From positions 2,282,001 to 2,346,000 of the forward strand of contig NZ_CP029287.2 of the NCBI RefSeq assembly GCF_003201675.2: a stretch of DNA of 64,000 nucleotides. Direction: 5' to 3'. The position numbers were made by a program, and so were the translations under genes. The notes beneath the pieces are model-generated. The model saw only the letters and a list, made by a program, of their open reading frames with translations, ran no database searches and was not told the DNA's origin. Positions 1 through 64,000 of the stretch are shown here, piece after piece. Origin of the DNA: Metallosphaera hakonensis JCM 8857 = DSM 7519. GTDB lineage: Archaea > Thermoproteota > Thermoprotei_A > Sulfolobales > Sulfolobaceae. Numbering within the stretch: the first letter of the stretch is position 1; every line of letters begins with the position of its first letter.

Positions 1-235
1 CTCCTCTTCTTAGATGGGAAATAATTCCCAGTTCTGCTATGAGAGTTTTACCCGATCCTGTAGGCGACGTTAAGAGTAGTCTTTTTCCTTCCAATAATCC
101 TTTCTCAATGGCTTCAGACTGGACAGGATTTAAAGTAACGATGCCTCTCTTCCTAAGAACTTCTCTTACGCCGTCCTCCACAGGTAGATCGCTGACATCG
201 ACCGAATTCATTGAGTTGAAGATAGTTGTATTCAT
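1..235 (-). CDS. hel308: ATP-dependent DNA helicase Hel308, N-terminal part (cut by window edge)
   Basis: This is the first 78 codons of a Ski2-like superfamily 2 helicase; the gene runs off the left edge. The reverse strand reads from an ATG at 235 and contains [20 protein letters not shown] (a Q-motif-like region) followed by Walker [10 protein letters not shown]. Spacing and wording match archaeal Hel308, a 3'-5' helicase that acts at stalled or recombining replication forks. A second in-frame ATG lies at 211 and could be the true start. The family identity rests on the N-terminal region only. The gene is divergent from the permease that follows. Confidence 0.85.
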
Positions 236-414
236 TATTTAACCTAATTGGGTGGGCGAGATTGAAATGTAAAGGCCCATTGTTAGTGAAAATGGAAAGC
301 AAAACAAATAATTTTGTTTGAACTAGAGATTGTTCGTTAAAATCCAATCAACTGTATTTTTCCCTAAAATATTAGAAGGTTTTAATATCTCTTACAATGT
401 ATCATATTTCTCGA

Positions 415-1821
415 ATGTCTAAGGGATCTCAGGAGCAACGAAACGAAGAGCCTAAGAGGGTCATAGGAGTTCTCGATCTTATATTCCTTTCACTAGGGGG
501 ACAATCGCCTTTCCTAAGCGTTTTAACGTACGGTGTGGAAGCCTATCTCATTATTGGCACGGGTGCCTCATTGGCCATAATCCTGGGCACGGTTCTGGTC
601 TTGATCAATGGTATGGTAGTGTATATCCTTTCTCGAAAGTTTACAAAGGCCGGAGGGTACTACACCTACGCTTACTACAGTTTAACGAAAAGGTTGGGTT
701 TTGAGACAGGTTGGCTCTACCTCTTGTACTCTTCAATGTACGGTTCAGCTTATGTTCTTGGAGCTTCATATATATTGTCCACTATAATCCCAGTTCCTGC
801 AATTGTTATTGCTGCGATAATTCTAGGTGTTTCAAGCGCATTTGCTATCTTAGGTATAAAGCCAACAGCTAAGTACGCCATAGTAGCCAGTTTAATAGAA
901 ATTACAATGATGACAGCTCTAGCGGTTCTCTTCATGGCATCAACTCGCTTCTATTTATATAATCCGATTCCTCCTCATCTTAACTTGTCCGAACTTACTC
1001 TGGCCATTCTTTTCGGATCTTCGATACCTACGGGATACGGTTCTATAGCACCTTTATCAGGGGAGGTGAAAAATCCAGAAAAGAGTGTGCCCAGGGCCAT
1101 AATTACTGTGATCCTTCTAGGCGGATTGTTAGCTGCATTCGATGTTTACGGAATTACGGATCACTTGATATACTTCCATATAACTGCCAATCAACTTAAC
1201 CTGGTTCAACTAATAGACGACAGATTCGGATTATTAACGTTGGTATTCGTTCTCTTCGCGGCTGCGAACGACGGAATTTTAGCCACTCTCACTTATATGA
1301 TGGCAACCTCAAGGACAGTGTTCGCTATGTCAAGGGGAGGATTTCTACCACAGGTTCTAGGAAAGTTGGAGTCTGGAAAGGGTCCCCTTAATGCTGTCTT
1401 CATAACGGTTTCGGTTTTTGCGCTTATTACAATCGGAGGTATTTTAGTTGCTGGACTTAACGCGTTTCTGGCTTTCACAATTACCGGTCTAGTGTCTCTG
1501 TTGGCAAACATTTTCGTTCATTTAGCTTCAGACTTTTCTCTGCTGAAGATATCCCTGGCCAAGATCAGCAGCAGGGTGAAATGGTTGATTCTATCTCTAG
1601 GTGGGATAACCTTCTCCTCCTATGAGCTTCTTAAATCGATCGGAAGTTCTTCACCCATTATAGTGTATTTCTTCATGGGTACTATAATCCTAGGTTTCCT
1701 GGCAGCTGAAATTATGGAGATGAGCAAAGATGAGGAAGAGGACAATCATGCTGGCAGGAAGGAAAACAACGTGAATTCGAATAAAGTCAGCCTAAAGGAG
1801 AAAAAAGAAAGTGTAACTTAG
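415..1821 (+). CDS. APC-superfamily amino acid permease
   Basis: This is an integral membrane transporter of the amino acid-polyamine-organocation superfamily with about 12 hydrophobic segments. It has the family's early glycine-rich helix (LDLIFLSLGGQSPF) and a loop of the type GEVKNPEKSVPRAI after the sixth segment. The C-terminal ~35 residues are charged and cytoplasmic-looking. An upstream in-frame ATG at 397 would add six residues. A TATA-like TTTTAATAT at 380-388 lies about 26 nt before position 411, which favours the ATG at 415 and a nearly leaderless mRNA. The substrate cannot be read from the sequence. The 3' end overlaps the convergent NifX-like gene by 4 bp. Confidence 0.85.
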   Translation: MSKGSQEQRNEEPKRVIGVLDLIFLSLGGQSPFLSVLTYGVEAYLIIGTGASLAIILGTVLVLINGMVVYILSRKFTKAGGYYTYAYYSLTKRLGFETGWLYLLYSSMYGSAYVLGASYILSTIIPVPAIVIAAIILGVSSAFAILGIKPTAKYAIVASLIEITMMTALAVLFMASTRFYLYNPIPPHLNLSELTLAILFGSSIPTGYGSIAPLSGEVKNPEKSVPRAIITVILLGGLLAAFDVYGITDHLIYFHITANQLNLVQLIDDRFGLLTLVFVLFAAANDGILATLTYMMATSRTVFAMSRGGFLPQVLGKLESGKGPLNAVFITVSVFALITIGGILVAGLNAFLAFTITGLVSLLANIFVHLASDFSLLKISLAKISSRVKWLILSLGGITFSSYELLKSIGSSSPIIVYFFMGTIILGFLAAEIMEMSKDEEEDNHAGRKENNVNSNKVSLKEKKESVT

Positions 1822-2180
1822 TGGTGCCCGTGATGTTCATGCATTTCTCCATGGGTAGGAACGTCGGTTTCCTTTAGTTTCCCTGCTATCAAATCACTAA
1901 GCGCATCGTCCACTCTCATGCCACTCGCAATGTAAATCTTTGCTTTCCCCTGTAGATACCTGACACCAGGTGCACCTATCTCTGCTACGAGGAATCCTGT
2001 AACTCCTCTCTCGAGAGCTGATCTCAACATGTGTATTCCCCTTGCAGCTGTAGCCTGTAGCGCCGGGTTATCATACTCCTCAATTAATTTGACTTCGTTA
2101 CCTAACTCGTAAATTCTAACCCTCAACCCTTCCCCTGGACCATCTACGTATTCGTCGGTAACTGGTACCGCTATCCTCAT
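1818..2180 (-). CDS. NifX/NafY-like (FeMo-cofactor domain) protein with His-rich tail
   Basis: This 120-residue protein has the fold of the dinitrogenase iron-molybdenum cofactor family: a start MRIAVPVTDE, a central segment GVTGFLVAEIGAPGVRYLQ and a glycine-rich strand pattern. No nitrogenase genes are nearby, so a role in binding a metal or cluster in another context is more likely. The C-terminus is rich in histidine (HGEMHEHHGHH), suggesting metal binding. It is translated behind the PadR regulator with a 4-bp ATGA-type overlap, so the two form an operon. Small stand-alone members of this family are common in archaea and mostly uncharacterised. Confidence 0.75.
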   Translation of the reverse strand: MRIAVPVTDEYVDGPGEGLRVRIYELGNEVKLIEEYDNPALQATAARGIHMLRSALERGVTGFLVAEIGAPGVRYLQGKAKIYIASGMRVDDALSDLIAGKLKETDVPTHGEMHEHHGHH

Positions 2181-2632
2181 GATATCACTTCCATTAATCT
2201 CTCGCTGAGTCTTTTAATCCTTTCTTTCATTAAAACAATTTTTTCAGGATCATTTCTCTTCAAGTCCTCTAGGTAGTCGACGTAGAACTCCATCTCCTTT
2301 ACTATCTCCTCAGGGGAGTTAGGTTGTTGATCAGCTCCCTCCTTGAATCTCGACATCATAGCCATCCTCTGTCTTATTAGTTCTATTTCCTCTCTCCCCG
2401 TGCTAGTTAACTCGTATCTGCCGTCTTCCTTCTTCCTAATGAATCCTTCCTCTGTCATCTTAGCTAGCATTGGGTAGAGGGATCCAGGGGAGGGTTTCCA
2501 AAATCCCCTGCTCATGGTCTCTATCTCCTTCATTATCTCAATGCCGTTTTTAGGAGACTCGCTAATTGAGAAGAGGATTGCAAACCTCAGACCTCTTCTA
2601 TGCCCTTTGTGACCAAATCCGTGATGAAACAT
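2177..2632 (-). CDS. PadR-family transcriptional regulator
   Basis: This is a 151-residue winged-helix protein. Residues ~12-75 contain the PadR signature: GLRFAILFSISESPKNGIEI, then SPGSLYPMLAKMTEEGFI and a wing DGRYELTSTGREEI. The C-terminal part is helical and likely dimerises. The N-terminus is unusual: MFHHGFGHKGH is His-rich, echoing the His-rich tail of the NifX-like gene it overlaps, so a metal-responsive role for the pair is plausible (inference). A TATA-like stretch is seen at 2663-2671 on this strand, about 26 nt before position 2637, so the message is almost leaderless. A CGATATCG palindrome lies between TATA and start. Confidence 0.85.
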   Translation of the reverse strand: MFHHGFGHKGHRRGLRFAILFSISESPKNGIEIMKEIETMSRGFWKPSPGSLYPMLAKMTEEGFIRKKEDGRYELTSTGREEIELIRQRMAMMSRFKEGADQQPNSPEEIVKEMEFYVDYLEDLKRNDPEKIVLMKERIKRLSERLMEVIS

Positions 2633-2647
2633 ATTCTATCTAATAAC

Positions 2648-2655
2648 CGATATCG
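2648..2655. promoter_or_regulatory. Candidate PadR operator (CGATATCG palindrome)
   Basis: An 8-bp perfect palindrome lies between the TATA box and the predicted start of the PadR gene. This is where an autorepressor would block transcription. Position is the only support; the motif does not match a known PadR consensus that I can name. Confidence 0.3.
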
Positions 2656-2716
2656 ATTTTCAGATATAAACTTTTTCCTCCAGGTTCCAGATTTATGATA
2701 GAGAACTCAACCAAAT

Positions 2717-2796
2717 CCGCGAAGTCTGGGGCTACCGGGTACAGTTGCGTACTTTACCTGAAAATGACGTTTCTTACACATCTATACATGGTAGCC
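2717..2796 (+). repeat. Degenerate dispersed repeat G, copy 1 (transposase-like coding relic)
   Basis: About 80 bp are closely similar (roughly five in six positions) to the reverse complement of 44466-44545. Read on the + strand, both copies have an open frame sharing KSGATGYSCV and TFLTHLYM, with several of the differences in third codon positions. That suggests a relic of a coding sequence, possibly the start of a transposase. I did not recognise the family. Confidence 0.55.
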
Positions 2797-2903
2797 TCCG
2801 AAGTCTCTGAATAATTGAAGAGTCGTGAGGAAAGTGAACTATGAGAACGTTATTCTAAACTATTTTGACAATGTTTTTAAATAACGAAGACTTGACATCA
2901 TTT

Positions 2904-4046
2904 ATGAACAAGGTTCTATTAGTGGGAGTATTAGCAATAGCCGTTATACTGATCTCAGTTGTGGGTTTTCTTAATTACAATCCTTCATATAAAACGAGTC
3001 AGACGGGACTGAAGGTCAATCTGGAGTCAGCTCCGTCTACAGGAGTTCTTCTCTCACCAGTTCAAGCTCAAGCGTCCACTGGGGTACAAGGGTATACAGT
3101 TGGAGCATGGATTGAGCTAAGCAACTTATCGGGTATTGCCCCATCTGGTACTGTTACCTCTCAATTTATTAATAACATTTCAAAGGACTTCGGGACTACT
3201 TTCTCTGAGGTCTTAGTTCACAATAGTACTTCAAGTGCAATTGTTTTCGTATCCAAGGCTGTTTCCCAGAATATTTCAACAGGATTCAGAAAAATCGCGT
3301 TAATTCTAGTAGCAGGATACAACTTTAACGTTAACAAGTCAGGCAATATGGAATATGTTTATGGCAATATATCTGGGACAGGAATCTCTCTTGGTTACGA
3401 TGGGACGTACCTAGTGGGGGCTGTGGTAAATGGAGTTCAAGAGCCAGCTCAATCAGCGTTGTCTCTTCTCATGAACCAGTATCAAGACGTTGTAAACTCT
3501 CAGAGCGCATTGGTTCAACCACCATCAATATTTTCAAGCGTGCCTAACATGAAGCTAGCACTTTGGGCTTACGTCAATTACACGGCACTTAAGAGCCTTA
3601 ACTTATCACAAGGTTTCAAGATGGGCGGAATCATGGGACTTAACAAGTTGAATTCCATGAGTGCTTACTCCAAGTTCCAAAACACCAGCAGAAACATGAA
3701 GTTAAACGTGAGTACGGGCTACCTAGCCCTCTATGCGAATAGTAGTTCTCTCCTAGCTGTTCAAGTGACCCAGTATAAGACCTCATCTGAGGCACAACAA
3801 CAATATAACCAGACCCTGACTTTCTATGAACAATACAAGGACTACACCGGAATGAACGCCGTGATATCTCAAGGGAGCGAGGACGGCTCTCCCTACTTTA
3901 TTGCAAATCCCAACCCCATGAACAATAACACCCTAATTCTTGCCTCTGTTTCCGGTCCCTACTTCATAACTGAGGCCAACTACGCGACTGTAGCTAGTCA
4001 AACCCTATTGCTCTCCTATCTTCAGGGGCTTTTAAGCCAACTCTAA
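2904..4046 (+). CDS. Exported membrane-anchored protein, Ser/Asn-rich, unknown function
   Basis: This 380-residue protein has one N-terminal hydrophobic helix (VLLVGVLAIAVILISVVGFL) and then a long extracytoplasmic part rich in Ser, Asn and Thr with many N-x-S/T sequons. That is typical of heavily glycosylated Sulfolobales surface proteins. An in-frame ATG at 2865 would add 13 residues. The TATA-like TTTTTAAATAA at 2874-2884 sits ~26 nt upstream of the ATG at 2904, which favours the shorter form and a leaderless mRNA. No domain was recognised. It lies directly upstream of a secreted protease and a deglycosylase, so a cell-surface role is reasonable (inference). Confidence 0.7.
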   Translation: MNKVLLVGVLAIAVILISVVGFLNYNPSYKTSQTGLKVNLESAPSTGVLLSPVQAQASTGVQGYTVGAWIELSNLSGIAPSGTVTSQFINNISKDFGTTFSEVLVHNSTSSAIVFVSKAVSQNISTGFRKIALILVAGYNFNVNKSGNMEYVYGNISGTGISLGYDGTYLVGAVVNGVQEPAQSALSLLMNQYQDVVNSQSALVQPPSIFSSVPNMKLALWAYVNYTALKSLNLSQGFKMGGIMGLNKLNSMSAYSKFQNTSRNMKLNVSTGYLALYANSSSLLAVQVTQYKTSSEAQQQYNQTLTFYEQYKDYTGMNAVISQGSEDGSPYFIANPNPMNNNTLILASVSGPYFITEANYATVASQTLLLSYLQGLLSQL

Positions 4047-4121
4047 TTTTTTAATGTAAGGATCTATAATTGGTTTGATATTTTCATAAACTTATTATAT
4101 CTTTGTTCATAAATTTGTCGT

Positions 4122-7100
4122 ATGAAGTTAGGTTTGATTTTAGCCCTAATGATTCTTTTTTCTCCCTTAATGATAGGTTCGTTAACCTCAGGCACAACGT
4201 ATGCAACCTATTATGGTCCAGAATATCAAGGTGCACTGCAGGGACCATTGCCCAGTTCGTCCCAAGTTTGCGTCTCTGTCTTTATACCACCTAAGAACCT
4301 TAACTATCTCTACCTTTTAGTCCAGGAAATAGGAAACCATCAGATCAAGCCCTTAAATAGGTCGCAGTTGGTGTCCGAGTTCGGTAATGTTAAGGTGGAA
4401 CATGAGGTGGAGAGTTATCTTCGTAGTAACGGATTCACCGTAGTGTATAGTAGTCCCTTTTCCGTGATGGGCGTCTCCAACGCATCCCAAGTGGAGAAGT
4501 TATTTAGAACATCGTTGTTCCTTTACAACTTCAACGGAAATGTTTACTATAGGCCAACCTCAACTCCTGTTATACCATCGCAATTGAGGGATACGATAAT
4601 CATGGGTTTATCTAATTTTACGCTGATCAAACCGGACCTAACAGTTTTGGGAAATCTTACATCACAGGGACTCAGGTTTGGGTCTCCTAACTACTTCGGT
4701 TTTCAGTTCTCAGCAACCTACTATACTGGGAGGGAAATACAGGAAGCTTATAACGTAACCCCTGGGGGCAAGAACGTTACCGTGGCTGTCATTGATGCCT
4801 ACGGAGATCCAGAGCTAATACAGGACCTAAAGGCATTTGACAAACAGAACGGCCTTCCTCCCATCAACCTTACGATTCTACCAGTGGGACCATATCATCC
4901 AATTTTCGGGCCCTTCTCCGGTTGGGATACGGAGACTGCACTGGATGTTGAAGCCGTTCACTCCATGGCCCCATATGCTCACGTTATTGCAGTTATTGCC
5001 TCAAATCCTGGGGCAGCTCTATTTGAAGCTGTGGATTTAGTTGTATCCGAGGATCTGGCCCAGGTAGTATCCATGAGCTGGGGGTTGCCTGAGAACGTTA
5101 TTGGGGCATCTGGATTTTACGCCTATTTTCAGGGAAGCACTCCCAATTATCCCTATCTAGATTACTATTTCGCCCTAGGTTCGGCCGAGGGAATATCCTT
5201 CTTTGCTGCATCTGGGGACAACGGAGCTTATGGAGGAACAGTAACAAGCCACGGCGGAGTAAACTTTCCAGCATCTTCTCCTTTCGTCACCGCTGTGGGT
5301 GGAACGTCGCTCTACCTTAACGTTACATCGGGCTCCCTGGAGGATAAGAACGCCAGCTCAGTCTACGGCTACGAGGCTGCATGGGGGGTCCTTCCTCAGT
5401 ACTTCGAACCCGGGGTTACAAGCGTATCTTCGGGTGGTGGGCCAAGCACTCTGTTCCCAGCTCCATGGTATCAGAGGGAGTATCTTAATGCGAGTACTAG
5501 GGAGACTCCTGACGTAAGTGCAGATGCCAATCCATACACCGGGCTTGTGGTTTTCGCCGAAGGGGTAGAGCAGGTCATAGGTGGGACTAGCCTAGCTACT
5601 CCTCTCTGGGCTGGGGTGACAGCAGACTTGGACTCGCAACTGAACCAGTCCCTTGGGCTCGTTAATCCGGCCTTATACTGGATTTACTCAAATTCTTCCC
5701 TGTATGGAAAGGCATTCCATCCTATCTATGTTGGAACCAACGGTGTCTACTCAGCGGGCAAAGGATACAATATGGTTACAGGGCTAGGGTCTCCCAACTA
5801 TCCCTACTTGCTGAACGCGATAAAGACTTACCTCAACCATCCCACACTCAAGATCTCGGTTTCCACTTTCTCTGAGAATACCTCATACCCATGGTACGCT
5901 TACAATTCCTCAGTGAAAATAGTGGCCTACATAACTAACTCTACCGGTTTCATTGCAGGAGAAGGGAACTTCACAGCTTACGTTTACACAACCAATGGCC
6001 TACTCATGACTGTTCCACTTCATTTTAATGGAACCTATTGGAACGGAGAGTTTAAGGTATCCCCAGGCCAGCCAGCCAACATATGGTCAATAGTTGTTAA
6101 TGGATCGTCCAATGGAGTACCTGGGATAGCACAAACTGACATTGACGTTGGGGATTCAGTGGTTATATCCCAGCCTGTTCCCTTCCCATACTCCACTCCT
6201 CTTCCTCCAAATGAACCGATCCCTATTCAAGTTCAAGTCACGGCTCCAAACGGTACACCTCTCGCTAACCAATCCGTTACGGCCTACTTGATCAAGAACC
6301 ATAAACCAGTCCTAAATGTCACTCTATTACCGTCTGGATTTCAGGGGATCTATAACGGCCAATTCTCTCTCTTACCAAACATGCCCCAAGGGACCTATCT
6401 TCTCATAGTTAACACGACCGATGGTTCCACATATACTTACCTATATTTCGGAAACGCTGTCTATGGTACCGTATATCCAACCATTAATTCCGGTTATCCC
6501 GGATCGTCACTTGGAAGTAACGTTACCTTCTTCGCTGAAACGATTAGTAGCTTTGGCCTTGGTCTCTTCTCGTCCAACGTCACGGCATATATCTATCATG
6601 GAAAAGAGTTGGTGGGACAAGTCCCCCTCATATCTGCACCCGAGGCTGTACAATTTGGGATATTTAGCCTCTTTGGAGTAAAGGAGGCGAACTTTACCAT
6701 TCCATACAATTTCACACCAGGAATATATCAGGTAGTCTACGAATCAGTAGTTAACACGTCCGTAGGTCTGGAATATGGTAACTACACTACATGGTTCTAC
6801 GTTTCGCCGGCGCTGAACATCAATATCTCCTTACCTGGAAACCTGTACCAGGGACAAAATGTGTTTGCTAAGGTAAGGATAGAGTATCAGAACGGCACTC
6901 CAGTAACCCAAGGTATGTTCTCCCTGACTCTCATTCCTACAGGTACCTCCTATTCGTCTCTGATTGAGGAAGCCGACTATGAAATACCCTTGCAATACAA
7001 CTCCAATTTGGGGGTTTGGATAGGTAATTTCACTGTCCCATCCTTCAACGGTAACGGTCAATTCAGGGGAAGTCAACCAGGAGTTATATCTGGTCCATGG

Positions 7101-7943
7101 ACGGGTATTGTAGAGGGGACTTCAGCGCTGGGCAATCCAGTCTTTTCGACCCAAGAGCTCTACGTCAATCCACAGACCTATGTGGGAACCATGACTGTCA
7201 GTCAAGGGGTATCTTCACCTTACGTTGTGCTGGATGGGGAAACCTATTCTCTAAATCAAATTTATTCGCCCAATCTCACTGTTAGAGGAGTATCAGTGAC
7301 GTTAACTGATGATTCGCTGGGCACACTTAACGTTATAGACTCCAGCGTAACGATTAGTTCCTCCGAGATAGGCCACGTTAATGCAGTGAATTCCACTGTT
7401 ATCCTGACCAATTCCATGATAAGAGGTTCACAGATCGCCATGAATTTACTGAACTCTAACGTGACCCTAATATCTTCTATCTTGAACTCTTCCCAATACG
7501 CATTCAATATATCTGGCGGTAGTGTAGTGTTGAGGGGAACCACGATTATTTCTCCCATCCTTTCATCGACTCCGGCTCCGAGAGTTATTGCACTAACTGG
7601 TAATGTGACGTCAGGTTTTGAGATTCTGAACGTTACCTTATCACCCTACGCAAAGCCCTTGAGCCTATCCCTGAATGGCCAAGCCCAGAACTTCACCTAC
7701 TCCAAGGAGAATAACACTCTAGTCCTCCACGTGCCCTTTAAGGCCTCCTCTCTTCCCTCAGGAACTTACGTCTTCCAGCTGACAGTCGAAAATGGACTAG
7801 AATATAACGTATCATTTGCAGTCAATAACCTTTACCAAGAGAGTGTACTTCATCAAGAAATCACTTTTCTGGAAGTCGCCGTTATAATTCTGTTCGTGGT
7901 TGCTGTAATTTTCCTGGTCCTGTTACTTAGGGTGAGAAAATGA
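4122..7943 (+). CDS. Secreted S53 (sedolisin/kumamolisin-type) serine-carboxyl protease
   Basis: This is a 1273-residue exported acid protease. It has a signal peptide (residues 1-25), a pro-kumamolisin activation domain (~45-190) and a sedolisin catalytic domain (~215-590). The catalytic Glu and Asp are in WDTETALDVE (~residue 270), the oxyanion Asp in AASGDNGAYG (~365) and the nucleophilic Ser in GGTSLATPLW (~490). A long beta-rich, sequon-rich extension follows, with a repetitive stretch around 1060-1150 (NVIDSSVTIS, NVTLISSILN) that looks beta-helical. A C-terminal membrane helix with a basic end completes it. Family members work at low pH, matching an acidophile's outer surface. Its stop overlaps the start of the PNGase-like gene by 4 bp. 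Confidence 0.92.
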   Translation: MKLGLILALMILFSPLMIGSLTSGTTYATYYGPEYQGALQGPLPSSSQVCVSVFIPPKNLNYLYLLVQEIGNHQIKPLNRSQLVSEFGNVKVEHEVESYLRSNGFTVVYSSPFSVMGVSNASQVEKLFRTSLFLYNFNGNVYYRPTSTPVIPSQLRDTIIMGLSNFTLIKPDLTVLGNLTSQGLRFGSPNYFGFQFSATYYTGREIQEAYNVTPGGKNVTVAVIDAYGDPELIQDLKAFDKQNGLPPINLTILPVGPYHPIFGPFSGWDTETALDVEAVHSMAPYAHVIAVIASNPGAALFEAVDLVVSEDLAQVVSMSWGLPENVIGASGFYAYFQGSTPNYPYLDYYFALGSAEGISFFAASGDNGAYGGTVTSHGGVNFPASSPFVTAVGGTSLYLNVTSGSLEDKNASSVYGYEAAWGVLPQYFEPGVTSVSSGGGPSTLFPAPWYQREYLNASTRETPDVSADANPYTGLVVFAEGVEQVIGGTSLATPLWAGVTADLDSQLNQSLGLVNPALYWIYSNSSLYGKAFHPIYVGTNGVYSAGKGYNMVTGLGSPNYPYLLNAIKTYLNHPTLKISVSTFSENTSYPWYAYNSSVKIVAYITNSTGFIAGEGNFTAYVYTTNGLLMTVPLHFNGTYWNGEFKVSPGQPANIWSIVVNGSSNGVPGIAQTDIDVGDSVVISQPVPFPYSTPLPPNEPIPIQVQVTAPNGTPLANQSVTAYLIKNHKPVLNVTLLPSGFQGIYNGQFSLLPNMPQGTYLLIVNTTDGSTYTYLYFGNAVYGTVYPTINSGYPGSSLGSNVTFFAETISSFGLGLFSSNVTAYIYHGKELVGQVPLISAPEAVQFGIFSLFGVKEANFTIPYNFTPGIYQVVYESVVNTSVGLEYGNYTTWFYVSPALNINISLPGNLYQGQNVFAKVRIEYQNGTPVTQGMFSLTLIPTGTSYSSLIEEADYEIPLQYNSNLGVWIGNFTVPSFNGNGQFRGSQPGVISGPWTGIVEGTSALGNPVFSTQELYVNPQTYVGTMTVSQGVSSPYVVLDGETYSLNQIYSPNLTVRGVSVTLTDDSLGTLNVIDSSVTISSSEIGHVNAVNSTVILTNSMIRGSQIAMNLLNSNVTLISSILNSSQYAFNISGGSVVLRGTTIISPILSSTPAPRVIALTGNVTSGFEILNVTLSPYAKPLSLSLNGQAQNFTYSKENNTLVLHVPFKASSLPSGTYVFQLTVENGLEYNVSFAVNNLYQESVLHQEITFLEVAVIILFVVAVIFLVLLLRVRK

Positions 7944-9826
7944 AGGGATTCCTCCTTGTTATAATTCTCGTCCTGGGAGTTATCCCGTTTTTTGGGGTGA
8001 CCTCCTTGGCCGGAACTCAGGCCCAAATAGTGTTTTACAACGTAACGGGGAACGTTCACCTGTCAAGACAGGGAGTGGACCCAGCCTACTATTCGTTCGA
8101 AGGAGTCAGTTACTTACCTCCCAACGTCACCCCAGTCAAGGTAACCGTGGCTCAGAATCTCCTTTTCAACGATAGTGCGTGGAAGCCGTACTACCTTCAC
8201 GTTGAAATACCCAATGGCTCCTACAGCTTCATTTTGATGAACGTCAGCGTTAAGGAAGAGAACGGTACCCAGTTTGATAGACCCCTCTACGTCTTCGTGA
8301 ATGGGATCCCAGTCTTCTGGGGGTCGACTCAGGAGATAGGGAATTCTACGGCTTCGGTGGACTTAACCATGTATGAGAACCTGTTGAGAGGGAATGTCAC
8401 CTTTGAACCGGTTCTCGTTAACTTCTATGACGCCAAAGTCAACATCACTGGGGTCTACTTGGTTAACATAACCTTACTCTTATATCCTGGGAGGGAACCT
8501 CAAGGTCTCCCCAACAGGTTCATTCCCCTCTTCGTGAACGGCACGTTCCACTATAACTACTCCTATGTGATATTAAGCCCGACCTTGGATTCATTCACTT
8601 CCCAAGTATCAATACCCAACGGAACCTATAGGATGACGGCACTTCTCTACGAGGAAGGAGGTGGTCTAGACGAATTCTGGTACAGTAACGAACCGGCTAC
8701 CAGGGAGATCACCCTTCATTATAACGGACTTTTAGCCTCCATAATACCACCTTACGAAACAATCTACACAGGGGGACTGGATCTTTTCTGGTGGAAACCT
8801 ATGCCCAGCATCAACACCCTGGCATTTCACACTCCTTACCAAGCAGACCTTACCCCGTTTCTAGCTATGGGAGGTAAGGTGAATCTGACCATATCAGTTA
8901 CGAACCTAGTTACAGCGGAGCAGATCAATCATAGACCATCGTTTGATTGGGACCTCTCAGGCGTCTTAATGTTATGGGTTAACCAATCAAACCCTATGAT
9001 AGGAGGTAAGATGATAATGGCTTACTCGAAATTCCTCGATTCTTCACCAATATTCCAAGGTGGGTACTCAGGTATACATTATCAAGAGGGAGGGAGTTAC
9101 CTATTGAAGTACTCTTCAATCCTCAACTTCCTACATGGTCAGGAGATAGCTACCATGACCCAGAGCGGATCGTTCTCGGCCCTTCAGACCTTTAATAACA
9201 TCTATGAGCTGGCATATCTCGATGAAAGCTTCAATGAGATCTCCCAGGAGACGGGGATCTACTCTTCCTCCATGACCATATCCGGTAACTATCCCGTATA
9301 CCTTCAGATATCGGCCTTTGCGACGCCCATTACTCCCACAAACGCCATTCCTTACAACTTATCTTACGCCCAGAACGGCTCCATCTCTCTGGGGGCCAAT
9401 TACCAATATAATTATACCTTCAATGGGTTTACCTCATCCCAATCCCTCAAGGAGAACCTAACGGCGCAAGGAGGTTTCTCTGGAATATTAGAAGTGATAA
9501 ATAGTTACGGTGGGGCCGTGTTAGTTAAACTCACGTCGAATAATGCCCTCACAGAGAAGCAACTTTCCTTCATCTATGAAACGTCGAGTGGGGTTCCATC
9601 ATTCAAGGAGGGTTTCAGTGCAGTAGCAGGGCAAAACAGCTCCGTCAACTCCACAGGCTATTACCTCAAGGTACAGAAGACCTTTAACCAATTGCCTGAT
9701 CCAGGCACTACAACACCTGAACCTACTGTGGCTCCTCAGGAGGGATATCATCAAAATACTCTGGCGGTATCTCCTCTCTTTGATCGTCCATTTCGTAATC
9801 GGTGGTCTCTCTTCCCTTTTTTGTAG
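7940..9826 (+). CDS. Secreted PNGase A-like peptide:N-glycanase
   Basis: This is a 628-residue exported protein with an N-terminal signal peptide (FLLVIILVLGVIPFFGV). It has hallmark segments of the peptide N-glycosidase A family: GGGLDEFWYSNEP near residue 240, then GLDLFWWKPM and TPYQADLTPFLAMGG near 280-315. These enzymes cleave N-glycans from asparagine. The gene is coupled by a 4-bp overlap to the S53 protease, so both are probably made together and used outside the cell to break down glycoproteins (inference). The last ~35 residues lie in a 104-bp convergent overlap with the next gene and look unlike the rest, so the C-terminus may be altered or the reading there shared. Confidence 0.85.
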   Translation: MKGFLLVIILVLGVIPFFGVTSLAGTQAQIVFYNVTGNVHLSRQGVDPAYYSFEGVSYLPPNVTPVKVTVAQNLLFNDSAWKPYYLHVEIPNGSYSFILMNVSVKEENGTQFDRPLYVFVNGIPVFWGSTQEIGNSTASVDLTMYENLLRGNVTFEPVLVNFYDAKVNITGVYLVNITLLLYPGREPQGLPNRFIPLFVNGTFHYNYSYVILSPTLDSFTSQVSIPNGTYRMTALLYEEGGGLDEFWYSNEPATREITLHYNGLLASIIPPYETIYTGGLDLFWWKPMPSINTLAFHTPYQADLTPFLAMGGKVNLTISVTNLVTAEQINHRPSFDWDLSGVLMLWVNQSNPMIGGKMIMAYSKFLDSSPIFQGGYSGIHYQEGGSYLLKYSSILNFLHGQEIATMTQSGSFSALQTFNNIYELAYLDESFNEISQETGIYSSSMTISGNYPVYLQISAFATPITPTNAIPYNLSYAQNGSISLGANYQYNYTFNGFTSSQSLKENLTAQGGFSGILEVINSYGGAVLVKLTSNNALTEKQLSFIYETSSGVPSFKEGFSAVAGQNSSVNSTGYYLKVQKTFNQLPDPGTTTPEPTVAPQEGYHQNTLAVSPLFDRPFRNRWSLFPFL

Positions 9827-10103
9827 ACTGGTAATTTTTCCTGGTTTTTTCCTCCACTTGAATGTACTCCTTCGCGGTCTCGTTGAGCACATACCATAAC
9901 CTTTGATAAAGTAGGGCAGCTTCCGCGGTGTTCAATTGGAATCCCACTCTGTTTTTCCCGTCATCTATCACGAGGAGAAGTTTCGCCTCCTGGGGAAACC
10001 CTTTGTCGTTGGTCGTCGGAGAGTCCATGAGAAGCTCAAGGGTTTTAGGCTTTCCCTCTCTTCCCTCCTTGCTGAACCTAGGAATCCTAAGAACTCTTTT
10101 CAT
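9723..10103 (-). CDS. Small protein with acidic C-terminal tail, unknown
   Basis: This 126-residue protein has a basic N-terminal half (MKRVLRIPRFSKEGREGKPK) and a middle segment resembling a small beta sheet plus helix (LLLVIDDGKNRVGFQLNTAEA, LLYQRLWYVLNETAKE). It ends in a strongly acidic, Pro-rich tail (EEIPPEYFDDIPPEEP). An acidic tail on a small basic domain resembles nucleic-acid-binding proteins, but no family was recognised. A TATA-like run (AAGTTATATAAC) lies just upstream of the start. Its 3' end overlaps the PNGase-like gene by 104 bp on the opposite strand. Confidence 0.65.
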   Translation of the reverse strand: MKRVLRIPRFSKEGREGKPKTLELLMDSPTTNDKGFPQEAKLLLVIDDGKNRVGFQLNTAEAALLYQRLWYVLNETAKEYIQVEEKTRKNYQSTKKGRETTDYEMDDQREEIPPEYFDDIPPEEPQ

Positions 10104-10180
10104 GATTAATGATTTAATGTTATATAACTTTTAACTTTTTGGGATGACAACTTGCCCGACCGATTGGTGACGACGAGGGT

Positions 10181-10783
10181 TTAGCTGAGTTTGAGATCCT
10201 CCCTAAATTTCTTGGAGAGCCTATCGGCCTCCCTAAGAACGGAGGGATACCCCTGTCTACTAAGTTCTATAACGTCCTCAAGGGTGACCAAGTTGCCTGG
10301 ACTGTAGTAATACTTCCCAGACTTAACTCCGACCTTCTTGCCGTTTAGAACCAGGTAGTTGAGTCCATTCTCCTCTACAACTTCACCCACTAATTTAGAT
10401 TTCGCCACTCCTACTGTGGGTACCTCAAGGAGCACCCCAAGTACCGTCGCAATCCCGCTCTCCCTGGGATGAGCTATTCCGTGACCATCAACTAGTAAGA
10501 GGTCGGGAGATATCCCCTCAAGGGCCTTAATCATGATGGGGGCCTCCCTCATGAATAGAAGCCCGGGGATGTAGGGGAAGGTTACCTTACCCTTTGCTGT
10601 GTTAATGAGCCTCTTCTCACCTTCGCATACCGCTACCGCCACTCCAGTTTCTCCCCAGTAAGCAACGTCAACTCCACATAACTCTCTGACCTCTTTATTC
10701 AATTTAACTAATTTTACCTCTCTCGAAATGACCTTTTGGAACAACTTAAGGAAGTCCACCATGAAATCTTGATCAATCTTCAA
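10181..10783 (-). CDS. nfi: Endonuclease V
   Basis: This 200-residue DNA repair nuclease nicks near deoxyinosine. The family core is present: CGVDVAYWG with a catalytic Asp, then FPYIPGLLFMREAP (the YIPGLLxFRE signature), LLVDGHGIAHPRESGIA, and VPTVGVAKSKLVGE. The length fits archaeal EndoV. It starts inside the end of the upstream phosphatase gene (11-bp overlap), so the two are probably co-transcribed. Confidence 0.93.
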   Translation of the reverse strand: MKIDQDFMVDFLKLFQKVISREVKLVKLNKEVRELCGVDVAYWGETGVAVAVCEGEKRLINTAKGKVTFPYIPGLLFMREAPIMIKALEGISPDLLLVDGHGIAHPRESGIATVLGVLLEVPTVGVAKSKLVGEVVEENGLNYLVLNGKKVGVKSGKYYYSPGNLVTLEDVIELSRQGYPSVLREADRLSKKFREDLKLS

Positions 10784-11222
10784 GCTTCCCTAACCCTTCT
10801 AGAAATAGAAATTGTTGCATTGTTTGAACTGCCCCAGGTCTATACTTTCTAACTTCCTGGACTGCCTGGTCCGGGGTGACTCCTTCCCTTAAGATTAGAT
10901 ATCCAGCAAGTACTGTACCCGTCCTTCCAATTCCCGCCACGCAGTGAACCAGGTTTGCCCCTTTGTCTAACCATTGAACGATCTCTTGAAACTGGGACCT
11001 ACTCGGTGGATAACCATCAGGTATGGGGACGTGGAGATACGACAAACCCTCCGATCTAAGTTGATCAAGGTAGTAATCAACGTCCCCCCAAGACTCCTCA
11101 ATCTCCCAGTCCTCAGCTAAGATCAGGACTTTCCTAACGCCACTGCTCTTCCACAAACGGATTTCATCAAGGTGGGAAGGCATGTGGGATCCGCCGATTC
11201 TGTTTCTCCTCACCCAATACAT
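10773..11222 (-). CDS. Cysteine-based protein tyrosine/dual-specificity phosphatase
   Basis: This is a 149-residue phosphatase of the small archaeal PTP/DSP type. The P-loop HCVAGIGRTG (Cys94, Arg100) is intact and the general acid Asp is probably in IPDGYPPS (~69). The start MYWVRRNRIGG matches the conserved beginning of this family, so the first ATG was kept. It would dephosphorylate phosphoproteins in the cytoplasm. It lies between guaA and endonuclease V on the same strand. Confidence 0.9.
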   Translation of the reverse strand: MYWVRRNRIGGSHMPSHLDEIRLWKSSGVRKVLILAEDWEIEESWGDVDYYLDQLRSEGLSYLHVPIPDGYPPSRSQFQEIVQWLDKGANLVHCVAGIGRTGTVLAGYLILREGVTPDQAVQEVRKYRPGAVQTMQQFLFLEGLGKLED

Positions 11223-11256
11223 GAATGCTCATCTCAGTTGATCCGCTGTTCTTCAT

Positions 11257-11823
11257 CTACTTTTTACATACATCTAGGAAGTTTTTAAATACCTGTATAC
11301 CGTTCTCCGTGTGCTTCACCTCTGGGTGGAACTGGACTGTGAAAGTGGTATTATCAGAGCTCACCATAGACTGAATCCTAGTGGTCTGACTCCCTGCTAT
11401 GACTCTGAACCCTGGAGGAGGTTCCTTCACTTCATCGTTGTGGCTTTCCCACGCGCTGAACTCCTTGGGGAAACCCCTTAGGATAGTGTCGTTGTCGTCA
11501 ACAGTTATCTTTACCAGCCCGAACTCTGGGTTATCGGCCCTATCCACTCTACCACCAAGGACGTAAGCAATGAGCTGATGGCCTAGGCATATCCCCAGTT
11601 TAGGAATGCTCAACTCCTTCACGAAGATTGGGGAATTACCCATCCTGTGTAGTTCCTCCTTCACAGATTGGGGACCTCCACTGAATATTACGCAATCGTA
11701 TCCCTTCATTTGGTCAATCCCGATTGATGGGTTCACTACGTTAATCTCAACACCCAAATACTTCACGTTTTTGAGGATGAGATGGTTATACTGACCACCG
11801 AAGTATATTAGTCCTACTTTCAC
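11257..11823 (-). CDS. guaA: GMP synthase glutamine amidotransferase subunit A
   Basis: This is a 188-residue class I glutamine amidotransferase that supplies ammonia to the separate ATP-pyrophosphatase subunit converting XMP to GMP. The nucleophile is Cys79 in LGICLGHQL and the His-Glu pair is in [10 protein letters not shown] near residue 166. FSGGPQSV and the short stand-alone length match the archaeal split form. A TrpG/PabA amidotransferase is less likely because the GMP-synthase wording around the active site fits better. The partner subunit is not in this window. Confidence 0.9.
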
Positions 11824-12071
11824 AAATACATGAGTTAAAAGATGAATTTTAAGTTAATGTGGAATGGCTCCATTGTAAAGTACTAACTTACTTACTTAGC
11901 ATTTTTATTTAGTATTTAAAGATATTATCTAGATCGAGTATAACAACGATGTAAGGATTTTCACTTATATTATTAATGGCGAATGAAATTCGTAGAATTG
12001 TGTACGGCTCCCGTAGATATGATCCAGGATTTTGTAAAAGCCTATATTACCGCATTGTGAATGCTTGCTGA

Positions 12072-13082
12072 ATGTCGGACATAAGGAAAGTAATACTCGA
12101 CGTCGCGGAACTCCTCATAGCACCTTACTCTGTCTTAAGGAGAATATACGTTCAGATTACCCTCTTGAGTTTAGTAGTTTTAGCTAACGCCGCTATATTC
12201 GTCACTTATCAACACTTGGATTGGATATCCGCCATCTACGCTGGGGTGAATGTGGTTACCACGGTGGGCCTCTATGCACCTGACATAAATCAGATGCCTT
12301 CTTTGGAGAAGCTACTGCTGGTGGTGACCATAGTGATGGCGGTAGGTCTTTATACCAGTCTCATCCAATCTATTGTAAACACAGTTGTTAGTAGATCATC
12401 TTGGGCTGATGCTAGGGCTAGATGGAGGGGATCTCATCTGAAGGGGCACACTGTGATCATAGGGACTGGAAGGATAGTAGCTACGGCGGCCAAGAGGCTC
12501 TCAAAATTAGGAAAGGATTACATTGTTCTTACTAGTTCCAAGGAAGTGTTCGAGGAATTACAGGGGGATAGGGTGATTTTGGGGGATCCGGAGAGCGATA
12601 AGGACCTCTTGGATTCTGGGATAGCCTCAGCCTCATCTGCGGTTATAGCCATGGAAGATGACGTGAAGACTCTTCTGGTTACGCTTAAAGTACAGAAGCT
12701 CAATCCTCCCCTCAATACGATATGTGTGGTCAAGCAGGACTCGCTTATTGACGTCTTCAGGACAGCGGGGGCTGATGAGATTATACCCTATGAGGACATA
12801 GTGGGTAGGATAACGGCTGCCGCTGCCATAGCGAGAAATGTGGGAGGGGTAATATTCACCATGGATAGGAAGGCGGATATGGTAGTTGGATTCTTTGATG
12901 TGGGGAGAGAGGTGAAGTTATCGGAGCTTCCCAAGGAGATAGTTCCCATTATCATAGTTCAGGAAGGAAAGCTGAACCCTTATTTCACCAGGGACACGGT
13001 ATTGAAGCCGGGAGAAACATTGATAGTCTTGGGTAATCCGGACTACTTCAAGGAAGTTAATAGGAAGCTTTCGTCAGGATGA
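12072..13082 (+). CDS. Two-helix ion channel with RCK (TrkA-N/C) domains and a non-canonical filter
   Basis: This 336-residue protein is built like a prokaryotic RCK potassium channel: TM1 (~27-46), a pore loop (~50-71), TM2 (~75-98), a Rossmann RCK domain starting at GHTVIIGTGRIVATAA and a C-terminal TrkA-C domain ending near 333. The filter position reads T64-V65-G66-L67-Y68 before Ala-Pro-Asp, where a potassium channel has TVGYG followed by Asp. This may change selectivity or gating. The RCK part has the GxGxxxxxA pattern for nucleotide binding. The 5' region holds no gene for ~250 bp. Confidence 0.8.
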   Translation: MSDIRKVILDVAELLIAPYSVLRRIYVQITLLSLVVLANAAIFVTYQHLDWISAIYAGVNVVTTVGLYAPDINQMPSLEKLLLVVTIVMAVGLYTSLIQSIVNTVVSRSSWADARARWRGSHLKGHTVIIGTGRIVATAAKRLSKLGKDYIVLTSSKEVFEELQGDRVILGDPESDKDLLDSGIASASSAVIAMEDDVKTLLVTLKVQKLNPPLNTICVVKQDSLIDVFRTAGADEIIPYEDIVGRITAAAAIARNVGGVIFTMDRKADMVVGFFDVGREVKLSELPKEIVPIIIVQEGKLNPYFTRDTVLKPGETLIVLGNPDYFKEVNRKLSSG

Positions 13083-13234
13083 GAAGGCCCTTGTAATTTA
13101 TTAATTATATTCCATTTTCCACCTTTAATGATGACCGCCCTAACTTCGCCTTATCCGATCCCTCCGATTACGTTTAGGTATAATACTCCGGGAAGTTGAT
13201 GGGCTCCGTGTATTGTAAAAACCAAGAGTTAGTA

Positions 13235-13272
13235 TTGTTTAAATAAACAAAAATTTCCCAAAAAATGGGAAA
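13235..13272. repeat. Two adjacent short inverted repeats
   Basis: TTGTTTA-AA-TAAACAA (13235-13250) is followed by TTTCCCA-AAAAA-TGGGAAA (13254-13272). Both are perfect inverted repeats in the gap between the channel gene and the flavoprotein gene. The second could fold as a hairpin and act as a terminator-like or RNA element; the first looks more like a protein-binding site. No function can be assigned. Confidence 0.5.
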
Positions 13273-13357
13273 AAGAGCTCGGTTAATATTCGTAGGGAAT
13301 AAGTCCCTTAAAGACACCATGCGAAACTAATTTAATTTCACGACAGCATTGGATGAA

Positions 13358-14620
13358 ATGCGAGCCCTAGTTATAGGTTCTGGTCACAACGGACTTATAG
13401 CGTCTTACTACCTTAGGAAACTCGGCCTGGACGTAGTTGTATTGGAAGCGACTTCAAGGATTGGCGGAATGACCGAAAGCGAAGTCGTAGGAAATGCCGT
13501 AATCAGTAGGGCATCCTATGTGTTGGGTCTAATGCCACAGTTTTTAATCAGGGAGTTCGGAATCCCAACCATAGAAACCGAGATCTTTCAAACCCTGGAA
13601 TACGATGGGAGGATGATTCCCTTCTACAGGGATCAGGAAAGGAGGAGAAGGCTCCTCAACTCGCTTTTCCCTCATTATAGTGAATTCGAAGAGAAGATAT
13701 TCAAGATGAAGGGGATCATGGAGGAATTAGCTTTAACTACCTCTCCGCCATCCAGGGAAAAGATAGCTGAGATTGCGGAATCCAGGGGTGTCCCAGAGAT
13801 CGTAAAGGAAACGTCTATTCACTTCCTTGATCGTTATCTCCCGAGGGATTTACATAGGTTCTTCATCTATCCTTCAATGGAGGATTCACCGTCCTACTTA
13901 GTGGCCTATTTCTTCAACTACTGGTCTTTGGTTCCCAGCGGTATGGGGACAGTATCCAGTTACATTGCTAAGAAGGCCACAGGGGAAGGAGTTGAGATCA
14001 AGACCCTCTCAAGAGTGGACGAGATCTTAACCAAGGGTAACAGGGTTCAAGGAGTTAAGGTAAAAGGAAAGGAGATTAAGGCTGACATTGTCGTCTCCGC
14101 GATCAGTCCAGTCTCAACTTTCTCCATGATTCCAGAGTTTAGGGACTTTAAACTGGATCCGGGTAGAGGTGGATGGGTAAAGTATAACGTAGTCTTCAAA
14201 GATACACCTAAGATAAGGGAAGACGTAAAACCCTACATCGAGGGAATCTTGGATTTTCAGGTTGGGGAAGTGGTAATGCCGTCTGCGGTGGATGAGAATC
14301 GGGGCGCTCACGTTCTAGAGTTCATGGGCGATAGGGACGAGATTCTCTCCATATTTAAGGGCGAGATAAAATACGAGGAGAAAATAGACGTAAATTACGC
14401 AACTAAATATTATTTAGCTCCAGGTGGAAATCTTAATCATCTTCCAATGAAATATCCCTATCTTTTTGATGGAAGGCCCATGAAGGGTTGGGGGTATAGG
14501 ACTCCCTTGAAGGGGCTATATCTCTCAGGGGCAGGAACTTACCCTGGAGGTCAAGTCACTGGCATCCCGGGATATAACGTGGCCCTCACCGTCAAGGAAG
14601 ACCTTCGACAGGGTTTTTAA
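13358..14620 (+). CDS. CrtI/phytoene desaturase-like FAD-dependent oxidoreductase
   Basis: This 420-residue flavoprotein begins with a dinucleotide-binding motif (ALVIGSGHNGLIASYYLRKL) and the adjacent ATSRIGGMTE of the phytoene desaturase/retinol saturase group. It ends with the FAD-binding segment GLYLSGAGTYPGGQVTGIPG. A TTG at 13349 would add three residues; the ATG at 13358 sits ~26 nt after TTTAATTTC and was preferred. A carotenoid hydratase-like gene is 0.9 kb downstream, so an isoprenoid or carotenoid substrate is plausible (inference). Confidence 0.85.
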   Translation: MRALVIGSGHNGLIASYYLRKLGLDVVVLEATSRIGGMTESEVVGNAVISRASYVLGLMPQFLIREFGIPTIETEIFQTLEYDGRMIPFYRDQERRRRLLNSLFPHYSEFEEKIFKMKGIMEELALTTSPPSREKIAEIAESRGVPEIVKETSIHFLDRYLPRDLHRFFIYPSMEDSPSYLVAYFFNYWSLVPSGMGTVSSYIAKKATGEGVEIKTLSRVDEILTKGNRVQGVKVKGKEIKADIVVSAISPVSTFSMIPEFRDFKLDPGRGGWVKYNVVFKDTPKIREDVKPYIEGILDFQVGEVVMPSAVDENRGAHVLEFMGDRDEILSIFKGEIKYEEKIDVNYATKYYLAPGGNLNHLPMKYPYLFDGRPMKGWGYRTPLKGLYLSGAGTYPGGQVTGIPGYNVALTVKEDLRQGF

Positions 14621-14641
14621 TCCATCACTCTAAGACCGATT

Positions 14642-15115
14642 ATGGAAAACAAGATAAAGGAGTGGTTGACGAACCTGGGAATGAAGGTCTGGACTCCAGA
14701 TGGGGCAAAGGAGTACTTCCACGTTAGTGTGGCTCCACCTCAAGGAGCTCCTGTAGTGGACGTGATAAAGCCCACCAACATGACCAATTTTTACATAGTG
14801 GGTATGGGAATAGCAGTACATCAATCTCATCAAGACATGTTAAGGAAAATGAGCACCTCAAGCAGGAAGGCTTTCATAGACGAGATAAAATACTTCTTGA
14901 TTGAAATGGAGTTGGACGTAGCTTTCCTACCTGCAGGGCAGGAGATACCGCAACTGATTAACGTGAGCAAGGTGGTTTATCAAGATGGACTTAAGGCAAA
15001 TCGTTTCCTTGATGTCTACTACACCGTGAGAAATGGAGGAACTTATGTTATAATGAGGTTCCTGGATTCGTTCGGTTCCACGGGGCAATCCGCTCCAGAT
15101 ACGAAGTACGGGTGA
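14642..15115 (+). CDS. DUF2299-like protein, tandem paralogue 1
   Basis: This 157-residue cytoplasmic protein is clearly paralogous to the next gene. Shared pieces in order are AKEYFHVSVAPPQG, YIVGMGIAVHQSHQ, a helix, LDVAFLPAGQEIPQLI and RNGGTYVIMRF. It resembles the DUF2299 family of archaeal proteins of unknown role, but that name is tentative. It follows the CrtI-like gene by 21 bp on the same strand, so the three genes probably form an operon. Confidence 0.75.
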   Translation: MENKIKEWLTNLGMKVWTPDGAKEYFHVSVAPPQGAPVVDVIKPTNMTNFYIVGMGIAVHQSHQDMLRKMSTSSRKAFIDEIKYFLIEMELDVAFLPAGQEIPQLINVSKVVYQDGLKANRFLDVYYTVRNGGTYVIMRFLDSFGSTGQSAPDTKYG

Positions 15116-15121
15116 GGGTAA

Positions 15122-15580
15122 GTGGATCCAGTTCAAGTTTTCAAATCCCTTGGCTTAATTGTAAGGCAAGTGGATCAGGCCAAGGAATACCTTCATCTCT
15201 CCATATCTCCGCAACAAGGAGGGCCTCAATTGGAGCTTGTGAAGCCAGACAAGGACTCCAAGATATATGTGCTGGGAATGGGAGTGGGGATACATCAATA
15301 TCATCAGAGTCAACTTAAGTCCATGAACCCTGGAGATAGGAAGGATTTCCTATCTAACTTAAGATACAGGCTCATGAGGATGAGAGTAGACGTTGGATTT
15401 ACTCCTCCCAACGAGGAGATTCCTCAGTTAATATTCCTCAGCAGAGTCTTGTATGACGAGGACCTAACTGAGAATGACGTCTTGGATGCAATGTATAAGG
15501 TCAGAAACGCGGGAACTCTAGTTATATTCATGTTCACCGACAGATTTGGAGTTCCCCAACCTACTACCAAGTATATGTAG
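15122..15580 (+). CDS. DUF2299-like protein, tandem paralogue 2
   Basis: This is a 152-residue paralogue of the preceding gene, starting with GTG six bases after its stop. The same blocks recur: AKEYLHLSISPQQG, YVLGMGVGIHQYHQ, VDVGFTPPNEEIPQLI and RNAGTLVIFMF. Both end with a similar tail (PDTKYG and TTKYM), so the two arose by tandem duplication and both are under selection. Neither is obviously broken. The 3' end overlaps the convergent CruF-like gene by 63 bp. Confidence 0.75.
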   Translation: MDPVQVFKSLGLIVRQVDQAKEYLHLSISPQQGGPQLELVKPDKDSKIYVLGMGVGIHQYHQSQLKSMNPGDRKDFLSNLRYRLMRMRVDVGFTPPNEEIPQLIFLSRVLYDEDLTENDVLDAMYKVRNAGTLVIFMFTDRFGVPQPTTKYM

Positions 15581-16237
15581 AAAACCCAACGTCAAGGACG
15601 ATATCAAGAACGAGATGAGTGCGGGATAGACAAGTCCAGAGAAGTAATCTTGGAGGGCTAAATCTAAGATTAATCCGTATACGAAAAGGGAGGCCTTAAG
15701 ATCATATTCAAATTTACTTCTTCTCTTCCAGATAAAGTAAATTAGTAAAGAAATCAAATACCACGAAACGAAATTGGTTAAGGGTACGCCGAAGTATTGT
15801 CCGGGGGTTATCCAATGCCAATCAAATCTAGAGAATAGGGGATCCACGGTTAGATCGATGAGAACCATGAACCACGGTGAGAGGAAAAGGTTCTTTGTAG
15901 GGAGATAAGAGAAATAGGAGAGCGTAGCCCAGAGAAATGGAATTATTATGGGCACTCCAAAGAGTTCGTAACCCAATCCCGAGGTGTAATAATACCTTCC
16001 GAAGGGAAATCCCGTGTGAACGCCTAGATATTCAAAGGCGTAACCTAGGACGAAACCTATTAAGAAGAACAAGGCGGAGCTTTTCTTCAGTTTAACGTAA
16101 GAGTGATAGAAATATAACAAAATTAGAACTAGAATGGGTATACCAAGGTTAAACCCGGGAACATTGGTTAGTTGCGGAAGAGTGGCTAGGAAGAGGTAAA
16201 AGATATAAATGTAGGCAACTATCCACTCCTTTTCCAT
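15518..16237 (-). CDS. Carotenoid hydratase-like membrane protein (CruF/DUF422 family)
   Basis: This 239-residue protein has about seven membrane segments. The family signature is seen as EYLGVHTGFPFGRYYYTSGL followed by GYELFGVPIIIPFLW, and VLIDLTVDPLF further on holds the conserved acidic residues. CruF-type enzymes hydrate the end groups of C40/C50 carotenoids, and archaeal members act on bacterioruberin precursors. The CrtI-like flavoprotein nearby supports an isoprenoid setting. The exact product is not known. Confidence 0.75.
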   Translation of the reverse strand: MEKEWIVAYIYIFYLFLATLPQLTNVPGFNLGIPILVLILLYFYHSYVKLKKSSALFFLIGFVLGYAFEYLGVHTGFPFGRYYYTSGLGYELFGVPIIIPFLWATLSYFSYLPTKNLFLSPWFMVLIDLTVDPLFSRFDWHWITPGQYFGVPLTNFVSWYLISLLIYFIWKRRSKFEYDLKASLFVYGLILDLALQDYFSGLVYPALISFLISSLTLGFLHILGSRLGNSKSVGEHEYN

Positions 16238-16454
16238 AACGCTCTCTTAAATAATTGGAAAAAGACTCCGTTTTAAGTTTGTTAGAATAACGGGTTATCT
16301 AACTAAATGACGTGATATGCTTCCCCTGAGAAAGCTGGGTTTGCGATAGCAGGAGGAACTTATCTGTCTCCTTGATGTCCTAATCCCTTATGGCATAAAT
16401 GACGAACTCCTATGTTTACAATAATATTTATTGTACAACTTCTCATTGGCGTTC

Positions 16455-18158
16455 ATGGATAAGTTCGAGTTTCTCGAGAATCTCCACGATACCAAAACCC
16501 AAGAATTCATTTCGAGAATGAATGAGGAGTCAGAGATCTTTAGGGAGAAGGGAGGCAAACATTTACAGTCAATTCTCTCTAGGTTAACTCAAGAAACTCC
16601 CATTTCCTTGATTGCGACTAGGCGCGGACTTGCTCTTCTAACCCGATCAATGGAGGGCCCATACGTGTCCATAAACGATCACGTGATTAAGAGCGATAAC
16701 CCGGATCATATCTTTAATTCAATTGAAAAGGTCTGGAATTCGGATTTCATAAAGATAGGAGTGGGAATTAAGGGTTCGGACGAGGGCTATTCCCTCATTG
16801 TGGACGAGCAGGGCAACATAGTGCAGAGAGTCGAGGGACTGGTGAATCAATTCTTTTATCTCAAAGGAAAATTATGTTACGTTAAGGAATTTAGAAAGGA
16901 GAACTCTCCTGACGGAGTACCACCGGTTGTGGAGAGACTTTTCTGCGGTGGGGAGATGGTTCCCTTTTATCCTGAAAGAGGGGAGTGGATTTCAGCTAAG
17001 GCTGATGGGGACGACTTGCTCTTGGTGAGAGGGATAGGATGGAGCCAGAAAGTCCTATACCTAAATTTCAAGGAAATTGACAGTGGTGATATTCCGACTT
17101 CCGATATGAAGAACGGGACGGTCTATTACGTAAAGGGCAATTCTGTACTAGGTAATGGCAGAGAACTATTCACGGTGGGAAATCCTATCCTAGACGTCAG
17201 AGCAGTAGAAGACGGCTTAATTGTGGAGCAAATCAGGGATTACAGAACGTGGCTTGTGGGATATGATATCACGGGTAAGGAAAAGTGGTTCTACAAGGGC
17301 GAACATATTGTTACCTATGACGTGGAAAACGATAGCGTTTACGTCCTTGAGAATTCCTTTAGTTTGCCCTATCAGGTCTCTAAGATAAGTCAGGGAAAGG
17401 TAGAGGTGCTGAGGAGAGCGAACGAGGAGAAAGTAATGGTAAAGAACATTTACGTGAAGGGAGAGGTACTCCTTCACGGTTTCCTTCTGACCAAGGGTGG
17501 AAATAGGGGAGTGATCGTCTACGGATACGGAGGTTTTGCAATACCCCTGTTACCTAACTATAATCCGTTATTTCAGGAACTCATGGACTCCGGTTTTTCG
17601 ATATTGGTAACAAACTTGAGGGGTGGATTCGAGAACGGGGAGGAGTGGCATAAGGCAGGAATGTTGAGAAACAAAATGAACGTGTTCAAGGACTTCGCTG
17701 AATTCCTGGGACTGGTTAAGGCCATGGGAGGCAAGACCATAGCAATGGGAGGGAGTAACGGAGGACTTCTAGTTGGGGCCACCATGAACCTTTATCCTAG
17801 ACTCATTGATTGCGGAGTTATAGGCTACCCTGTCCTAGACATGTTGAAGTACCACCAGTTCTTAGCCGGGATGTATTGGGTTCACGAATACGGAGATCCA
17901 GAAAGTTACGCCGATTACCTTCTTCAGTATAGTCCATATCACAACCTCAGGGAGGGACTTCCACCAACCCTGGTTTACACAGGATTGAATGACGACCGTG
18001 TTCATCCTATGCACGCCCTTAAATACGTTGCCAGATCTAGGGAGTTAGGAAATAAGGTTTACCTATCTGTTAACATGAGGTCAGGGCATAACCTCGCTAA
18101 CCCCAAATCCACGGCTGAGGAAATGTCAATGATCACCGCATTCATAGAAAGTTGTTAG
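16455..18158 (+). CDS. Prolyl oligopeptidase-family (S9) peptidase
   Basis: This 567-residue protein has an N-terminal beta-propeller-like region (~30-330) and a C-terminal alpha/beta hydrolase domain. The catalytic Ser is in MGGSNGGLL (~434), Asp in GLNDDRVHP (~513) and His in SGHNLA (~544). It probably cleaves peptides in the cytoplasm, since no signal peptide is seen. An upstream in-frame start at 16431 is contradicted by TATA-like AATATTTATTG around 16423-16433, which places transcription start near 16450, so the ATG at 16455 was chosen. Confidence 0.88.
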   Translation: MDKFEFLENLHDTKTQEFISRMNEESEIFREKGGKHLQSILSRLTQETPISLIATRRGLALLTRSMEGPYVSINDHVIKSDNPDHIFNSIEKVWNSDFIKIGVGIKGSDEGYSLIVDEQGNIVQRVEGLVNQFFYLKGKLCYVKEFRKENSPDGVPPVVERLFCGGEMVPFYPERGEWISAKADGDDLLLVRGIGWSQKVLYLNFKEIDSGDIPTSDMKNGTVYYVKGNSVLGNGRELFTVGNPILDVRAVEDGLIVEQIRDYRTWLVGYDITGKEKWFYKGEHIVTYDVENDSVYVLENSFSLPYQVSKISQGKVEVLRRANEEKVMVKNIYVKGEVLLHGFLLTKGGNRGVIVYGYGGFAIPLLPNYNPLFQELMDSGFSILVTNLRGGFENGEEWHKAGMLRNKMNVFKDFAEFLGLVKAMGGKTIAMGGSNGGLLVGATMNLYPRLIDCGVIGYPVLDMLKYHQFLAGMYWVHEYGDPESYADYLLQYSPYHNLREGLPPTLVYTGLNDDRVHPMHALKYVARSRELGNKVYLSVNMRSGHNLANPKSTAEEMSMITAFIESC

Positions 18159-18328
18159 GATTCCTCCTTCCAGAACTTCGACATGAAAATGTAAATTGAG
18201 ACTGCCCAGGCCAGAGAAATTAAGGTCAGGATCAGTCCCACCGCGAAGTCCTTGACGGTGAGATAAGCTCCGAAAATTGTGAGGAAAAGGAGCCCCGACA
18301 CTATGTAAAGTAGCTCTGTCTTCTCCAA
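18155..18328 (-). CDS. Small two-helix membrane protein (57 residues)
   Basis: This short gene starts with TTG at 18328 and encodes two hydrophobic segments, LLYIVSGLLFLTIFGAYL and VGLILTLISLAWAVSIYIFM, then a basic/acidic tail KFWKEES. A TATA-like TTTTTAAT lies ~26 nt upstream, near 18353-18358 on this strand, which supports expression as a leaderless message. The stop overlaps the stop of the S9 peptidase gene. No function is known; small membrane proteins of this sort are easily missed. Confidence 0.6.
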   Translation of the reverse strand: MEKTELLYIVSGLLFLTIFGAYLTVKDFAVGLILTLISLAWAVSIYIFMSKFWKEES

Positions 18329-18357
18329 CAGAAATCAATCATCGTTCACATTAAAAA

Positions 18358-19422
18358 TCATTTCCACTCTATTACGGTCTTGATCTCCCCTGGTACCTTA
18401 CGTCTTAAAACCTCAGGTGCCTCCTCCACTCCTACCCTCTTGGTTATTAATTTATTCACGAGTTCCCCATATTTCCCTAACAATGTGACCAGGAGATTCG
18501 CTCCCATCTCAAAATCTAGTTTCGACGCATTAACGCTACCGAAGATGATGATGTTGTTCTCTACCAAGGTCGTCACATCCTCAGCCGTTAGCCCGTAGTT
18601 CTCCTGACCTGTGGTCCCAAAGAGAATTACAGCTCCGTTTTTCTTAACCTTAGGAAGAATAGGAATGAAGGCAGACGGATGACCTGACGTGTCCACAAGT
18701 AGGTCAGGTTTCAGTTCCTTGTGTTCGGAGGTATTAACAAAGGACGCATTTATACCATTAACAACCTCCATTTCCACTGGGGAAGGTGGTCTTTTGTTAG
18801 CTACAATAACTTCGAAACCTAAATTTCTCAGGGCCATGGAGAAAAGGAGACCAATGGGTCCGCTACCCAGTACTACCGCAGTTCTACATGAGTAGGTGGA
18901 GTCATCGCAACTCCACCAGGTTCTCCTCTGAACAGCCTCCATCTCGTTTAGGGCCTTAACTACATTGGACAAAGGTTCCAATAGGACTCCAACATCTCTT
19001 AGAACTGATGGGATCCTGACTAGGTAGCGAGGATCTTCCAGAAATTCTTCCCTCATTGTACCATGTGCTCCCCTTATGCCTATCTCAGTGAAATTCCCGG
19101 TCTCACAGAAGTCCTGTCTACCCATCTTGCAATTTAAGCAGGTTCCGCATCCCCGCCTAACTACGGGAACTACTAGATCTTTAGGTTTAAAGTGTTCGTT
19201 CCCCTCAACGACCTCTCCCAAGGTTTCGTGACCCAGAACCAGGTAGTCATAACCATCAGGGGGTCTAGAGAAGGTCAACTTTCCCGAGACTATTCCCCTA
19301 TCAGTTCCACACATGCCGCTGAGTTTGGTCCTAATCAGTATCTTCCCGTTATTCGGTTCTTCAAGGTTTACATCCCTTACCTCTACACCTTCTTGAGGAG
19401 GTCTAACTACAATTGCCTTCAT
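18358..19422 (-). CDS. gdh: Glucose 1-dehydrogenase, zinc-dependent MDR type
   Basis: This 354-residue enzyme oxidises glucose (and often galactose) to the lactone with NAD(P), the first step of the archaeal Entner-Doudoroff pathway. Catalytic zinc ligands are Cys in GMCGTDRG and the His-Glu in VLGHETLGEV. The structural zinc lobe is RRGCGTCLNCKMGRQDFC. The nucleotide site is VVLGSGPIGLLFSMAL. Length and motif order match Sulfolobales GdhA. The next enzyme of the pathway, gluconate dehydratase, is encoded 1.9 kb away on the other strand. Confidence 0.9.
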   Translation of the reverse strand: MKAIVVRPPQEGVEVRDVNLEEPNNGKILIRTKLSGMCGTDRGIVSGKLTFSRPPDGYDYLVLGHETLGEVVEGNEHFKPKDLVVPVVRRGCGTCLNCKMGRQDFCETGNFTEIGIRGAHGTMREEFLEDPRYLVRIPSVLRDVGVLLEPLSNVVKALNEMEAVQRRTWWSCDDSTYSCRTAVVLGSGPIGLLFSMALRNLGFEVIVANKRPPSPVEMEVVNGINASFVNTSEHKELKPDLLVDTSGHPSAFIPILPKVKKNGAVILFGTTGQENYGLTAEDVTTLVENNIIIFGSVNASKLDFEMGANLLVTLLGKYGELVNKLITKRVGVEEAPEVLRRKVPGEIKTVIEWK

Positions 19423-19818
19423 AATATAAGTGTGGGGATCTAATATTAATCCTTGCCTAAACGAGGGAAAGACGCCCAGATACTCAAGGGGTTAAATGCA
19501 AACACTCACACGAGCTGTCAGTTCTGGTAATACCGTACGATTTTTTACTTTCTTTTAAGACAAGATTTCACGATGAATCTGCTCCACGTGATGTAGAGAC
19601 CTCATCTGGTTCTCGATTTGTGTTTGGTACTGAGCTCATCAATCATTTCAAGTTCTACACGGTATCCCATCAATCCGTACAGGGTTCCAGATAGCCTAAA
19701 GGGCCCTCATACACTAGCCTAAAACTAATTAAGTAGATACACAACTCTGAACAGTATCTCCTCTTCTAAATTCTATATTCACGAAATCGTCCATGGAGAG
19801 GTTAGTTTCTATTCCCAA
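19423..19818. other. Intergenic, no gene seen
   Basis: This is a 396-bp gap between gdh and the radical SAM gene, both on the minus strand. It contains stops in all frames at short spacing. A GATGA/GTGATG pair near 19573-19593 resembles C-box-like sequence, but no convincing C/D RNA could be built. Nothing further was recognised. Confidence 0.5.
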
Positions 19819-20805
19819 CTATGCGTGACCTGTGAAGGCCCATTTCCCCATTTCCCTTACGTACTCTGCTAGATCCTTTAAGTTATTGAATGATGCAGTC
19901 TGGAGATGGAGATATTCGTATTTGGCTGCGTTCTCTAACATCTTCTTCCTGAGCTCTTCCGCTCTCCTGGAACTAAGCAAATCCTCCAGGCTATTTCTAG
20001 CTAAGTTACCAATTATTTCTCCGTTTATGTCGTCTGGATAAGGTAAATCTCCATTTGGGTAAACCGTTATGGCATAACTTGTAAGCTTCTTGGGCAATTC
20101 TCCCCTCAAGGCCCTTATAAAGCCCCAGGAGTTATTCAGGGTTGATCCGTACTTACTCTTGAGATACGACAATACCTGGTAGTACTGTTCTCTGTCAGGG
20201 GCTAGTTTCACTCTAGAGTCAGGGTAGTCAACCGCTGGCATCAGGAGTATCTTATACCCACACTCCCTAACCTTCCTGACCTTATCCTCTAACGTGTTAA
20301 TGTTATATTTGGTGACCACGGTCTGAACGTTTACCTTGAGTCCGTAATCCCTGAATCTGCACAGGTTATCAAAGGCTTTCACGTTCCAATGGTATTCATC
20401 TATGGAGTAGTGGAGGAAATCTATCCTATCAGCCAATTTTGACAGGAAATCTGGGTCCCCCAGCTTATAGCCGTTGGTAGTAAGCATAACGTAAAAGGAT
20501 CCATCGTGGGCGTATTGGAGTAGGTCCAGAATGTCCGGCCTGCTAGTGGGTTCTCCCCCTTCAAAAGACAGGACTACTACTGATGACCTCAGGTTATCTA
20601 TTACCCTCTTCAACTGTTCCGTATTTGCCTCCTCCAAAGTGCCTGAGTAATATGCAGGATTGCAAAAGGTACAACGGAGATTACATTTGGACGTAACCTT
20701 AAAGGTAGCGTAGGCAACGTTATACCACTTACCAAGAAGTTGAGTGTTTATGAACCATCTTATTGCCTTCAGATTCCTATTCAAGGTCAGGTCCCTCACT
20801 TTCAA
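19819..20805 (-). CDS. Radical SAM protein
   Basis: This 328-residue enzyme has the radical SAM cluster motif CNLRCTFC (CxxxCxxC) near residue 40, and GGEPTSRPD, which is the SAM-binding GGE motif. The remainder follows the TIM-barrel pattern, with a helical C-terminus. No extra cysteine-rich (SPASM) region is seen at the end. A TTG start is used; the GTG two codons later is the alternative. Neighbours (gdh, gnaD) do not reveal the substrate. A peptide-modifying or lipid-modifying role is possible, but nothing in the sequence decides it. Confidence 0.85.
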   Translation of the reverse strand: MKVRDLTLNRNLKAIRWFINTQLLGKWYNVAYATFKVTSKCNLRCTFCNPAYYSGTLEEANTEQLKRVIDNLRSSVVVLSFEGGEPTSRPDILDLLQYAHDGSFYVMLTTNGYKLGDPDFLSKLADRIDFLHYSIDEYHWNVKAFDNLCRFRDYGLKVNVQTVVTKYNINTLEDKVRKVRECGYKILLMPAVDYPDSRVKLAPDREQYYQVLSYLKSKYGSTLNNSWGFIRALRGELPKKLTSYAITVYPNGDLPYPDDINGEIIGNLARNSLEDLLSSRRAEELRKKMLENAAKYEYLHLQTASFNNLKDLAEYVREMGKWAFTGHA

Positions 20806-21021
20806 AACATATATTCATCTAGCTCGTATTGATTAAAAACCTTATTTTTTAAGGGCTAAGGATAGAGCGTGAATTAGTGCTTTCCAAATCCTTTAGTGAA
20901 ATAGCGATCCACCATCACGTGGCGTTAATTATCTCATGTCATATCCTCAACCTGGCCTTCAACGATTTCACATTCATATGACTATGATGGCATGGCTCAT
21001 GTGCACTACTGGTTCTCTCCT

Positions 21022-21053
21022 GACGCGACACTTTTATGACGCGACACTTTTAT
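21022..21053. repeat. Exact 16-bp tandem duplication
   Basis: GACGCGACACTTTTAT occurs twice in direct succession with no mismatch, in the 462-bp gap upstream of gnaD. An exact copy suggests a recent slippage or a double binding site. Confidence 0.85.
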
Positions 21054-21088
21054 CATGAAGACGAAGAATAAGCTTGCGGAAAGGATTT

Positions 21089-21142
21089 CACTAGTGTTTC
21101 TGATAAGTTCTTAGCTAGCGACCAGGGGTGCTAAGGATAAAT
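21089..21142 (+). repeat. Degenerate dispersed repeat A, copy 1
   Basis: The ~54-bp segment starting CACTAGTGTTTCTGATAAG recurs at 63013-63066 and, reversed, at 46361-46410. Shorter matches of ~24 bp are at 23372-23395 and 53239-53261. All are intergenic. It probably represents an end or remnant of a mobile element. Confidence 0.55.
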
Positions 21143-21170
21143 ATTAAGATAAATATTAAATAAATATTAA
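21136..21170. repeat. 12-bp tandem repeat (GATAAATATTAA, three units)
   Basis: Two exact 12-bp units are followed by an 11-bp partial unit, about 100 bp upstream of gnaD. Each unit is AT-rich and contains AATATT. It could be a regulator-binding array or a DNA-bending element; nothing else was seen in the rest of the 20806-21267 gap. Confidence 0.8.
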
Positions 21171-21267
21171 CTGGAATTACTAACGTCCCAAGCTCCCAAA
21201 AGGAGTCCTAATAATCATCCGTAATTCTTTGGTGTAAAGTTATTAGTTATGACCACATTACTGACTT

Positions 21268-22452
21268 ATGAAGATCCAAGAAATAACTCCTTATGTTCTT
21301 ACTTCAAAGGAAAAAGGTTCAGCAACTTGGGCATCTATGATGGTCTTGGTGAAAGTCGTAACCTCTAACGGTATGATAGGATACGGGGAGGCGGTTCCCA
21401 CACTTAGGGTAAACACGGTGTTCAGCGCCATCCAACAGGTTAGCAAGGGCTTTCTTGGAAAGGATACAGATAACATTGAGAGAAATTACCACGAGTGGTA
21501 TAAACAGGATTTTTACTTATCTAGATCGTTCGAATCTGCAACAGCCGTAAGCGCAATCGACATCGCGTTATGGGACTTAGTAGGGAAAGAAGTTGGGGCA
21601 CCTTTACATAAGTTACTGGGCGGAAAATTTAGAGAATACGTTCCAGTTTACGCCAACGGGTGGTACAAGGACTGCGTGACGCCAGAGGACTTCGCCAGAG
21701 AGGCTAAAAACGTGACGAGAATGGGTTACAAGGCATTGAAGTTTGATCCCTTCGGTCCGTATTACGACTGGATAGACGAACGTGGCCTCGTAGAGTCTGA
21801 GGAGAGAGTAAAGGCCGTTAGGGAGGCAGTTGGTGACGAGGTTGAGATACTAATTGAACATCACGGTAGGTTCAACGCTAACTCGGCTATCGAGATTGCC
21901 AAGAGGTTAAGTAAATATAGACCTCTTTTCATGGAGGAGCCTGTACACCACGAGGACATAGAGGGGTACAGGAAGTATAGGGCTCATACTTCAATCAAGG
22001 TGGCCATGGGTGAGAGGCTGGTGAGCCTCAAGGAAACTCTCTTCTATCTTAGGGAAGGACTCGTAGACGTTCTTCAACCAGACCTGACCAATATAGGAGG
22101 TGTTACCGTGGGAAGAAAAGTAGTCTCCATGGCGGAGGCATTCGACGTAGAGGTGGCGTTTCATAACGCCTTTGGATCCATACAGAACTCAGTTGAAATT
22201 CAACTGGCCTCAGTTATTCCGAATCTCCTCCTCCTTGAAAACTTCTATGATTGGTTCCCATCCTGGAAGAGAGATCTAGTCAATAATGGAACCCCGGTGG
22301 AATCGGGAAGAGTCAAGGTTCCCAACAAACCAGGGATAGGGGTGGAAGTTAACGAGAAAATAATTGAGGAACTCAAGGCGAATCCAGTTCCGCTTGAGGT
22401 CCCAGAGGAGCCAGTCTGGGTAGTTGGGGGAACGTGGAAGAACTTCAAGTAG
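21268..22452 (+). CDS. gnaD: D-gluconate/galactonate dehydratase, enolase superfamily
   Basis: This 394-residue enzyme dehydrates gluconate to 2-keto-3-deoxygluconate in the archaeal Entner-Doudoroff pathway. It follows the mandelate racemase-type layout: a capping domain, then barrel residues [21 protein letters not shown] and MGERL, with the final His in VAFHNAFG. These match Sulfolobus gluconate dehydratase closely in order and length. The glucose dehydrogenase gene is nearby. Two tandem repeats lie upstream. The 3' end overlaps the convergent LmbE gene by 8 bp. Confidence 0.88.
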
Positions 22453-23089
22453 ACCTGACGTAGAAAGTTTCCGATTTCCGCGTGAATCTCCTCAAAAACT
22501 CTTCATTAAATCCCCCCAGTTGACTCCTATATTCCATTAAGGCATCTATTTTATTTTTCCGATACTTTTCAATCAATATTTCTATTTTCTGCCAGGTTTT
22601 TAGTTTCATCAGTTCAATCCTTTTGTTCACAGAGTTGGGTATCCAGATGAGATAGAATCTAGAGTGGGGAGCTAACTTAACCATGATTCTTCCAAGCTCG
22701 GAGTGGTCCCCATGGTTATCGTAGGGTAATGGGGAATAGATTAGGTCTGGTTTCAATCTATTTAACACCTCCTTGATCTTCACCTCTACTTCAGCCTTCA
22801 GTACCTTTATTCTGGAATCTTCGAAGTTCATGAAAACCAGGTTTTCCCACGGAATTCCCAACTTAGATGTAGCTTTTCTACTCTCCTCAATTCTGGTCCT
22901 AACAAGCTGATCCGTACCATACAGTTCAGGAGTAGGGGCACCGTATCTTCCGTCCGTGACTATCAGGACCCTGACGTCGTCCCCTCTCTCAACGTGCCTG
23001 GCAAGAATACCTCCACAACAGAGCGTTTCGTCGTCTGGATGTGGAGCTATGACTAGGACTTTCACTTTAGCCGGGATTACTGAAATCAT
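22445..23089 (-). CDS. LmbE/PIG-L family deacetylase
   Basis: This protein of ~214 residues belongs to the zinc-dependent GlcNAc-deacetylase family. The metal motif [13 protein letters not shown] is present near the N-terminus, and the third His lies in [13 protein letters not shown]. Substrates in this family are N-acetylglucosaminyl compounds; the real one is not shown here. The longest frame begins at 23125, but its first 12 residues look unlike the family. The ATG at 23089 was chosen, and a GTG at 23065 is also possible given an AT-rich box near 23100. Confidence 0.85.
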
Positions 23090-23125
23090 GATTAATAATT
23101 TAACTTGAGCCTTATTGCAACACAT

Positions 23126-23457
23126 CTCGTGAAGGGGATAAACAAGGGAACATCTTCCATTTTCTCTAGGTGAAGGGACTGCTAATGACGAGAATTTTCC
23201 CTTTAGACTAAAATGGGGACGTGCGCAATCTACGGGATCCGGGTAGTCGAGGAAAACTTTCAGAACCTAAATGGTCTCACACGTTTTTCAGAGAGTTGTA
23301 GGGAATGGCTGAATATTTCACCTCAGAATAACGTTATGTATACATCAATGGGGACAAGCTCCGTTTAGGCACATTAGTATTTCTGATAAGTCCTTGAAAT
23401 GGGGTTAGGGACATCTAGGATATTTATTGTGAATACTAGGATTGTGAATACTAGAGA
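23126..23457. other. Intergenic, short relic repeat and a stray palindrome
   Basis: No gene is seen. Positions 23372-23395 match dispersed repeat A (CATTAGTATTTCTGATAAG). A 10-bp palindrome ATGTATACAT at 23336-23345 resembles the operator motif of the distant GntR cluster, but it lies downstream of the nickel transporter and is not close to a promoter. Confidence 0.5.
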
Positions 23458-24501
23458 TCATAGCTGACCAGCCCCCTCTATCTTCCTGATCTTATGCCTG
23501 TAAACTAATGTGGAGATGCCCCATATGAAAGCGAACACACCAACGATGACCATTCCAACGTATCCCCATTCGGTACCCCCATTTATCCACGCTATGGTAC
23601 TCCACAAACCCCCTTCAAGGTTGAGTTCTGACTGAAGAAGCCCCAGAAGTTCCAGTGATCCTATGAGGAATGCCACGGTGACTGAGACCACGGTCATGGT
23701 GAGATTGTACCAGATCTTTCTTATTGGATGTCCCATGAATGCCCATTTATAGGCCCCATTCATAAAGAAACCGTCGGTGGAATCAATTAACGTCATTCCT
23801 GCTGTAAATAATCCTGGAAACAGTAGGGCATACCATAGGGGAATATTATTGAATAGACCAGCCGAGGAAGCAGTAATCGCCAGAAGCGCAGTCTCCGACG
23901 CCGTATCAAACCCTAAACCGAAGAGGAAACCTATGGGATAGAGGTAGTATTGGTTCTTGATTATTCCAAATAGCTTTCTGAAATATCTTCCCATTAGACC
24001 CCTCTTCAGGAGGGTGTTCTCCAGCTTCTCCTTGTCAACATCCCCAGTAATTGCGGACTTATATAATTGATATATCTCTAAGGCAACGAAGAAATTCAAG
24101 AAACCGAGGACGTAAAGAACCGAACCACTTATGGTGGTCCCGACTATTGATCCAAGCCTCTCAAGGTTAGGTATACTGCTTTCAATTGCTCTTGTTGAAA
24201 GGATCAACATTATTGATAACAGGAGTACCACCGATGAATGACCTAGAGAGAAAAGGGTTCCAACAAAGTTGGAGCTTTTCCCTTCTTGAATGAGTTTCCT
24301 TGTGGAGTTATCTATTGCAGCTAAATGGTCAGCGTCAACTGCGTGTCTTAGACCGAAGAAAAAGGCCAAGATGCCCAGGGAGAGATAGGAGACGGTCGCA
24401 GATTCAACCTCCTGAGATACCCTTATCAGTTCCGTAAAAAGAGTCAAGATAATGATTATATCTAAGCTGTAAAAGATTCCCATCTTAATCTTAAGGTTCA
24501 T
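23458..24501 (-). CDS. Nickel/cobalt permease (NiCoT family)
   Basis: This 347-residue membrane protein of about eight helices carries the family signature H(x)4DH as HAVDADHLAAIDN (His53-His59), plus FGLGFDTASETALLAI further on. These motifs bind and move Ni2+ or Co2+ across the cytoplasmic membrane. Which metal is preferred cannot be read. A TATA-like CTTATAGAC lies ~28 nt before the start, giving a leaderless message. No Ni enzyme genes are adjacent. Confidence 0.92.
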   Translation of the reverse strand: MNLKIKMGIFYSLDIIIILTLFTELIRVSQEVESATVSYLSLGILAFFFGLRHAVDADHLAAIDNSTRKLIQEGKSSNFVGTLFSLGHSSVVLLLSIMLILSTRAIESSIPNLERLGSIVGTTISGSVLYVLGFLNFFVALEIYQLYKSAITGDVDKEKLENTLLKRGLMGRYFRKLFGIIKNQYYLYPIGFLFGLGFDTASETALLAITASSAGLFNNIPLWYALLFPGLFTAGMTLIDSTDGFFMNGAYKWAFMGHPIRKIWYNLTMTVVSVTVAFLIGSLELLGLLQSELNLEGGLWSTIAWINGGTEWGYVGMVIVGVFAFIWGISTLVYRHKIRKIEGAGQL

Positions 24502-24683
24502 AGCGTTATATGGATAGCCTATCCAGTCTATAAGCTTTTTTCTTAACGTATCCCAGCCAATCTTATTCTAACGAATATATGGCGGTCGTTAGGAATCTAA
24601 ATAGTATGAAGAATATTAATTGAGATATAGGCGATGGAAGTTCGGTAGAAAACATCCAATGCGATAAAGCAACTTGATGAGCT

Positions 24684-24830
24684 TAGTATACTTAGTTATA
24701 GTCTAAAGCGCAATATAACGTCCAAAGCCACTCGATATATCAGAGAAGGTTACGTTGTCTTTACAGTCTCATGAAATATAACTTCATTAAAATTTTAAGA
24801 CAGTTTCCTATCTTTTTTACTCAGATCGTT
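24684..24830 (-). repeat. Degenerate dispersed repeat H, copy 1 (coding relic)
   Basis: This segment matches the reverse complement of 63125-63280 with many substitutions and small indels. The clearest block is CGTCCAAAGCCACTCG. Read on the minus strand, both copies encode SGFGRYIAL followed by TKY, interrupted here by a stop and a frameshift. It looks like a decayed gene fragment, probably a transposase. The rest of the 24502-24957 gap holds no gene. Confidence 0.55.
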
Positions 24831-24957
24831 TCAGGAAAATGACTCACCTTGAGAGACTGTAGAGATCAAACAAAGTATTTCCAAGTGTAACATGCGAGAG
24901 CTAACGTTAGGTTAGGCTAGTGACAAGATAATAACGAGGTGTTAGGGCGTTAGTCGA

Positions 24958-26112
24958 TTAAGCGTTAAGGCATTTTCTAATTGAATTCAGTTCCGCTTTA
25001 ACTACTGAATCCCAGGAAGAGTATTGAGCTGGGATTTCTATGTTCTCGTTGCCCAGAGAGAGGGCCAATTCTGCCAGACCATTGATATCATCTTCCTTTG
25101 CCGTATGGACGCCCTTCACTCCATGATAAATTTCACGAATGGCCTGCGTGTCGTAAGCAACGACTGCCGTATTTAGGGCAAGGGATTCCAACACTACAAG
25201 AGAGAAGCTATCGTAGTGAGAAGGGTATAACGTAAACATTGCCCCAGCCACTACTTCATAGAGTCTCTTTCCTTCCTTGAATCCAAGGTACTCAATGTTG
25301 ACGTCCATCCTTTTCACAAGATTTAAGAAATCCTCTTCGTCCCTTGGATCTTGAAAGTTACCCATAACGTAGAGCCTAATGTCCTTCTTTCGGTTAACTT
25401 TTTTCCAGATTATTGGTACTTCGAACAGTCCCTTTTCAGGGATCAATCTGGTGAAGTATACAGCATAGTCCTCCTTATCCCTTCTCAGATGAAGGAGGCT
25501 CGGGTCGAAGGCATTGCTAGGATAAGAGACGTCGTACTTTATCATCTTGTCAAGGCCTGAATTGCTTAGAGGTACCTTACTAACTGAAATCGCAAAAGTT
25601 AGCGCACCCTCCCTTATTAAGCTTACCCACTCATGTCTCTCCCTATTTGACTCCTCAATTGCGTTTCGAAAACGTTCAATGGCCCTACCTGTGGGCCCCC
25701 TAAATTTTATCCTAAAGAGTCTTGTAAGGTCTTCGTAGAAGGGCTCCAATTGAAGCTGAACTCCAACAGGTGATTTAGTTATTTTTCTTGCAAGTCTTAT
25801 GTTCTCAGCCGAATTACTATACACTATTCCTACGTCATAATCTTCTCTGATCTTTGAAAGTCTTTTCTCGTATTCCTCAGTGGAATTGATTTCCTCTAGA
25901 ATGTCTAAGACCTTTCCAGGTGTCGAATTAAGACCCTTTACTAAGTTAAGGAGTTCCCTTCTATGACCGTTTATAGCCAATCTCATGTTCCGTAAGGAAG
26001 GTACGATATCAAGGTTAACGATGGACTTCAATCTTGAGATTACTTCCATGTTTCTTTGATATCCTCCACTCATCTCCGTGAGACCGAAGTCCACCACAGC
26101 TAGGATTTTCAA
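24958..26112 (-). CDS. GT4-family glycosyltransferase
   Basis: This 384-residue GT-B enzyme transfers a sugar from a nucleotide-sugar donor. The C-terminal donor domain shows VYFTRLIPEKGLFEVP, then YEVVAGAMFTLYPSHYDSFSLVVLESLAL, the typical E-x7-E region of family 4. The N-terminal acceptor domain is family-specific. The start is TTG at 26112, ~26 nt after a TTTATA box, fitting a leaderless mRNA. It may take part in glycosylation of surface proteins or lipids (inference); no polysaccharide cluster surrounds it. Confidence 0.85.
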   Translation of the reverse strand: MKILAVVDFGLTEMSGGYQRNMEVISRLKSIVNLDIVPSLRNMRLAINGHRRELLNLVKGLNSTPGKVLDILEEINSTEEYEKRLSKIREDYDVGIVYSNSAENIRLARKITKSPVGVQLQLEPFYEDLTRLFRIKFRGPTGRAIERFRNAIEESNRERHEWVSLIREGALTFAISVSKVPLSNSGLDKMIKYDVSYPSNAFDPSLLHLRRDKEDYAVYFTRLIPEKGLFEVPIIWKKVNRKKDIRLYVMGNFQDPRDEEDFLNLVKRMDVNIEYLGFKEGKRLYEVVAGAMFTLYPSHYDSFSLVVLESLALNTAVVAYDTQAIREIYHGVKGVHTAKEDDINGLAELALSLGNENIEIPAQYSSWDSVVKAELNSIRKCLNA

Positions 26113-26443
26113 TAGTTAATATAGAGGTAGAAGGGTATAAATTAGTAGTCAAGTGGAGACCTAGGAGGCCCATGCTCCCTCACTTTAACTTAATGTAATG
26201 TTACCTCAGTGATGTTAGTCTTCGATTAAATCATGCTCTGTAAATCAATCTCTTCAATCCTTTCGATTCCCATATTAACCAAGCCAGACCTTCAACCTCA
26301 TTAGGTAAAAACAACAAACAATTGGGAACAAGACAGGTGATCCTCAATTCCTGGAATATACGACGACTCTTCAGTCCCGTCCACGTTTACGCACCCGTCA
26401 CGAAACCCCATCTTTATAAATTTTTGAAAACTAATCTTACTCT
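26113..26443. other. Intergenic between divergent genes
   Basis: This 331-bp gap holds both promoters: a TTTATACCC box (26135-26143, minus strand) for the glycosyltransferase and TTTATAAATTTTTG (around 26412-26425, plus strand) for the cyclase gene. No gene or repeat was recognised in between. Confidence 0.5.
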
Positions 26444-27094
26444 ATGAATCTAAGCAAAATATATGACCTAACCGTTACCCTACAGCCCTTTATGCCCGTT
26501 TGGCCCACTAATCCCCTCGTAGAGATCAGACCAGTAGGGATATTGAGCAGAGATGGGTATAACGTTGAAACCATATCCTTCGCCACTCACACTGGAACCC
26601 ACATCGACGCTCCCTACCATTTCGACGAAAGGGGAGTGACGGTAGACAACATAGATCTAAGGGTTCTCATAAACAAGGGATATTGTATATCCCCAAAGAT
26701 CCATGGGAAGGAAATCACCCAAGACTCGTTAAATGACATCTGGAGAAAGGAGTATGACGGTAAGACAATTCTAATCAGGACAGGATGGGACAAGAAAAGG
26801 GCTTTCACCAGGGAGTTCCTTTACGACTTCCCCGGGTTATCTCTGGACGGGGCTGAGTTCCTTCTGTCCAGGGGAGTGAAGCTCGTGGGAATAGACACCC
26901 TTGGAATAGAGCCATACGATCACACGGACTACAGGGTGCATAAGAAACTGTTGGGGAATGCGGTAGTGGTCATTGAAGACCTAGCGAACCTGGATCAGTT
27001 GCAGGAAGGAAAGGAGTATACGATCATTGCGCTTCCTGTGAAAGTTGGGAAAGGTAGCGGTGCCCTGGCCAGAGTGGTGGCGGTGGATGAGTAA
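26444..27094 (+). CDS. Cyclase-family (kynurenine formamidase-like) metal hydrolase
   Basis: This 216-residue protein has the family's metal-binding motif HTGTHIDAPYHF near residue 47 and the start YDLTVTLQPFMPVWP. Members hydrolyse amides or lactones, such as N-formylkynurenine or isatin. No tryptophan-degradation genes surround it, so the substrate is open. A TTTATAAATTT box ~27 nt upstream gives a leaderless start. The stop overlaps the start of the OsmC-like gene. Confidence 0.85.
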   Translation: MNLSKIYDLTVTLQPFMPVWPTNPLVEIRPVGILSRDGYNVETISFATHTGTHIDAPYHFDERGVTVDNIDLRVLINKGYCISPKIHGKEITQDSLNDIWRKEYDGKTILIRTGWDKKRAFTREFLYDFPGLSLDGAEFLLSRGVKLVGIDTLGIEPYDHTDYRVHKKLLGNAVVVIEDLANLDQLQEGKEYTIIALPVKVGKGSGALARVVAVDE

Positions 27095-27602
27095 TTTGAG
27101 GGTAAACAACATTGATCAGGATTCAGTCAAGGACCTGAGGAAAAAGGTCGAAGAGAACGGATCCATTCCCATGGAGAGAGTAATCGAGGGTGAGTTCAGG
27201 CTGGAGGGTTCTCCCATGTTCGTAGCTGAGATGAGGACAGAGACCACCAAAGTTGTGGTAACAGCCGACGAGCCCAAGGTTCTAGGAGGACAGGGAGTTC
27301 ACGGTACTCCCTTAAGCTACGTACTTTTCGGAATCCTGGCTTGTTTCGCCTCCACCTTGGCCATAGTGGCCTCCGATAAAGGCATCTCCTTAGGGAAATT
27401 ACGGGTTACAGGTCGAATACAATACGATCTCGCCCCTGTGGTAACGGAGAGCGATTCCAAGATAATAAGTAAAGTCATCATAGATGTGGGCAGTGATAAA
27501 AACCTGGAGAGCGTTCTCCCAATAGCGGTGAAACGTTGCCCGGCCTTGTACCTGACTATTAACCCAATTCCTGTGGAGGTAAGGCAGGTCCAACAGGGTT
27601 AA
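27087..27602 (+). CDS. OsmC/Ohr-family protein
   Basis: This ~171-residue protein has the OsmC fold. The two redox cysteines are in LACFAST and VKRCPALYLT, the pattern of thiol-dependent peroxidases that reduce organic hydroperoxides. The longest frame begins at 27045 but runs inside the cyclase gene; the ATG at 27087 overlaps the cyclase stop by 8 bp and begins MSNLRVNNIDQD, so it was chosen. Co-transcription with the cyclase is likely. Confidence 0.82.
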   Translation: MSNLRVNNIDQDSVKDLRKKVEENGSIPMERVIEGEFRLEGSPMFVAEMRTETTKVVVTADEPKVLGGQGVHGTPLSYVLFGILACFASTLAIVASDKGISLGKLRVTGRIQYDLAPVVTESDSKIISKVIIDVGSDKNLESVLPIAVKRCPALYLTINPIPVEVRQVQQG

Positions 27603-28107
27603 CCACTGGCTCTCAAACAGGATAATCAAACATCTTTTCTACACAAAACAGTCATTGATCTCCACCCTATAGATTAAGCTCAAGATTTCCTAGTTTAAGG
27701 TGTAAGACCAGCTAACCCATATTATATCGGCCTTGAGAATAAAGGCCTGGTCTTGGTGTTTACCTTAAGATAAAGTAGGAATGTCTAACTTAACCGTAGA
27801 AATTCCCAGCTTTTTCCGATTGCGCCTTGTTTGTCCTTCTCTTAATACCTGCGAATTTGAAAACATAAAAGGCGCATCTCTTTAAACATTAAGTTGTATC
27901 TACTATAAGGAAATTTACCAAATCCTAAGTTCTAGACCACGAGTTATCTCCCTTTATCACTCAAGGTCCTGATTAATTCTCAGAGTTTGAAACCGTCTAA
28001 GACAAGGATCTCACAACTCGCGATACCTTAGTAAGGTAACAATTAAATAGTTTTCAACTTAAGCCAAAAATGCTTAAATATCTCCAAAATTTTCTATATA
28101 ACTTCAA
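27603..28107. other. Intergenic, no gene seen
   Basis: This 505-bp region has no convincing reading frame on either strand and no match to the repeat families noted elsewhere. An AT-rich box (CTTAAATATC around 28074) just upstream of 28108 probably drives the next permease. Confidence 0.45.
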
Positions 28108-29460
28108 ATGGATAAGAAGGAACTTGCAAAAGGTTCGGTTTCATATAGAGAAGTTGTTGCACAAGGGGTAGGAGGGGCCGCACCAGCGATGGCCAGTTTA
28201 GTAACATTGACAGGAGCAGCAGCCTACGCATATGGCTCTCTTCCTTTAGCTGTTTTACTGGCTACAATTGCAGTACTACTCGACGCCACTAGATTATCCA
28301 TAACTAGTAAATACGTTCAAAGTGCCGGAGGAATATACGCTTTTATCTCAGAGGGTCTAGGAAAAAAGGTGGGCTACCTGGTAGGATGGGCTTATGTGCT
28401 CTACGCTCTCACGGCGCTCGTTTTCATATACTTATCAATTGGAGTCTTCTTACCTGGTGCCCTACAGGTATTGGGCGTGAATACGCCTAGCTGGATTTGG
28501 GCACCTCTAGTGATTTTCGTCTGCCTGTTTGGGGGAACACTCTCTTACCTGGGTGTTAGACCGTCATTGAGATTCACTCTCACAATGAGTATCCTAGAGA
28601 TTGCTTTTATCTTGGGTGTGTCGCTTTTGATCTTTACTAGAGTTCCACCAAATCTCAGCACCTTTACTTTCAATCTCGCACCTCCTCCATCGGGTTTCAA
28701 CGTTGGAGTGGGGATGGCATTCGTATTTTTAGCCTTTGCAGGATATGAGACCACATCGGTCCTCGGTGAAGAAGCAGTTGATCCCAAGAATACAATTACC
28801 AAGGGCGTGTTCACCAGTGCTCTGCTAGTGGGAATAACTTATCTACTTGCCAGTGAGGCGTTCACCGTGGGTTGGGGAGTGAATAACATGTCAACCTTCT
28901 TTAGCCAACTCGTGCCAGGCATAGTTCTTGGAATGAGGTATGGTGGATTCGTCTTAGCGTTGATCTTAACGGTTTTACTGATTAATAGCGGACTCACGGA
29001 CTCAGTTACGTTCTTCAATACAGTATCTAGAGTAGTCTATGCCATGGCAAGAGACGGTGTCCTTGACAGAAGATTGGAGGGAGTCCATGACACCAATAGG
29101 ACTCCTCACGTAGTCATAATCTTTTCGCTGATATTTTCGCTAATTTACACCCTAATTTTCTCTGCGGTGATAGGTCCAGAGAACGTTTTCCTAGCAGTTG
29201 GGATAACGACAACCTTCGGATTCCTGATCGCAATCTTTACTGCCAACATAAGTCTTCTGTTCATTTTGAGAAAATTCAATGCGTTAAATATTTGGAATAT
29301 TTTGTTAACTGTAGTTATAAATAGCATACTAGGTTTCGTTATCTTTGCAAACATAGTTACAACAGCTATTAACTCCTTCGTACTCATAGGAGTAGGGACG
29401 TTCGTAGTATGGATGATCATCGGGGCTGTGTATGGAGCAGTTAGGAGAGTTAAGACATGA
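28108..29460 (+). CDS. APC-superfamily amino acid permease
   Basis: This 450-residue transporter has about 12 membrane helices. The family core is readable: SYREVVAQGVGGAAPAMAS in helix 1, GGIYAFISEGLGKKVGYLVG in helix 3, and GYETTSVLGEEAVDPKNTIT after helix 6. The last pattern is typical of the YfnA/GabP-like amino acid group. Substrate unknown. It stands alone, with gaps of ~500 and ~310 bp on either side. Confidence 0.88.
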   Translation: MDKKELAKGSVSYREVVAQGVGGAAPAMASLVTLTGAAAYAYGSLPLAVLLATIAVLLDATRLSITSKYVQSAGGIYAFISEGLGKKVGYLVGWAYVLYALTALVFIYLSIGVFLPGALQVLGVNTPSWIWAPLVIFVCLFGGTLSYLGVRPSLRFTLTMSILEIAFILGVSLLIFTRVPPNLSTFTFNLAPPPSGFNVGVGMAFVFLAFAGYETTSVLGEEAVDPKNTITKGVFTSALLVGITYLLASEAFTVGWGVNNMSTFFSQLVPGIVLGMRYGGFVLALILTVLLINSGLTDSVTFFNTVSRVVYAMARDGVLDRRLEGVHDTNRTPHVVIIFSLIFSLIYTLIFSAVIGPENVFLAVGITTTFGFLIAIFTANISLLFILRKFNALNIWNILLTVVINSILGFVIFANIVTTAINSFVLIGVGTFVVWMIIGAVYGAVRRVKT

Positions 29461-29771
29461 ACGAGAAAAAGATATAATATTGTGAAAAAATAGTAACAAA
29501 TTATTTTCCTAGATAAGCTACCTCTTTTTTGTTCTCGAAAACCAAGAGTCATAGATGAGGGGTGCAGTAGGCTGATCCGGAACTCCTTAATCTCCTTCTT
29601 TCCTAAACCAATAACGGATTTTGATATCAATAGTCCGTCAAATCTGGGCAATGCAATGGGATTCCACGAAGTTTGGGGATCTTGCCCAATCATCCTTCAT
29701 GACAGGAAGATCTCTGCTACTTAGACTTATTTATAAAAATTATTTTAATTTCGAATCATTACCTTGATACC
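29461..29771. other. Intergenic, possible decayed coding sequence
   Basis: No intact gene was found. A minus-strand frame here extends into the permease but its start looks random. Short pieces such as WARSPNFVESHC on the minus strand suggest old coding DNA, but I could not assign it. TTTATAAAAA near 29728 may be the promoter of the peroxiredoxin. Confidence 0.35.
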
Positions 29772-30227
29772 ATGAAGTTAAAAGTAGGGGACGAAGCTCC
29801 AGATTTCGAGGGAAGAACCGAATCAGGGGATGTGATCAGGCTCTCTCAGTTTAGAGGAAGATATGTAGTTCTCTACTTTTATCCTAAGGACGATACCCCA
29901 GGCTGTAGAGCGGAAGCATTGAGCTTTAAGGAAAATTGGGACGACATAATTAAAAGGGGTGCCGTGGTGCTGGGGGTTAGCGGAGACTCACAGGAATCCC
30001 ATAAGAGGTTCAAGGAGAAGTACGGGCTACCCTTCACCCTTGTAAGCGATGAGGGTGACAAGATAAGAGAAATGTATGGAGCCAAGGGATTTCTTATTCC
30101 AGGGAGAGTGACGTTCGTAATTGATCCTCAAGGAAAGATAGCTCTCATTTACTCCTCCCAAATGAATCCCACGTCTCACGTAAGGGAGGTTCTAAAAGTC
30201 ATTCCAGAGAACTTGACGAACACTTAG
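29772..30227 (+). CDS. bcp: Peroxiredoxin, Bcp/PrxQ type, one-Cys form
   Basis: This 151-residue thiol peroxidase reduces hydrogen peroxide and organic peroxides. The peroxidatic Cys45 is in PKDDTPGCRAEAL, and FYPKDDTPGC is the family signature. The usual resolving Cys five residues further on is Leu here, and there is no second Cys anywhere, so it must be recycled by an external thiol or protein. Sulfolobales carry several Bcp paralogues of both types. Confidence 0.93.
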   Translation: MKLKVGDEAPDFEGRTESGDVIRLSQFRGRYVVLYFYPKDDTPGCRAEALSFKENWDDIIKRGAVVLGVSGDSQESHKRFKEKYGLPFTLVSDEGDKIREMYGAKGFLIPGRVTFVIDPQGKIALIYSSQMNPTSHVREVLKVIPENLTNT

Positions 30228-30358
30228 TTATTTCCTGGGCCAATTTGAGAACAGCCTGTCCTTGAAGTGTCGCGACCTCACCTCTCAACTGATCTCCGAG
30301 TTATCTCAGGGAAGTTGTAGCGAGATCTATGAGAAAGGGAATATGGGGTTTAAGGTTT

Positions 30359-30446
30359 CTGTCCGAGTGTTAAGGACAGATCATGTTTAGCGACATGGAC
30401 GAAACCTTGTTTTCATTTTCTGGAGTTCCAGAAATTTCAACAAGGT
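30359..30446. other. Run of three stem-loops
   Basis: Three inverted repeats follow each other: CTGTCC/GGACAG (30359-30379), CATGT/ACATG (30382-30397) and a larger imperfect hairpin with outer arms ACCTTGTT/AACAAGGT (30404-30446) and an inner arm TTCTGGA/TCCAGAA. This is dense for unselected DNA and could be a structured RNA or a regulatory end. It lies between the peroxiredoxin and the IS200/IS605 element; the rest of 30228-30660 holds no gene. Confidence 0.45.
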
Positions 30447-30667
30447 CAGGAATGTATCATACTAATCATTCCTAGAGCTTTCTGGTTGAAACGTTGAACG
30501 GTAGTAACTCCCGTCTATCCCAACTGCTTTCAAGATCGTAAGTCAGTCTTCATTCTAAGTCCTTCGAAAGAGCCAGTCGGCAGTCCAGAAAAGGTCAGGT
30601 ACTAGGTTTCCTTTTACCGTGGAACATATGGTCGATCAAATTAGTTAATGATAAAATGAACGACAAA

Positions 30668-32129
30668 CCTCGCCTTTTTTAAGGCGGGGTAAAGCCTTTT
30701 AACCAACTTGACATGGACTTTCTTGTGACACCTCCTGGTCAACATACTGGGGATGAGGAGCGGGAGCCGACTTCTACTCCCGCAATACCGGGGGGTGTCT
30801 ACGAAGTTGAGTTTAAGAATATGAGGACGAACGTAGTTCGTCTCCTACCCAACGGTTCGCAACGTAAAAAACTACTGAAGTTAGCGGACACCTCAGCGAA
30901 GTTGTTCAACGAGATAAACTACGAGAGGAGGCAACAGTTCTTCCGAGAAGGAAAGGTGGACTTCAAGGGGACGTGGGGTAAGTGCTACGAGAAGTACAAG
31001 GGTGTACTTGGTGTCAACGCTCAGGCTGTGATGAAGAACAACGAAGCTTGGTCGTCCTTCTTCTCCCTTCTGAAGCTGAAGAAACAGGGAAAGTTACCGC
31101 CCCGCATGGGTCGCGTTTCTCCTCCACGTTATTGGAAGGACGGGGAGAGCAAGGAGAGGGAGAAGATACTGGTGGTTAGGCAAGACCGTTATGAAGTGGA
31201 TGAGGAGAGTCATAAGATCGTCCTCAAGGACTTCATGGAGATCGATTTTGAAGGTAGACTTAGATGGTACGGTAAGCAAGGTAGGCTGGAGATAATTTAC
31301 CATGAGGACACGGACAGGTGGTACGCCCACATACCCGTTGAGGTAGGCGTTGAGACCACTAAGAGAGGTAAAAAGTCTAAACACGTAGTTCACGGTGAGA
31401 GGAGGTCAATTCAAGTTTCACCGAAAGGTAATAAGGTAGCTTCCATTGACCTGGGTGTAAACGTTTTGGCAAGTGTAGCGATGGACGACGGCACTTGGTA
31501 TACAAGGGAGTTAGGGCAAAGGAGGACTACTTTCACTTCGAGAAGAGGGTTGCTGAAGTTCAATCATTAGCTGATAAAGCTAGAAACGTAGGTGAGTGTG
31601 AGGCCTACGAGGAGTTAACGAGAGAGAAGAGGAGGTTGTTCAAGAAGTTAGAGAGGAGGTTCCTCCATCTATACAGAACATTGGCGAGAGGTCTCGTTGA
31701 GGAACTTCACAAGTTGGGCGTATCCACCATCTACCTGGGCTATCCTTACAACATCTCTCAAGATAAGGGTAGCAAGTACGCTGTGAACGCATGGTCTTAC
31801 CGTAAGCTCATTGACGCAATCGAACTTAAGGCTCGGGAGTACGGCATGAAGGTGTACGAAGTAGTTGAGTACAACACGTCCAGACTATGCGCTTATCATA
31901 ACGTTGAGGTGAGGAGGAAACCTAGGGGAGTAATAACGTGTCCACTCGACCACAAATTACACAGCGACTTAAACGCCTTGAACATTCTGAAAAAGGCCAC
32001 GGGAAATATCATCAACGCGGTAAGGAAGCCTCTCTCCTTCATTGTAGACCATAACCGAATAGCTCCCGTAAAGGGGAGTAACCCTTGAGACCTCAGGGAA
32101 CCATCGCCCTTTAGGGCGGTGAGGAGGTC
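30668..32129 (+). mobile_element. IS200/IS605-type element, tnpB only
   Basis: The unit is bounded by a left hairpin at 30668-30689 (CCTCGCCTT, TTTT loop, AAGGCGGGG) and right-end structure at 32089-32129, where GACCTC and GAGGTC enclose a hairpin with arms ATCGCCC/GGGCGGT. Terminal hairpins instead of inverted repeats are the mark of this superfamily. It carries a frameshifted tnpB and no tnpA, so it depended on transposase supplied elsewhere. The exact cleavage points cannot be set from the sequence. Confidence 0.75.
30713..32088 (+). pseudogene. tnpB: tnpB (IS605 OrfB), interrupted by one frameshift
   Basis: TnpB is an RNA-guided RuvC-type nuclease. The first part (to ~31495) ends near VASIDLGVNVLASV, which holds the first catalytic Asp. 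The second part continues in another frame with YKGVRAKEDYFHFEKR, a zinc-finger-like C-H...C-H region, and the last Asp in HSDLNALNILKK. A single missing G in ACTTGG(G)TATAC would restore DGTWVYKGV. The canonical RuvC-II Glu position reads LGYPYNI, with no acidic residue. The first ~36 residues are unlike TnpB, so the original start was probably further in. Confidence 0.8.
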
Positions 32130-32199
32130 AGCATGTTCTATAACTCTTGGGAAATATTAGAAAGTAGTTTTAAAAGATCACTATACAAGTTTTTCATAA

Positions 32200-32619
32200 A
32201 TGAGATCGGACATTCTCGTATACCTTGCCTATAAGTACACTAAGAACGGTAACAAGGAAGAGCTATGCAAGGAGATGGTAGATAAGAGATTCGTTGTACT
32301 TACCGATAAGAAAACGACCGACCTTCTACTTTACTTGATTTCCAAAAACATCGGCCTCAACCCTATGATGTATCTTGTGGACTCCACAATTCATTTGACC
32401 TTCCCTAATGCCAACGAACTTAACTCATTGATGTCCGAGATACCTCTTCCCGTATATGATGATGACAACAATCAATTCCTTCAAAAGATTGACGATGATG
32501 GCTCCTTCTTTCTAATCACCGAAAAGAAAGGGATATATATTCTCAAAAGGTTGGAAGGATACGAATTCATGAAGATGTGTATGGGAAACTCCAATAGGCC
32601 TAACCTTTTGTCTACTTGA
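32200..32619 (+). CDS. Hypothetical protein (139 residues)
   Basis: This gene has no recognised family. The protein is mixed alpha/beta, begins MRSDILVYLAYKYTKNG, has one cysteine in the first third and an acidic segment VYDDDNNQFLQKIDDDG. A TATA-like TTTTAAAAG near 32168-32176, ~26 nt upstream, supports a leaderless transcript. It lies 70 bp after the IS605 element and before another unknown gene, in an island between two mobile elements, so it may be accessory DNA. Confidence 0.55.
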   Translation: MRSDILVYLAYKYTKNGNKEELCKEMVDKRFVVLTDKKTTDLLLYLISKNIGLNPMMYLVDSTIHLTFPNANELNSLMSEIPLPVYDDDNNQFLQKIDDDGSFFLITEKKGIYILKRLEGYEFMKMCMGNSNRPNLLST

Positions 32620-32930
32620 GGGTAAGGGATTATACAGAGGACATCAAGAACCTAAATCGTGTCAAGGATTTGCCTAATACTCAAGGACTAAGTGATGAAG
32701 TTGAATTGGATCATGACGGTCATCCTTCCTACTCCCTTAACCTCCAAAACTAAAGCGTAGAGGGAGGTTCTTAGAGTCACCAGGAGACATTAAAAGATAG
32801 TTGAATAGGAAACTCTTCATCTTAATCTTAAACGAAGCTCCCCAACCTCAAACCAAATGTGAGTAAAACACAATAAACTTCAAAGTTGTAAATTGTGCCA
32901 TGGTTTACTTCTGTATAGGAGGTCAGTTCC

Positions 32931-33524
32931 ATGATCCTCGACATACAACATGTGGGCATTAGGGGGTATGAAAGGGAACTTGGGATAGACCTAGCGATTC
33001 TAAATCCCTCCTATCGCTATAGTTGTCAATGTTGTGTCGATGGATTTTATCAGCAATACCTCTGGTCAAGAGGAAGAAAGGGTTTCAAACAGCTGGGAAT
33101 CTATAATCCGAAATGTAGAATTCCCGTGGATATAGAGATCGAGAGACAGATAGCTAAGGGAATCGTGGGGGTGGTACTGAATCCAGGGAATCATCACTAC
33201 TCATTGAACGATGTCGGTAGGGTCATTGAGTTCATAAATAGGAAGAGACTAAACATATATCTCTACACCAAAACCTCCACCTTACAGGAGATTGAGAAGG
33301 TCTTGGATGGTCTAGATGTGAACTTAGTTCTCCTTGATTGGAAAGAGGAGCTCAGGCCTCTCTTAAAGGAAAGTAACGTGTACGTGAACGGAAAGTATGT
33401 AGAGGACGGTCCCAAAAACAGGACTATAATCGCAACCTTTTATCCCTATGAGAGCGAGGAAATTGCTAAGGAGATGTTGAGGAAGCTCAGCTGGACTTTT
33501 AATAACTTCCTTTCATTGATCTAA
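32931..33524 (+). CDS. Hypothetical protein with N-terminal Cys cluster (197 residues)
   Basis: This gene has no recognised family. Near residue 30 is YRYSCQCCVDGFYQQYLWSR, with three close cysteines plus another in NPKCRIPVD, a possible metal or cluster site. Later strands and helices (GVVLNPGNHHYSLNDV, LNIYLYTKT, VNLVLLDWKEE) alternate like a small barrel or Rossmann-type domain. A GGAGGT lies ~11 nt before the ATG. It ends 25 bp before the IS5-like element. The 32620-32930 gap in front holds nothing recognised. Confidence 0.6.
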   Translation: MILDIQHVGIRGYERELGIDLAILNPSYRYSCQCCVDGFYQQYLWSRGRKGFKQLGIYNPKCRIPVDIEIERQIAKGIVGVVLNPGNHHYSLNDVGRVIEFINRKRLNIYLYTKTSTLQEIEKVLDGLDVNLVLLDWKEELRPLLKESNVYVNGKYVEDGPKNRTIIATFYPYESEEIAKEMLRKLSWTFNNFLSLI

Positions 33525-33549
33525 AGCACCAACCTGGTAAGAGTCGCTC

Positions 33550-33572
33550 ACGTGAGAGTGTCCGGAATGTAA
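33550..33572 (+). repeat. Terminal inverted repeat, left end of IS5-like element
   Basis: The 23-bp end reads inward ACGTGAGAGTGTCCGGAATG and then TAA. Against the right end, 22 of 23 positions agree. Confidence 0.85.
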
Positions 33573-33726
33573 TTATCTGAACGAATAGATAAACAGAATG
33601 ATAAATATTAATATTGCCAGAAGGGTGAAACCTGGATTATCGAGAAAAACTTTATCATGGAAAAATATCAAGACGAGAGGATTTATCTATCGCGCATAGT
33701 GTTGCCTGATCGCGTGGGGGCGCGTC

Positions 33727-34686
33727 TCAGAGCTGAAGGACTCTACGTCCTGGAGGAGTTCTCCGTTGGATAGCGAGGAACATCTTAATGTTGTAGATCA
33801 CTCCAAGGACGTGAAGGAAGACGTCGTTCCTCCAGGTCGTGGTCCCGTAGGGCCTCCAAAACCTGTACAGGTAGGTGCCGAAGAACTCCACGTGGGCCCT
33901 CAGGGTAGTGAAGGGCTTCTCCCGCGCGATGAGCTGTGTCGGGGAGGGCGAGAATCCCCTGTCCGCGATCTTAATCCCCTTGAGCGGTGACTTGAACCTC
34001 TTGTCCGAGAAGTTGGCCAGCTTCACCGTGATGGACCTCACGAAGAGGGAGGCGGAGATCACGGCCATTGCCTTGAGCCCGTAGTGCGAGACACCTCTCT
34101 TCTTGGTCCACCTTCCCTGGAACCTCCTCTTGGTTCTCCCCAGGGAGAGCAGCTTCCTGGCCCTCTCCAGGTTACCTTCCCTCCTCTCCAGCTCCGCCTT
34201 CTCCGCAAAGGTCTCCACGCTCCTCTTTCCAGGAGGTAAGTCCAGGAGGAAGGAGTCCACGAGCCACGCCGTGAAGTCCACGAGGTGCGCGCTCGCAGGG
34301 AGGTAACTGGGTAGGCACTTCTCCTCAAGCTTGAAGGAGATCTCCAACAACTTCTTCCTCGCCCCGTACAACTTGCCCACGAAGTCGTGCAACGTGCTCT
34401 TACCCACCTTCTTCCCCACGAACCATGCCACGACCACGTTCACGTTGACCATCTTCACCGCTTCCCTATAGGAACAGGAGTAGAGCACCATGACGATTAA
34501 CAACTTCAGGTAAACCAGCTCGCCCTCTCCCAGAAACCTCTCCAAATCCATGGCGTCCAGCACGGGCTTGATCTCCGTTAACCATTTTTCCCTCCACGGC
34601 ATATCCTCCCTTGGGGGAAGAGGGTAGTACATCAAGTCCGGAACCCTTCTTAAGGTTCGTGTCATGGTACTACCCTCTCCTCCCAT
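33727..34686 (-). CDS. IS5-family-like DDE transposase
   Basis: This 319-residue transposase has acidic residues in the expected order: Asp in AHLVDFTAWLVDS, Asp in GIKIADRGFSPSP and Glu in LRAHVEFFGTYLYRFW, with the ADRGF and downstream E-region typical of IS5/IS4-type DDE enzymes. The N-terminal part is helical and probably binds the terminal repeats. It resembles Sulfolobus ISC1058-type transposases, but the exact group is not certain. The frame is intact. GC content is visibly higher than in neighbouring genes. Confidence 0.82.
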   Translation of the reverse strand: MGGEGSTMTRTLRRVPDLMYYPLPPREDMPWREKWLTEIKPVLDAMDLERFLGEGELVYLKLLIVMVLYSCSYREAVKMVNVNVVVAWFVGKKVGKSTLHDFVGKLYGARKKLLEISFKLEEKCLPSYLPASAHLVDFTAWLVDSFLLDLPPGKRSVETFAEKAELERREGNLERARKLLSLGRTKRRFQGRWTKKRGVSHYGLKAMAVISASLFVRSITVKLANFSDKRFKSPLKGIKIADRGFSPSPTQLIAREKPFTTLRAHVEFFGTYLYRFWRPYGTTTWRNDVFLHVLGVIYNIKMFLAIQRRTPPGRRVLQL

Positions 34687-34762
34687 GACTTAAGTGTTAC
34701 TTCAATTTAATCCAGATCAACGCTAAGAACCAACTTATTCTCGCCAATAAAAATTCAATTTT

Positions 34763-34785
34763 TTACATTCCGGACAGTCTCACGT
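34763..34785 (-). repeat. Terminal inverted repeat, right end of IS5-like element
   Basis: Read inward on the minus strand it begins ACGTGAGACTGTCCGG. It pairs with 33550-33572 with one mismatch. Confidence 0.85.
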
Positions 34786-35002
34786 TTATTTTGCTAATCA
34801 GTTTATTTTAAAGCACAAAACGGATTTGGTTTAATATCAGTCACGTTGATCGGGTAAGGATACATACCACAGTTCAATGCCCCTCAATCCTTTAGTGACT
34901 TCGTGAAGACTCCTGCCTAGAAGTTTAGGAAAATAGATCCTGCTCAAAAAGGTTATGAGAGAGATCTTACGTTATATAGATCAAACTTGAGTACCGGGAG
35001 AA

Positions 35003-35632
35003 TTAGGATTTCAATCTCGACTCCTTACCTCGCTTCAAGTCCTCCATCATTGCTGTTATACGCTCGAAGGGCATCAATGCCTTAAGATAGGGTTGCCCAT
35101 CTATCACAATCTTCATTGCTTCTGGGTAAAGCTCCTCCAGTCTCTTAAGCGCGAACTCCTTGTCATTGATAAGGGAGAGGCCAAAGTTAATGTGCCTAGC
35201 TTCGTCCTCAATGATATGTTTAATTCCGTCAACGAAAATAGGTAGATTATGTTGTTCACCTACGCTCCTAAGTACGTTCAGCCCCGTTGTAGCTAGGATC
35301 CCTTCTGTTACCAGGTGGAACCTAGTGACCACTCTATCTAAATCACCGCTTTTGAAGTCTTCGACTAAATCATCAAAGAAGCTAATGTAAGAGACAGGTA
35401 GCTCTATCTCAGATAGCGGTTCTGACGAAAAATAGCTCTCAAAGAAGGTGAAGTGATCAAGTTCCTCTTGATATTGTTGGGGTGAGTAAGATCCAACTCT
35501 CTCTGAGAACTTAATGGATAGTGGTTTCAGTATGACCCATCTGGACATGTATCTCTTGGGATAAAAATGGGCGGATAAATACCTTATACCAAATTTCACC
35601 TCGTTCGGAATTTGATGCCAGTTCTGGTCCAT
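35003..35632 (-). CDS. Ferritin-like diiron protein (ribonucleotide reductase small-subunit-like)
   Basis: This 209-residue four-helix-bundle protein has two E-x-x-H motifs, EELDHF (~residue 56) and EDEARHINF (~143), and a Glu between them in VTEGILATTGL. Together these can bind a diiron centre as in R2-type oxidases. It is much shorter than a true ribonucleotide reductase beta subunit and lacks its C-terminal part, so a small oxidase or oxygenase role is more likely (inference). It stands alone between the IS element and the formate dehydrogenase operon. Confidence 0.7.
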   Translation of the reverse strand: MDQNWHQIPNEVKFGIRYLSAHFYPKRYMSRWVILKPLSIKFSERVGSYSPQQYQEELDHFTFFESYFSSEPLSEIELPVSYISFFDDLVEDFKSGDLDRVVTRFHLVTEGILATTGLNVLRSVGEQHNLPIFVDGIKHIIEDEARHINFGLSLINDKEFALKRLEELYPEAMKIVIDGQPYLKALMPFERITAMMEDLKRGKESRLKS

Positions 35633-35911
35633 GCGAGTTTAATATAAAGGTAACTTAAAACTTTTTTCATGAAAATAATGAAAACTAAATCTTCTAAATA
35701 GTAGAAATAGGGATTTTGTTCTCTATATAACCAAAACGGTGAAGACACAAGTAAATTAAGTTCTTCTTAACGAGAGAGATTAATATTAACTAAACTAGCT
35801 AAATATCACGAATTTTGTCATTGTTATAGTCAAATATTTATAAATAAGTATATATAATATTAGTTTATAATCTAAAGATATGTTTTTAAATGCTTGGTCG
35901 ATAACCAGCTT

Positions 35912-38833
35912 ATGTCTCTCAAGGTTACCGTAAACAATAAGGAGATACTGGCGAAACCTGGGGAGACCGTACTGGAGTTATTGAGAAGAAATGGAATATA
36001 TGTACCCCACGTTTGTTACAATGAGGGACTCATACCGCTGGAGAGTTGTGACACGTGCGTAATCTCGGTTAACGGGAGGCTAGCTAGAGCCTGCTCCACC
36101 TTGGTTCAAGAGAACATGTCTATCTCCACTAATAACGAGAGGGCAGTGAAGACTAGAAGACAGGCGATCTCCAGGATATTGACATATCATAAGCTTTATT
36201 GTACTATATGTGAGAACAACAACGGCGACTGCCAACTTCATGAAGCCGTGATCAAGGAGAAGGTGTTCCATCAGAAATACAAGGAGAAACCCTACTCATT
36301 GGACGATAGCGGACCCTTTTACGTTTATGATCCTGCTCAATGCATTCTCTGCGGTAGATGCGTTGAGGCCTGTCAGGACTTCGCCGTCAACGAGGTGATC
36401 TGGATTGATTGGAACTTAAACCCACCAAGGGTAGTCTGGGATCAGGGAAACAACATAGGTAATTCATCGTGTGTTAACTGTGGAACATGTGTTACAGTGT
36501 GTCCGGTTAACGCGTTGATGGAGAAGGGAATGCTAGGGGAGGCCGGACTCTTCACTTGGATAAATCCAGATCTAAAGAGGAAGGCGATTGAGGCTGTAGG
36601 TAAAGCTGAGGACAACTTCAGTCTCCTCATGGCAATCAGCGAGTTGGAATCTAAGGCAAGGCAGAATCAGATAAAGAGAACCAAAACCGTTTGTACCTAT
36701 TGCGGTGTCGGGTGCTCCTTTGAGGTATGGACTAAGGGTAGGAAAATACTGAAAGTCGAACCAAAACCTGAATCCCCTGCCAACGGAATCCTCACATGTG
36801 TCAAGGGAAAGTTCGGATGGGACTTCGTCAATAGTCCTGATAGAATAACTAAGCCATTAATCAGAGAGGGAGACCACTTCAGGGAGGCCAGTTGGAAGGA
36901 AGCAATACATTTGATCGCTAACAAGATGAAGGAGATTAAGGATCGATACGGACCGGACTCTCTAGGCTTCATAGCTTCGGATAAGATGAGCAACGAGGAG
37001 GCATACCTTCTTCAGAAACTAGCGAGGGCAGTTATAGGGACCAACAATGTAGATAACTCTTCCAGATATTGTCAGTCCCCGGCCACTGTTGGTCTTTGGA
37101 GGACTGTGGGGATCGGCGGAGACTCGGGGACCATCAAGGACATAGAAATGGCAGATCTAATCCTCATTGTGGGACATAACACTACGGAGAGCCATCCTGT
37201 AGTAGGCAGTAAGGTCAAGAGGGCTCAGAAGATAAGGGGAGCCAAGATTGCAGTAATTGACGTGAGGAAGCATGAGATTGCGGATAGGGCAGATCTCTTC
37301 ATAAGACCTAAACCTGGGACCGATTCTGCCATCTTAGCCGGAGTGGTGAAGTACATAATTGATAATGACTGGGTAGACAGGGAGTTTCTAAAGAGGGTAA
37401 ACAACTATGATGAATTTAAGGATTCAATCAAGGGTTTCACTCTGGACTACGTGGAGTCGGTGACGGGCGTTCCCAGGGAACAAATAGTTAAGCTAGCTGA
37501 GATGATTCATGGAGCCAGAAACGTAGTGGCGCTCTGGGGTATGGGGGTAACCCAGCATCTGGGAGGGGCCGACACTTCTACCATCATTTCCGATCTACTC
37601 TTGGTTACCGGAAACTACGGTAGAGCTGGTACAGGGGCCTTCCCCATGAGGGGACACAATAACGTTCAGGGAGTAAGCGACTTCGGATGTCTACCCAACT
37701 ACATGGTTGGATATCAGAAAATGGAAGAGAGCGTTATGTCCAAGTTTGAGGATGCGTGGAGAACCACACTGAATAGGAAGCCCGGACTTCAAATTCCTCA
37801 GATGATTGAAGGTGTTCTGGACGGGAAGATTCACATGCTCTATATTGTGGGCGAAGATACGGTGATGGTGGATTGCGGAACCCCGCTAACTAGAAAAGCG
37901 TTGGAGAACGTCGATTTCCTAGTAGTCCAGGACATGTTCATGACAGAAACCGCTAAGTTGGCTGACGTAATCTTACCGGTAGCGGCGAGCTTGGAGAAGG
38001 ACGGCACCTTCGTCAATACTGAAAGGAGAATACAGAGGTTCTATAAGGCAATGGAGCCCCTTGGGGAGGCCAAACCAGATTGGGAGATAATTCAGGCCCT
38101 AGCCAATGCCCTTGGAGCAAACTGGAACTACAGACATCCGTCTGAGATAATGGAGGAGATCTCTAGGTTGACCCCTGTCTTCGCTGGGGTAGTATACTCT
38201 AGGCTGGAAGGATTCAATAGCCTCGTATGGCCAGTCAACGAGGACGGTTCAGACACGCCATTGCTTTACGTAAACTCCTTCGCCACTGAGGACGGAAAAG
38301 CCACTTTGTATCCATTGGAATGGAAGCCCAGAACTCTTAAGGACGAAGTCCACTCCATCATAGTTAACACGGGGAGAGTTTTGGAGCATTTCCATGGCGG
38401 AACAATGACCGGAAGGGTGGAAGGTCTAAGGAGGAAGTTTCCGGAAACATTTGTGGAAATCTCCAAGGAAATGGCTCAAAAATATTCAATTATGAACGGT
38501 GACCTAATTTCGGTGAAGTCTAAATTCGGAGGAGAGATCAGGGCCAGGGCATTGATCAGTGAAAGGGTAATGGGCGACGAAATATTCATACCCCTATTCT
38601 CATCGGAGCCGTCCAAGGGAATAAATAACTTGACGGGACAGGAGTTCGATAGGGCTTCAGGGACACCGGGATATAAGGATACGCCGGTGGTTATCGAGAA
38701 GATTACCAGCGGTTCAGGTACGCCTCTGCCTAAGGATAACTGGAGATTCCACGTCCAGGAGAGAAGGAAACAAGTAGGGATTGAGGTGAGTAAGAAGTGG
38801 ATGAGAGAGGAGTTCAAACCATTGATAGAATGA
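35912..38833 (+). CDS. fdhA: Formate dehydrogenase catalytic (molybdopterin) subunit with N-terminal FeS domains
   Basis: This 973-residue enzyme oxidises formate to CO2. In order it has a [2Fe-2S] domain (CYNEGLIPLESCDTC), a His-Cys cluster segment (YCTICENNNGDC), two [4Fe-4S] motifs (CILCGRCVEAC and CVNCGTCVTVC) and the molybdopterin domains starting with CTYCGVGCSF. The metal-ligand Cys387 is in SSRYCQSPATVG, a Cys form rather than selenocysteine. A TTG start at 35894 is possible, but TATA-like TTTTTAAAT at 35883-35891 lies ~25 nt before the ATG at 35912, giving a leaderless mRNA. It heads an operon with DUF1641 and fdhD, which supports the FDH assignment. Confidence 0.9.
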   Translation: MSLKVTVNNKEILAKPGETVLELLRRNGIYVPHVCYNEGLIPLESCDTCVISVNGRLARACSTLVQENMSISTNNERAVKTRRQAISRILTYHKLYCTICENNNGDCQLHEAVIKEKVFHQKYKEKPYSLDDSGPFYVYDPAQCILCGRCVEACQDFAVNEVIWIDWNLNPPRVVWDQGNNIGNSSCVNCGTCVTVCPVNALMEKGMLGEAGLFTWINPDLKRKAIEAVGKAEDNFSLLMAISELESKARQNQIKRTKTVCTYCGVGCSFEVWTKGRKILKVEPKPESPANGILTCVKGKFGWDFVNSPDRITKPLIREGDHFREASWKEAIHLIANKMKEIKDRYGPDSLGFIASDKMSNEEAYLLQKLARAVIGTNNVDNSSRYCQSPATVGLWRTVGIGGDSGTIKDIEMADLILIVGHNTTESHPVVGSKVKRAQKIRGAKIAVIDVRKHEIADRADLFIRPKPGTDSAILAGVVKYIIDNDWVDREFLKRVNNYDEFKDSIKGFTLDYVESVTGVPREQIVKLAEMIHGARNVVALWGMGVTQHLGGADTSTIISDLLLVTGNYGRAGTGAFPMRGHNNVQGVSDFGCLPNYMVGYQKMEESVMSKFEDAWRTTLNRKPGLQIPQMIEGVLDGKIHMLYIVGEDTVMVDCGTPLTRKALENVDFLVVQDMFMTETAKLADVILPVAASLEKDGTFVNTERRIQRFYKAMEPLGEAKPDWEIIQALANALGANWNYRHPSEIMEEISRLTPVFAGVVYSRLEGFNSLVWPVNEDGSDTPLLYVNSFATEDGKATLYPLEWKPRTLKDEVHSIIVNTGRVLEHFHGGTMTGRVEGLRRKFPETFVEISKEMAQKYSIMNGDLISVKSKFGGEIRARALISERVMGDEIFIPLFSSEPSKGINNLTGQEFDRASGTPGYKDTPVVIEKITSGSGTPLPKDNWRFHVQERRKQVGIEVSKKWMREEFKPLIE

Positions 38834-39162
38834 TCTCCGAATTAGCGGAGAGCGGAGATGCCCTAGAGCAGTTTCTAAAGCTCATCAATGCCCTGAATAG
38901 GACAGGGATACTGCCATTTCTAGTTGGGATTGCGGAAAACTTGGACAAGACCCTTGCGGATATGACTGAGCAAAACGCAGGTCTAATTAGAACAATGAAC
39001 GCGATTTATTCGATCCTGAACGGTGATGAGGAGACTCAGGAAGTTACCTTGGCAAGAGTACTACAGGAACTCAATGATCCCGACGTTAAGAGGGGACTTC
39101 TCTTAATCTTGAAGGTAATTAAGGCGATCGGAAGTGCAAGTAAGCAGGGTCAATCTGATTAA
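38830..39162 (+). CDS. DUF1641 protein
   Basis: This ~110-residue helical protein starts with the ATG that overlaps the fdhA stop (ATGA). A GTG at 38797 would add 11 residues. It resembles the DUF1641 family, which is often found beside formate dehydrogenase or other redox genes and has no settled function. Segments such as GILPFLVGIAENLDKTLADM and VLQELNDPDVKRGLLLILKV match that family's amphipathic pattern. Its own stop overlaps the fdhD start, so the three genes are tightly coupled. Confidence 0.75.
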   Translation: MISELAESGDALEQFLKLINALNRTGILPFLVGIAENLDKTLADMTEQNAGLIRTMNAIYSILNGDEETQEVTLARVLQELNDPDVKRGLLLILKVIKAIGSASKQGQSD

Positions 39163-39901
39163 GATTAGAGACGGCCAGTATTCCAACGATTACGATTACG
39201 TCGCCATTGAGGAGCCCCTTGAGATCAACGTGTGTGACGAGGAATGTAAGACTTTCGCAATTATAATGAGAACTCCTGGAAACGACTTGGAACTAGCGCT
39301 AGGGTTCCTGTACTCAGAGGGAGTAATAGACTCCATGGAGGACGTGATCAAAGTGGAGCAAAGCGTTGATAAGATTAACGTAATTTTGAGGAATAAAAAC
39401 AAGGTTGAGTCCAGGCAGACAGTGGTGAACTCGAGCTGTGGATTCTGTGGAAGAGCTCTACTTTACACCGTGGATATATTGAAATCCGAGACTACCATAA
39501 AGAAGGACGTCGTGATCTCATTACCCGAGAAATTAAGGAGTGAGCAGGAGGTATTCAATATCACGGGCGGTCTTCACGCGGCTGGACTTTTCACCCCAGA
39601 CGGCGAATTAAGGTATGTCTACGAGGACGTTGGAAGGCATAACGCAGTTGATAAATTAGTTGGCAGGCTCTTAAGGGAAGGACAACTTCCCGCCAGTTCC
39701 TATGTACTTCAGGTGAGCGGAAGGATAGGATACGAAATAGTCAGCAAGGCTATCATGGCCGGAATTCCCATCATTAGTGGAATTTCTGCCCCGACTAGCT
39801 ATGCCATAAGGATAGCTCACGATGCAGGAGCAACCGTGATAGGGTTCGTGAGGGGGAAAAGTTTTAACGTTTATACCCACGCAGAAAGAGTTAAGATATG
39901 A
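39134..39901 (+). CDS. fdhD: Formate dehydrogenase accessory sulfurtransferase FdhD
   Basis: This 255-residue protein delivers sulfur to the molybdenum cofactor, which formate dehydrogenase needs for activity. The reactive cysteines are Cys102 and Cys105 in SSCGFCGRA. The later blocks ITGGLHAAGLF, YEDVGRHNAVDKLVG and ISAPTSYAIRIAHDAG complete the family. The GTG start lies inside the DUF1641 gene. The stop is adjacent to the end of the convergent dehydratase gene with no gap. Confidence 0.92.
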   Translation: MQVSRVNLIKIRDGQYSNDYDYVAIEEPLEINVCDEECKTFAIIMRTPGNDLELALGFLYSEGVIDSMEDVIKVEQSVDKINVILRNKNKVESRQTVVNSSCGFCGRALLYTVDILKSETTIKKDVVISLPEKLRSEQEVFNITGGLHAAGLFTPDGELRYVYEDVGRHNAVDKLVGRLLREGQLPASSYVLQVSGRIGYEIVSKAIMAGIPIISGISAPTSYAIRIAHDAGATVIGFVRGKSFNVYTHAERVKI

Positions 39902-41425
39902 CTACTTCTTGAGCTTAAGTTCTTTGGCCTCGCTCTCGGATTGACTGTCCCTCCAAGGTTCGGCCTTTGGAGTGAACTTCACGTCACTCTTCCTGCCAGC
40001 GAGTTTCTTGGCAACTTCCTGAGCGAAGTTAAGATCGTATAGCCTTGTGAACATTATTCTTTGAGCCGCGGGACTTCCTGCGCCATGAACAGACTCAATT
40101 TGGAAAGCGACTCCCATACTCACGTTCTCGACTAGCCTGACCATCCTCAGTCTGTCCTCAGCAGTGAAGTCCTCCGCTCCTTGGAGATATCTCGAGATGT
40201 ACTCCTTTAGCTTAGGGTTCTTCAGATCCCATTCACTGGGTGCAGTTCCCACGATTCCTCCTGCGAGGTCAATGGAGAGCTGGGCTATCTGTGACGGGAA
40301 CCTGGCAACTAAGTGTTTGGTCACGTTGGCATGCATGGGGTTAACCCACCAGCAGTTGTCGCACATTTTCACTGCATTTAGGCTTGCCGCAATTCCCGCT
40401 GAGTACATGGTCTCAGTAAGGAAGATCATCTCCGTGAGCTTGTCTTGAACATGTGAAGCCCTATCCACGCCAATCTGTTTCGCCAAGTCAGCGCTGGCCC
40501 CAATTATCACATCTCCTAAACCCGCCTTACATCCTCCATATCCTTGTCTATGATAGGCAGAGAATATCTCAACCAAAGTCCCAGTGTATTCCCATTCCCC
40601 AGCTAGGAAAACTCTGTTCATGGGAACGAAAACGTTATCGAATATAACAAGGCCCTCATGGTTATAGAAGTAGGGCAGTGCGTCAATCTCCCCCTCTTCC
40701 ATCCTTCTGGCGTCGTTAAGTTGTCTTCCCACAACGATCTTAACGCCCTCACTATCTGTGGGAATAGCGAAGGCCACAGCGTAATCCTTGTCCTCTGGAC
40801 CCATGGCCCTCGTGGGTAACACAACCATCTCCTCGGTTGCGGCTACCCCCGTAATATTCGCCTTGGCACCAGACACATATATGCCGTCTTTCGTAACCTC
40901 AGTTATCCTGAGATATGCGTTCTTATTCGGCTGTTGACTGGGTTTTAGGTTTCTTACTCCCTTGGCGTCAGTCATGGCCCCGGCTAAGGCAAGGTCGTTC
41001 TTTTGGACGAACTTGAGATATTCAACAAACCTGTCCCTGATCTCAGTCTTCCCCTTACTAGCCATCATTGTGGTGACTATGTTTAGGGTATTTAGGGAAT
41101 CCCAACCTACGCATCTCTGGAAACATGCACCGGTCTTATGACTCAATTTCCTGAGAAGCTTCACCTTAGCGGCCAAGTCCTCAGGTGATCTGTGAACGTG
41201 ATTGAACCTATTGATCTCCTCCTCTAGGTATGGGCTCCACGCCCTTCCTAGCTCCTTGGTGTCCTCCTCCCAGGCAGCGTCGAATGTAGCCTTGAAGGAC
41301 ATAACGGATGGTTTCAGGAAGGGATGCTTTGTTACATCCTTAACCTCCCGTCCCATAACGTAAATCTCTACTTTGGAACGATTGCTTATGGACTGGAGGT
41401 ATTGTTCTCCCGTTCTAACTGTCAT
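39902..41425 (-). CDS. abfD: 4-hydroxybutyryl-CoA dehydratase
   Basis: This 507-residue enzyme has a [4Fe-4S] cluster and FAD and converts 4-hydroxybutyryl-CoA to crotonyl-CoA, a key step of the 3-hydroxypropionate/4-hydroxybutyrate CO2-fixation cycle in Sulfolobales. The cluster ligands are all present with the right spacing: Cys101 and Cys105 in [12 protein letters not shown], and His292 and Cys299 in [12 protein letters not shown]. This separates it from the 4-hydroxyphenylacetate hydroxylase branch of the same family, which lacks the ligands. TATA-like CTTTAAAAAC ~26 nt upstream gives a leaderless start. Some Sulfolobales have a second copy; which one this is cannot be told here. Confidence 0.92.
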
Positions 41426-41517
41426 ACTACTCCATAGAGTTTAAAGTTTTTAAAGTTTAGTATAATGTTCTTTTCTTTGAAACATCTGGGTAATCTAGAC
41501 GTCTAGTTGATAAGCGT

Positions 41518-43221
41518 TCATGGCCATGAGGACTCTAGTTCCTTTAGAGTCGTAACCATTTGGGCATGAACGAAGACCTGGGGAAAATTCCCCATGAACT
41601 CGTTGGAGCTAACATCGAAGTGCTCACCCAGTAGATGGAGAGACCCAGATACCTTATCTAATTTCTCAACTATGTTCATTGCCTTCCTGACATCCCCGAG
41701 TCTAATATAGACCCTAGCTAACCAGAGGGTTGTAAGGAGGAACGGATGCTTGGCCTCTCCCATGAAGTCAGTCGAATACCTTTTAACTAAGCCTTCCTTA
41801 ACTAACTCCTTCTCCACTCTTGAGAGAGTCTTTCTAAAGGTCTCATCATTAACATCTACGAAACCGTAAAGTGGTGCAGAAAGGATAGACGCATCAACCT
41901 CCTTACTTCCCTGATACCTAGGGAAATATCCAGGCGAGTTCTCCATTATCCAGGTATATAGTTTCTCCCTTGAGTCTCTCCATGGATCTCCCAATCCCAG
42001 AGACCGGGAGATTCTGCCGGCCCTCTCCATGGCGATCCACATCATTATCTTAGAATGAATGTAGTGTTGAGGATCTCCCCTATCCTCCCAAATTCCCGAA
42101 TCCTTGATGCTCCAATTCTCGGCCTCCCAATCTGCAATGTAACGTAACCTCTCGAATACATCATTAACGAAAACGTTATCCTTTGTCAGATCAAAATATT
42201 TATGTAGCGACGACATGAAAAAGCCCTCCACGTCAAGCTGTATTTGGGTTGACGCGGCGTTACCTATCCTAACCGGTCTCGAGTTCCTGAATCCCGATAA
42301 CCATCTCAGCTTTCTTTCAGGTGGAGGGATGGTTCCCTCTATAGTGTAGAGGGGATAGAAGAACGGTTTTGACGAGAAGTTAACCAATGATAGCAGGAAC
42401 CTAATAATGGATCTAGCCTCTACCAAGTATCCCGCGTCCAGAAGAGCCTCTGCAGTAATTGAGGAATCCCTAACCCAGGCGAATCTATAGTCCCAGTTTC
42501 TTGACCCACCCACAATCTCTGGAAGTGAAGTAGTGGGTGAAGCTATTGAACCCCCGGACGGTGCGTAGATTGAACCCAGAAGAACTGCCAGGGAGGTATC
42601 ATATAAATGGGAAAGTTTTCTCGTCTTCGAGGTTGTTATTTTTCTTCTCCAATATTCTATGGTCTTTTGAAAAGGTCTGGAAAAATCAAGGGACAGCGTC
42701 GTTGTTCTCTCACTCATGGGACCGTGTTTTAGGTCAGATGAATAATTTATAACTAAGTAACCTTTACCCATAGAAAATTTCCATACGTTCTCGGTCTCGG
42801 GTTCCACGTCTCCTTCATATTCATAGATGAACGCCACGCAATCTCTTCCTCTAGGGTTAATTCTCCTATTTCCGTCGGGAACAGGTCTATATAATCCGTA
42901 ATTGAAGATTGGGTCAAACTTAACTCTAAAGGGAAAGTCGCTTTCAACTTTTCTAATAATTATGGTCTCTCCTACCGGTAACAGGTCTGTTATGGTCATC
43001 TTCCCCTGATCGGTCTCCACATGAGTTGTGAGGATCATCGGAATCTCATATTCTTGAGACAATGAAGTGATATTCCCAGGCAATATAGCGAACTCCCCAC
43101 CCCTCTCGTCCAGGAGTTTGGAGAAAATAGATGGAGAGTCAAACTTTGGGACGGGGAACCAAACTACGGAAGTTCCATCAATAATGGCGGAGGTGATTTG
43201 GTTGGAAATAAAACCTAGCAT
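41518..43221 (-). CDS. Glycoside hydrolase family 15 (glucoamylase/trehalase-like)
   Basis: This 567-residue enzyme has the GH15 layout: an N-terminal beta-sandwich (~1-230) and an (alpha/alpha)6 barrel. Signature pieces are GGSRNWDYRFAWVRDSSITA, SIKDSGIWEDRGDPQHYIHS with the catalytic Glu region, and SKIMMWIAMERAG. Family members release glucose from starch-like glucans or split trehalose, and archaeal members include both. The substrate is not decided by sequence alone. There is no signal peptide, so it acts in the cytoplasm, perhaps on storage glycogen or trehalose. Confidence 0.88.
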   Translation of the reverse strand: MLGFISNQITSAIIDGTSVVWFPVPKFDSPSIFSKLLDERGGEFAILPGNITSLSQEYEIPMILTTHVETDQGKMTITDLLPVGETIIIRKVESDFPFRVKFDPIFNYGLYRPVPDGNRRINPRGRDCVAFIYEYEGDVEPETENVWKFSMGKGYLVINYSSDLKHGPMSERTTTLSLDFSRPFQKTIEYWRRKITTSKTRKLSHLYDTSLAVLLGSIYAPSGGSIASPTTSLPEIVGGSRNWDYRFAWVRDSSITAEALLDAGYLVEARSIIRFLLSLVNFSSKPFFYPLYTIEGTIPPPERKLRWLSGFRNSRPVRIGNAASTQIQLDVEGFFMSSLHKYFDLTKDNVFVNDVFERLRYIADWEAENWSIKDSGIWEDRGDPQHYIHSKIMMWIAMERAGRISRSLGLGDPWRDSREKLYTWIMENSPGYFPRYQGSKEVDASILSAPLYGFVDVNDETFRKTLSRVEKELVKEGLVKRYSTDFMGEAKHPFLLTTLWLARVYIRLGDVRKAMNIVEKLDKVSGSLHLLGEHFDVSSNEFMGNFPQVFVHAQMVTTLKELESSWP

Positions 43222-43311
43222 GATATTAAGTATGTGCCCAGAGTTAATTAGTCTTGGAACATTGAATTATTATACTTGCTACTTTGTGAATTTACTCCAA
43301 ATTTTATCAAG

Positions 43312-43480
43312 GGTGATTCAGGTGTCAATTGTGAATGGTAATTATGACAAAGATAGACCAAATAAGGTAAACCGTTAAGCGTGGATCCCTACCCAACTAC
43401 TCGAGAGTGTTCAATTAAATTCGTTTCATTTCTATAAATAAACTGAAATCACAAAAGAGACCTGAATCGTCCACGTTGTA
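43312..43480 (+). repeat. Degenerate dispersed repeat F, copy 1
   Basis: About 170 bp align in the same orientation with 56426-56597, including GATTCAGGTG, GTAATTATG, TGTTCAATTA and AAATAAACTGAA. No shared reading frame was found, so it may be a non-coding (MITE-like) remnant. It fills much of the 43222-43624 gap; the rest shows nothing. Confidence 0.6.
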
Positions 43481-43624
43481 CTTACTTTTAAATCATGCTC
43501 AATTCCGAGTTTGCAAGAGTAACAGCTTAATATCTAAAGGAACAGAAGAATCCTACAAAGTATATAATGTGGTTACACATCTCCTCGCGGAAAGGAACCT
43601 TTGCCCCCTTTAACTCCTATTAAG

Positions 43625-43984
43625 TTAAAAAGATAGCCCGATCTCTTTCGCTAAGTCCTTTAGCCTCTTAGCTTCTTTTTTCATTTGCTTAACGAAAAGG
43701 GATGGAGACTCGTTCCATTCCTCGGGAGTAAAAGCAAAGAATTCTACCCCTGCCCTCAAGTACTTTCCAAGTTTTTCAAGTCTATCAATATACCTTAAGC
43801 CCTCAAAGTCTCGCGATATTATGACTAAATCTATGTCGCTTGTCTCTAAGTAATCTCCTCTGGCTCTGGAACCCACTACGTATATATCTTCAATTCTAAT
43901 TTCATTACTTATATCATTAATAAATTCTATTGCAGCTTTTACCAATTCAACCTGACTTTTTAATGCAGATTTCGCTTTACCCAT
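43625..43984 (-). CDS. MNT-type nucleotidyltransferase (antitoxin of HEPN-MNT pair)
   Basis: This 119-residue protein has the minimal nucleotidyltransferase motif GSRARGDYLETSDIDLVII (GSxxxG...DxD). Such proteins add nucleotides to, and so neutralise, the paired HEPN RNase. The gene starts inside the end of the HEPN gene (25-bp overlap), the usual order in these operons. Family function is known in general; activity here is inferred. Confidence 0.88.
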   Translation of the reverse strand: MGKAKSALKSQVELVKAAIEFINDISNEIRIEDIYVVGSRARGDYLETSDIDLVIISRDFEGLRYIDRLEKLGKYLRAGVEFFAFTPEEWNESPSLFVKQMKKEAKRLKDLAKEIGLSF

Positions 43985-44349
43985 TCTATCACCTTTTCCG
44001 CTTTTTTTACTAACTCCTCAGCATCTTCCTTACTGTATAACGAGTACGGCACAGTATTTGCAGCATCAGGATATCTAGAGATAGTATAATGTAAAGTAAG
44101 TTTGTTTACTTCAATCCTTATCTCCTCTACGGATAATCCCATCTCCTCCTTTATTATCTCTAACAACGCATTTAAGTCATGAGTCCTCTCGATCTTTCCT
44201 CCCTCTATTAAGAGGGCTTTTAGAGCTTTCTCAGCAGCTTGTTCGGCCCAAAAGCTTGAAGCGTAATAGTGACCAGTTGTAATAGTATCTTTAGCAGTTG
44301 CTAAATCTTCTAAGGCTTGTCTGAACCATTTTTCTGCTTCTTCTCTCAT
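43960..44349 (-). CDS. HEPN-domain protein (toxin of HEPN-MNT pair)
   Basis: This 129-residue all-helical protein begins EKWFRQALEDLATAKDTI and contains HYYASSFWAEQAAEKALKAL, both classic for HEPN proteins. In related pairs HEPN is an RNase and the MNT partner blocks it. A candidate catalytic R-x-H lies in ERTHDLN, weaker than the usual R-x4-6-H. The pair sits among relic repeats and mobile-element remains, as is common for toxin-antitoxin genes. Confidence 0.88.
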   Translation of the reverse strand: MREEAEKWFRQALEDLATAKDTITTGHYYASSFWAEQAAEKALKALLIEGGKIERTHDLNALLEIIKEEMGLSVEEIRIEVNKLTLHYTISRYPDAANTVPYSLYSKEDAEELVKKAEKVIEWVKRNLH

Positions 44350-44465
44350 CGGTTTAGATCAGCGGCTAGGCCTTTTAATCATAACTATTCTAAAAAGGGG
44401 TGTAAAGGGGATAGCACCTCATGTGAAAAATGTGACCTTTTGAGTATAACGATTTAAAGAAACTT

Positions 44466-44545
44466 CCATGTATAGATGTGTAAGAAACGTAATTCTCAGG
44501 CGAAATACACAACTATAACCGGTAGCCCCAGATTTTCGGCATAAC
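44466..44545 (-). repeat. Degenerate dispersed repeat G, copy 2 (transposase-like coding relic)
   Basis: This is the inverted partner of 2717-2796. On the minus strand it reads KSGATGYSCVFRLRITFLTH and continues with MEVSLNRYTQKVTFFT before a stop, longer than copy 1. It looks like a decayed N-terminal part of a transposase gene. Confidence 0.55.
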
Positions 44546-44739
44546 AATTTAGTACAAGCCATGAAATATAGATCTTGCCCTTTAAGGTTTGACTAAGTAT
44601 AAAATCATTTTTTTCAGTTTTTAATAGGTCATGATTGGGAAAAAGTTTAAGCTATATCAGGTGAACCTTCCCTGTACTTATTGGGTTAAGCATTGGCCAG
44701 AGAGCATATCCGCGGGCGTTTTTATTTATCTTAATGAGG

Positions 44740-45058
44740 TTCAAAGGGGCGGAAGACCCTACCCGTGAGGGATAGATAGCCCCCTCTGTATAAGTTTAAA
44801 TATCGGCTCGCATTCAATAAATTGATCACAGTCATCGACGGAGTAAGCGTCACCGAGACACCTTGGTTAAAGCGAGGGTCCATGTGGTTACGTCTCTGCT
44901 CCAACCAGTGATCCTCAAGACGTCACGCTCACTTCGGGGTTGGTGAGACCCTCAGATGTGGAGTTCCGCCCTCTGCCTTTGGCAAGGTGGAGCTGAGAAG
45001 CAGGAAATCCCTACCGCGAGGTGGGAAGCCACGTCCGTAAGGGCGTGATAGAGTTCAC
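44740..45058 (+). mobile_element. IS200/IS605 right-end remnant with structured (omega/reRNA-like) region
   Basis: Hairpins follow one another: GGGGC...GCCCC around 44747-44785, CCTACC-GCGA-GGTGGG around 45010-45024 with a GNRA loop, and CACGTCC-GTAA-GGGCGTG at 45031-45047. The segment then ends ATAGAGTTCAC, much like the conserved right ends of Sulfolobales IS605 elements, where the guide RNA of TnpB is encoded. No tnpB frame remains upstream, so it is a relic or a non-autonomous derivative. The boundaries are approximate. The rest of 44350-45174 holds repeat G and no gene. Confidence 0.55.
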
Positions 45059-45174
45059 TTATGAAAGTACAGAAAAATCACTTAAAGGTAAAATACATAA
45101 CTTGCCCAATAGGCCATTTCATCAAAGTATCACACCCCGTTAAAGATTAATTATACTTCATTTCATTTTTACCT

Positions 45175-46320
45175 ATGAAATTCTTGATATTAGGAGGAGG
45201 ATATGCAGGACTCACTATTGCCCACAAGCTAAGGAGACACTTAAATGACGAGATCACCGTTATATCGAGATCGAGAGTAGTTAGGGAGAACACGATTTTC
45301 CCCCTTTTACTTACGGATGAAGTCAAGATAGAAGACACGGAGTTTGACGCGAAAGAAGCTCTCAACAAAAAAGGGATAGATTTTGTGGAAGCCGAGGTCG
45401 TGCAGATATTTCCCGAGAGTAGGGAGGTAAAGACCAGTTCTGGGGTCTTCGATTACGATTATCTATTTCTGGCTTTGGGTGGAGGATATGAGGAAAACTT
45501 CGAGAAAATTCCAGGTCATGAACACGCCTTTATGCATCATACATTGGACGGTTTCCTCAAACTGAAGGAATCTTTGTGGAGTTCTGAGGGTGATGTTTTC
45601 GTTGGAAATGCACCAAGAAGTCCCATAGAGGGTCCATCGTATCAGGTAGCCCTCATAGCGGAATATATATTGAGGAGGCGTGGAAGGAAGGGTAAGGTTT
45701 ATCTCACTACTCAAAGTCGTAGAGGTGTCTTCGGTGCTATCCCTATAGACGGGATCCATGAGAAGGCCAATTCCTATTTCGAGAAAAGGGGTATAACACT
45801 ACTTAAGGGTAAGGATGTAACGGAAATAAAAAAGGGGAGAGTGATCTTAAATGACGGTAATGAAGTCTATGCAGATGTAATCTCGGTTATTCCTACTTTG
45901 TCTGCCCCTAAGGTTATTAGGGACTCAGGTTTCACGGGAACCTCAGGCTTTGTGGAGGTGAAATTGCCCAGTTTCAGATATGGCGAGAGAGTTTTCGCAT
46001 TGGGTGATTTGGCTCAGACGCCATTTCCCAGGACAGCTAGAGCGGCCATGATCTCAGCAGAAAACGCCGTGTCGACCATATTGAAGGAGATTAGGGGGAT
46101 AAACCTTCCAATGTATTCTTTGGGCGTGTTATGTGTAATGGAAGGCGGAGACGACGGCGGAATTTTAAGATTCGATACGAATGGGAAGGACGTTAAAACG
46201 GCTCTAGCGTTCGGTAAACATTATGTGGCCATTAAGAAAGCCTATAGTAGGCTCCTTGTAAAGAGGGCCTTCGATGTACCTTATCATGGAGCTCCAGAAA
46301 TCTCTCAGAATCAATATTAG
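45175..46320 (+). CDS. NAD(P)/FAD-dependent oxidoreductase (NDH-2/SQR superfamily)
   Basis: This 381-residue flavoprotein starts with the dinucleotide-binding motif ILGGGYAGLTIAHKL and has the second FAD segment ERVFALGDLAQTPFPRTARA. It belongs to the group of type II NADH dehydrogenases and sulfide:quinone reductases. The catalytic cysteine pair of classical sulfide:quinone reductase is not seen, so a different donor is likely. A TTAATTATACTT box ~27 nt upstream gives a leaderless start. Membrane association and quinone reduction are possible but not shown. Confidence 0.82.
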   Translation: MKFLILGGGYAGLTIAHKLRRHLNDEITVISRSRVVRENTIFPLLLTDEVKIEDTEFDAKEALNKKGIDFVEAEVVQIFPESREVKTSSGVFDYDYLFLALGGGYEENFEKIPGHEHAFMHHTLDGFLKLKESLWSSEGDVFVGNAPRSPIEGPSYQVALIAEYILRRRGRKGKVYLTTQSRRGVFGAIPIDGIHEKANSYFEKRGITLLKGKDVTEIKKGRVILNDGNEVYADVISVIPTLSAPKVIRDSGFTGTSGFVEVKLPSFRYGERVFALGDLAQTPFPRTARAAMISAENAVSTILKEIRGINLPMYSLGVLCVMEGGDDGGILRFDTNGKDVKTALAFGKHYVAIKKAYSRLLVKRAFDVPYHGAPEISQNQY

Positions 46321-46692
46321 TTTAAACTTCCAAGTTAATGTTAAGTTTCCTTTTTAGTTTTATCCTAAACTCGTCTGATCCCTAGCTAGAACTTATCAGA
46401 GACATTAGTAAAGGAGAACTTAACATTGAGGGATCGAGTCTTTTCCGTCCAGAATGTGGTTGGGTGACAGACTGGAAGGATCATGGCCAAGTTAGTTCCT
46501 CAATCAAGATTCTACTTTATCTGGATATCCAACTCGTTAATCTACAGACCGTAGCTACAACGCTTCTCTTAACATCTTGAGGAGATCAGGATCGGATCTA
46601 CCGTGCCTATGGAGTTCAGCTCTCTACCAATGATGTACTACTGGTATGATGGGAGTTATGGGGCAGGAAGCTTCCTCCTTCAAAAGGATGGC
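46321..46692. other. Intergenic with relic repeat
   Basis: This 372-bp gap between convergent genes has no coding frame. Positions 46361-46410 hold an inverted copy of dispersed repeat A. Nothing else was recognised. Confidence 0.5.
46361..46410 (-). repeat. Degenerate dispersed repeat A, copy in inverted orientation
   Basis: On the minus strand this reads TACTAATGTCTCTGATAAG and then TTCTAGCTAGGGATCAGAC, matching 21089-21142 and 63013-63066. Confidence 0.5.
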
Positions 46693-47355
46693 TTACTTAT
46701 GTGTAGTCAGTAATATAGGGATGACCTTTGTCTTAAGGTATTCTAGGACGTTTCTCTCGTGATTTATCATTATTTCGTATGCATCATCTTGATCTCTTGA
46801 TTTTATGGCCTCCAATATTTCTCTATGTTCTTTCAGTTCTTCTATCCTTCTATCGAAGCTTGTAAATAAAGTAAGCCTCACTACCCTCAACTTTAACCTT
46901 ATCTCTCTCAGATAAGAGTAAAGAAACTGATTCTCAGTAGACATGGCGACCTTATCATGGAACTGTCCGTTCAAATCAGCTAACCTAGACGGATCTGGAC
47001 TTTCCTTATTTGTTTCTTCTTCTACCTTTTTTAGTATGCTCTCCATTTCGGATATGTCCTCTACTTTAGCCCTGATTGCAGCTAGTTTACTTGCAGTTGA
47101 TTCCAATGGAATTCTGACCTCATATAGTTTCTCGACTTCGTCAGAAGTTATGTATATTACCGTGTAGGACCTATTGACCTTTTTGACTATACCTTCCGAT
47201 TCCAACACTCTTAACGCTTCTCTCACAGGTGTCCTACTCATGTTCAGATCTTTGCATAATTTATCCTCCGTTAGTAACTGACCTTGACTGTACTCTCCTC
47301 TTAATATCCTCTTTAAAATCTCCTCATAAGCGGTTTCTCCTAAACTGTTGGACAT
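46693..47355 (-). CDS. GntR-family regulator, FadR/FCD type
   Basis: This 220-residue regulator has a winged helix at ~8-72 (GQLLTEDKLCKDLNMSRTPVREALRVLESEG). Its C-terminal FCD ligand domain has an intact metal-binding set: Asp and His in DLNGQFHDKVA, His in ELKEHREIL and His in MINHERN. FCD domains usually bind carboxylic or sugar acids. It is at the distal end of a catabolic gene run and is preceded by its own TATA-like TTTAATAAA and by degenerate copies of the GTATAC motif found in front of the other genes here, so autoregulation is likely. It probably controls the cluster up to ~63 kb (inference). Confidence 0.9.
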   Translation of the reverse strand: MSNSLGETAYEEILKRILRGEYSQGQLLTEDKLCKDLNMSRTPVREALRVLESEGIVKKVNRSYTVIYITSDEVEKLYEVRIPLESTASKLAAIRAKVEDISEMESILKKVEEETNKESPDPSRLADLNGQFHDKVAMSTENQFLYSYLREIRLKLRVVRLTLFTSFDRRIEELKEHREILEAIKSRDQDDAYEIMINHERNVLEYLKTKVIPILLTTHK

Positions 47356-47376
47356 GAATACAAATCCGCATACAGT
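47356..47376. promoter_or_regulatory. Candidate GntR operator, degenerate (autoregulatory)
   Basis: Directly upstream of the regulator start, the minus strand reads CTGTATGC then TTGTATTC. Both are one or two bases away from the TGTATAC(A) core seen at other promoters. They cover the expected transcription start. Confidence 0.4.
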
Positions 47377-47380
47377 TTTA

Positions 47381-48532
47381 TTAAATTTGTTCTTTCTCTT
47401 TTAATCTATTCTCCAAGTCACTGAAGGCCAGTAACCTCAACTTTTGTATATAAGAATACTTTTTGAGCGCGTCTTCTATAATTTCGATTCCAATACCGTT
47501 ACCCTTAGGAACAGTTGCGTATCCATTGAAAACTTCAGGTAAATTTCGAAATAAATCATGTGGAAAATCGGAAATAGTGTATTCTATAGTACTAATTTCG
47601 GATCTCGCAGAAGATATTTGCAAAGCATACGCTAGTGATAACGGAGACGAATCTGGTCTGTCATGTGGAGCTACCTTTACGCTGTAACTGGAAGCTAGAT
47701 CTAAGATCCTTAAGAACTTACTAACTCCACCTATTTTTGCTATGTCGGGTTGAACGTAACTTATTCCTGTACCGAGAAGTCTCTTAAAACCGTTTATAGT
47801 ATACTCGTTTTCTCCGGCGGCTATGGGCACTGAAGAGTATTCGCATAGTTTTTCCAACGAGTTATAATCATCAGTAGGCCATATGGGCTCCTCTATCCAC
47901 TCTACCTCGTATTTACTTGCACCGTCTACAAACTTCTTTGCACTATGTAGATCGAATGGTGCGTTCATATCAAGTGCTACCTTCAGATCATAACCAACTT
48001 TTTCCCTCACTTCTTTGAGAGCGTCTAAGGCCGTCGATGGAGGCTGATGTAGCTTTATCATCCTGAATCCTCTCTCCCTCGCTTTCAGTGCAGTAGACAC
48101 GATATCCTTTTGAGATCTATACCTAGGAAAGCTGGCGTATATTGGAACTCTTTCTCTTATTTTACCGCCTAGCAAATCACCTAATGATGTACCAAGTCTC
48201 TTAGCTTTAATATCCCATAGTCCCATCTCAATTGAGCTAATGGCTCCCGTCACAACTCCACAATTTCCAGCCGTAAGCATTACTTTTTCAAGAACCGTCT
48301 CCGTTTCAGCTGGAGATTCTCCACGGAATCTTTCTAGGAACGGGATCACTAAATCTTCTAGTATTGAAGAATATGCTCCTATTATTCCACTCCCAAATAC
48401 GCCAGTTTCTCCCCATCCAACAGTATCATTAGCCTCTATCTTAACGTATAATTGAACAGACCATTGATCTAAAAAATCAGAAGGTGGATCAGTAATAAAA
48501 GGTATAGATAGTTTAAAAATATGAATATGCAC
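47381..48532 (-). CDS. Enolase-superfamily (mandelate racemase-like) sugar/hydroxy-acid dehydratase
   Basis: This protein of ~383 residues has an enolase N-terminal domain and barrel. Acid/base candidates are Lys and His in MIKLHQPP, metal ligands are Asp in ALDMNAPF, Glu in WIEEPIWP and Glu in AAGENEY, and the His-Asp dyad uses VAPHDRPD and YVQPDIAKIGG. This is a mandelate racemase-subgroup active site, most often an acid-sugar dehydratase; KxH instead of KxK gives no firm substrate. An in-frame GTG at 48556 exists, but it overlaps the operator and precedes the expected transcript start, so the GTG at 48532 was chosen. Confidence 0.85.
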   Translation of the reverse strand: MHIHIFKLSIPFITDPPSDFLDQWSVQLYVKIEANDTVGWGETGVFGSGIIGAYSSILEDLVIPFLERFRGESPAETETVLEKVMLTAGNCGVVTGAISSIEMGLWDIKAKRLGTSLGDLLGGKIRERVPIYASFPRYRSQKDIVSTALKARERGFRMIKLHQPPSTALDALKEVREKVGYDLKVALDMNAPFDLHSAKKFVDGASKYEVEWIEEPIWPTDDYNSLEKLCEYSSVPIAAGENEYTINGFKRLLGTGISYVQPDIAKIGGVSKFLRILDLASSYSVKVAPHDRPDSSPLSLAYALQISSARSEISTIEYTISDFPHDLFRNLPEVFNGYATVPKGNGIGIEIIEDALKKYSYIQKLRLLAFSDLENRLKEKEQI

Positions 48533-48546
48533 TCGGTCAGCCCCTT

Positions 48547-48558
48547 CAGTATACACAG
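48547..48558. promoter_or_regulatory. Candidate GntR operator at the enolase-family gene
   Basis: CAGTATACACAG contains the palindromic GTATAC core. It overlaps the expected transcription start, ~26 nt after a TATATATA box on the minus strand (48569-48578), a position suited to repression. Confidence 0.55.
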
Positions 48559-48561
48559 TAT

Positions 48562-49722
48562 TTATGCGCTTATATATAGCTTTATTGGAGAGAACTCCTC
48601 GTGATGAAGGACCTCGGCAGCAGTGAGCCTTCCATTCATTACCTTGACCATGTAATTAAACACCCTTTCTCCTGCCTCCTCTAGTGATATCTTGAGATCT
48701 AGCAAGTCTGAGACGTCCACATCAATATGCTCGCTCATGAACTTAGCTGTTTTGGGATTGCCAGTTATCTTCACAACAGGGATCAATGGATGACCCACAA
48801 TGTTCCCTTGACCTGTTGTAAACAGGTGAAGCACCGAGCCCTTAGCTGCGAAAAGGGTGACAGCCTCGGCTGCGGCTGACGACGTGTTAACGAAACATAG
48901 GGTACCTCCTTTCTCTCTGATCAATGGGTCCAAGTAATCCAGAACGCAGTTCACCTTCCTATGACCTAGTTTCTGTATATTACCCAGAGCTTTTTCTTCA
49001 ATGGTTGTTAGTCCACCCTTAATATTTCCCTGAGTTGGTTGGGATCCCAATAAATCGACACCTTCTCTTTCGATGACGTCAACGTACTCCTTATATATCT
49101 TCAGGAATTTCTCCCTCAATTCCTGGTTGGCCATTTTATCTGCTACTATATCCTCGGCACCGGTCAACTCTGATGTCTCTCCAAACATTGCAACTGCTCC
49201 CAGATCTACCATTTTATCGACTACAACTCCTACCGATGGATTTGATGCCAACCCTGACGTTGTATCAGATTCTCCACATTTTACACTCATAACAATGGAT
49301 GAGATATCCACTTCTGTCCTTTGTTTCTCGCTGGCATATTGAACAATTTCTTTTGCCTTTCTTGATGCCCTTTCGATAGTCTTTAGATCTCCATAGCCCT
49401 CTATGGGGAAGACTTCAACTGGTTTACCAGTCTTAGCTATGCCGTCTGCCACTTTATTCGCCCAGTTGTCTTCGATCCCTATTATAATCACTCCCGCCAC
49501 GTTAGGATTTGCCCCAGTTCCGGAAAGAATATGAAAGAATAAGTCCAGATCTCTTCCAAATTGCAATCTGCCGTAAGGATGAGGAACTGAAACAACGCCG
49601 TTCACGAGTTTTGAGACTCCAATTGCGGCAGCATTGGATAGATCATCTAAGGGTAAAACAAGAACGTGGTTCCTTACACCCACTGCCCCGTTCTCCCTCA
49701 AATAACCCTTGATTGTCATCAT
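48562..49722 (-). CDS. UxaA-family lyase, large subunit (altronate/galactarate dehydratase or SuyB type)
   Basis: This protein of ~386 residues equals the C-terminal catalytic domain of the altronate dehydratase family. It shows VKCGESDTTSGLASNPSVG, MFGETSELTGAED and LFTTGQGNIVGHPLIPV, the conserved core with a likely metal-binding Cys. The separate small SAF subunit is encoded just upstream, with a 4-bp overlap if the ATG at 49722 is used (another ATG is at 49731). The same two-subunit plan is used by sulfolactate sulfo-lyase (SuyAB) and by split hexarate dehydratases. Which reaction applies is open. Confidence 0.82.
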   Translation of the reverse strand: MMTIKGYLRENGAVGVRNHVLVLPLDDLSNAAAIGVSKLVNGVVSVPHPYGRLQFGRDLDLFFHILSGTGANPNVAGVIIIGIEDNWANKVADGIAKTGKPVEVFPIEGYGDLKTIERASRKAKEIVQYASEKQRTEVDISSIVMSVKCGESDTTSGLASNPSVGVVVDKMVDLGAVAMFGETSELTGAEDIVADKMANQELREKFLKIYKEYVDVIEREGVDLLGSQPTQGNIKGGLTTIEEKALGNIQKLGHRKVNCVLDYLDPLIREKGGTLCFVNTSSAAAEAVTLFAAKGSVLHLFTTGQGNIVGHPLIPVVKITGNPKTAKFMSEHIDVDVSDLLDLKISLEEAGERVFNYMVKVMNGRLTAAEVLHHEEFSPIKLYISA

Positions 49723-50006
49723 TTCCCCCACCTCATTGATTTTAAGTTATGAACATGTACATGTTGACCTTTAGAAATATTGGCTGTAGCCATGCCTATT
49801 GGCCTTCCATATTTTAGTAACTTCTCTCCTTGCTTAATATCTCTTAAAGCTATTTTATGGCCTAGAGGAATATCGTCCATGCTCTTCACTATGACATGAG
49901 CAGAATTGTTTTCCAGATATGCACATAATACTTCTTCCCCTTTCTTTATATCTGTTGTAGCTACACATACGTCGTCCTTTTCTGAGTGAATTAGGCCTCT
50001 TGGCAT
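49719..50006 (-). CDS. SAF-domain small subunit of UxaA-family lyase (SuyA type)
   Basis: This 95-residue SAF-domain protein has TTDIKKGEEVL, IPLGHKIALRDIKQGEKLLK and YGRPIGMATANISKGQHVHV. It equals the N-terminal domain of one-chain altronate dehydratases and the SuyA subunit. It is made with the large subunit, whose start it overlaps. A TATATTAAT-like box lies between the start and the operator at 50041-50064, and the operator sits upstream of that box. Confidence 0.82.
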   Translation of the reverse strand: MPRGLIHSEKDDVCVATTDIKKGEEVLCAYLENNSAHVIVKSMDDIPLGHKIALRDIKQGEKLLKYGRPIGMATANISKGQHVHVHNLKSMRWGK

Positions 50007-50040
50007 ATGTTAAGAATGTAACTGTTATTAATATAGTTTG

Positions 50041-50064
50041 TGTATATACCATACTGTATACAAA
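50041..50064. promoter_or_regulatory. Candidate GntR operator upstream of the UxaA-family pair
   Basis: This contains the perfect palindrome TGTATACA at 50055-50062 and a second, weaker TGTATATACC at 50041-50050. Unlike the other sites it lies upstream of the TATA region of the gene it would control, so it could act in activation as well as repression. Confidence 0.55.
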
Positions 50065-50131
50065 TCCATAGGTATTGGATCAATATGGCTCAGTTTACTC
50101 GTAGATAAAGTTAATATTTGTTATATTATAA

Positions 50132-51100
50132 TTAAGCGAAAAACGGGATCTTCTCCTTCAGTGCTATCAATTGATTCCAAAGATTATTGTCAAGCGGTAT
50201 ACCTTCCGACAGTCTCCTTTTCCTCAGGTTCAGTCCATGTTCTCCAGGGAACTCAGTCCCAATTAAGTTTCTAATTTTTATGACACTCTCGGTATTCCTC
50301 TCAAAAAAAGAGGGATTTATAACTACCAGAACTTCCCCCTTATTTGGTGGGTTTTCAGTATTTATGACGCCGCGGACCTCTGGACCTATAGCTGAACCGG
50401 AAAGAAATGAACTCAATAACTCTAGAGTTAGCATCAGGAAGAAACCCTTTATGCCACCCATAGGAAGTATCCCTCCTTTAAGAGCCAGTTCTGGATCTAT
50501 GGTTGGATTTCCATTATCGTCTACAGCTACTCCAGGTGATAAAGATTCTCCCTTTCTTTTTGCCTCAATTATCTTTCCTCTGGATGTTGCAGAAAGTGCC
50601 ATGTCTAAGACCACCGGTGGGTCGCTGGGAATAGAAATTGAAAGCGGGGAAGTTGAAAGAACCTTCTTTGAGGTTCCGGGTAAAACCACTGCAGGCTCCG
50701 CATTCCCGAACATAATTGAAGCTAGACCTCTTCTTGATAGTTTCTCTGTGTAATAGCCTAGAAATCCTATATGTGAGGCATTTCTTACGGCAATAATGCT
50801 AGCAGGCTCATCAAACCTTTCCTGGATAAGGTGACTCCATAACACCATTCCTATGCTACTCTTCCCGTCGATAAGGAGTGAATTTCCCTTACTTTTTAGA
50901 ACGTTATAGTCCAAGATTCTTTTTATCGTTCCGAGTTCTATTCCCTTTATAAGTGGGATCAACCTTTGGATGCCATGGGATGAGTGTCCCCTTAGTTCGG
51001 CCTCTATTAAGTGATCAATGATTATCTCCTTGCCATATACTCTCCTCAGATCCAATATTTCCGAAATTATTGATTTAAGATCGTCTACGCTTACAATCAT
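50132..51100 (-). CDS. Ldh2-family NAD(P)-dependent malate/lactate/sulfolactate-type dehydrogenase
   Basis: This 322-residue 2-hydroxyacid dehydrogenase belongs to the Ldh2/MDH2 family, not to the Rossmann-type lactate dehydrogenases. The family motifs are RGHSSHGIQRL with the catalytic His, VRNASHIGFLGYYTEK, and DMALSATSRGKI. Members oxidise L-malate, (R)-sulfolactate, ureidoglycolate and others, so the substrate is open. It is the first gene of the minus-strand run ending with the GntR regulator. No clear GTATAC operator is seen in its own promoter. Confidence 0.85.
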   Translation of the reverse strand: MIVSVDDLKSIISEILDLRRVYGKEIIIDHLIEAELRGHSSHGIQRLIPLIKGIELGTIKRILDYNVLKSKGNSLLIDGKSSIGMVLWSHLIQERFDEPASIIAVRNASHIGFLGYYTEKLSRRGLASIMFGNAEPAVVLPGTSKKVLSTSPLSISIPSDPPVVLDMALSATSRGKIIEAKRKGESLSPGVAVDDNGNPTIDPELALKGGILPMGGIKGFFLMLTLELLSSFLSGSAIGPEVRGVINTENPPNKGEVLVVINPSFFERNTESVIKIRNLIGTEFPGEHGLNLRKRRLSEGIPLDNNLWNQLIALKEKIPFFA

Positions 51101-51671
51101 GTCAGCATTTAATTTATCCTGCTGTTATTATAGATATCTATTCTTGATCGTGGTTGAAAGGACTAGCTTTAAGTTCAATCGATAGGACCTGAGTTCATGC
51201 TTAAACTCACCACTATGGAACCCTCAAATTTTAACGTTATTTTGAGGGATTAATTAACTTAAATTACAAACATTTTTGTTTATTGAATCCGAATCAAGAT
51301 AATCAATACAAGATCAATCATATAATACATTAAAAGCTTCAAGGCATTAGTTAAATATTCTTTTAATTAGTTTTTCCAATATTTCAATAAAATTAGATAT
51401 AATCTAGTATATTATATTAAAGTCTAATAAGCTTAGGAACCGTCATTACAAGCCTAGGGCCAACCTTCATGGAGGCAACAATGCCCGTTACTTAGTATTG
51501 CTCTCGGTTAAGACAGAGATTGATCTAGATCTCATCAATAATTATGCCATTCTATTCTATATTAATAAATAATATTTAGATTAACTCAATAATGATCTGA
51601 GATTTACTAATTAGTTTTGATTCCTTGTATACCTAATAAACATTTTTAAAGTATACAGACATAATGAACAT
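51101..51671. other. Long AT-rich divergent intergenic region
   Basis: This 571-bp gap lies between the divergent Ldh2-type and APC genes. A stem-loop CCCTCAAA ... TTTGAGGG (51221-51248) with a 12-nt loop lies 120 bp from the Ldh2 start. No gene was found. The 3' end carries two GTATAC operators around the APC promoter. Confidence 0.55.
51625..51658. promoter_or_regulatory. Two candidate GntR operators flanking the APC permease TATA box
   Basis: TTGTATACC (51625-51633) and GTATACAG (51651-51658) lie on either side of a TTTTTAAAG box (51643-51651), 13-47 nt before the GTG start. A dimer at each site would enclose the promoter. Confidence 0.6.
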
Positions 51672-53144
51672 GTGTCAGACAAACCTTACAAACTGGCCAA
51701 AATAGTTGGCCCAGTGGTCATAATGGCCTCCGCAGTAAGCCAAGAATACGGAGCCGGAATTAATGCTGTAGCAATCCAGAGCATAGGCTCATACCCTGCT
51801 GTGCTAGGTCTTGTACCACTTATAATGTTCATTACTGGACTTCTAATGCTTCCAAAGGTGTTCATGTACCAAAGATTTGGTGGAGTGGCAAGCAAAAGCG
51901 GTGGTCAATACGTATGGATCTCTAGAACAACGTCGCCTGAGTTAGGTTTCATTGTTCATTTCCTCTACTGGATTGGTATCGTGTCCGCCATGGGCTTCAT
52001 TGGTTTCACCGTTGGGTCGACATTAGCTTCGACTCTTGTGTCCCTAGGTATTACAGCCGGATCATGGTTTTCGACGTTTCTGGGACATATAATATTGGGG
52101 TTGACGCTCATATGGGGATTCTTTTTAATCCATTATTCTGGAGTAAAATCTTATGGAGTTTTAGTTATTATACTGTTTGGGTTAATATTATTAGCAGCGG
52201 TTATCTCAATAGCTGTGGGTTTCATAACTCCAAATTCGGTTTATACACATTACCTTTCCTCCCAGGTATTTAAAGGATCTATACCCAGTTATCCCACACC
52301 TCAGTTATCCTATTCCGCTTTCTTCGGTACCATTACCTTATTCATATTTGCCTATGCCGGTATCAGCGCTGCCCCTCTTCTTGGGGGTGAGGCTAGGAAT
52401 CCAAAGAGAGATATGCCAAGGGGAATCATGTACGCATGGATAATAGCCTTAATACTTTTCTCTTTGGTATCGTTGGCTATCTTTCATATTATATCTGGAC
52501 AGCAAGTTTTATCGCTGATACGTTCTAAAGATTCCTATTATGCTACTATACCTGGGATCATAAATATTGCAGAACCTTCCCTTTTGGGGGCACTATTCTC
52601 GGTTATTGTCACAGTGATTATTGCCAAGACGATTGTACCTGAATTGCTTACCTCCAGTAGAACTTTATTCGCCTGGGGAGAGGATAGAATACTTCCTGGG
52701 ATCTTTACTCATACCACTAGGTTTAAGTCTCCAGATTTTGCCTTATTCGTCTCGGCATTATTCGCGTCATTATACTTAGTATATACGACGTCAGTGGGGG
52801 TATCAGCAGTGGATGTAAGATCGCTCTCTGTGATAATAGAGATGATGGCCTTGGGATCAGGAGTTCTGCTAGTCTCGAGAAAGAAAGAGAAAAAAGAGTG
52901 GGAAAAACATGTTTCCAATACTTCTATGAAGATTGCTTCAATAGCTGCTATTATAGTGAGCCTCATTATTATTCCCAGCATATATATCGTGCCCAATGTT
53001 CCTATACTTCTTCAGCCATCGGTCCAGGTGATACTTGTTATAGTTGTTGGATTAGCTATATATGAAATAGCTAGATTATATCATAAGCGCACAAATAATA
53101 TAGATCTCAACGATTTAATTAAGAAGGAATTACCTTTAGAATAA
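51672..53144 (+). CDS. APC-superfamily permease of the catabolic cluster
   Basis: This 490-residue transporter has about 12 membrane helices. Family segments include KIVGPVVIMASAVSQEYGAG in helix 1, SKSGGQYVWISRTTSPELGF in helix 3 and GGEARNPKRDMPRGIMYAW after helix 6. The GTG at 51672 is ~26 nt after the TTTTTAAAG box, so the mRNA is leaderless. Two operators of the cluster motif flank the promoter, so it is probably induced together with the catabolic genes and imports their substrate, perhaps an acid or amino acid (inference). Confidence 0.85.
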   Translation: MSDKPYKLAKIVGPVVIMASAVSQEYGAGINAVAIQSIGSYPAVLGLVPLIMFITGLLMLPKVFMYQRFGGVASKSGGQYVWISRTTSPELGFIVHFLYWIGIVSAMGFIGFTVGSTLASTLVSLGITAGSWFSTFLGHIILGLTLIWGFFLIHYSGVKSYGVLVIILFGLILLAAVISIAVGFITPNSVYTHYLSSQVFKGSIPSYPTPQLSYSAFFGTITLFIFAYAGISAAPLLGGEARNPKRDMPRGIMYAWIIALILFSLVSLAIFHIISGQQVLSLIRSKDSYYATIPGIINIAEPSLLGALFSVIVTVIIAKTIVPELLTSSRTLFAWGEDRILPGIFTHTTRFKSPDFALFVSALFASLYLVYTTSVGVSAVDVRSLSVIIEMMALGSGVLLVSRKKEKKEWEKHVSNTSMKIASIAAIIVSLIIIPSIYIVPNVPILLQPSVQVILVIVVGLAIYEIARLYHKRTNNIDLNDLIKKELPLE

Positions 53145-53519
53145 CCTTTAGAATAAAAAAGTTTTTTTCTAATTCCAGAAACATAGGTGAACTATGTGTT
53201 TCATTCTCCGCAAGAATAGGGATTCCTACGTCAAACACCCTAGTGTTTCCGATAAGTCCTCCGTAATTTTACTGGTCGTCCTAGATCATCCTTGAATTCA
53301 CAAGTTAGTAAAGCTAAATGACGTAGATTAGCAGCTCTCCAAATCAAGTTTATCCAAGAGATCCAACAAGTTAGAGAAAACGTCTTTTAGGAGCCATCCT
53401 AAAGATTAGACTATTTATAATTATGTATGTTACAGAACATTCAGTATCGTATACTTCATAAGATGTGACATATAATAAAAAATTATATACTACTCTAACA
53501 AATCTTTAATGATGAAACA
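53145..53519. other. Intergenic with relic repeat fragment
   Basis: This 375-bp gap has no gene. Positions 53239-53261 match part of dispersed repeat A (CCTAGTGTTTCCGATAAGTC). The end of the gap holds the promoter and operator of the MFS gene. Confidence 0.5.
53447..53456. promoter_or_regulatory. Candidate GntR operator upstream of the MFS transporter
   Basis: TCGTATACTT contains the GTATAC core and lies ~30 nt upstream of AT-rich promoter DNA (TATAATAAAAAATTATATAC). A second related TTATATACTA is inside that promoter. Confidence 0.5.
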
Positions 53520-54872
53520 ATGGCAGATAAGGCTCTATCATGGGAGGAAGTAAAGGAAAAATTGTTTACCAACCTGGATCTTTCCAAGGAGAAATGGTTC
53601 CATTATAAGATGCTACTCCTGGTAGGAGGAGGCGTGTTTGTGGACGCTTATAATACGGTAGTTTTGACACCAGTGCTGGGTCAACTCAAGTCAATATTTC
53701 ATTTAGCCGCGTTCCTAGTGACTGCAATTGGGGTTGCTGTGGTTATCGGAACAGGTATTGGCGCATTGATTTCTGGCTATCTAGTGGACAAAATAGGAAG
53801 AAAAACCATGTTTATTATAGATCTAGTATTTTTCGTAATAATTGCAGGAATATCTGCGTTTTCATTAAACGGTTATATGCTGTTTGCTCTTAGATTATTG
53901 GTGGGCATAGGTGTAGGACTGGATTATCCCATCTCCAGCTCATATCTTTCCGAATTCGTTCCCATCAAATCAAGAGGTAAGTTCATGGCATATGATATCC
54001 TGTTCTATCCATTGGGCGCTTTGGCAGCAATACTTGTAGGTTATTGGTTGTTAGCTGTTGGCGGACTAGATGCATGGAGATTTGCTGTGGCATCTGCAAT
54101 AATCCCAGCTGCGTTAGTTGCTGTAGCTAGGTTAGGTAGTCCCGAATCTCCAAGATGGCTCTTAGAGCAGAATAGAGTTGACGATGCCATCACCGTGGTC
54201 GAAAACGTAATAGAGAGACCTCTATCCGACCAGGAAAAGTCGATGATTAGGTCGACTAAGCCAGAGAAAGTTAAGAACACGTATTACAAGGAACTGTTAA
54301 CTAAGTTCTCTAAGAACTCTGCATTTATAGCAATTTATTATACAGGATACCAGATAGCTTTCGTAGCTGCGGGTGTCCTCAGCTCATTGTTTGCCACATC
54401 CCTTAGTATACCAGTAGAGACTGCATCCGCATTGTTCTGGATTGAGAATATTATCGCGATTCTAATAATTGCATATACTATTGATAGATTTGGTCGAAAG
54501 CCAATGGCGAATATAGGATGGATAGGCAGCATTCTCGCTTTTCTCGCTCTGATATTTATTCCCAGTACAGTAGGCAAAATAGCTCTCCTAGCAATATATT
54601 CGCTCTTAGCCCTTTTCCTGAATTTCCAGGGAGGATTACATCTAGACCTTTCGGCCGAACTTGCACCTACTAGAATCAGAGGAACTATGGAGGGCTGGAA
54701 ACAAGGCGTCTCTAGGATTATAGCTGCCTCGTTCTCCACTGCTATCTTCCCATTCATGACGTTCCACGACTCTCTTTACGTTATGTTAGCTGCCGCTATA
54801 GTGGCGTTCGTAGCTACGATAGTTATGATGCCAGAAACCAAAGGGAAGTCTTTGGAACAATTATGGAAATAA
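53520..54872 (+). CDS. MFS transporter (sugar/acid:H+ symporter type)
   Basis: This 450-residue transporter has 12 predicted helices. It shows the A-like motif between helices 2 and 3 (GYLVDKIGRKTMFI), RLLVGIGVGLDYPISSSYLSE in helix 4 and DRFGRKPMANIGWIG between helices 8 and 9. The PESPRWLLE loop after helix 6 is typical of the sugar porter and organic-acid porter groups. An operator of the cluster motif lies upstream, so it probably imports a substrate or co-substrate of the pathway. Which one is not shown. Confidence 0.87.
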   Translation: MADKALSWEEVKEKLFTNLDLSKEKWFHYKMLLLVGGGVFVDAYNTVVLTPVLGQLKSIFHLAAFLVTAIGVAVVIGTGIGALISGYLVDKIGRKTMFIIDLVFFVIIAGISAFSLNGYMLFALRLLVGIGVGLDYPISSSYLSEFVPIKSRGKFMAYDILFYPLGALAAILVGYWLLAVGGLDAWRFAVASAIIPAALVAVARLGSPESPRWLLEQNRVDDAITVVENVIERPLSDQEKSMIRSTKPEKVKNTYYKELLTKFSKNSAFIAIYYTGYQIAFVAAGVLSSLFATSLSIPVETASALFWIENIIAILIIAYTIDRFGRKPMANIGWIGSILAFLALIFIPSTVGKIALLAIYSLLALFLNFQGGLHLDLSAELAPTRIRGTMEGWKQGVSRIIAASFSTAIFPFMTFHDSLYVMLAAAIVAFVATIVMMPETKGKSLEQLWK

Positions 54873-54918
54873 GAGACCAGAAAAGATAATTAAAGGAATC
54901 AAAGTTTTTTTAAAAAAC

Positions 54919-56358
54919 TTAAGAATAGTTATATACAATAACTTTTGTTTCGGTCATCTCAATCATTGTGTCTATTACGCTTTCTCTTCCTATACCGCTT
55001 TTCTTTACTCCCCCGAATGGAAGGTTATCCCATCTAAGTCTAGTGGTATCATTTAGAATCACTGTTCCTACCTTTAATCTTGATGCAATTCTAAAGGCCC
55101 TGTTAAAGTTCCCAGTAAAGATCGATGCGTCTAAGCCATACTCGCTGGAGTTAGCCACTTCTATAGCCTCATCGTCATCGTCAACAGTAACCATTGGGAG
55201 GATTGGACCAAACACTTCCTCTGTAAGTACTTTGGAATTAGTGTTGGGTGTAAGCCTTAATAGAACTGGAGGAAAGTAGTTACCCTTGTCTGGTACGTTA
55301 CCTAGGTATAAGATCTCACCCTCATTTCTCTCGGCATCTTCTAGAAGGAGCGTTAACCTGTCTTTAGCCTCTTTGGAAATTAAAGGAACGTAATCGGTTT
55401 GCTCGTCAAATGGGTCTCCCATCTTAAGTTTCATTAATTCCTCCTTCAGAGCAGCAGTAAATCCCTTCTCTATCTCTTTTCTTACTATGAGTCTTTTTGT
55501 GGCATTACAGAATTGGCCAGCGAAATCATATCTTCCGATTAGGGCAGCCTTGGCTGCCTTATTCAGATCTGCGTCCTCTAATATTATTTCTGCATCGCTT
55601 CCACCAAGTTCCATTATTGACCTCTTACCTTGTCTGACAGCCTTGCTTGCTAAATCTAGCCCGACAGATACCGAACCGGTGAAAGTTATCAAACTGACCT
55701 TTGGGTTCATTACGAGTTCGTCTCCTATGATTTGAGAGTCTCCTGTTACTACGTTTAGCGTTCCAGAAGGGAAAACCCTAGACACGAGTTCACCAAGCTT
55801 GAGTTGAGTCAGAGGTGTAAGGGATGAAGGTTTAAATACAACGCTGTTTCCGACAGCTAGGGCAGGAGCTACTTTATGTGCGAAACTTGCAGCCGGAAAG
55901 TTGAACGGCGTTATGGCACCCACTACACCTACTGGTTCCCTGGTTACTATTGCCATTCTTTTTTCGTTTCCTGGAGGAAATTCATATTCCTCTAAAGGAA
56001 TATATCTTCCTTCGAACACTCTCCTAAGTTCGCTGGATGCCATCTCGAAAATTTGAGCAGTCCTCTCTATTTCACTTTTGGAACTCCTTATGGGTCTTCC
56101 TGTTTCCTTGGTCATGAGCACGGCGAGTTCCTGAGCGCTGTTCCTAATTAACTGTGCTATCTGTAAAAGTAATTTTGATCTCCTAGCCATTGATATGTTT
56201 GCTAACTTGTCAAGAGCCATATAGGCCTCTTCTATTGCCCTTTTAATGTCGTCTCTAGATAGGGACGGTACTACGTCTATCACTTCCCCTGTGACAGGAT
56301 TTTTAACTTCTATCTCCTTGTCTGAGGAGACTTTTGAGTTCCCGATTAATGCATCCAT
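54919..56358 (-). CDS. NAD(P)-dependent aldehyde dehydrogenase (semialdehyde type likely)
   Basis: This 479-residue enzyme oxidises an aldehyde to the acid. The catalytic Glu is in IMELGGSDAEI and the catalytic Cys in GQFCNATKRLIV; VVGAITPFNFPAA is the conserved cofactor-binding segment. It resembles succinate semialdehyde and 2-oxoglutarate semialdehyde dehydrogenases, but lactaldehyde or benzaldehyde dehydrogenase is also possible. A TGTATACA operator overlaps its start codon, and a TTTATAAT box lies ~26 nt upstream, so repression at the transcription start is likely. It is divergent from the fumarase-SDH-decarboxylase operon. Confidence 0.88.
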   Translation of the reverse strand: MDALIGNSKVSSDKEIEVKNPVTGEVIDVVPSLSRDDIKRAIEEAYMALDKLANISMARRSKLLLQIAQLIRNSAQELAVLMTKETGRPIRSSKSEIERTAQIFEMASSELRRVFEGRYIPLEEYEFPPGNEKRMAIVTREPVGVVGAITPFNFPAASFAHKVAPALAVGNSVVFKPSSLTPLTQLKLGELVSRVFPSGTLNVVTGDSQIIGDELVMNPKVSLITFTGSVSVGLDLASKAVRQGKRSIMELGGSDAEIILEDADLNKAAKAALIGRYDFAGQFCNATKRLIVRKEIEKGFTAALKEELMKLKMGDPFDEQTDYVPLISKEAKDRLTLLLEDAERNEGEILYLGNVPDKGNYFPPVLLRLTPNTNSKVLTEEVFGPILPMVTVDDDDEAIEVANSSEYGLDASIFTGNFNRAFRIASRLKVGTVILNDTTRLRWDNLPFGGVKKSGIGRESVIDTMIEMTETKVIVYNYS

Positions 56359-56365
56359 GTATACA
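56358..56365. promoter_or_regulatory. Candidate GntR operator on the aldehyde dehydrogenase start
   Basis: The perfect palindrome TGTATACA begins at the first base of the start codon on the opposite strand. With the TATA-like TTTATAAT ~26 nt upstream, it covers the transcription start of a leaderless message. Confidence 0.6.
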
Positions 56366-56425
56366 AATTAGTATCCAACATTATAAACCTGATCTGATTC
56401 TATTATAGTTAGAAGCTATTGATCG

Positions 56426-56597
56426 GCGATTCAGGTGCCAACTGCGAAATGTAATTATGGCTAAGGTAGCTCAAATAAGGGAAATTGAAAAGCGTGAATC
56501 TTTGCCTTAAATGTGAGGAATGTTCAATTAGATTCATTCTATTTCTTTAAATAAACTGAATATGCAATGAAGACGCGAATCGCCTAAGGTTGAAGTA
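56426..56597 (+). repeat. Degenerate dispersed repeat F, copy 2
   Basis: This aligns with 43312-43480 in the same orientation. Shared blocks include GATTCAGGTG, AATTATGGCTAAGG, TGTTCAATTA and AAATAAACTGAA. No gene is seen in the 56359-56842 gap. Confidence 0.6.
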
Positions 56598-56805
56598 TGA
56601 AGCGGGAAACCTTATCCGTAAAGAGGGTAGTTCGCTAGTTGCGATATGGAAATAGAGATGATTAATGTCTTCAAAGCTCTTCTAGGTTCAACATTTTCTA
56701 CATCCACATTGATATTCCCCCAGAACTGCATTAATGAAACGAAACTATATGAGTCAATAGAATGTTACTTCAAATGGTTTTATACATTAATAATCTAATA
56801 CACTA

Positions 56806-56826
56806 TTGTATACTATAATATATACA
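56806..56826. promoter_or_regulatory. Candidate GntR operator and TATA region of the fumarase-SDH operon
   Basis: TTGTATACTA (56806-56815) is followed by ATATATACAG (56817-56826). Both carry most of the palindromic core and coincide with the probable TATA box ~20-30 nt before the ATG at 56843. Confidence 0.55.
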
Positions 56827-56842
56827 GAAAGGTATATATATT

Positions 56843-57751
56843 ATGCCCAACTACCTATATCTGATGAGTCTAGATAGTTTTTATGAAGTCGTCGAGCAGG
56901 TATCCGAAACATTATACTATAAGGCTCTCACAGTTATACCAAGAGATGTGATAGAAAGGATTAGAAAAGCATACGAGACAGAACAAAGTGAACTTGGAAG
57001 GCGTGTCCTAGATACTATTGTAAAGAACATAGAAACGGCGACTAAAAGAAGCTTACTGGTATGTCAGGATACGGGTACGCCGGTATACTCTGTGGAACTA
57101 GGCGATCTAGAATTATCTCTTCCTAAGCTCAGGAATAGCATAACAAACGGTGTTAGGAAGGCAACATTAAAGTATCACCTAAGGCCAAACATGGTGCATC
57201 CATTAACAAGGCATAATACGGGCGACAACACAGGAAAGAATTCACCAATAATACATTTCGAAATAAATGATATCCTAGAAAATAAAATAAGAATCACTGC
57301 TTTGCCCAAGGGATCCGGTTCAGAGAACATGTCTTCACTAAAGATGTTGAGGCCAGCAGATGGAATACTGGGTGTAAAGAAGTTTATCCTGGAATCAGTT
57401 GTAAACGCTGGTGGAAAGGGATGTCCTCCCTATATCGTGGGTGTGGGAATCGGAGGTGATTTCGAACTCGCCCCTTATTTAGCGAAGAAGGCAGTTATTC
57501 GTCCTTTAGGCTCTAAAAATACTGATTACGAGGGTGCCAGGCTTGAGGAGGAACTGTTCTACCTCATAAATAATCTAGGTATTGGGCCAATGGGTTTGGG
57601 CGGGAAATTTACTGCACTAGGCGTTCATGTGGAGATGGCTGAAACTCATATAAGTAGTCTCCCAGTAGCCATTAATATTCAATGCTGGAGAGGAGAGAGA
57701 GCCAGCGCTGAGATAAACTTCGACAAAACGGTTAGCTATATTGGTGATTAG
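56843..57751 (+). CDS. Class I fumarate hydratase/tartrate dehydratase, alpha subunit
   Basis: This 302-residue subunit has the cluster cysteines of the two-subunit [4Fe-4S] hydro-lyase: LVCQDTGTPVY, GGKGCPPYIVG and NIQCWRGERAS. The start MPNYLYLMSLDSF may be trimmed to the second Met (56864). Sulfolobales normally use a class II fumarase, so this is either an extra fumarase or a tartrate dehydratase. The succinate dehydrogenase genes directly downstream favour fumarate/malate. It heads an operon of seven genes with very short or negative spacing. Confidence 0.88.
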   Translation: MPNYLYLMSLDSFYEVVEQVSETLYYKALTVIPRDVIERIRKAYETEQSELGRRVLDTIVKNIETATKRSLLVCQDTGTPVYSVELGDLELSLPKLRNSITNGVRKATLKYHLRPNMVHPLTRHNTGDNTGKNSPIIHFEINDILENKIRITALPKGSGSENMSSLKMLRPADGILGVKKFILESVVNAGGKGCPPYIVGVGIGGDFELAPYLAKKAVIRPLGSKNTDYEGARLEEELFYLINNLGIGPMGLGGKFTALGVHVEMAETHISSLPVAINIQCWRGERASAEINFDKTVSYIGD

Positions 57752-58331
57752 ATTGAAAGAATTAGTAACTCCACTTGGCGAGGAAACAGCCGAATCTCTA
57801 CTGCTTGGGGAAGAAGTATATCTATCGGGGAAAATATATATAATGAGGGATGCCACTCTTAGAAGGATTTTTGAAGAAGGGGCCACGCTACCGGTGACCT
57901 TAAAGGATCAAGTAATTTTCTTTGGCGCCCCGAGTTTCGTTAAGGAGAACGATGAATATAGGATACTCTCAGTCGGTGTTACAACCTCACAGCGCATGGA
58001 AAAATACATTCCGAGACTTTTAAGAGAGCTAGGAGTTAGGGCTATCATTGGAAAGGGAGAATTAAGCGAGAAGATGAATCAAGAGTTCTCGGGATCTAGA
58101 TCAGTGTATTTACTTTTTGTTGGGGGCGCAGCTGCTTTGGCTACTTCCTCTATTCAGAGAGTGAACAAGGTATGGTGGGAAGATTTGAAAGGCGAAGCTC
58201 TTTTTGAGGTTGAAATGAAATCGCTGGGGCCTGCATTCGTGGCAATAGATGTCAACGGCAATAATCTACTTTTGAATAATAGAAATAAAGTATTGGAAAA
58301 TCTGAGATCTATCATGAAGGAGGAAGAGTAG
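57741..58331 (+). CDS. Class I fumarate hydratase/tartrate dehydratase, beta subunit
   Basis: This 196-residue partner of the alpha subunit supplies the rest of the active site. It shows LSGKIYIMRDATLRRIFEE, VRAIIGKGELS and LFVGGAAALATSSIQRVN, with the family tail FEVEMKSLGPAFVAIDVNGN. The TTG start lies within the alpha gene (11-bp overlap); GTG at 57744 is an alternative. Alone it would be inactive, so the two genes act as one enzyme. Confidence 0.87.
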   Translation: MVIRLKELVTPLGEETAESLLLGEEVYLSGKIYIMRDATLRRIFEEGATLPVTLKDQVIFFGAPSFVKENDEYRILSVGVTTSQRMEKYIPRLLRELGVRAIIGKGELSEKMNQEFSGSRSVYLLFVGGAAALATSSIQRVNKVWWEDLKGEALFEVEMKSLGPAFVAIDVNGNNLLLNNRNKVLENLRSIMKEEE

Positions 58332-58332
58332 T

Positions 58333-60054
58333 ATGGAAGCTGAAGTGATTACTACAGACCTAATTGTGCTTGGTAGCGGACTCGCTGGATTGAGAGCCGC
58401 AATAGAATTCGACAAACTCTCCAATGGGAGATATGAGGTTTCAGTGATCTCCAAGGTTCAAGTCATGAGATCCCACTCCGTCGCTCCTGAAGGTGGAGCG
58501 GCGGCGGTGATGCAAAAAGGGGACTCCTTCGAACAACACGCTTACGATACTATCAAGGGATCCGATTTCCTCGCCGATCAGGACGTTGTTCAACAGTTCG
58601 TTCTGGATGCGCCCGGTGAGATCGTTCAACTGGAACATTGGGGAATGCCTTGGGCCAGAGATTCAGAGGGAAACCTTCTAGCTAGGGCCTTTGGAGCCCA
58701 TGAGGTACCAAGGACTTACTTCGCCTATGATAGGACTGGATTCTTCCTCATGAAAACTTTGTATGATAGGGCTCAAGCTGGGAAGAACATCAAATTCTAT
58801 CACGAATTCTTCGCTACCGCTATAATTCATGACGGAACCAGGTTTAGGGGTCTCATTGCCATGGATAGGGCTACTGGGAATTTCTTTCTCTTCAAGGGTA
58901 AAGCCTTAATCATGGCAACAGGTGGGATAGGACGAATATATAAATACGTTACATATTCTCACACGGTCACTGGCGATGGACTAGCTATGGCATATAGAGC
59001 AGGTATACCGCTCAAGGATATGGAATTCATTCAATGGCTACCTACAACCATGATTCCCTACGGTATCCCAGCCACTGAAGCGTTGAGAGGGCATGGAGCA
59101 TTGCTCCTGAACGCAGAAGGGGATAGATTCATGAAAAAATACGCGCCGAGGAAGATGGAACTAGCCGCGAGAGACGTTGTTACTAGAGCAATTCTCACTG
59201 AGATAAAGGAAGGTAAGGGAGTTGAAGGCCCCAGGAGTATGAAAGCGGTGCTTCTTGACACTAGACCAGTCGGAGAGGATAGGCTTAAGTCCATTTATAA
59301 AACCTTTAGGGAAAACGCAATTCAGTTTCTTGGTAAGGATCCTTTAGATGAGCCAATTCCCGTACTTCCGGCAGCTCACTACTCCATGGGCGGAATTCAT
59401 GTCCAAGGAACCGAGCTTGCAACTCCATTGAAGGGAGTTTTTGCTGCAGGAGAAGTGGCCAATGTAAGTCTTCATGGAGCGAACAGGTTAGGTTCCAATT
59501 CTTTACCCGCGTGCTTGGTAACAGGAAAATGGGCCGGTAGAAGCGCGTTTGCCTACATCTCTGCCCTCAACTCAGATGTTCTAGTGGATTTAACAGAGAA
59601 GGTAAAGGTAGAGATAAATAAGTCTTATTCCCTGATAAAGAAAGAGAATGGCTCAAGTACAGTTTATGATATTAGAAACGAGGTCCAGACCATTATGGAA
59701 GACTATGTTGGAGTATTCAGAAATGAAGATGGACTCATGGATGCGCTAAAAAGGATAAAGTCACTAAAGGAATCCTATAAGGAAGTTTATGTGAGGGATA
59801 GGGCTTTCGATTACAATCTAGAATGGGTTCACGCTCACGAGGTCACGAATCTCCTCGATATGGCTGAAGTTATAACTAATTCTGCCCTTAACAGAAAAGA
59901 ATCTAGAGGAGCTCACTTTAGGCAAGACTTCCCGGTCAGAGATGATCAGAACTATCTCAAGCATACATTAACTACATTCGCGATTGAAGGCCCGATTATA
60001 ACCTACATTCCAGTGACCATAACGAAGTGGAAACCTACTGAAAGGGTGTACTGA
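58333..60054 (+). CDS. sdhA: Succinate dehydrogenase/fumarate reductase flavoprotein subunit
   Basis: This 573-residue subunit contains FAD-binding GSGLAGLRAA, the covalent-FAD His48 in MRSHSVAPEGGAA, DTIKGSDFLADQDVV and the active-site blocks PAAHYSMGGIHV and GANRLGSNSLPACLV. It interconverts succinate and fumarate and feeds electrons to the FeS subunit. Two bases separate it from the fumarase beta gene. Direction (oxidation or reduction) cannot be told, but with fumarase, ALDH and decarboxylase in one regulon, oxidation of succinate made by the pathway is most likely. Confidence 0.92.
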   Translation: MEAEVITTDLIVLGSGLAGLRAAIEFDKLSNGRYEVSVISKVQVMRSHSVAPEGGAAAVMQKGDSFEQHAYDTIKGSDFLADQDVVQQFVLDAPGEIVQLEHWGMPWARDSEGNLLARAFGAHEVPRTYFAYDRTGFFLMKTLYDRAQAGKNIKFYHEFFATAIIHDGTRFRGLIAMDRATGNFFLFKGKALIMATGGIGRIYKYVTYSHTVTGDGLAMAYRAGIPLKDMEFIQWLPTTMIPYGIPATEALRGHGALLLNAEGDRFMKKYAPRKMELAARDVVTRAILTEIKEGKGVEGPRSMKAVLLDTRPVGEDRLKSIYKTFRENAIQFLGKDPLDEPIPVLPAAHYSMGGIHVQGTELATPLKGVFAAGEVANVSLHGANRLGSNSLPACLVTGKWAGRSAFAYISALNSDVLVDLTEKVKVEINKSYSLIKKENGSSTVYDIRNEVQTIMEDYVGVFRNEDGLMDALKRIKSLKESYKEVYVRDRAFDYNLEWVHAHEVTNLLDMAEVITNSALNRKESRGAHFRQDFPVRDDQNYLKHTLTTFAIEGPIITYIPVTITKWKPTERVY

Positions 60055-60462
60055 ATGGGGGTAAGAGAGTGGTTTAGGCTAAAAGGTTGGAATAAGGAAA
60101 GAACGTTAATGGCGTTCCATAGAATAACTGGATGGGCTCTAACGCTGTTCATAGTGGGGCATGTTGTATTTGTACATGAGGTAAGAGATGGAATTTCTAT
60201 TTGGAACTCACTTCTTACGGTGGATTCAAGTGTATTCGGGAAAGTTCTACTACTCGGCATAATGATGGCTCTAATATTTCATGCGATAAACGGTATAAGA
60301 ATTATGTTAATAGAATCAGGTCACCTGCTAACTAAGCCAAAGGAACAAGAATATCCATACACGACATGGTTAACAAGTAGAAGACATCAAATCTACGTAA
60401 TGGCTATGGGGACAATTGGAATAGTTCTCACGGTTTACGCTGGAGTGGTGATTTTCTCATGA
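60055..60462 (+). CDS. sdhC: Succinate dehydrogenase membrane anchor, cytochrome b subunit (SdhC)
   Basis: This 135-residue protein has three membrane helices. A start like AFHRITGWALTLFIVGHVVF carries His residues suited to haem b binding, and LLGIMMALIFHAINGIRIML gives another. This is the classical SdhC pattern (HRITG). The ATG directly follows the sdhA stop with no gap. It differs from the cysteine-rich (CCG-domain) anchors typical of the main succinate dehydrogenase in Sulfolobales, as I recall them. Confidence 0.82.
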   Translation: MGVREWFRLKGWNKERTLMAFHRITGWALTLFIVGHVVFVHEVRDGISIWNSLLTVDSSVFGKVLLLGIMMALIFHAINGIRIMLIESGHLLTKPKEQEYPYTTWLTSRRHQIYVMAMGTIGIVLTVYAGVVIFS

Positions 60463-60785
60463 GGGAATCAACCCTTAGACTGATAACCTACGGATCTGGG
60501 ATTTTCGTACTAGTCTTCGTAATTATACATTTAATAGTACTTTCAGTGGGAGGCTTAGCCATAAACGTCTCCTATAACGTGGTAATAAATGAGCTCAGAA
60601 ACACAGCGTATTCTACAGTGCTAGTTATGTTGCTTCTCGCTACTCTTATTCACTCTGGGCTTGGAGTTAGAAGAGCACTTACGGACTCTGGAATGAGCAA
60701 ACGCTCTATTGGAATAATTATAGGAATAGTTACTGTAATTTTCCTAGGCATATTTGCTCTGGGAATACTGACTGTGATAGGGTGA
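60459..60785 (+). CDS. sdhD: Succinate dehydrogenase membrane anchor, SdhD-like
   Basis: This 108-residue protein has three membrane helices. The His in FVIIHLIVLSVGG and the His in LIHSGLGVRRALTDSG are in the usual places for haem or quinone contacts in SdhD. Its start overlaps the sdhC stop by 4 bp. Together the two anchors should bind quinone in the membrane. Assignment rests on position and helix pattern more than on identity. Confidence 0.78.
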   Translation: MRESTLRLITYGSGIFVLVFVIIHLIVLSVGGLAINVSYNVVINELRNTAYSTVLVMLLLATLIHSGLGVRRALTDSGMSKRSIGIIIGIVTVIFLGIFALGILTVIG

Positions 60786-60789
60786 TGTT

Positions 60790-61476
60790 ATGAAGCAGGT
60801 CTTCATTAAGGACGGGAAAACCTCTGAGGTCAAGAAAATTGAGGTGAATGAGGAGGAGTTGGATAATTATACAACAATTCTAGAGCTACTTCTAAAGATC
60901 AGGGAAGAAAGAGAGCCCAGCTTAGTCCTCCGGTATTCATGTAGAATGGCACTCTGCGGATCATGTGGTATGATAATAAACGGGAGACCTAGATTGGCAT
61001 GTCTTACAAAAGTGAAGGATCTAGGGGACAAGATAATGATAGAACCGCTCAGAAATCTCCCCTCAATTAGAGGTCTGGTTCCAGATTTAAAGCCATTTTT
61101 TGCCAAGTATAGATCAGTTACTCCATTCTTGGTGGCTGATGATGAACAGGAATCTCCAACCGCTCCGTACTCCCAGACTGACGAGCAGGTAAAAAGATAT
61201 CTGCAATTTAATTACTGTATTCAATGCGGTCTATGTTATTCAGCATGTCCTATTGTAGCTACCAACCCAAAATTTCCTGGGCCAGCTGCTATAAATGTTG
61301 CCTACAGATACGCCGCCGATTCTAGAGACAGGAACAAACAGCGAATTCTGAAATTGGATACGCCAGATGGTGTTTGGTCATGTAGGATAGCTGGATCATG
61401 TTCGATGGTCTGTCCCAAGGGAGTTGATCCTTCCCTTTCCATTCAACTTGTTAAATCGTCCCTCCTAAAGAGGTAG
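60790..61476 (+). CDS. sdhB: Succinate dehydrogenase iron-sulfur subunit
   Basis: This 228-residue subunit carries all three clusters: [2Fe-2S] ligands Cys51, Cys56, Cys59 and Cys71 in CRMALCGSCGM...LAC, [4Fe-4S] CIQCGLCYSACP, and the [3Fe-4S] motif SCSMVCPKGVDP. It passes electrons from the flavin to the membrane anchor. The start is 4 bp behind sdhD. The gene order flavoprotein, two anchors, FeS protein is that of enterobacterial sdhCDAB-like complexes with the anchors moved. Confidence 0.92.
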   Translation: MKQVFIKDGKTSEVKKIEVNEEELDNYTTILELLLKIREEREPSLVLRYSCRMALCGSCGMIINGRPRLACLTKVKDLGDKIMIEPLRNLPSIRGLVPDLKPFFAKYRSVTPFLVADDEQESPTAPYSQTDEQVKRYLQFNYCIQCGLCYSACPIVATNPKFPGPAAINVAYRYAADSRDRNKQRILKLDTPDGVWSCRIAGSCSMVCPKGVDPSLSIQLVKSSLLKR

Positions 61477-61482
61477 TAGAGT

Positions 61483-62967
61483 ATGAACGTGGCAGAATCT
61501 ATTTTCAAGGAGTTATCTAAATTTACGAGCTCAATCTACGGTAATCCTGGGACCACTGAAATCTCGTTTTTAAAGTATCTTCCTAGAGATTTTCGTTATT
61601 TCCTTACTTTGCACGATGGTCTCGCAATAGGTATGGCTAGTGGAAATTCCCTGTTATCTGGAAAGATAGGGGTTACTAACACTCATGCAGCACCGGGTCT
61701 TATGAATTCCTTGGGTTATGTTTACTCCGCAAGATTAGATAGAACTCCAGTGTTACTTTTAGTGGGACAGCAATCTACGTCACACTTACTGGATGAACCC
61801 ATATTGACAGTAGATCTAAGGAACGTGCCGTACGTAAAGGACGTCATAGAAATAAGGAGAAAGGAAGAGGTCGCCAAGGCCATGATTAGAAGTGTGAAGA
61901 CTGCAATATCTCATCCTCCAGGACCCGTGATTGTTGGCCTACCCTATGACATCGCAGAGGAAGAAGTTGGGGCTTCAAACGATATTACCTCAGAAACAGG
62001 GAGGATTAACTTGAATTCTCCCTGTGATCCGTTCGACGTGGAGATGGTAGCTGAAGAAATTAACATTGCCAAACAAATTGCAGTAGTTGCAGGATACGAG
62101 ATTGATATCACTGATGCCCACGATGAAGCATTGGAACTGGCCAAAAAGGTTGGATCTCCCGTGTTCGCTGAACCTCATTTCTCTAGATCTCCCTGTTCAC
62201 ATATTGATATAATATTACCTAGATCTGCCAGCGGTATCAATAGACTCCTAGGCCAATATGATCTAATCTTACTCTTAGGTGGCACGCTTCATAACGTTCT
62301 ATACATGGATCAAGAGTTCAGATGGTCCAAAATTATACAAGTTACCATGGACCCGGAGGAGAAGTCCAAGAGACTATGGCGTACAATTATATGTAATCCA
62401 AAAGACTTCCTTAAACTTATACTCCTAAAGGTAAACGAAAAGAGAACCTCATATCAAGGAAAGACAACCAGTCAGGATAGGAGCGTCGTGGAAATAATGG
62501 AGTATCTGACCAGTAAGCTTGACAATTACGCTATCTTTGAGGAAACTCCTTCTTATAAGGAAGCTGTTAAAAGGGTTGTAGGTACTAGAAAACGTTTGTT
62601 TTTTTCGAACAGATCAGGCTTCCTGGGTTGGGCACTTCCTGCATCGTTAGGCTATATAACTGCAGGCGGAAAGGCAGTTACTCTAATAGGTGACGGTAGC
62701 TTTCACTTCTCCCCTCAGGCCCTATGGACAGCGTCCCAATACGATTTAGAAATGAGAGTCCTGGTACTGAATAATAACGGTTACGAGTCACTTAGAGGAA
62801 GGGCAGACTATCAGGCTAACTTCTTTAATCCAAGGACGTTTCCTCTTAGAATAGCTGAGGCATATGGATTTGAAACCTTTGAGACCGGTAACTTTAGAGA
62901 TGGCATAGATTGGTTAATGGAGAGAAGGGGGAAGCGAAGAGTCCTTGAGGTCACACTAGATCATTAA
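61483..62967 (+). CDS. ThDP-dependent 2-oxoacid decarboxylase (benzoylformate decarboxylase-like)
   Basis: This 494-residue enzyme starts IYGNPGTTEISFLKYLPRDF, the hallmark of benzoylformate decarboxylase-type enzymes. It has the cofactor motif LIGDGSFHFSPQALWTASQY with the downstream Asn pair (VLNNNGYESL). The family Glu that activates the cofactor is normally in LQE; here the equivalent position is Asp45 in TLHDGLAIG. It ends the fumarase-SDH operon with a 6-bp gap. Substrates could be 2-oxoglutarate, another 2-oxoacid or benzoylformate. Paired with the cluster's aldehyde dehydrogenase it would make an acid from a 2-oxoacid. Confidence 0.85.
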   Translation: MNVAESIFKELSKFTSSIYGNPGTTEISFLKYLPRDFRYFLTLHDGLAIGMASGNSLLSGKIGVTNTHAAPGLMNSLGYVYSARLDRTPVLLLVGQQSTSHLLDEPILTVDLRNVPYVKDVIEIRRKEEVAKAMIRSVKTAISHPPGPVIVGLPYDIAEEEVGASNDITSETGRINLNSPCDPFDVEMVAEEINIAKQIAVVAGYEIDITDAHDEALELAKKVGSPVFAEPHFSRSPCSHIDIILPRSASGINRLLGQYDLILLLGGTLHNVLYMDQEFRWSKIIQVTMDPEEKSKRLWRTIICNPKDFLKLILLKVNEKRTSYQGKTTSQDRSVVEIMEYLTSKLDNYAIFEETPSYKEAVKRVVGTRKRLFFSNRSGFLGWALPASLGYITAGGKAVTLIGDGSFHFSPQALWTASQYDLEMRVLVLNNNGYESLRGRADYQANFFNPRTFPLRIAEAYGFETFETGNFRDGIDWLMERRGKRRVLEVTLDH

Positions 62968-63012
62968 CTAAGAGAGTGCAAACTCTTCGAGGCCGACCAT
63001 CACTGTGTTAAG

Positions 63013-63066
63013 AGTTAGTGTTTCTCACAAGTTCTTATCTAGGGACCAGACTAGTTCAAGGTAAAT
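63013..63066 (+). repeat. Degenerate dispersed repeat A, copy 3
   Basis: The sequence TTAGTGTTTCTCACAAG, then TTCTTATCTAGGGACCAGAC, matches 21089-21142 and the inverted copy at 46361-46410. Confidence 0.5.
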
Positions 63067-63124
63067 ATTTCCTGGAAATAATAGTGAATCGTTTTGAGGA
63101 TTTATTGAGTTTCTCCAACTTTAG

Positions 63125-63280
63125 AGTCAAAAAAAGTAAATTATAACCTTTTAGGATAAACTGAAGGTAGTTTAACAGAATATTATACTTCCTGAGACTT
63201 TAAAGGGAAACGTAACCTTTTCTAACGCAACGAGTGGCTTTGGACGCTACATTGCACTTTACGCTATGACTAAGTATAGT
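63125..63280 (+). repeat. Degenerate dispersed repeat H, copy 2 (coding relic)
   Basis: The partner is 24684-24830 (inverted). The + strand keeps a short open frame: ETLKGNVTFSNATSGFGRYI and then ALYAMTKYSWISYNKRI. The shared piece SGFGRYIAL...TKY is conserved in the other copy despite a stop there. Confidence 0.55.
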
Positions 63281-63383
63281 TGGATTTCATATAACAAACG
63301 CATAAACTACCCTATTGTCCAGAGTGCCCAGAGAGTGAGTCTCATACAAAGCTTTATATCAAGTGTACCGTTAATAGTATACT

Positions 63384-63614
63384 ATGAGTGAAGTAATTTC
63401 GGCAAGGCTAAAAAAAGATGTTGTCAAAAAAATAGACGAGCTTGTATCTTTGGGTCTATTCAGGTCAAGGAACGAAGCATTGAATTTTATAATATCTCAA
63501 GGTTTAAAAGAAACTGAGAAATGGGAAGAGATAATGAGGAAGTCTAAGGAGTTGAATCTCCCATTACTTAATAAGAACCTAGATGACTTCTTAACGGAGA
63601 GAGATAGATATTGA
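63384..63614 (+). CDS. Ribbon-helix-helix antitoxin (VapB-like)
   Basis: This 76-residue protein has the RHH start SEVISARLKKDVVKKIDELVS and helix LFRSRNEALNFIISQGLKE. The acidic C-terminal tail would bind the PIN-domain partner. Its stop overlaps the start of the following PIN gene by 4 bp, the usual VapBC coupling. Upstream AGTATACTATGAG is probably its own operator/promoter region. Confidence 0.85.
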   Translation: MSEVISARLKKDVVKKIDELVSLGLFRSRNEALNFIISQGLKETEKWEEIMRKSKELNLPLLNKNLDDFLTERDRY

Positions 63615-64000
63615 GATATTTTGACACCAGTGTTATACTTTTGTCCATTTTAAATGATCCAAGAAGAGACGAGGGTTTAAAATATTTGAAGCAGGGAGGT
63701 CTAACCTCAGAATTAGGCTTAGTGGAGTTAGTTAGCTACCTTTCGAGAAACCTGAATGAGGATCCATTACCGTATGCTATAAAAATAATTAATACCTTTA
63801 ATATAAAAATAATGAATATAAATGGGTTAAGACTATCTCCTTTTGGAGATTTAACCGAGGTGGCCCATTTGGCTATAAACGTTTCAAGGCAAGTTAAGTT
63901 GAGAACTTTAGATCTACTTCACTTAACATATGCCCTACTTCTTAATGTTGACGAAATAATCACAGCCGACAAGGAGTTTATTAAGGCAGAAAAATTTCTT
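63611..64000 (+). CDS. PIN-domain toxin (VapC-like), cut by window edge
   Basis: This partial gene starts with TTG at 63611 inside the antitoxin stop. The 130 visible residues have the PIN acidic set: Asp in RYFDTSVIL, Glu in TSELGLVELVS, Asp in LRTLDLLHLTYA and Asp in IITADKEF. These ribonucleases cleave RNA and are held inactive by the antitoxin. The end of the protein is outside the window. Confidence 0.85.
   Translation, partial: MRYFDTSVILLSILNDPRRDEGLKYLKQGGLTSELGLVELVSYLSRNLNEDPLPYAIKIINTFNIKIMNINGLRLSPFGDLTEVAHLAINVSRQVKLRTLDLLHLTYALLLNVDEIITADKEFIKAEKFL

Follow-up and report, generated by a model that had tools for sequence, protein, structure and literature searches.

Peptide:N-glycanases (PNGases) hydrolyse the asparagine amide and are amidases, not glycosidases. 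Peptidases of the S53 family lose their propeptide in acid, a maturation that they carry out by themselves. To our knowledge, the S-layer armour of the Sulfolobales is very densely N-glycosylated, and its breakdown and recycling have hardly been studied.

Acid activity has been described in the PNGase A family: PNGase H+ of Terriglobus roseus has its optimum at pH 2.6. PNGase A itself releases glycans efficiently from glycopeptides and more poorly from glycoproteins (PMC4231336). Sulfolobus carries N-glycans with a chitobiose linkage (PMC2948927), which PNGase F releases (PMC12042106); substrate for a PNGase is therefore available in this genus. Staphylothermus marinus offers an archaeal example of a surface-bound protease: STABLE is attached to the stalk of tetrabrachion and has been suggested to supply peptides (PMC5744192).

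Two genes of Sulfolobus acidocaldarius are also relevant here. The first, saci_1147, is annotated 'subtilase' and is highly transcribed under nutrient excess or overfeeding (PMC11486757). The second, saci_1148, an 'asparagine amidase', is raised on nutrient depletion, and glycan recycling has been proposed for it; starved cells were inferred to reduce the N-glycosylation of their S-layer and to degrade glycans (PMC6335949). Both genes belong to one iModulon, drawn from 95 RNA-seq sets, and both are lower on xylose (PMC8578740). These papers, which we found by locus tag, treat the two genes in lists or in passing. The idea of glycan recycling by the PNGase is already published; in the open-access literature we found no description of an archaeal PNGase-S53 pair as a unit, of its protease clade or of its conservation.

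Here we report on such a pair in Metallosphaera hakonensis, in a window of 64,000 nucleotides from a genome of 2.54 Mb in one contig. As judged from the sequences, the two proteins probably degrade N-glycoproteins in two steps at acid pH, in a surface-tethered process. A universal, single-copy, coupled protease-PNGase operon offers a concrete and testable candidate route for S-layer breakdown, one that can be studied genetically in S. acidocaldarius.

Results

Gene layout and operon signals

The initial annotation placed two overlapping reading frames for exported proteins at this locus, and our own reading gives exactly the same coordinates. The genes and signals are listed by position in the window.

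397..1821, + strand: amino acid permease of the APC family (profile match), a neighbour that is possibly functionally linked
2865..4046, + strand: exported Ser/Asn-rich protein, outside the conserved unit
4092..4100, + strand: TATA-like box, TTATTATAT, 22-30 nt upstream of the protease start
4122..7943, + strand: S53 (sedolisin/kumamolisin-like) protease, 1273 aa, with a signal-like N-terminus and a C-terminal membrane anchor
7930..7935, + strand: Shine-Dalgarno sequence GGGTGA, in the last protease codons, 4 nt before the PNGase ATG
7940..9826, + strand: predicted PNGase A-family peptide:N-glycanase, 628 aa, with a signal-like N-terminus

The reading frames overlap by 4 bp, sharing the bases ATGA. 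Each protein begins with a hydrophobic, signal-like segment that is kept in nearly all relatives, as expected from the signal peptides first proposed. The assignment to S53 and to a PNGase A-like family is likewise borne out, by matches to PF09286 and kumamolisin-As for the one protein and to PF12222 for the other.

Operons of the Sulfolobales usually have a leaderless first gene and a second gene led by a Shine-Dalgarno sequence. Among the 33 pairs that we compared, a TATA-like box precedes 24 of the protease starts and 5 of the PNGase starts; a Shine-Dalgarno sequence precedes 2 and 32, respectively. At the protease start in the window we saw no Shine-Dalgarno sequence, and the TTATTATAT box is probably the near-leaderless promoter of the operon. 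A leaderless-type start for the protease and a Shine-Dalgarno-led start for the PNGase point to one operon that begins at the protease. Gene signals (the overlap, the internal Shine-Dalgarno sequence and a promoter-like box limited to the start of the first gene, all conserved in relatives) predict that the two genes form a translationally coupled operon.

The Ser/Asn-rich protein encoded upstream had been suggested as a further partner. We rejected it as a third member: it has homologues in 9 of the 31 Sulfolobaceae genomes (divergent in 2) and matches no family, and the protease has a TATA-like box of its own directly before it.

The protease

The protease is built from five parts.

4239..4607, + strand: Pro-kumamolisin activation (propeptide) domain, aa 40-162, PF09286 at 1.1e-16
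4713..5822, + strand: S53 catalytic domain, aa 198-567, with the triad E271, D275 and S490 and the oxyanion residue D366
5844..7169, + strand: string of macroglobulin-like beta-sandwich domains, aa ~575-1016, with a weak MG2 match and VIA Z ~12 to C5/A2M rings
7218..7550, + strand: predicted beta-helix-like stretch, aa ~1033-1143, pLDDT mostly 85-92
7833..7937, + strand: C-terminal transmembrane anchor, then a basic RVRK tail (helix prediction and model)

A Pro-kumamolisin activation domain followed by a catalytic domain is the arrangement of the S53 family. Kumamolisin-As matches across the catalytic domain (aa 198-569; 2.1e-26), and the Ser-Glu-Asp triad and the oxyanion D366 are present in all paired S53s that cover those positions. 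Propeptide, triad and oxyanion Asp are thus common to this protein and to kumamolisin and sedolisin. Unlike kumamolisin, it has no kumamolisin-type calcium site: towards the C-terminal end of the catalytic domain, P534 and N550 take the place of two Asp ligands. This site defines a subgroup of S53 and not S53 itself, and we claim no membership in the subgroup. The same replacement is seen in almost every S53 of the Sulfolobales, whether paired or not. The catalytic part of our structural model, built from a thin alignment of 11 sequences, has a pLDDT below 50 and is unusable, so the protease function rests on sequence.

Compared with kumamolisin and sedolisin, the protease adds ~700 residues, comprising the macroglobulin-like string, the beta-helix and the membrane anchor. 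Residues 382-823 of the model reach a VIA Z of 12.7 against complement C5, the VIA matches of this model spanning its middle part only. The short strands of residues ~1033-1143 look like a beta-helix, to judge from their pattern. The C-terminal transmembrane helix is found in every complete paired S53 examined. It was missed by the initial annotation, which had described a secreted pair: export signals are indeed present on both proteins, but the protease is anchored in the membrane by this helix rather than freely secreted.

The PNGase

The second protein has two parts.

8111..8989, + strand: double jelly-roll PNGase core, aa ~58-350, with predicted catalytic D113 (F-D-R) and E245 (DEFWY)
8990..9700, + strand: C-terminal beta domain, aa ~351-587, common to PNGase Bb (9vla alignment 47..587)

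The PNGaseA profile (PF12222) matches at 1.6e-28, with 99.9 bits against a curated cut-off of 25.3. For the AF2 model (pLDDT 79.6) the best structure is PNGase Bb with glycopeptide (PDB 9vla; Foldseek 4.5e-27), which superimposes with a VIA Z of 30.8 and an rmsd of 3.3 over 474 residues (47..587); PNGase F comes second (VIA Z 18.9). The whole fold is that of PNGase Bb, a double jelly-roll with a C-terminal beta domain, and the YDR, DE-W and WxP motifs of the PNGase A family are present as well. The archaeal protein differs from PNGase Bb in being only 16-18% identical to it, with an activity that is predicted, and from both PNGase Bb and PNGase H+ in having a fixed S53 protease partner. PNGase F and zebrafish Ngly2 also have the double jelly-roll core and the aromatic-Asp-Arg motif, but the window PNGase belongs to another sequence family and has the extra C-terminal beta domain.

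Which residues would carry out the reaction? D113 (F/Y-D-R) and E245 (DEFWY) are invariant across 59 archaeal PNGase sequences, and D113, R114 and E245 are conserved with PNGase Bb (9vla) together with the surrounding motifs. The spacing from Asp to Glu is 132. In PNGase F it is 146, between D60 and E206, which we take to be the catalytic residues. D60 of PNGase F is flanked by W59 and R61, and zebrafish Ngly2 uses D421 and E555, with a spacing of 134 (PMC12753239). By motif and spacing relative to PNGase F and Ngly2, and not by residue-level superposition, D113 and E245 are likely the catalytic pair. Glycosidase activity had been named as a test for this protein; the activity to look for is that of an amidase.

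Conservation of the pair

We surveyed 214 genomes of the order, 31 of which belong to the Sulfolobaceae. The PNGase is present in 55 of the 214, including all 31 Sulfolobaceae, where it is single-copy. When open reading frames are read, an S53 gene lies directly upstream of the PNGase on the same strand in each of the 31; the gap is exactly -4 in 21 and negative, an overlap, in 25. (In G186 and G197 the pair escaped the Pro-kumamolisin HMM and was recovered by reading the frames.) Copies are also present in Metallosphaera javensis and M. yellowstonensis, of the same genus as the window. A rough estimate gives less than 0.1% per independent lineage for one of four S53 genes to land immediately before the PNGase in the same orientation by chance; with 31 of 31 adjacent, chance is ruled out.

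Pairs with a -4 gap also occur outside the Sulfolobaceae. Two are in Acidilobus/Caldisphaera-like genomes, G008 and G021, of which G021 matches the Caldisphaera record L097; one is in L099, a genome of Marsarchaeota G2, and one in L103, a Thermoproteota MAG labelled CPBay 'Thermoprotei'. In G018 the gap is 110. The initial annotation had named conservation across the Sulfolobales as a check, its reading to be abandoned if the genes were rarely neighbours in related genomes; we see the opposite. In the Marsarchaeote, the paired S53 is the only S53, and the PNGase is sporadic in its order (1 of 10 genomes). It likely acquired both genes by transfer as a pair, although this could also be a binning error. 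Flanking genes differ from genus to genus, so the pair itself is the conserved unit. The operon is strictly kept and ancient, and its parts come from known families. A viral or mobile origin was rejected, as no relative of either protein was confirmed in viral contigs.

Evolution of the paired protease

Sulfolobaceae genomes carry one to six S53 genes, most of them three or more. A tree built from 70 catalytic domains unites the paired S53s in a single clade (SH-aLRT 100, stem length 1.04), and every other S53 paralogue falls outside it. Four members of the clade are unpaired: one each in G007, G010 and the incomplete MAG G017, plus an additional copy in G196. Both G007 and G010 are Acidilobus-like; their orthologous protease is not linked to the PNGase, which lies elsewhere in the genome. 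Coupling is thus not strictly required, an observation that goes against the reading we prefer.

The PNGase tree has the same genus-level groups as the S53 tree. Outside the Sulfolobaceae, PNGase genes in genomes without any S53 are common, so the PNGase is probably the older partner, which a dedicated protease joined later. We also count the many archaea with a PNGase and no S53 against two-step degradation by the pair.

What stands beside the PNGase when S53 is absent? In one such genome (G005), three genes follow one another on the same strand: one for a subtilase, one for a large coiled-coil protein that is exported and has a membrane anchor at its C-terminus, and the one for the PNGase. 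In another (G006), a homologous coiled-coil protein (48% identical) is encoded directly before the PNGase. Both proteins resemble S-layer stalks, having a signal peptide, a coiled coil and a C-terminal transmembrane segment. By analogy with tetrabrachion and its stalk-bound STABLE protease, the protease partner of the PNGase would be exchangeable, to judge from this one genus and a looser case in another (G077/G080).

Discussion

The gene structure, conservation and operon signals, the intact catalytic residues, the fold of the PNGase and the membrane anchor are seen directly in our analysis; from them we infer activities, an order of action, a substrate and uptake as follows. The S53 endopeptidase would be exported, shed its propeptide in acid and stay tethered by its C-terminal helix, with the macroglobulin-like and beta-helix stalk holding the catalytic head off the membrane. 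The PNGase A-type amidase, its translation coupled on the same mRNA, would be released or remain associated with the surface. Working at the cell surface at a pH of 2-4, the protease would digest glycoproteins to glycopeptides, from which the PNGase would free the chitobiose-linked N-glycan, leaving Asp in place of Asn. Further cleavage and uptake of the deglycosylated peptides would follow, and the glycan could be used again. The preference of PNGase A for glycopeptides favours the protease acting first. Any N-glycoprotein within reach is the most likely substrate, whether it is foreign or comes off the cell itself. STABLE, too, is a stalk-borne protease of the archaeal surface; it differs in being of the subtilisin type and in sitting on a separate S-layer stalk, whereas the S53 has a stalk and anchor of its own.

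Expression bears on this scheme through saci_1147 and saci_1148. Their annotation and single copy identify them as very probable orthologues of the two genes; G198, taken here as S. acidocaldarius, has a single PNGaseA gene, and the gene adjacent to it is a 'subtilase'. The original proposal of one exported unit that cuts and deglycosylates N-glycoproteins keeps its core, since the genes are neighbours in every Sulfolobaceae genome searched and in several other lineages and the saci orthologues are co-regulated (PMC8578740), and loses its Ser/Asn-rich partner and its free protease. Regulation is not simple: high expression of saci_1147 under overfeeding is not that of a plain starvation gene, and this response to nutrient excess (PMC11486757) also speaks against the scheme. 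In 6 of 11 genomes, and in 4 of 8 independent lineages, an amino acid permease gene lies no more than 5 kb from the locus (P ~0.006 under uniform placement), which is only suggestive of a link to the function of the pair.

Alternatively, though less likely, the pair might mainly serve the turnover of the S-layer and other surface glycoproteins of the cell itself, through remodelling or recycling during growth, division or starvation, rather than feeding on foreign protein; the chemistry would be unchanged and the substrate another one. A paired PNGase kept as a single copy in all 31 Sulfolobaceae would suit such a role. So would the stalk-like genes directly beside the PNGase in the S53-less G005 and G006 and one gene away from it in G077/G080; in G005 the stalk gene comes after the subtilase gene, an arrangement reminiscent of tetrabrachion and STABLE (PMC5744192). 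The reduced S-layer N-glycosylation and the glycan degradation inferred for starved cells (PMC6335949) point the same way. Yet the link to stalks is drawn from two genera, none of the genes flanking the pair in the Sulfolobaceae neighbourhoods that we read was recognised as an S-layer gene, and the lower expression on xylose and the permease neighbours fit nutrition. A more elaborate version, which we consider rather doubtful, is a glycoprotein-dismantling machine: the membrane-tethered S53 stalk would bind the PNGase, making cleavage and de-N-glycosylation simultaneous, the cell's own S-layer would be recycled, and neutrophilic relatives would have swapped the protease for an S-layer stalk and a subtilase without a change of function.

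It is improbable that the pair serves maturation, with one enzyme processing the other or the PNGase editing chosen exported proteins from glyco-Asn to Asp and the protease activating them. The tight translational coupling and the 41 N-X-S/T sequons in the protease would be in keeping with this, but the PNGase stands alone in many genomes without any S53, and S53 propeptides mature unaided. Slightly less probable still is a PNGase-like protein that is no enzyme at all and serves as a glycan-binding or structural double jelly-roll. Double jelly-rolls do have other roles and the identity to solved PNGases is remote; against this stand the conserved D113, R114 and E245 with their motifs and the full-length match to a PNGase solved with glycopeptide. 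If active, the PNGase would be a source of heat- and acid-stable enzymes for glycan analysis.

An attack on the S-layer of neighbouring archaea, raised in the initial annotation as one possibility, is very improbable: neighbours may carry the substrate, as HexNAc2-core N-glycans are reported for several Sulfolobus strains (PMC12042106), but no immunity-like gene was recognised beside the pair, no relative was confirmed among viral contigs, the protease is tethered to its producer and the pair is kept in every Sulfolobaceae genome. This retention in 31 of 31 genomes, even small ones, resembles housekeeping more than optional scavenging, and in that respect it weighs against the two-step degradation that we favour.

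Residue 132 of the PNGase

Paired PNGases, encoded next to an S53 protease gene, differ from most unpaired ones of S53-less lineages at one position of a short motif.

8333-8335, + strand: PNGase E132, in the motif GSTQE

All 35 paired PNGases have Glu at this residue, whereas 18 of the 24 unpaired PNGases from S53-less lineages have Gln. The exchange is perhaps an acid-adaptation switch.

One S53-less genome, from the Desulfurococcales, has its PNGase gene in another setting.

L067 6343-16387 and L068 1-3036: consecutive genes for a subtilase, an exported coiled-coil stalk with a C-terminal anchor, and a PNGase

A sister genome also has a homologue of this stalk in front of its PNGase.

Ends and interruptions of the PNGase gene

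The PNGase gene (7940-9826, + strand) shares about 104 bp at its 3' end with a convergent neighbor, and such overlap recurs in relatives (for example, L036 and L037). The tail encoded there (residues 590-628) is predicted to be disordered.

9723-10103, - strand: convergent 126-aa gene

Two relatives carry the PNGase reading frame in two pieces, which we read as a frameshift or an assembly error.

L101 9989-11787: split frame, Vulcanisaeta draft
L103 9872-11723: split frame, CPBay MAG

Flanking genes and the protease

1818-2632, - strand: PadR-type regulator and dinitrogenase-cofactor-domain (NifX/NifB-like) protein
about 5721-5771, + strand: protease residues 534 and 550, kumamolisin-type calcium ligand positions

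Most genomes of the genus have the regulator and NifX/NifB-like genes next to the locus, overlapping end to start; in other genera no link between them and the protease-PNGase pair was seen. Across the order, almost every S53 protease lacks the calcium ligands, whether paired or unpaired; the CPBay copy (L103) retains both Asp residues. One genome, G196 (L147), has in addition to its pair a second S53 of the paired type that is itself unpaired.
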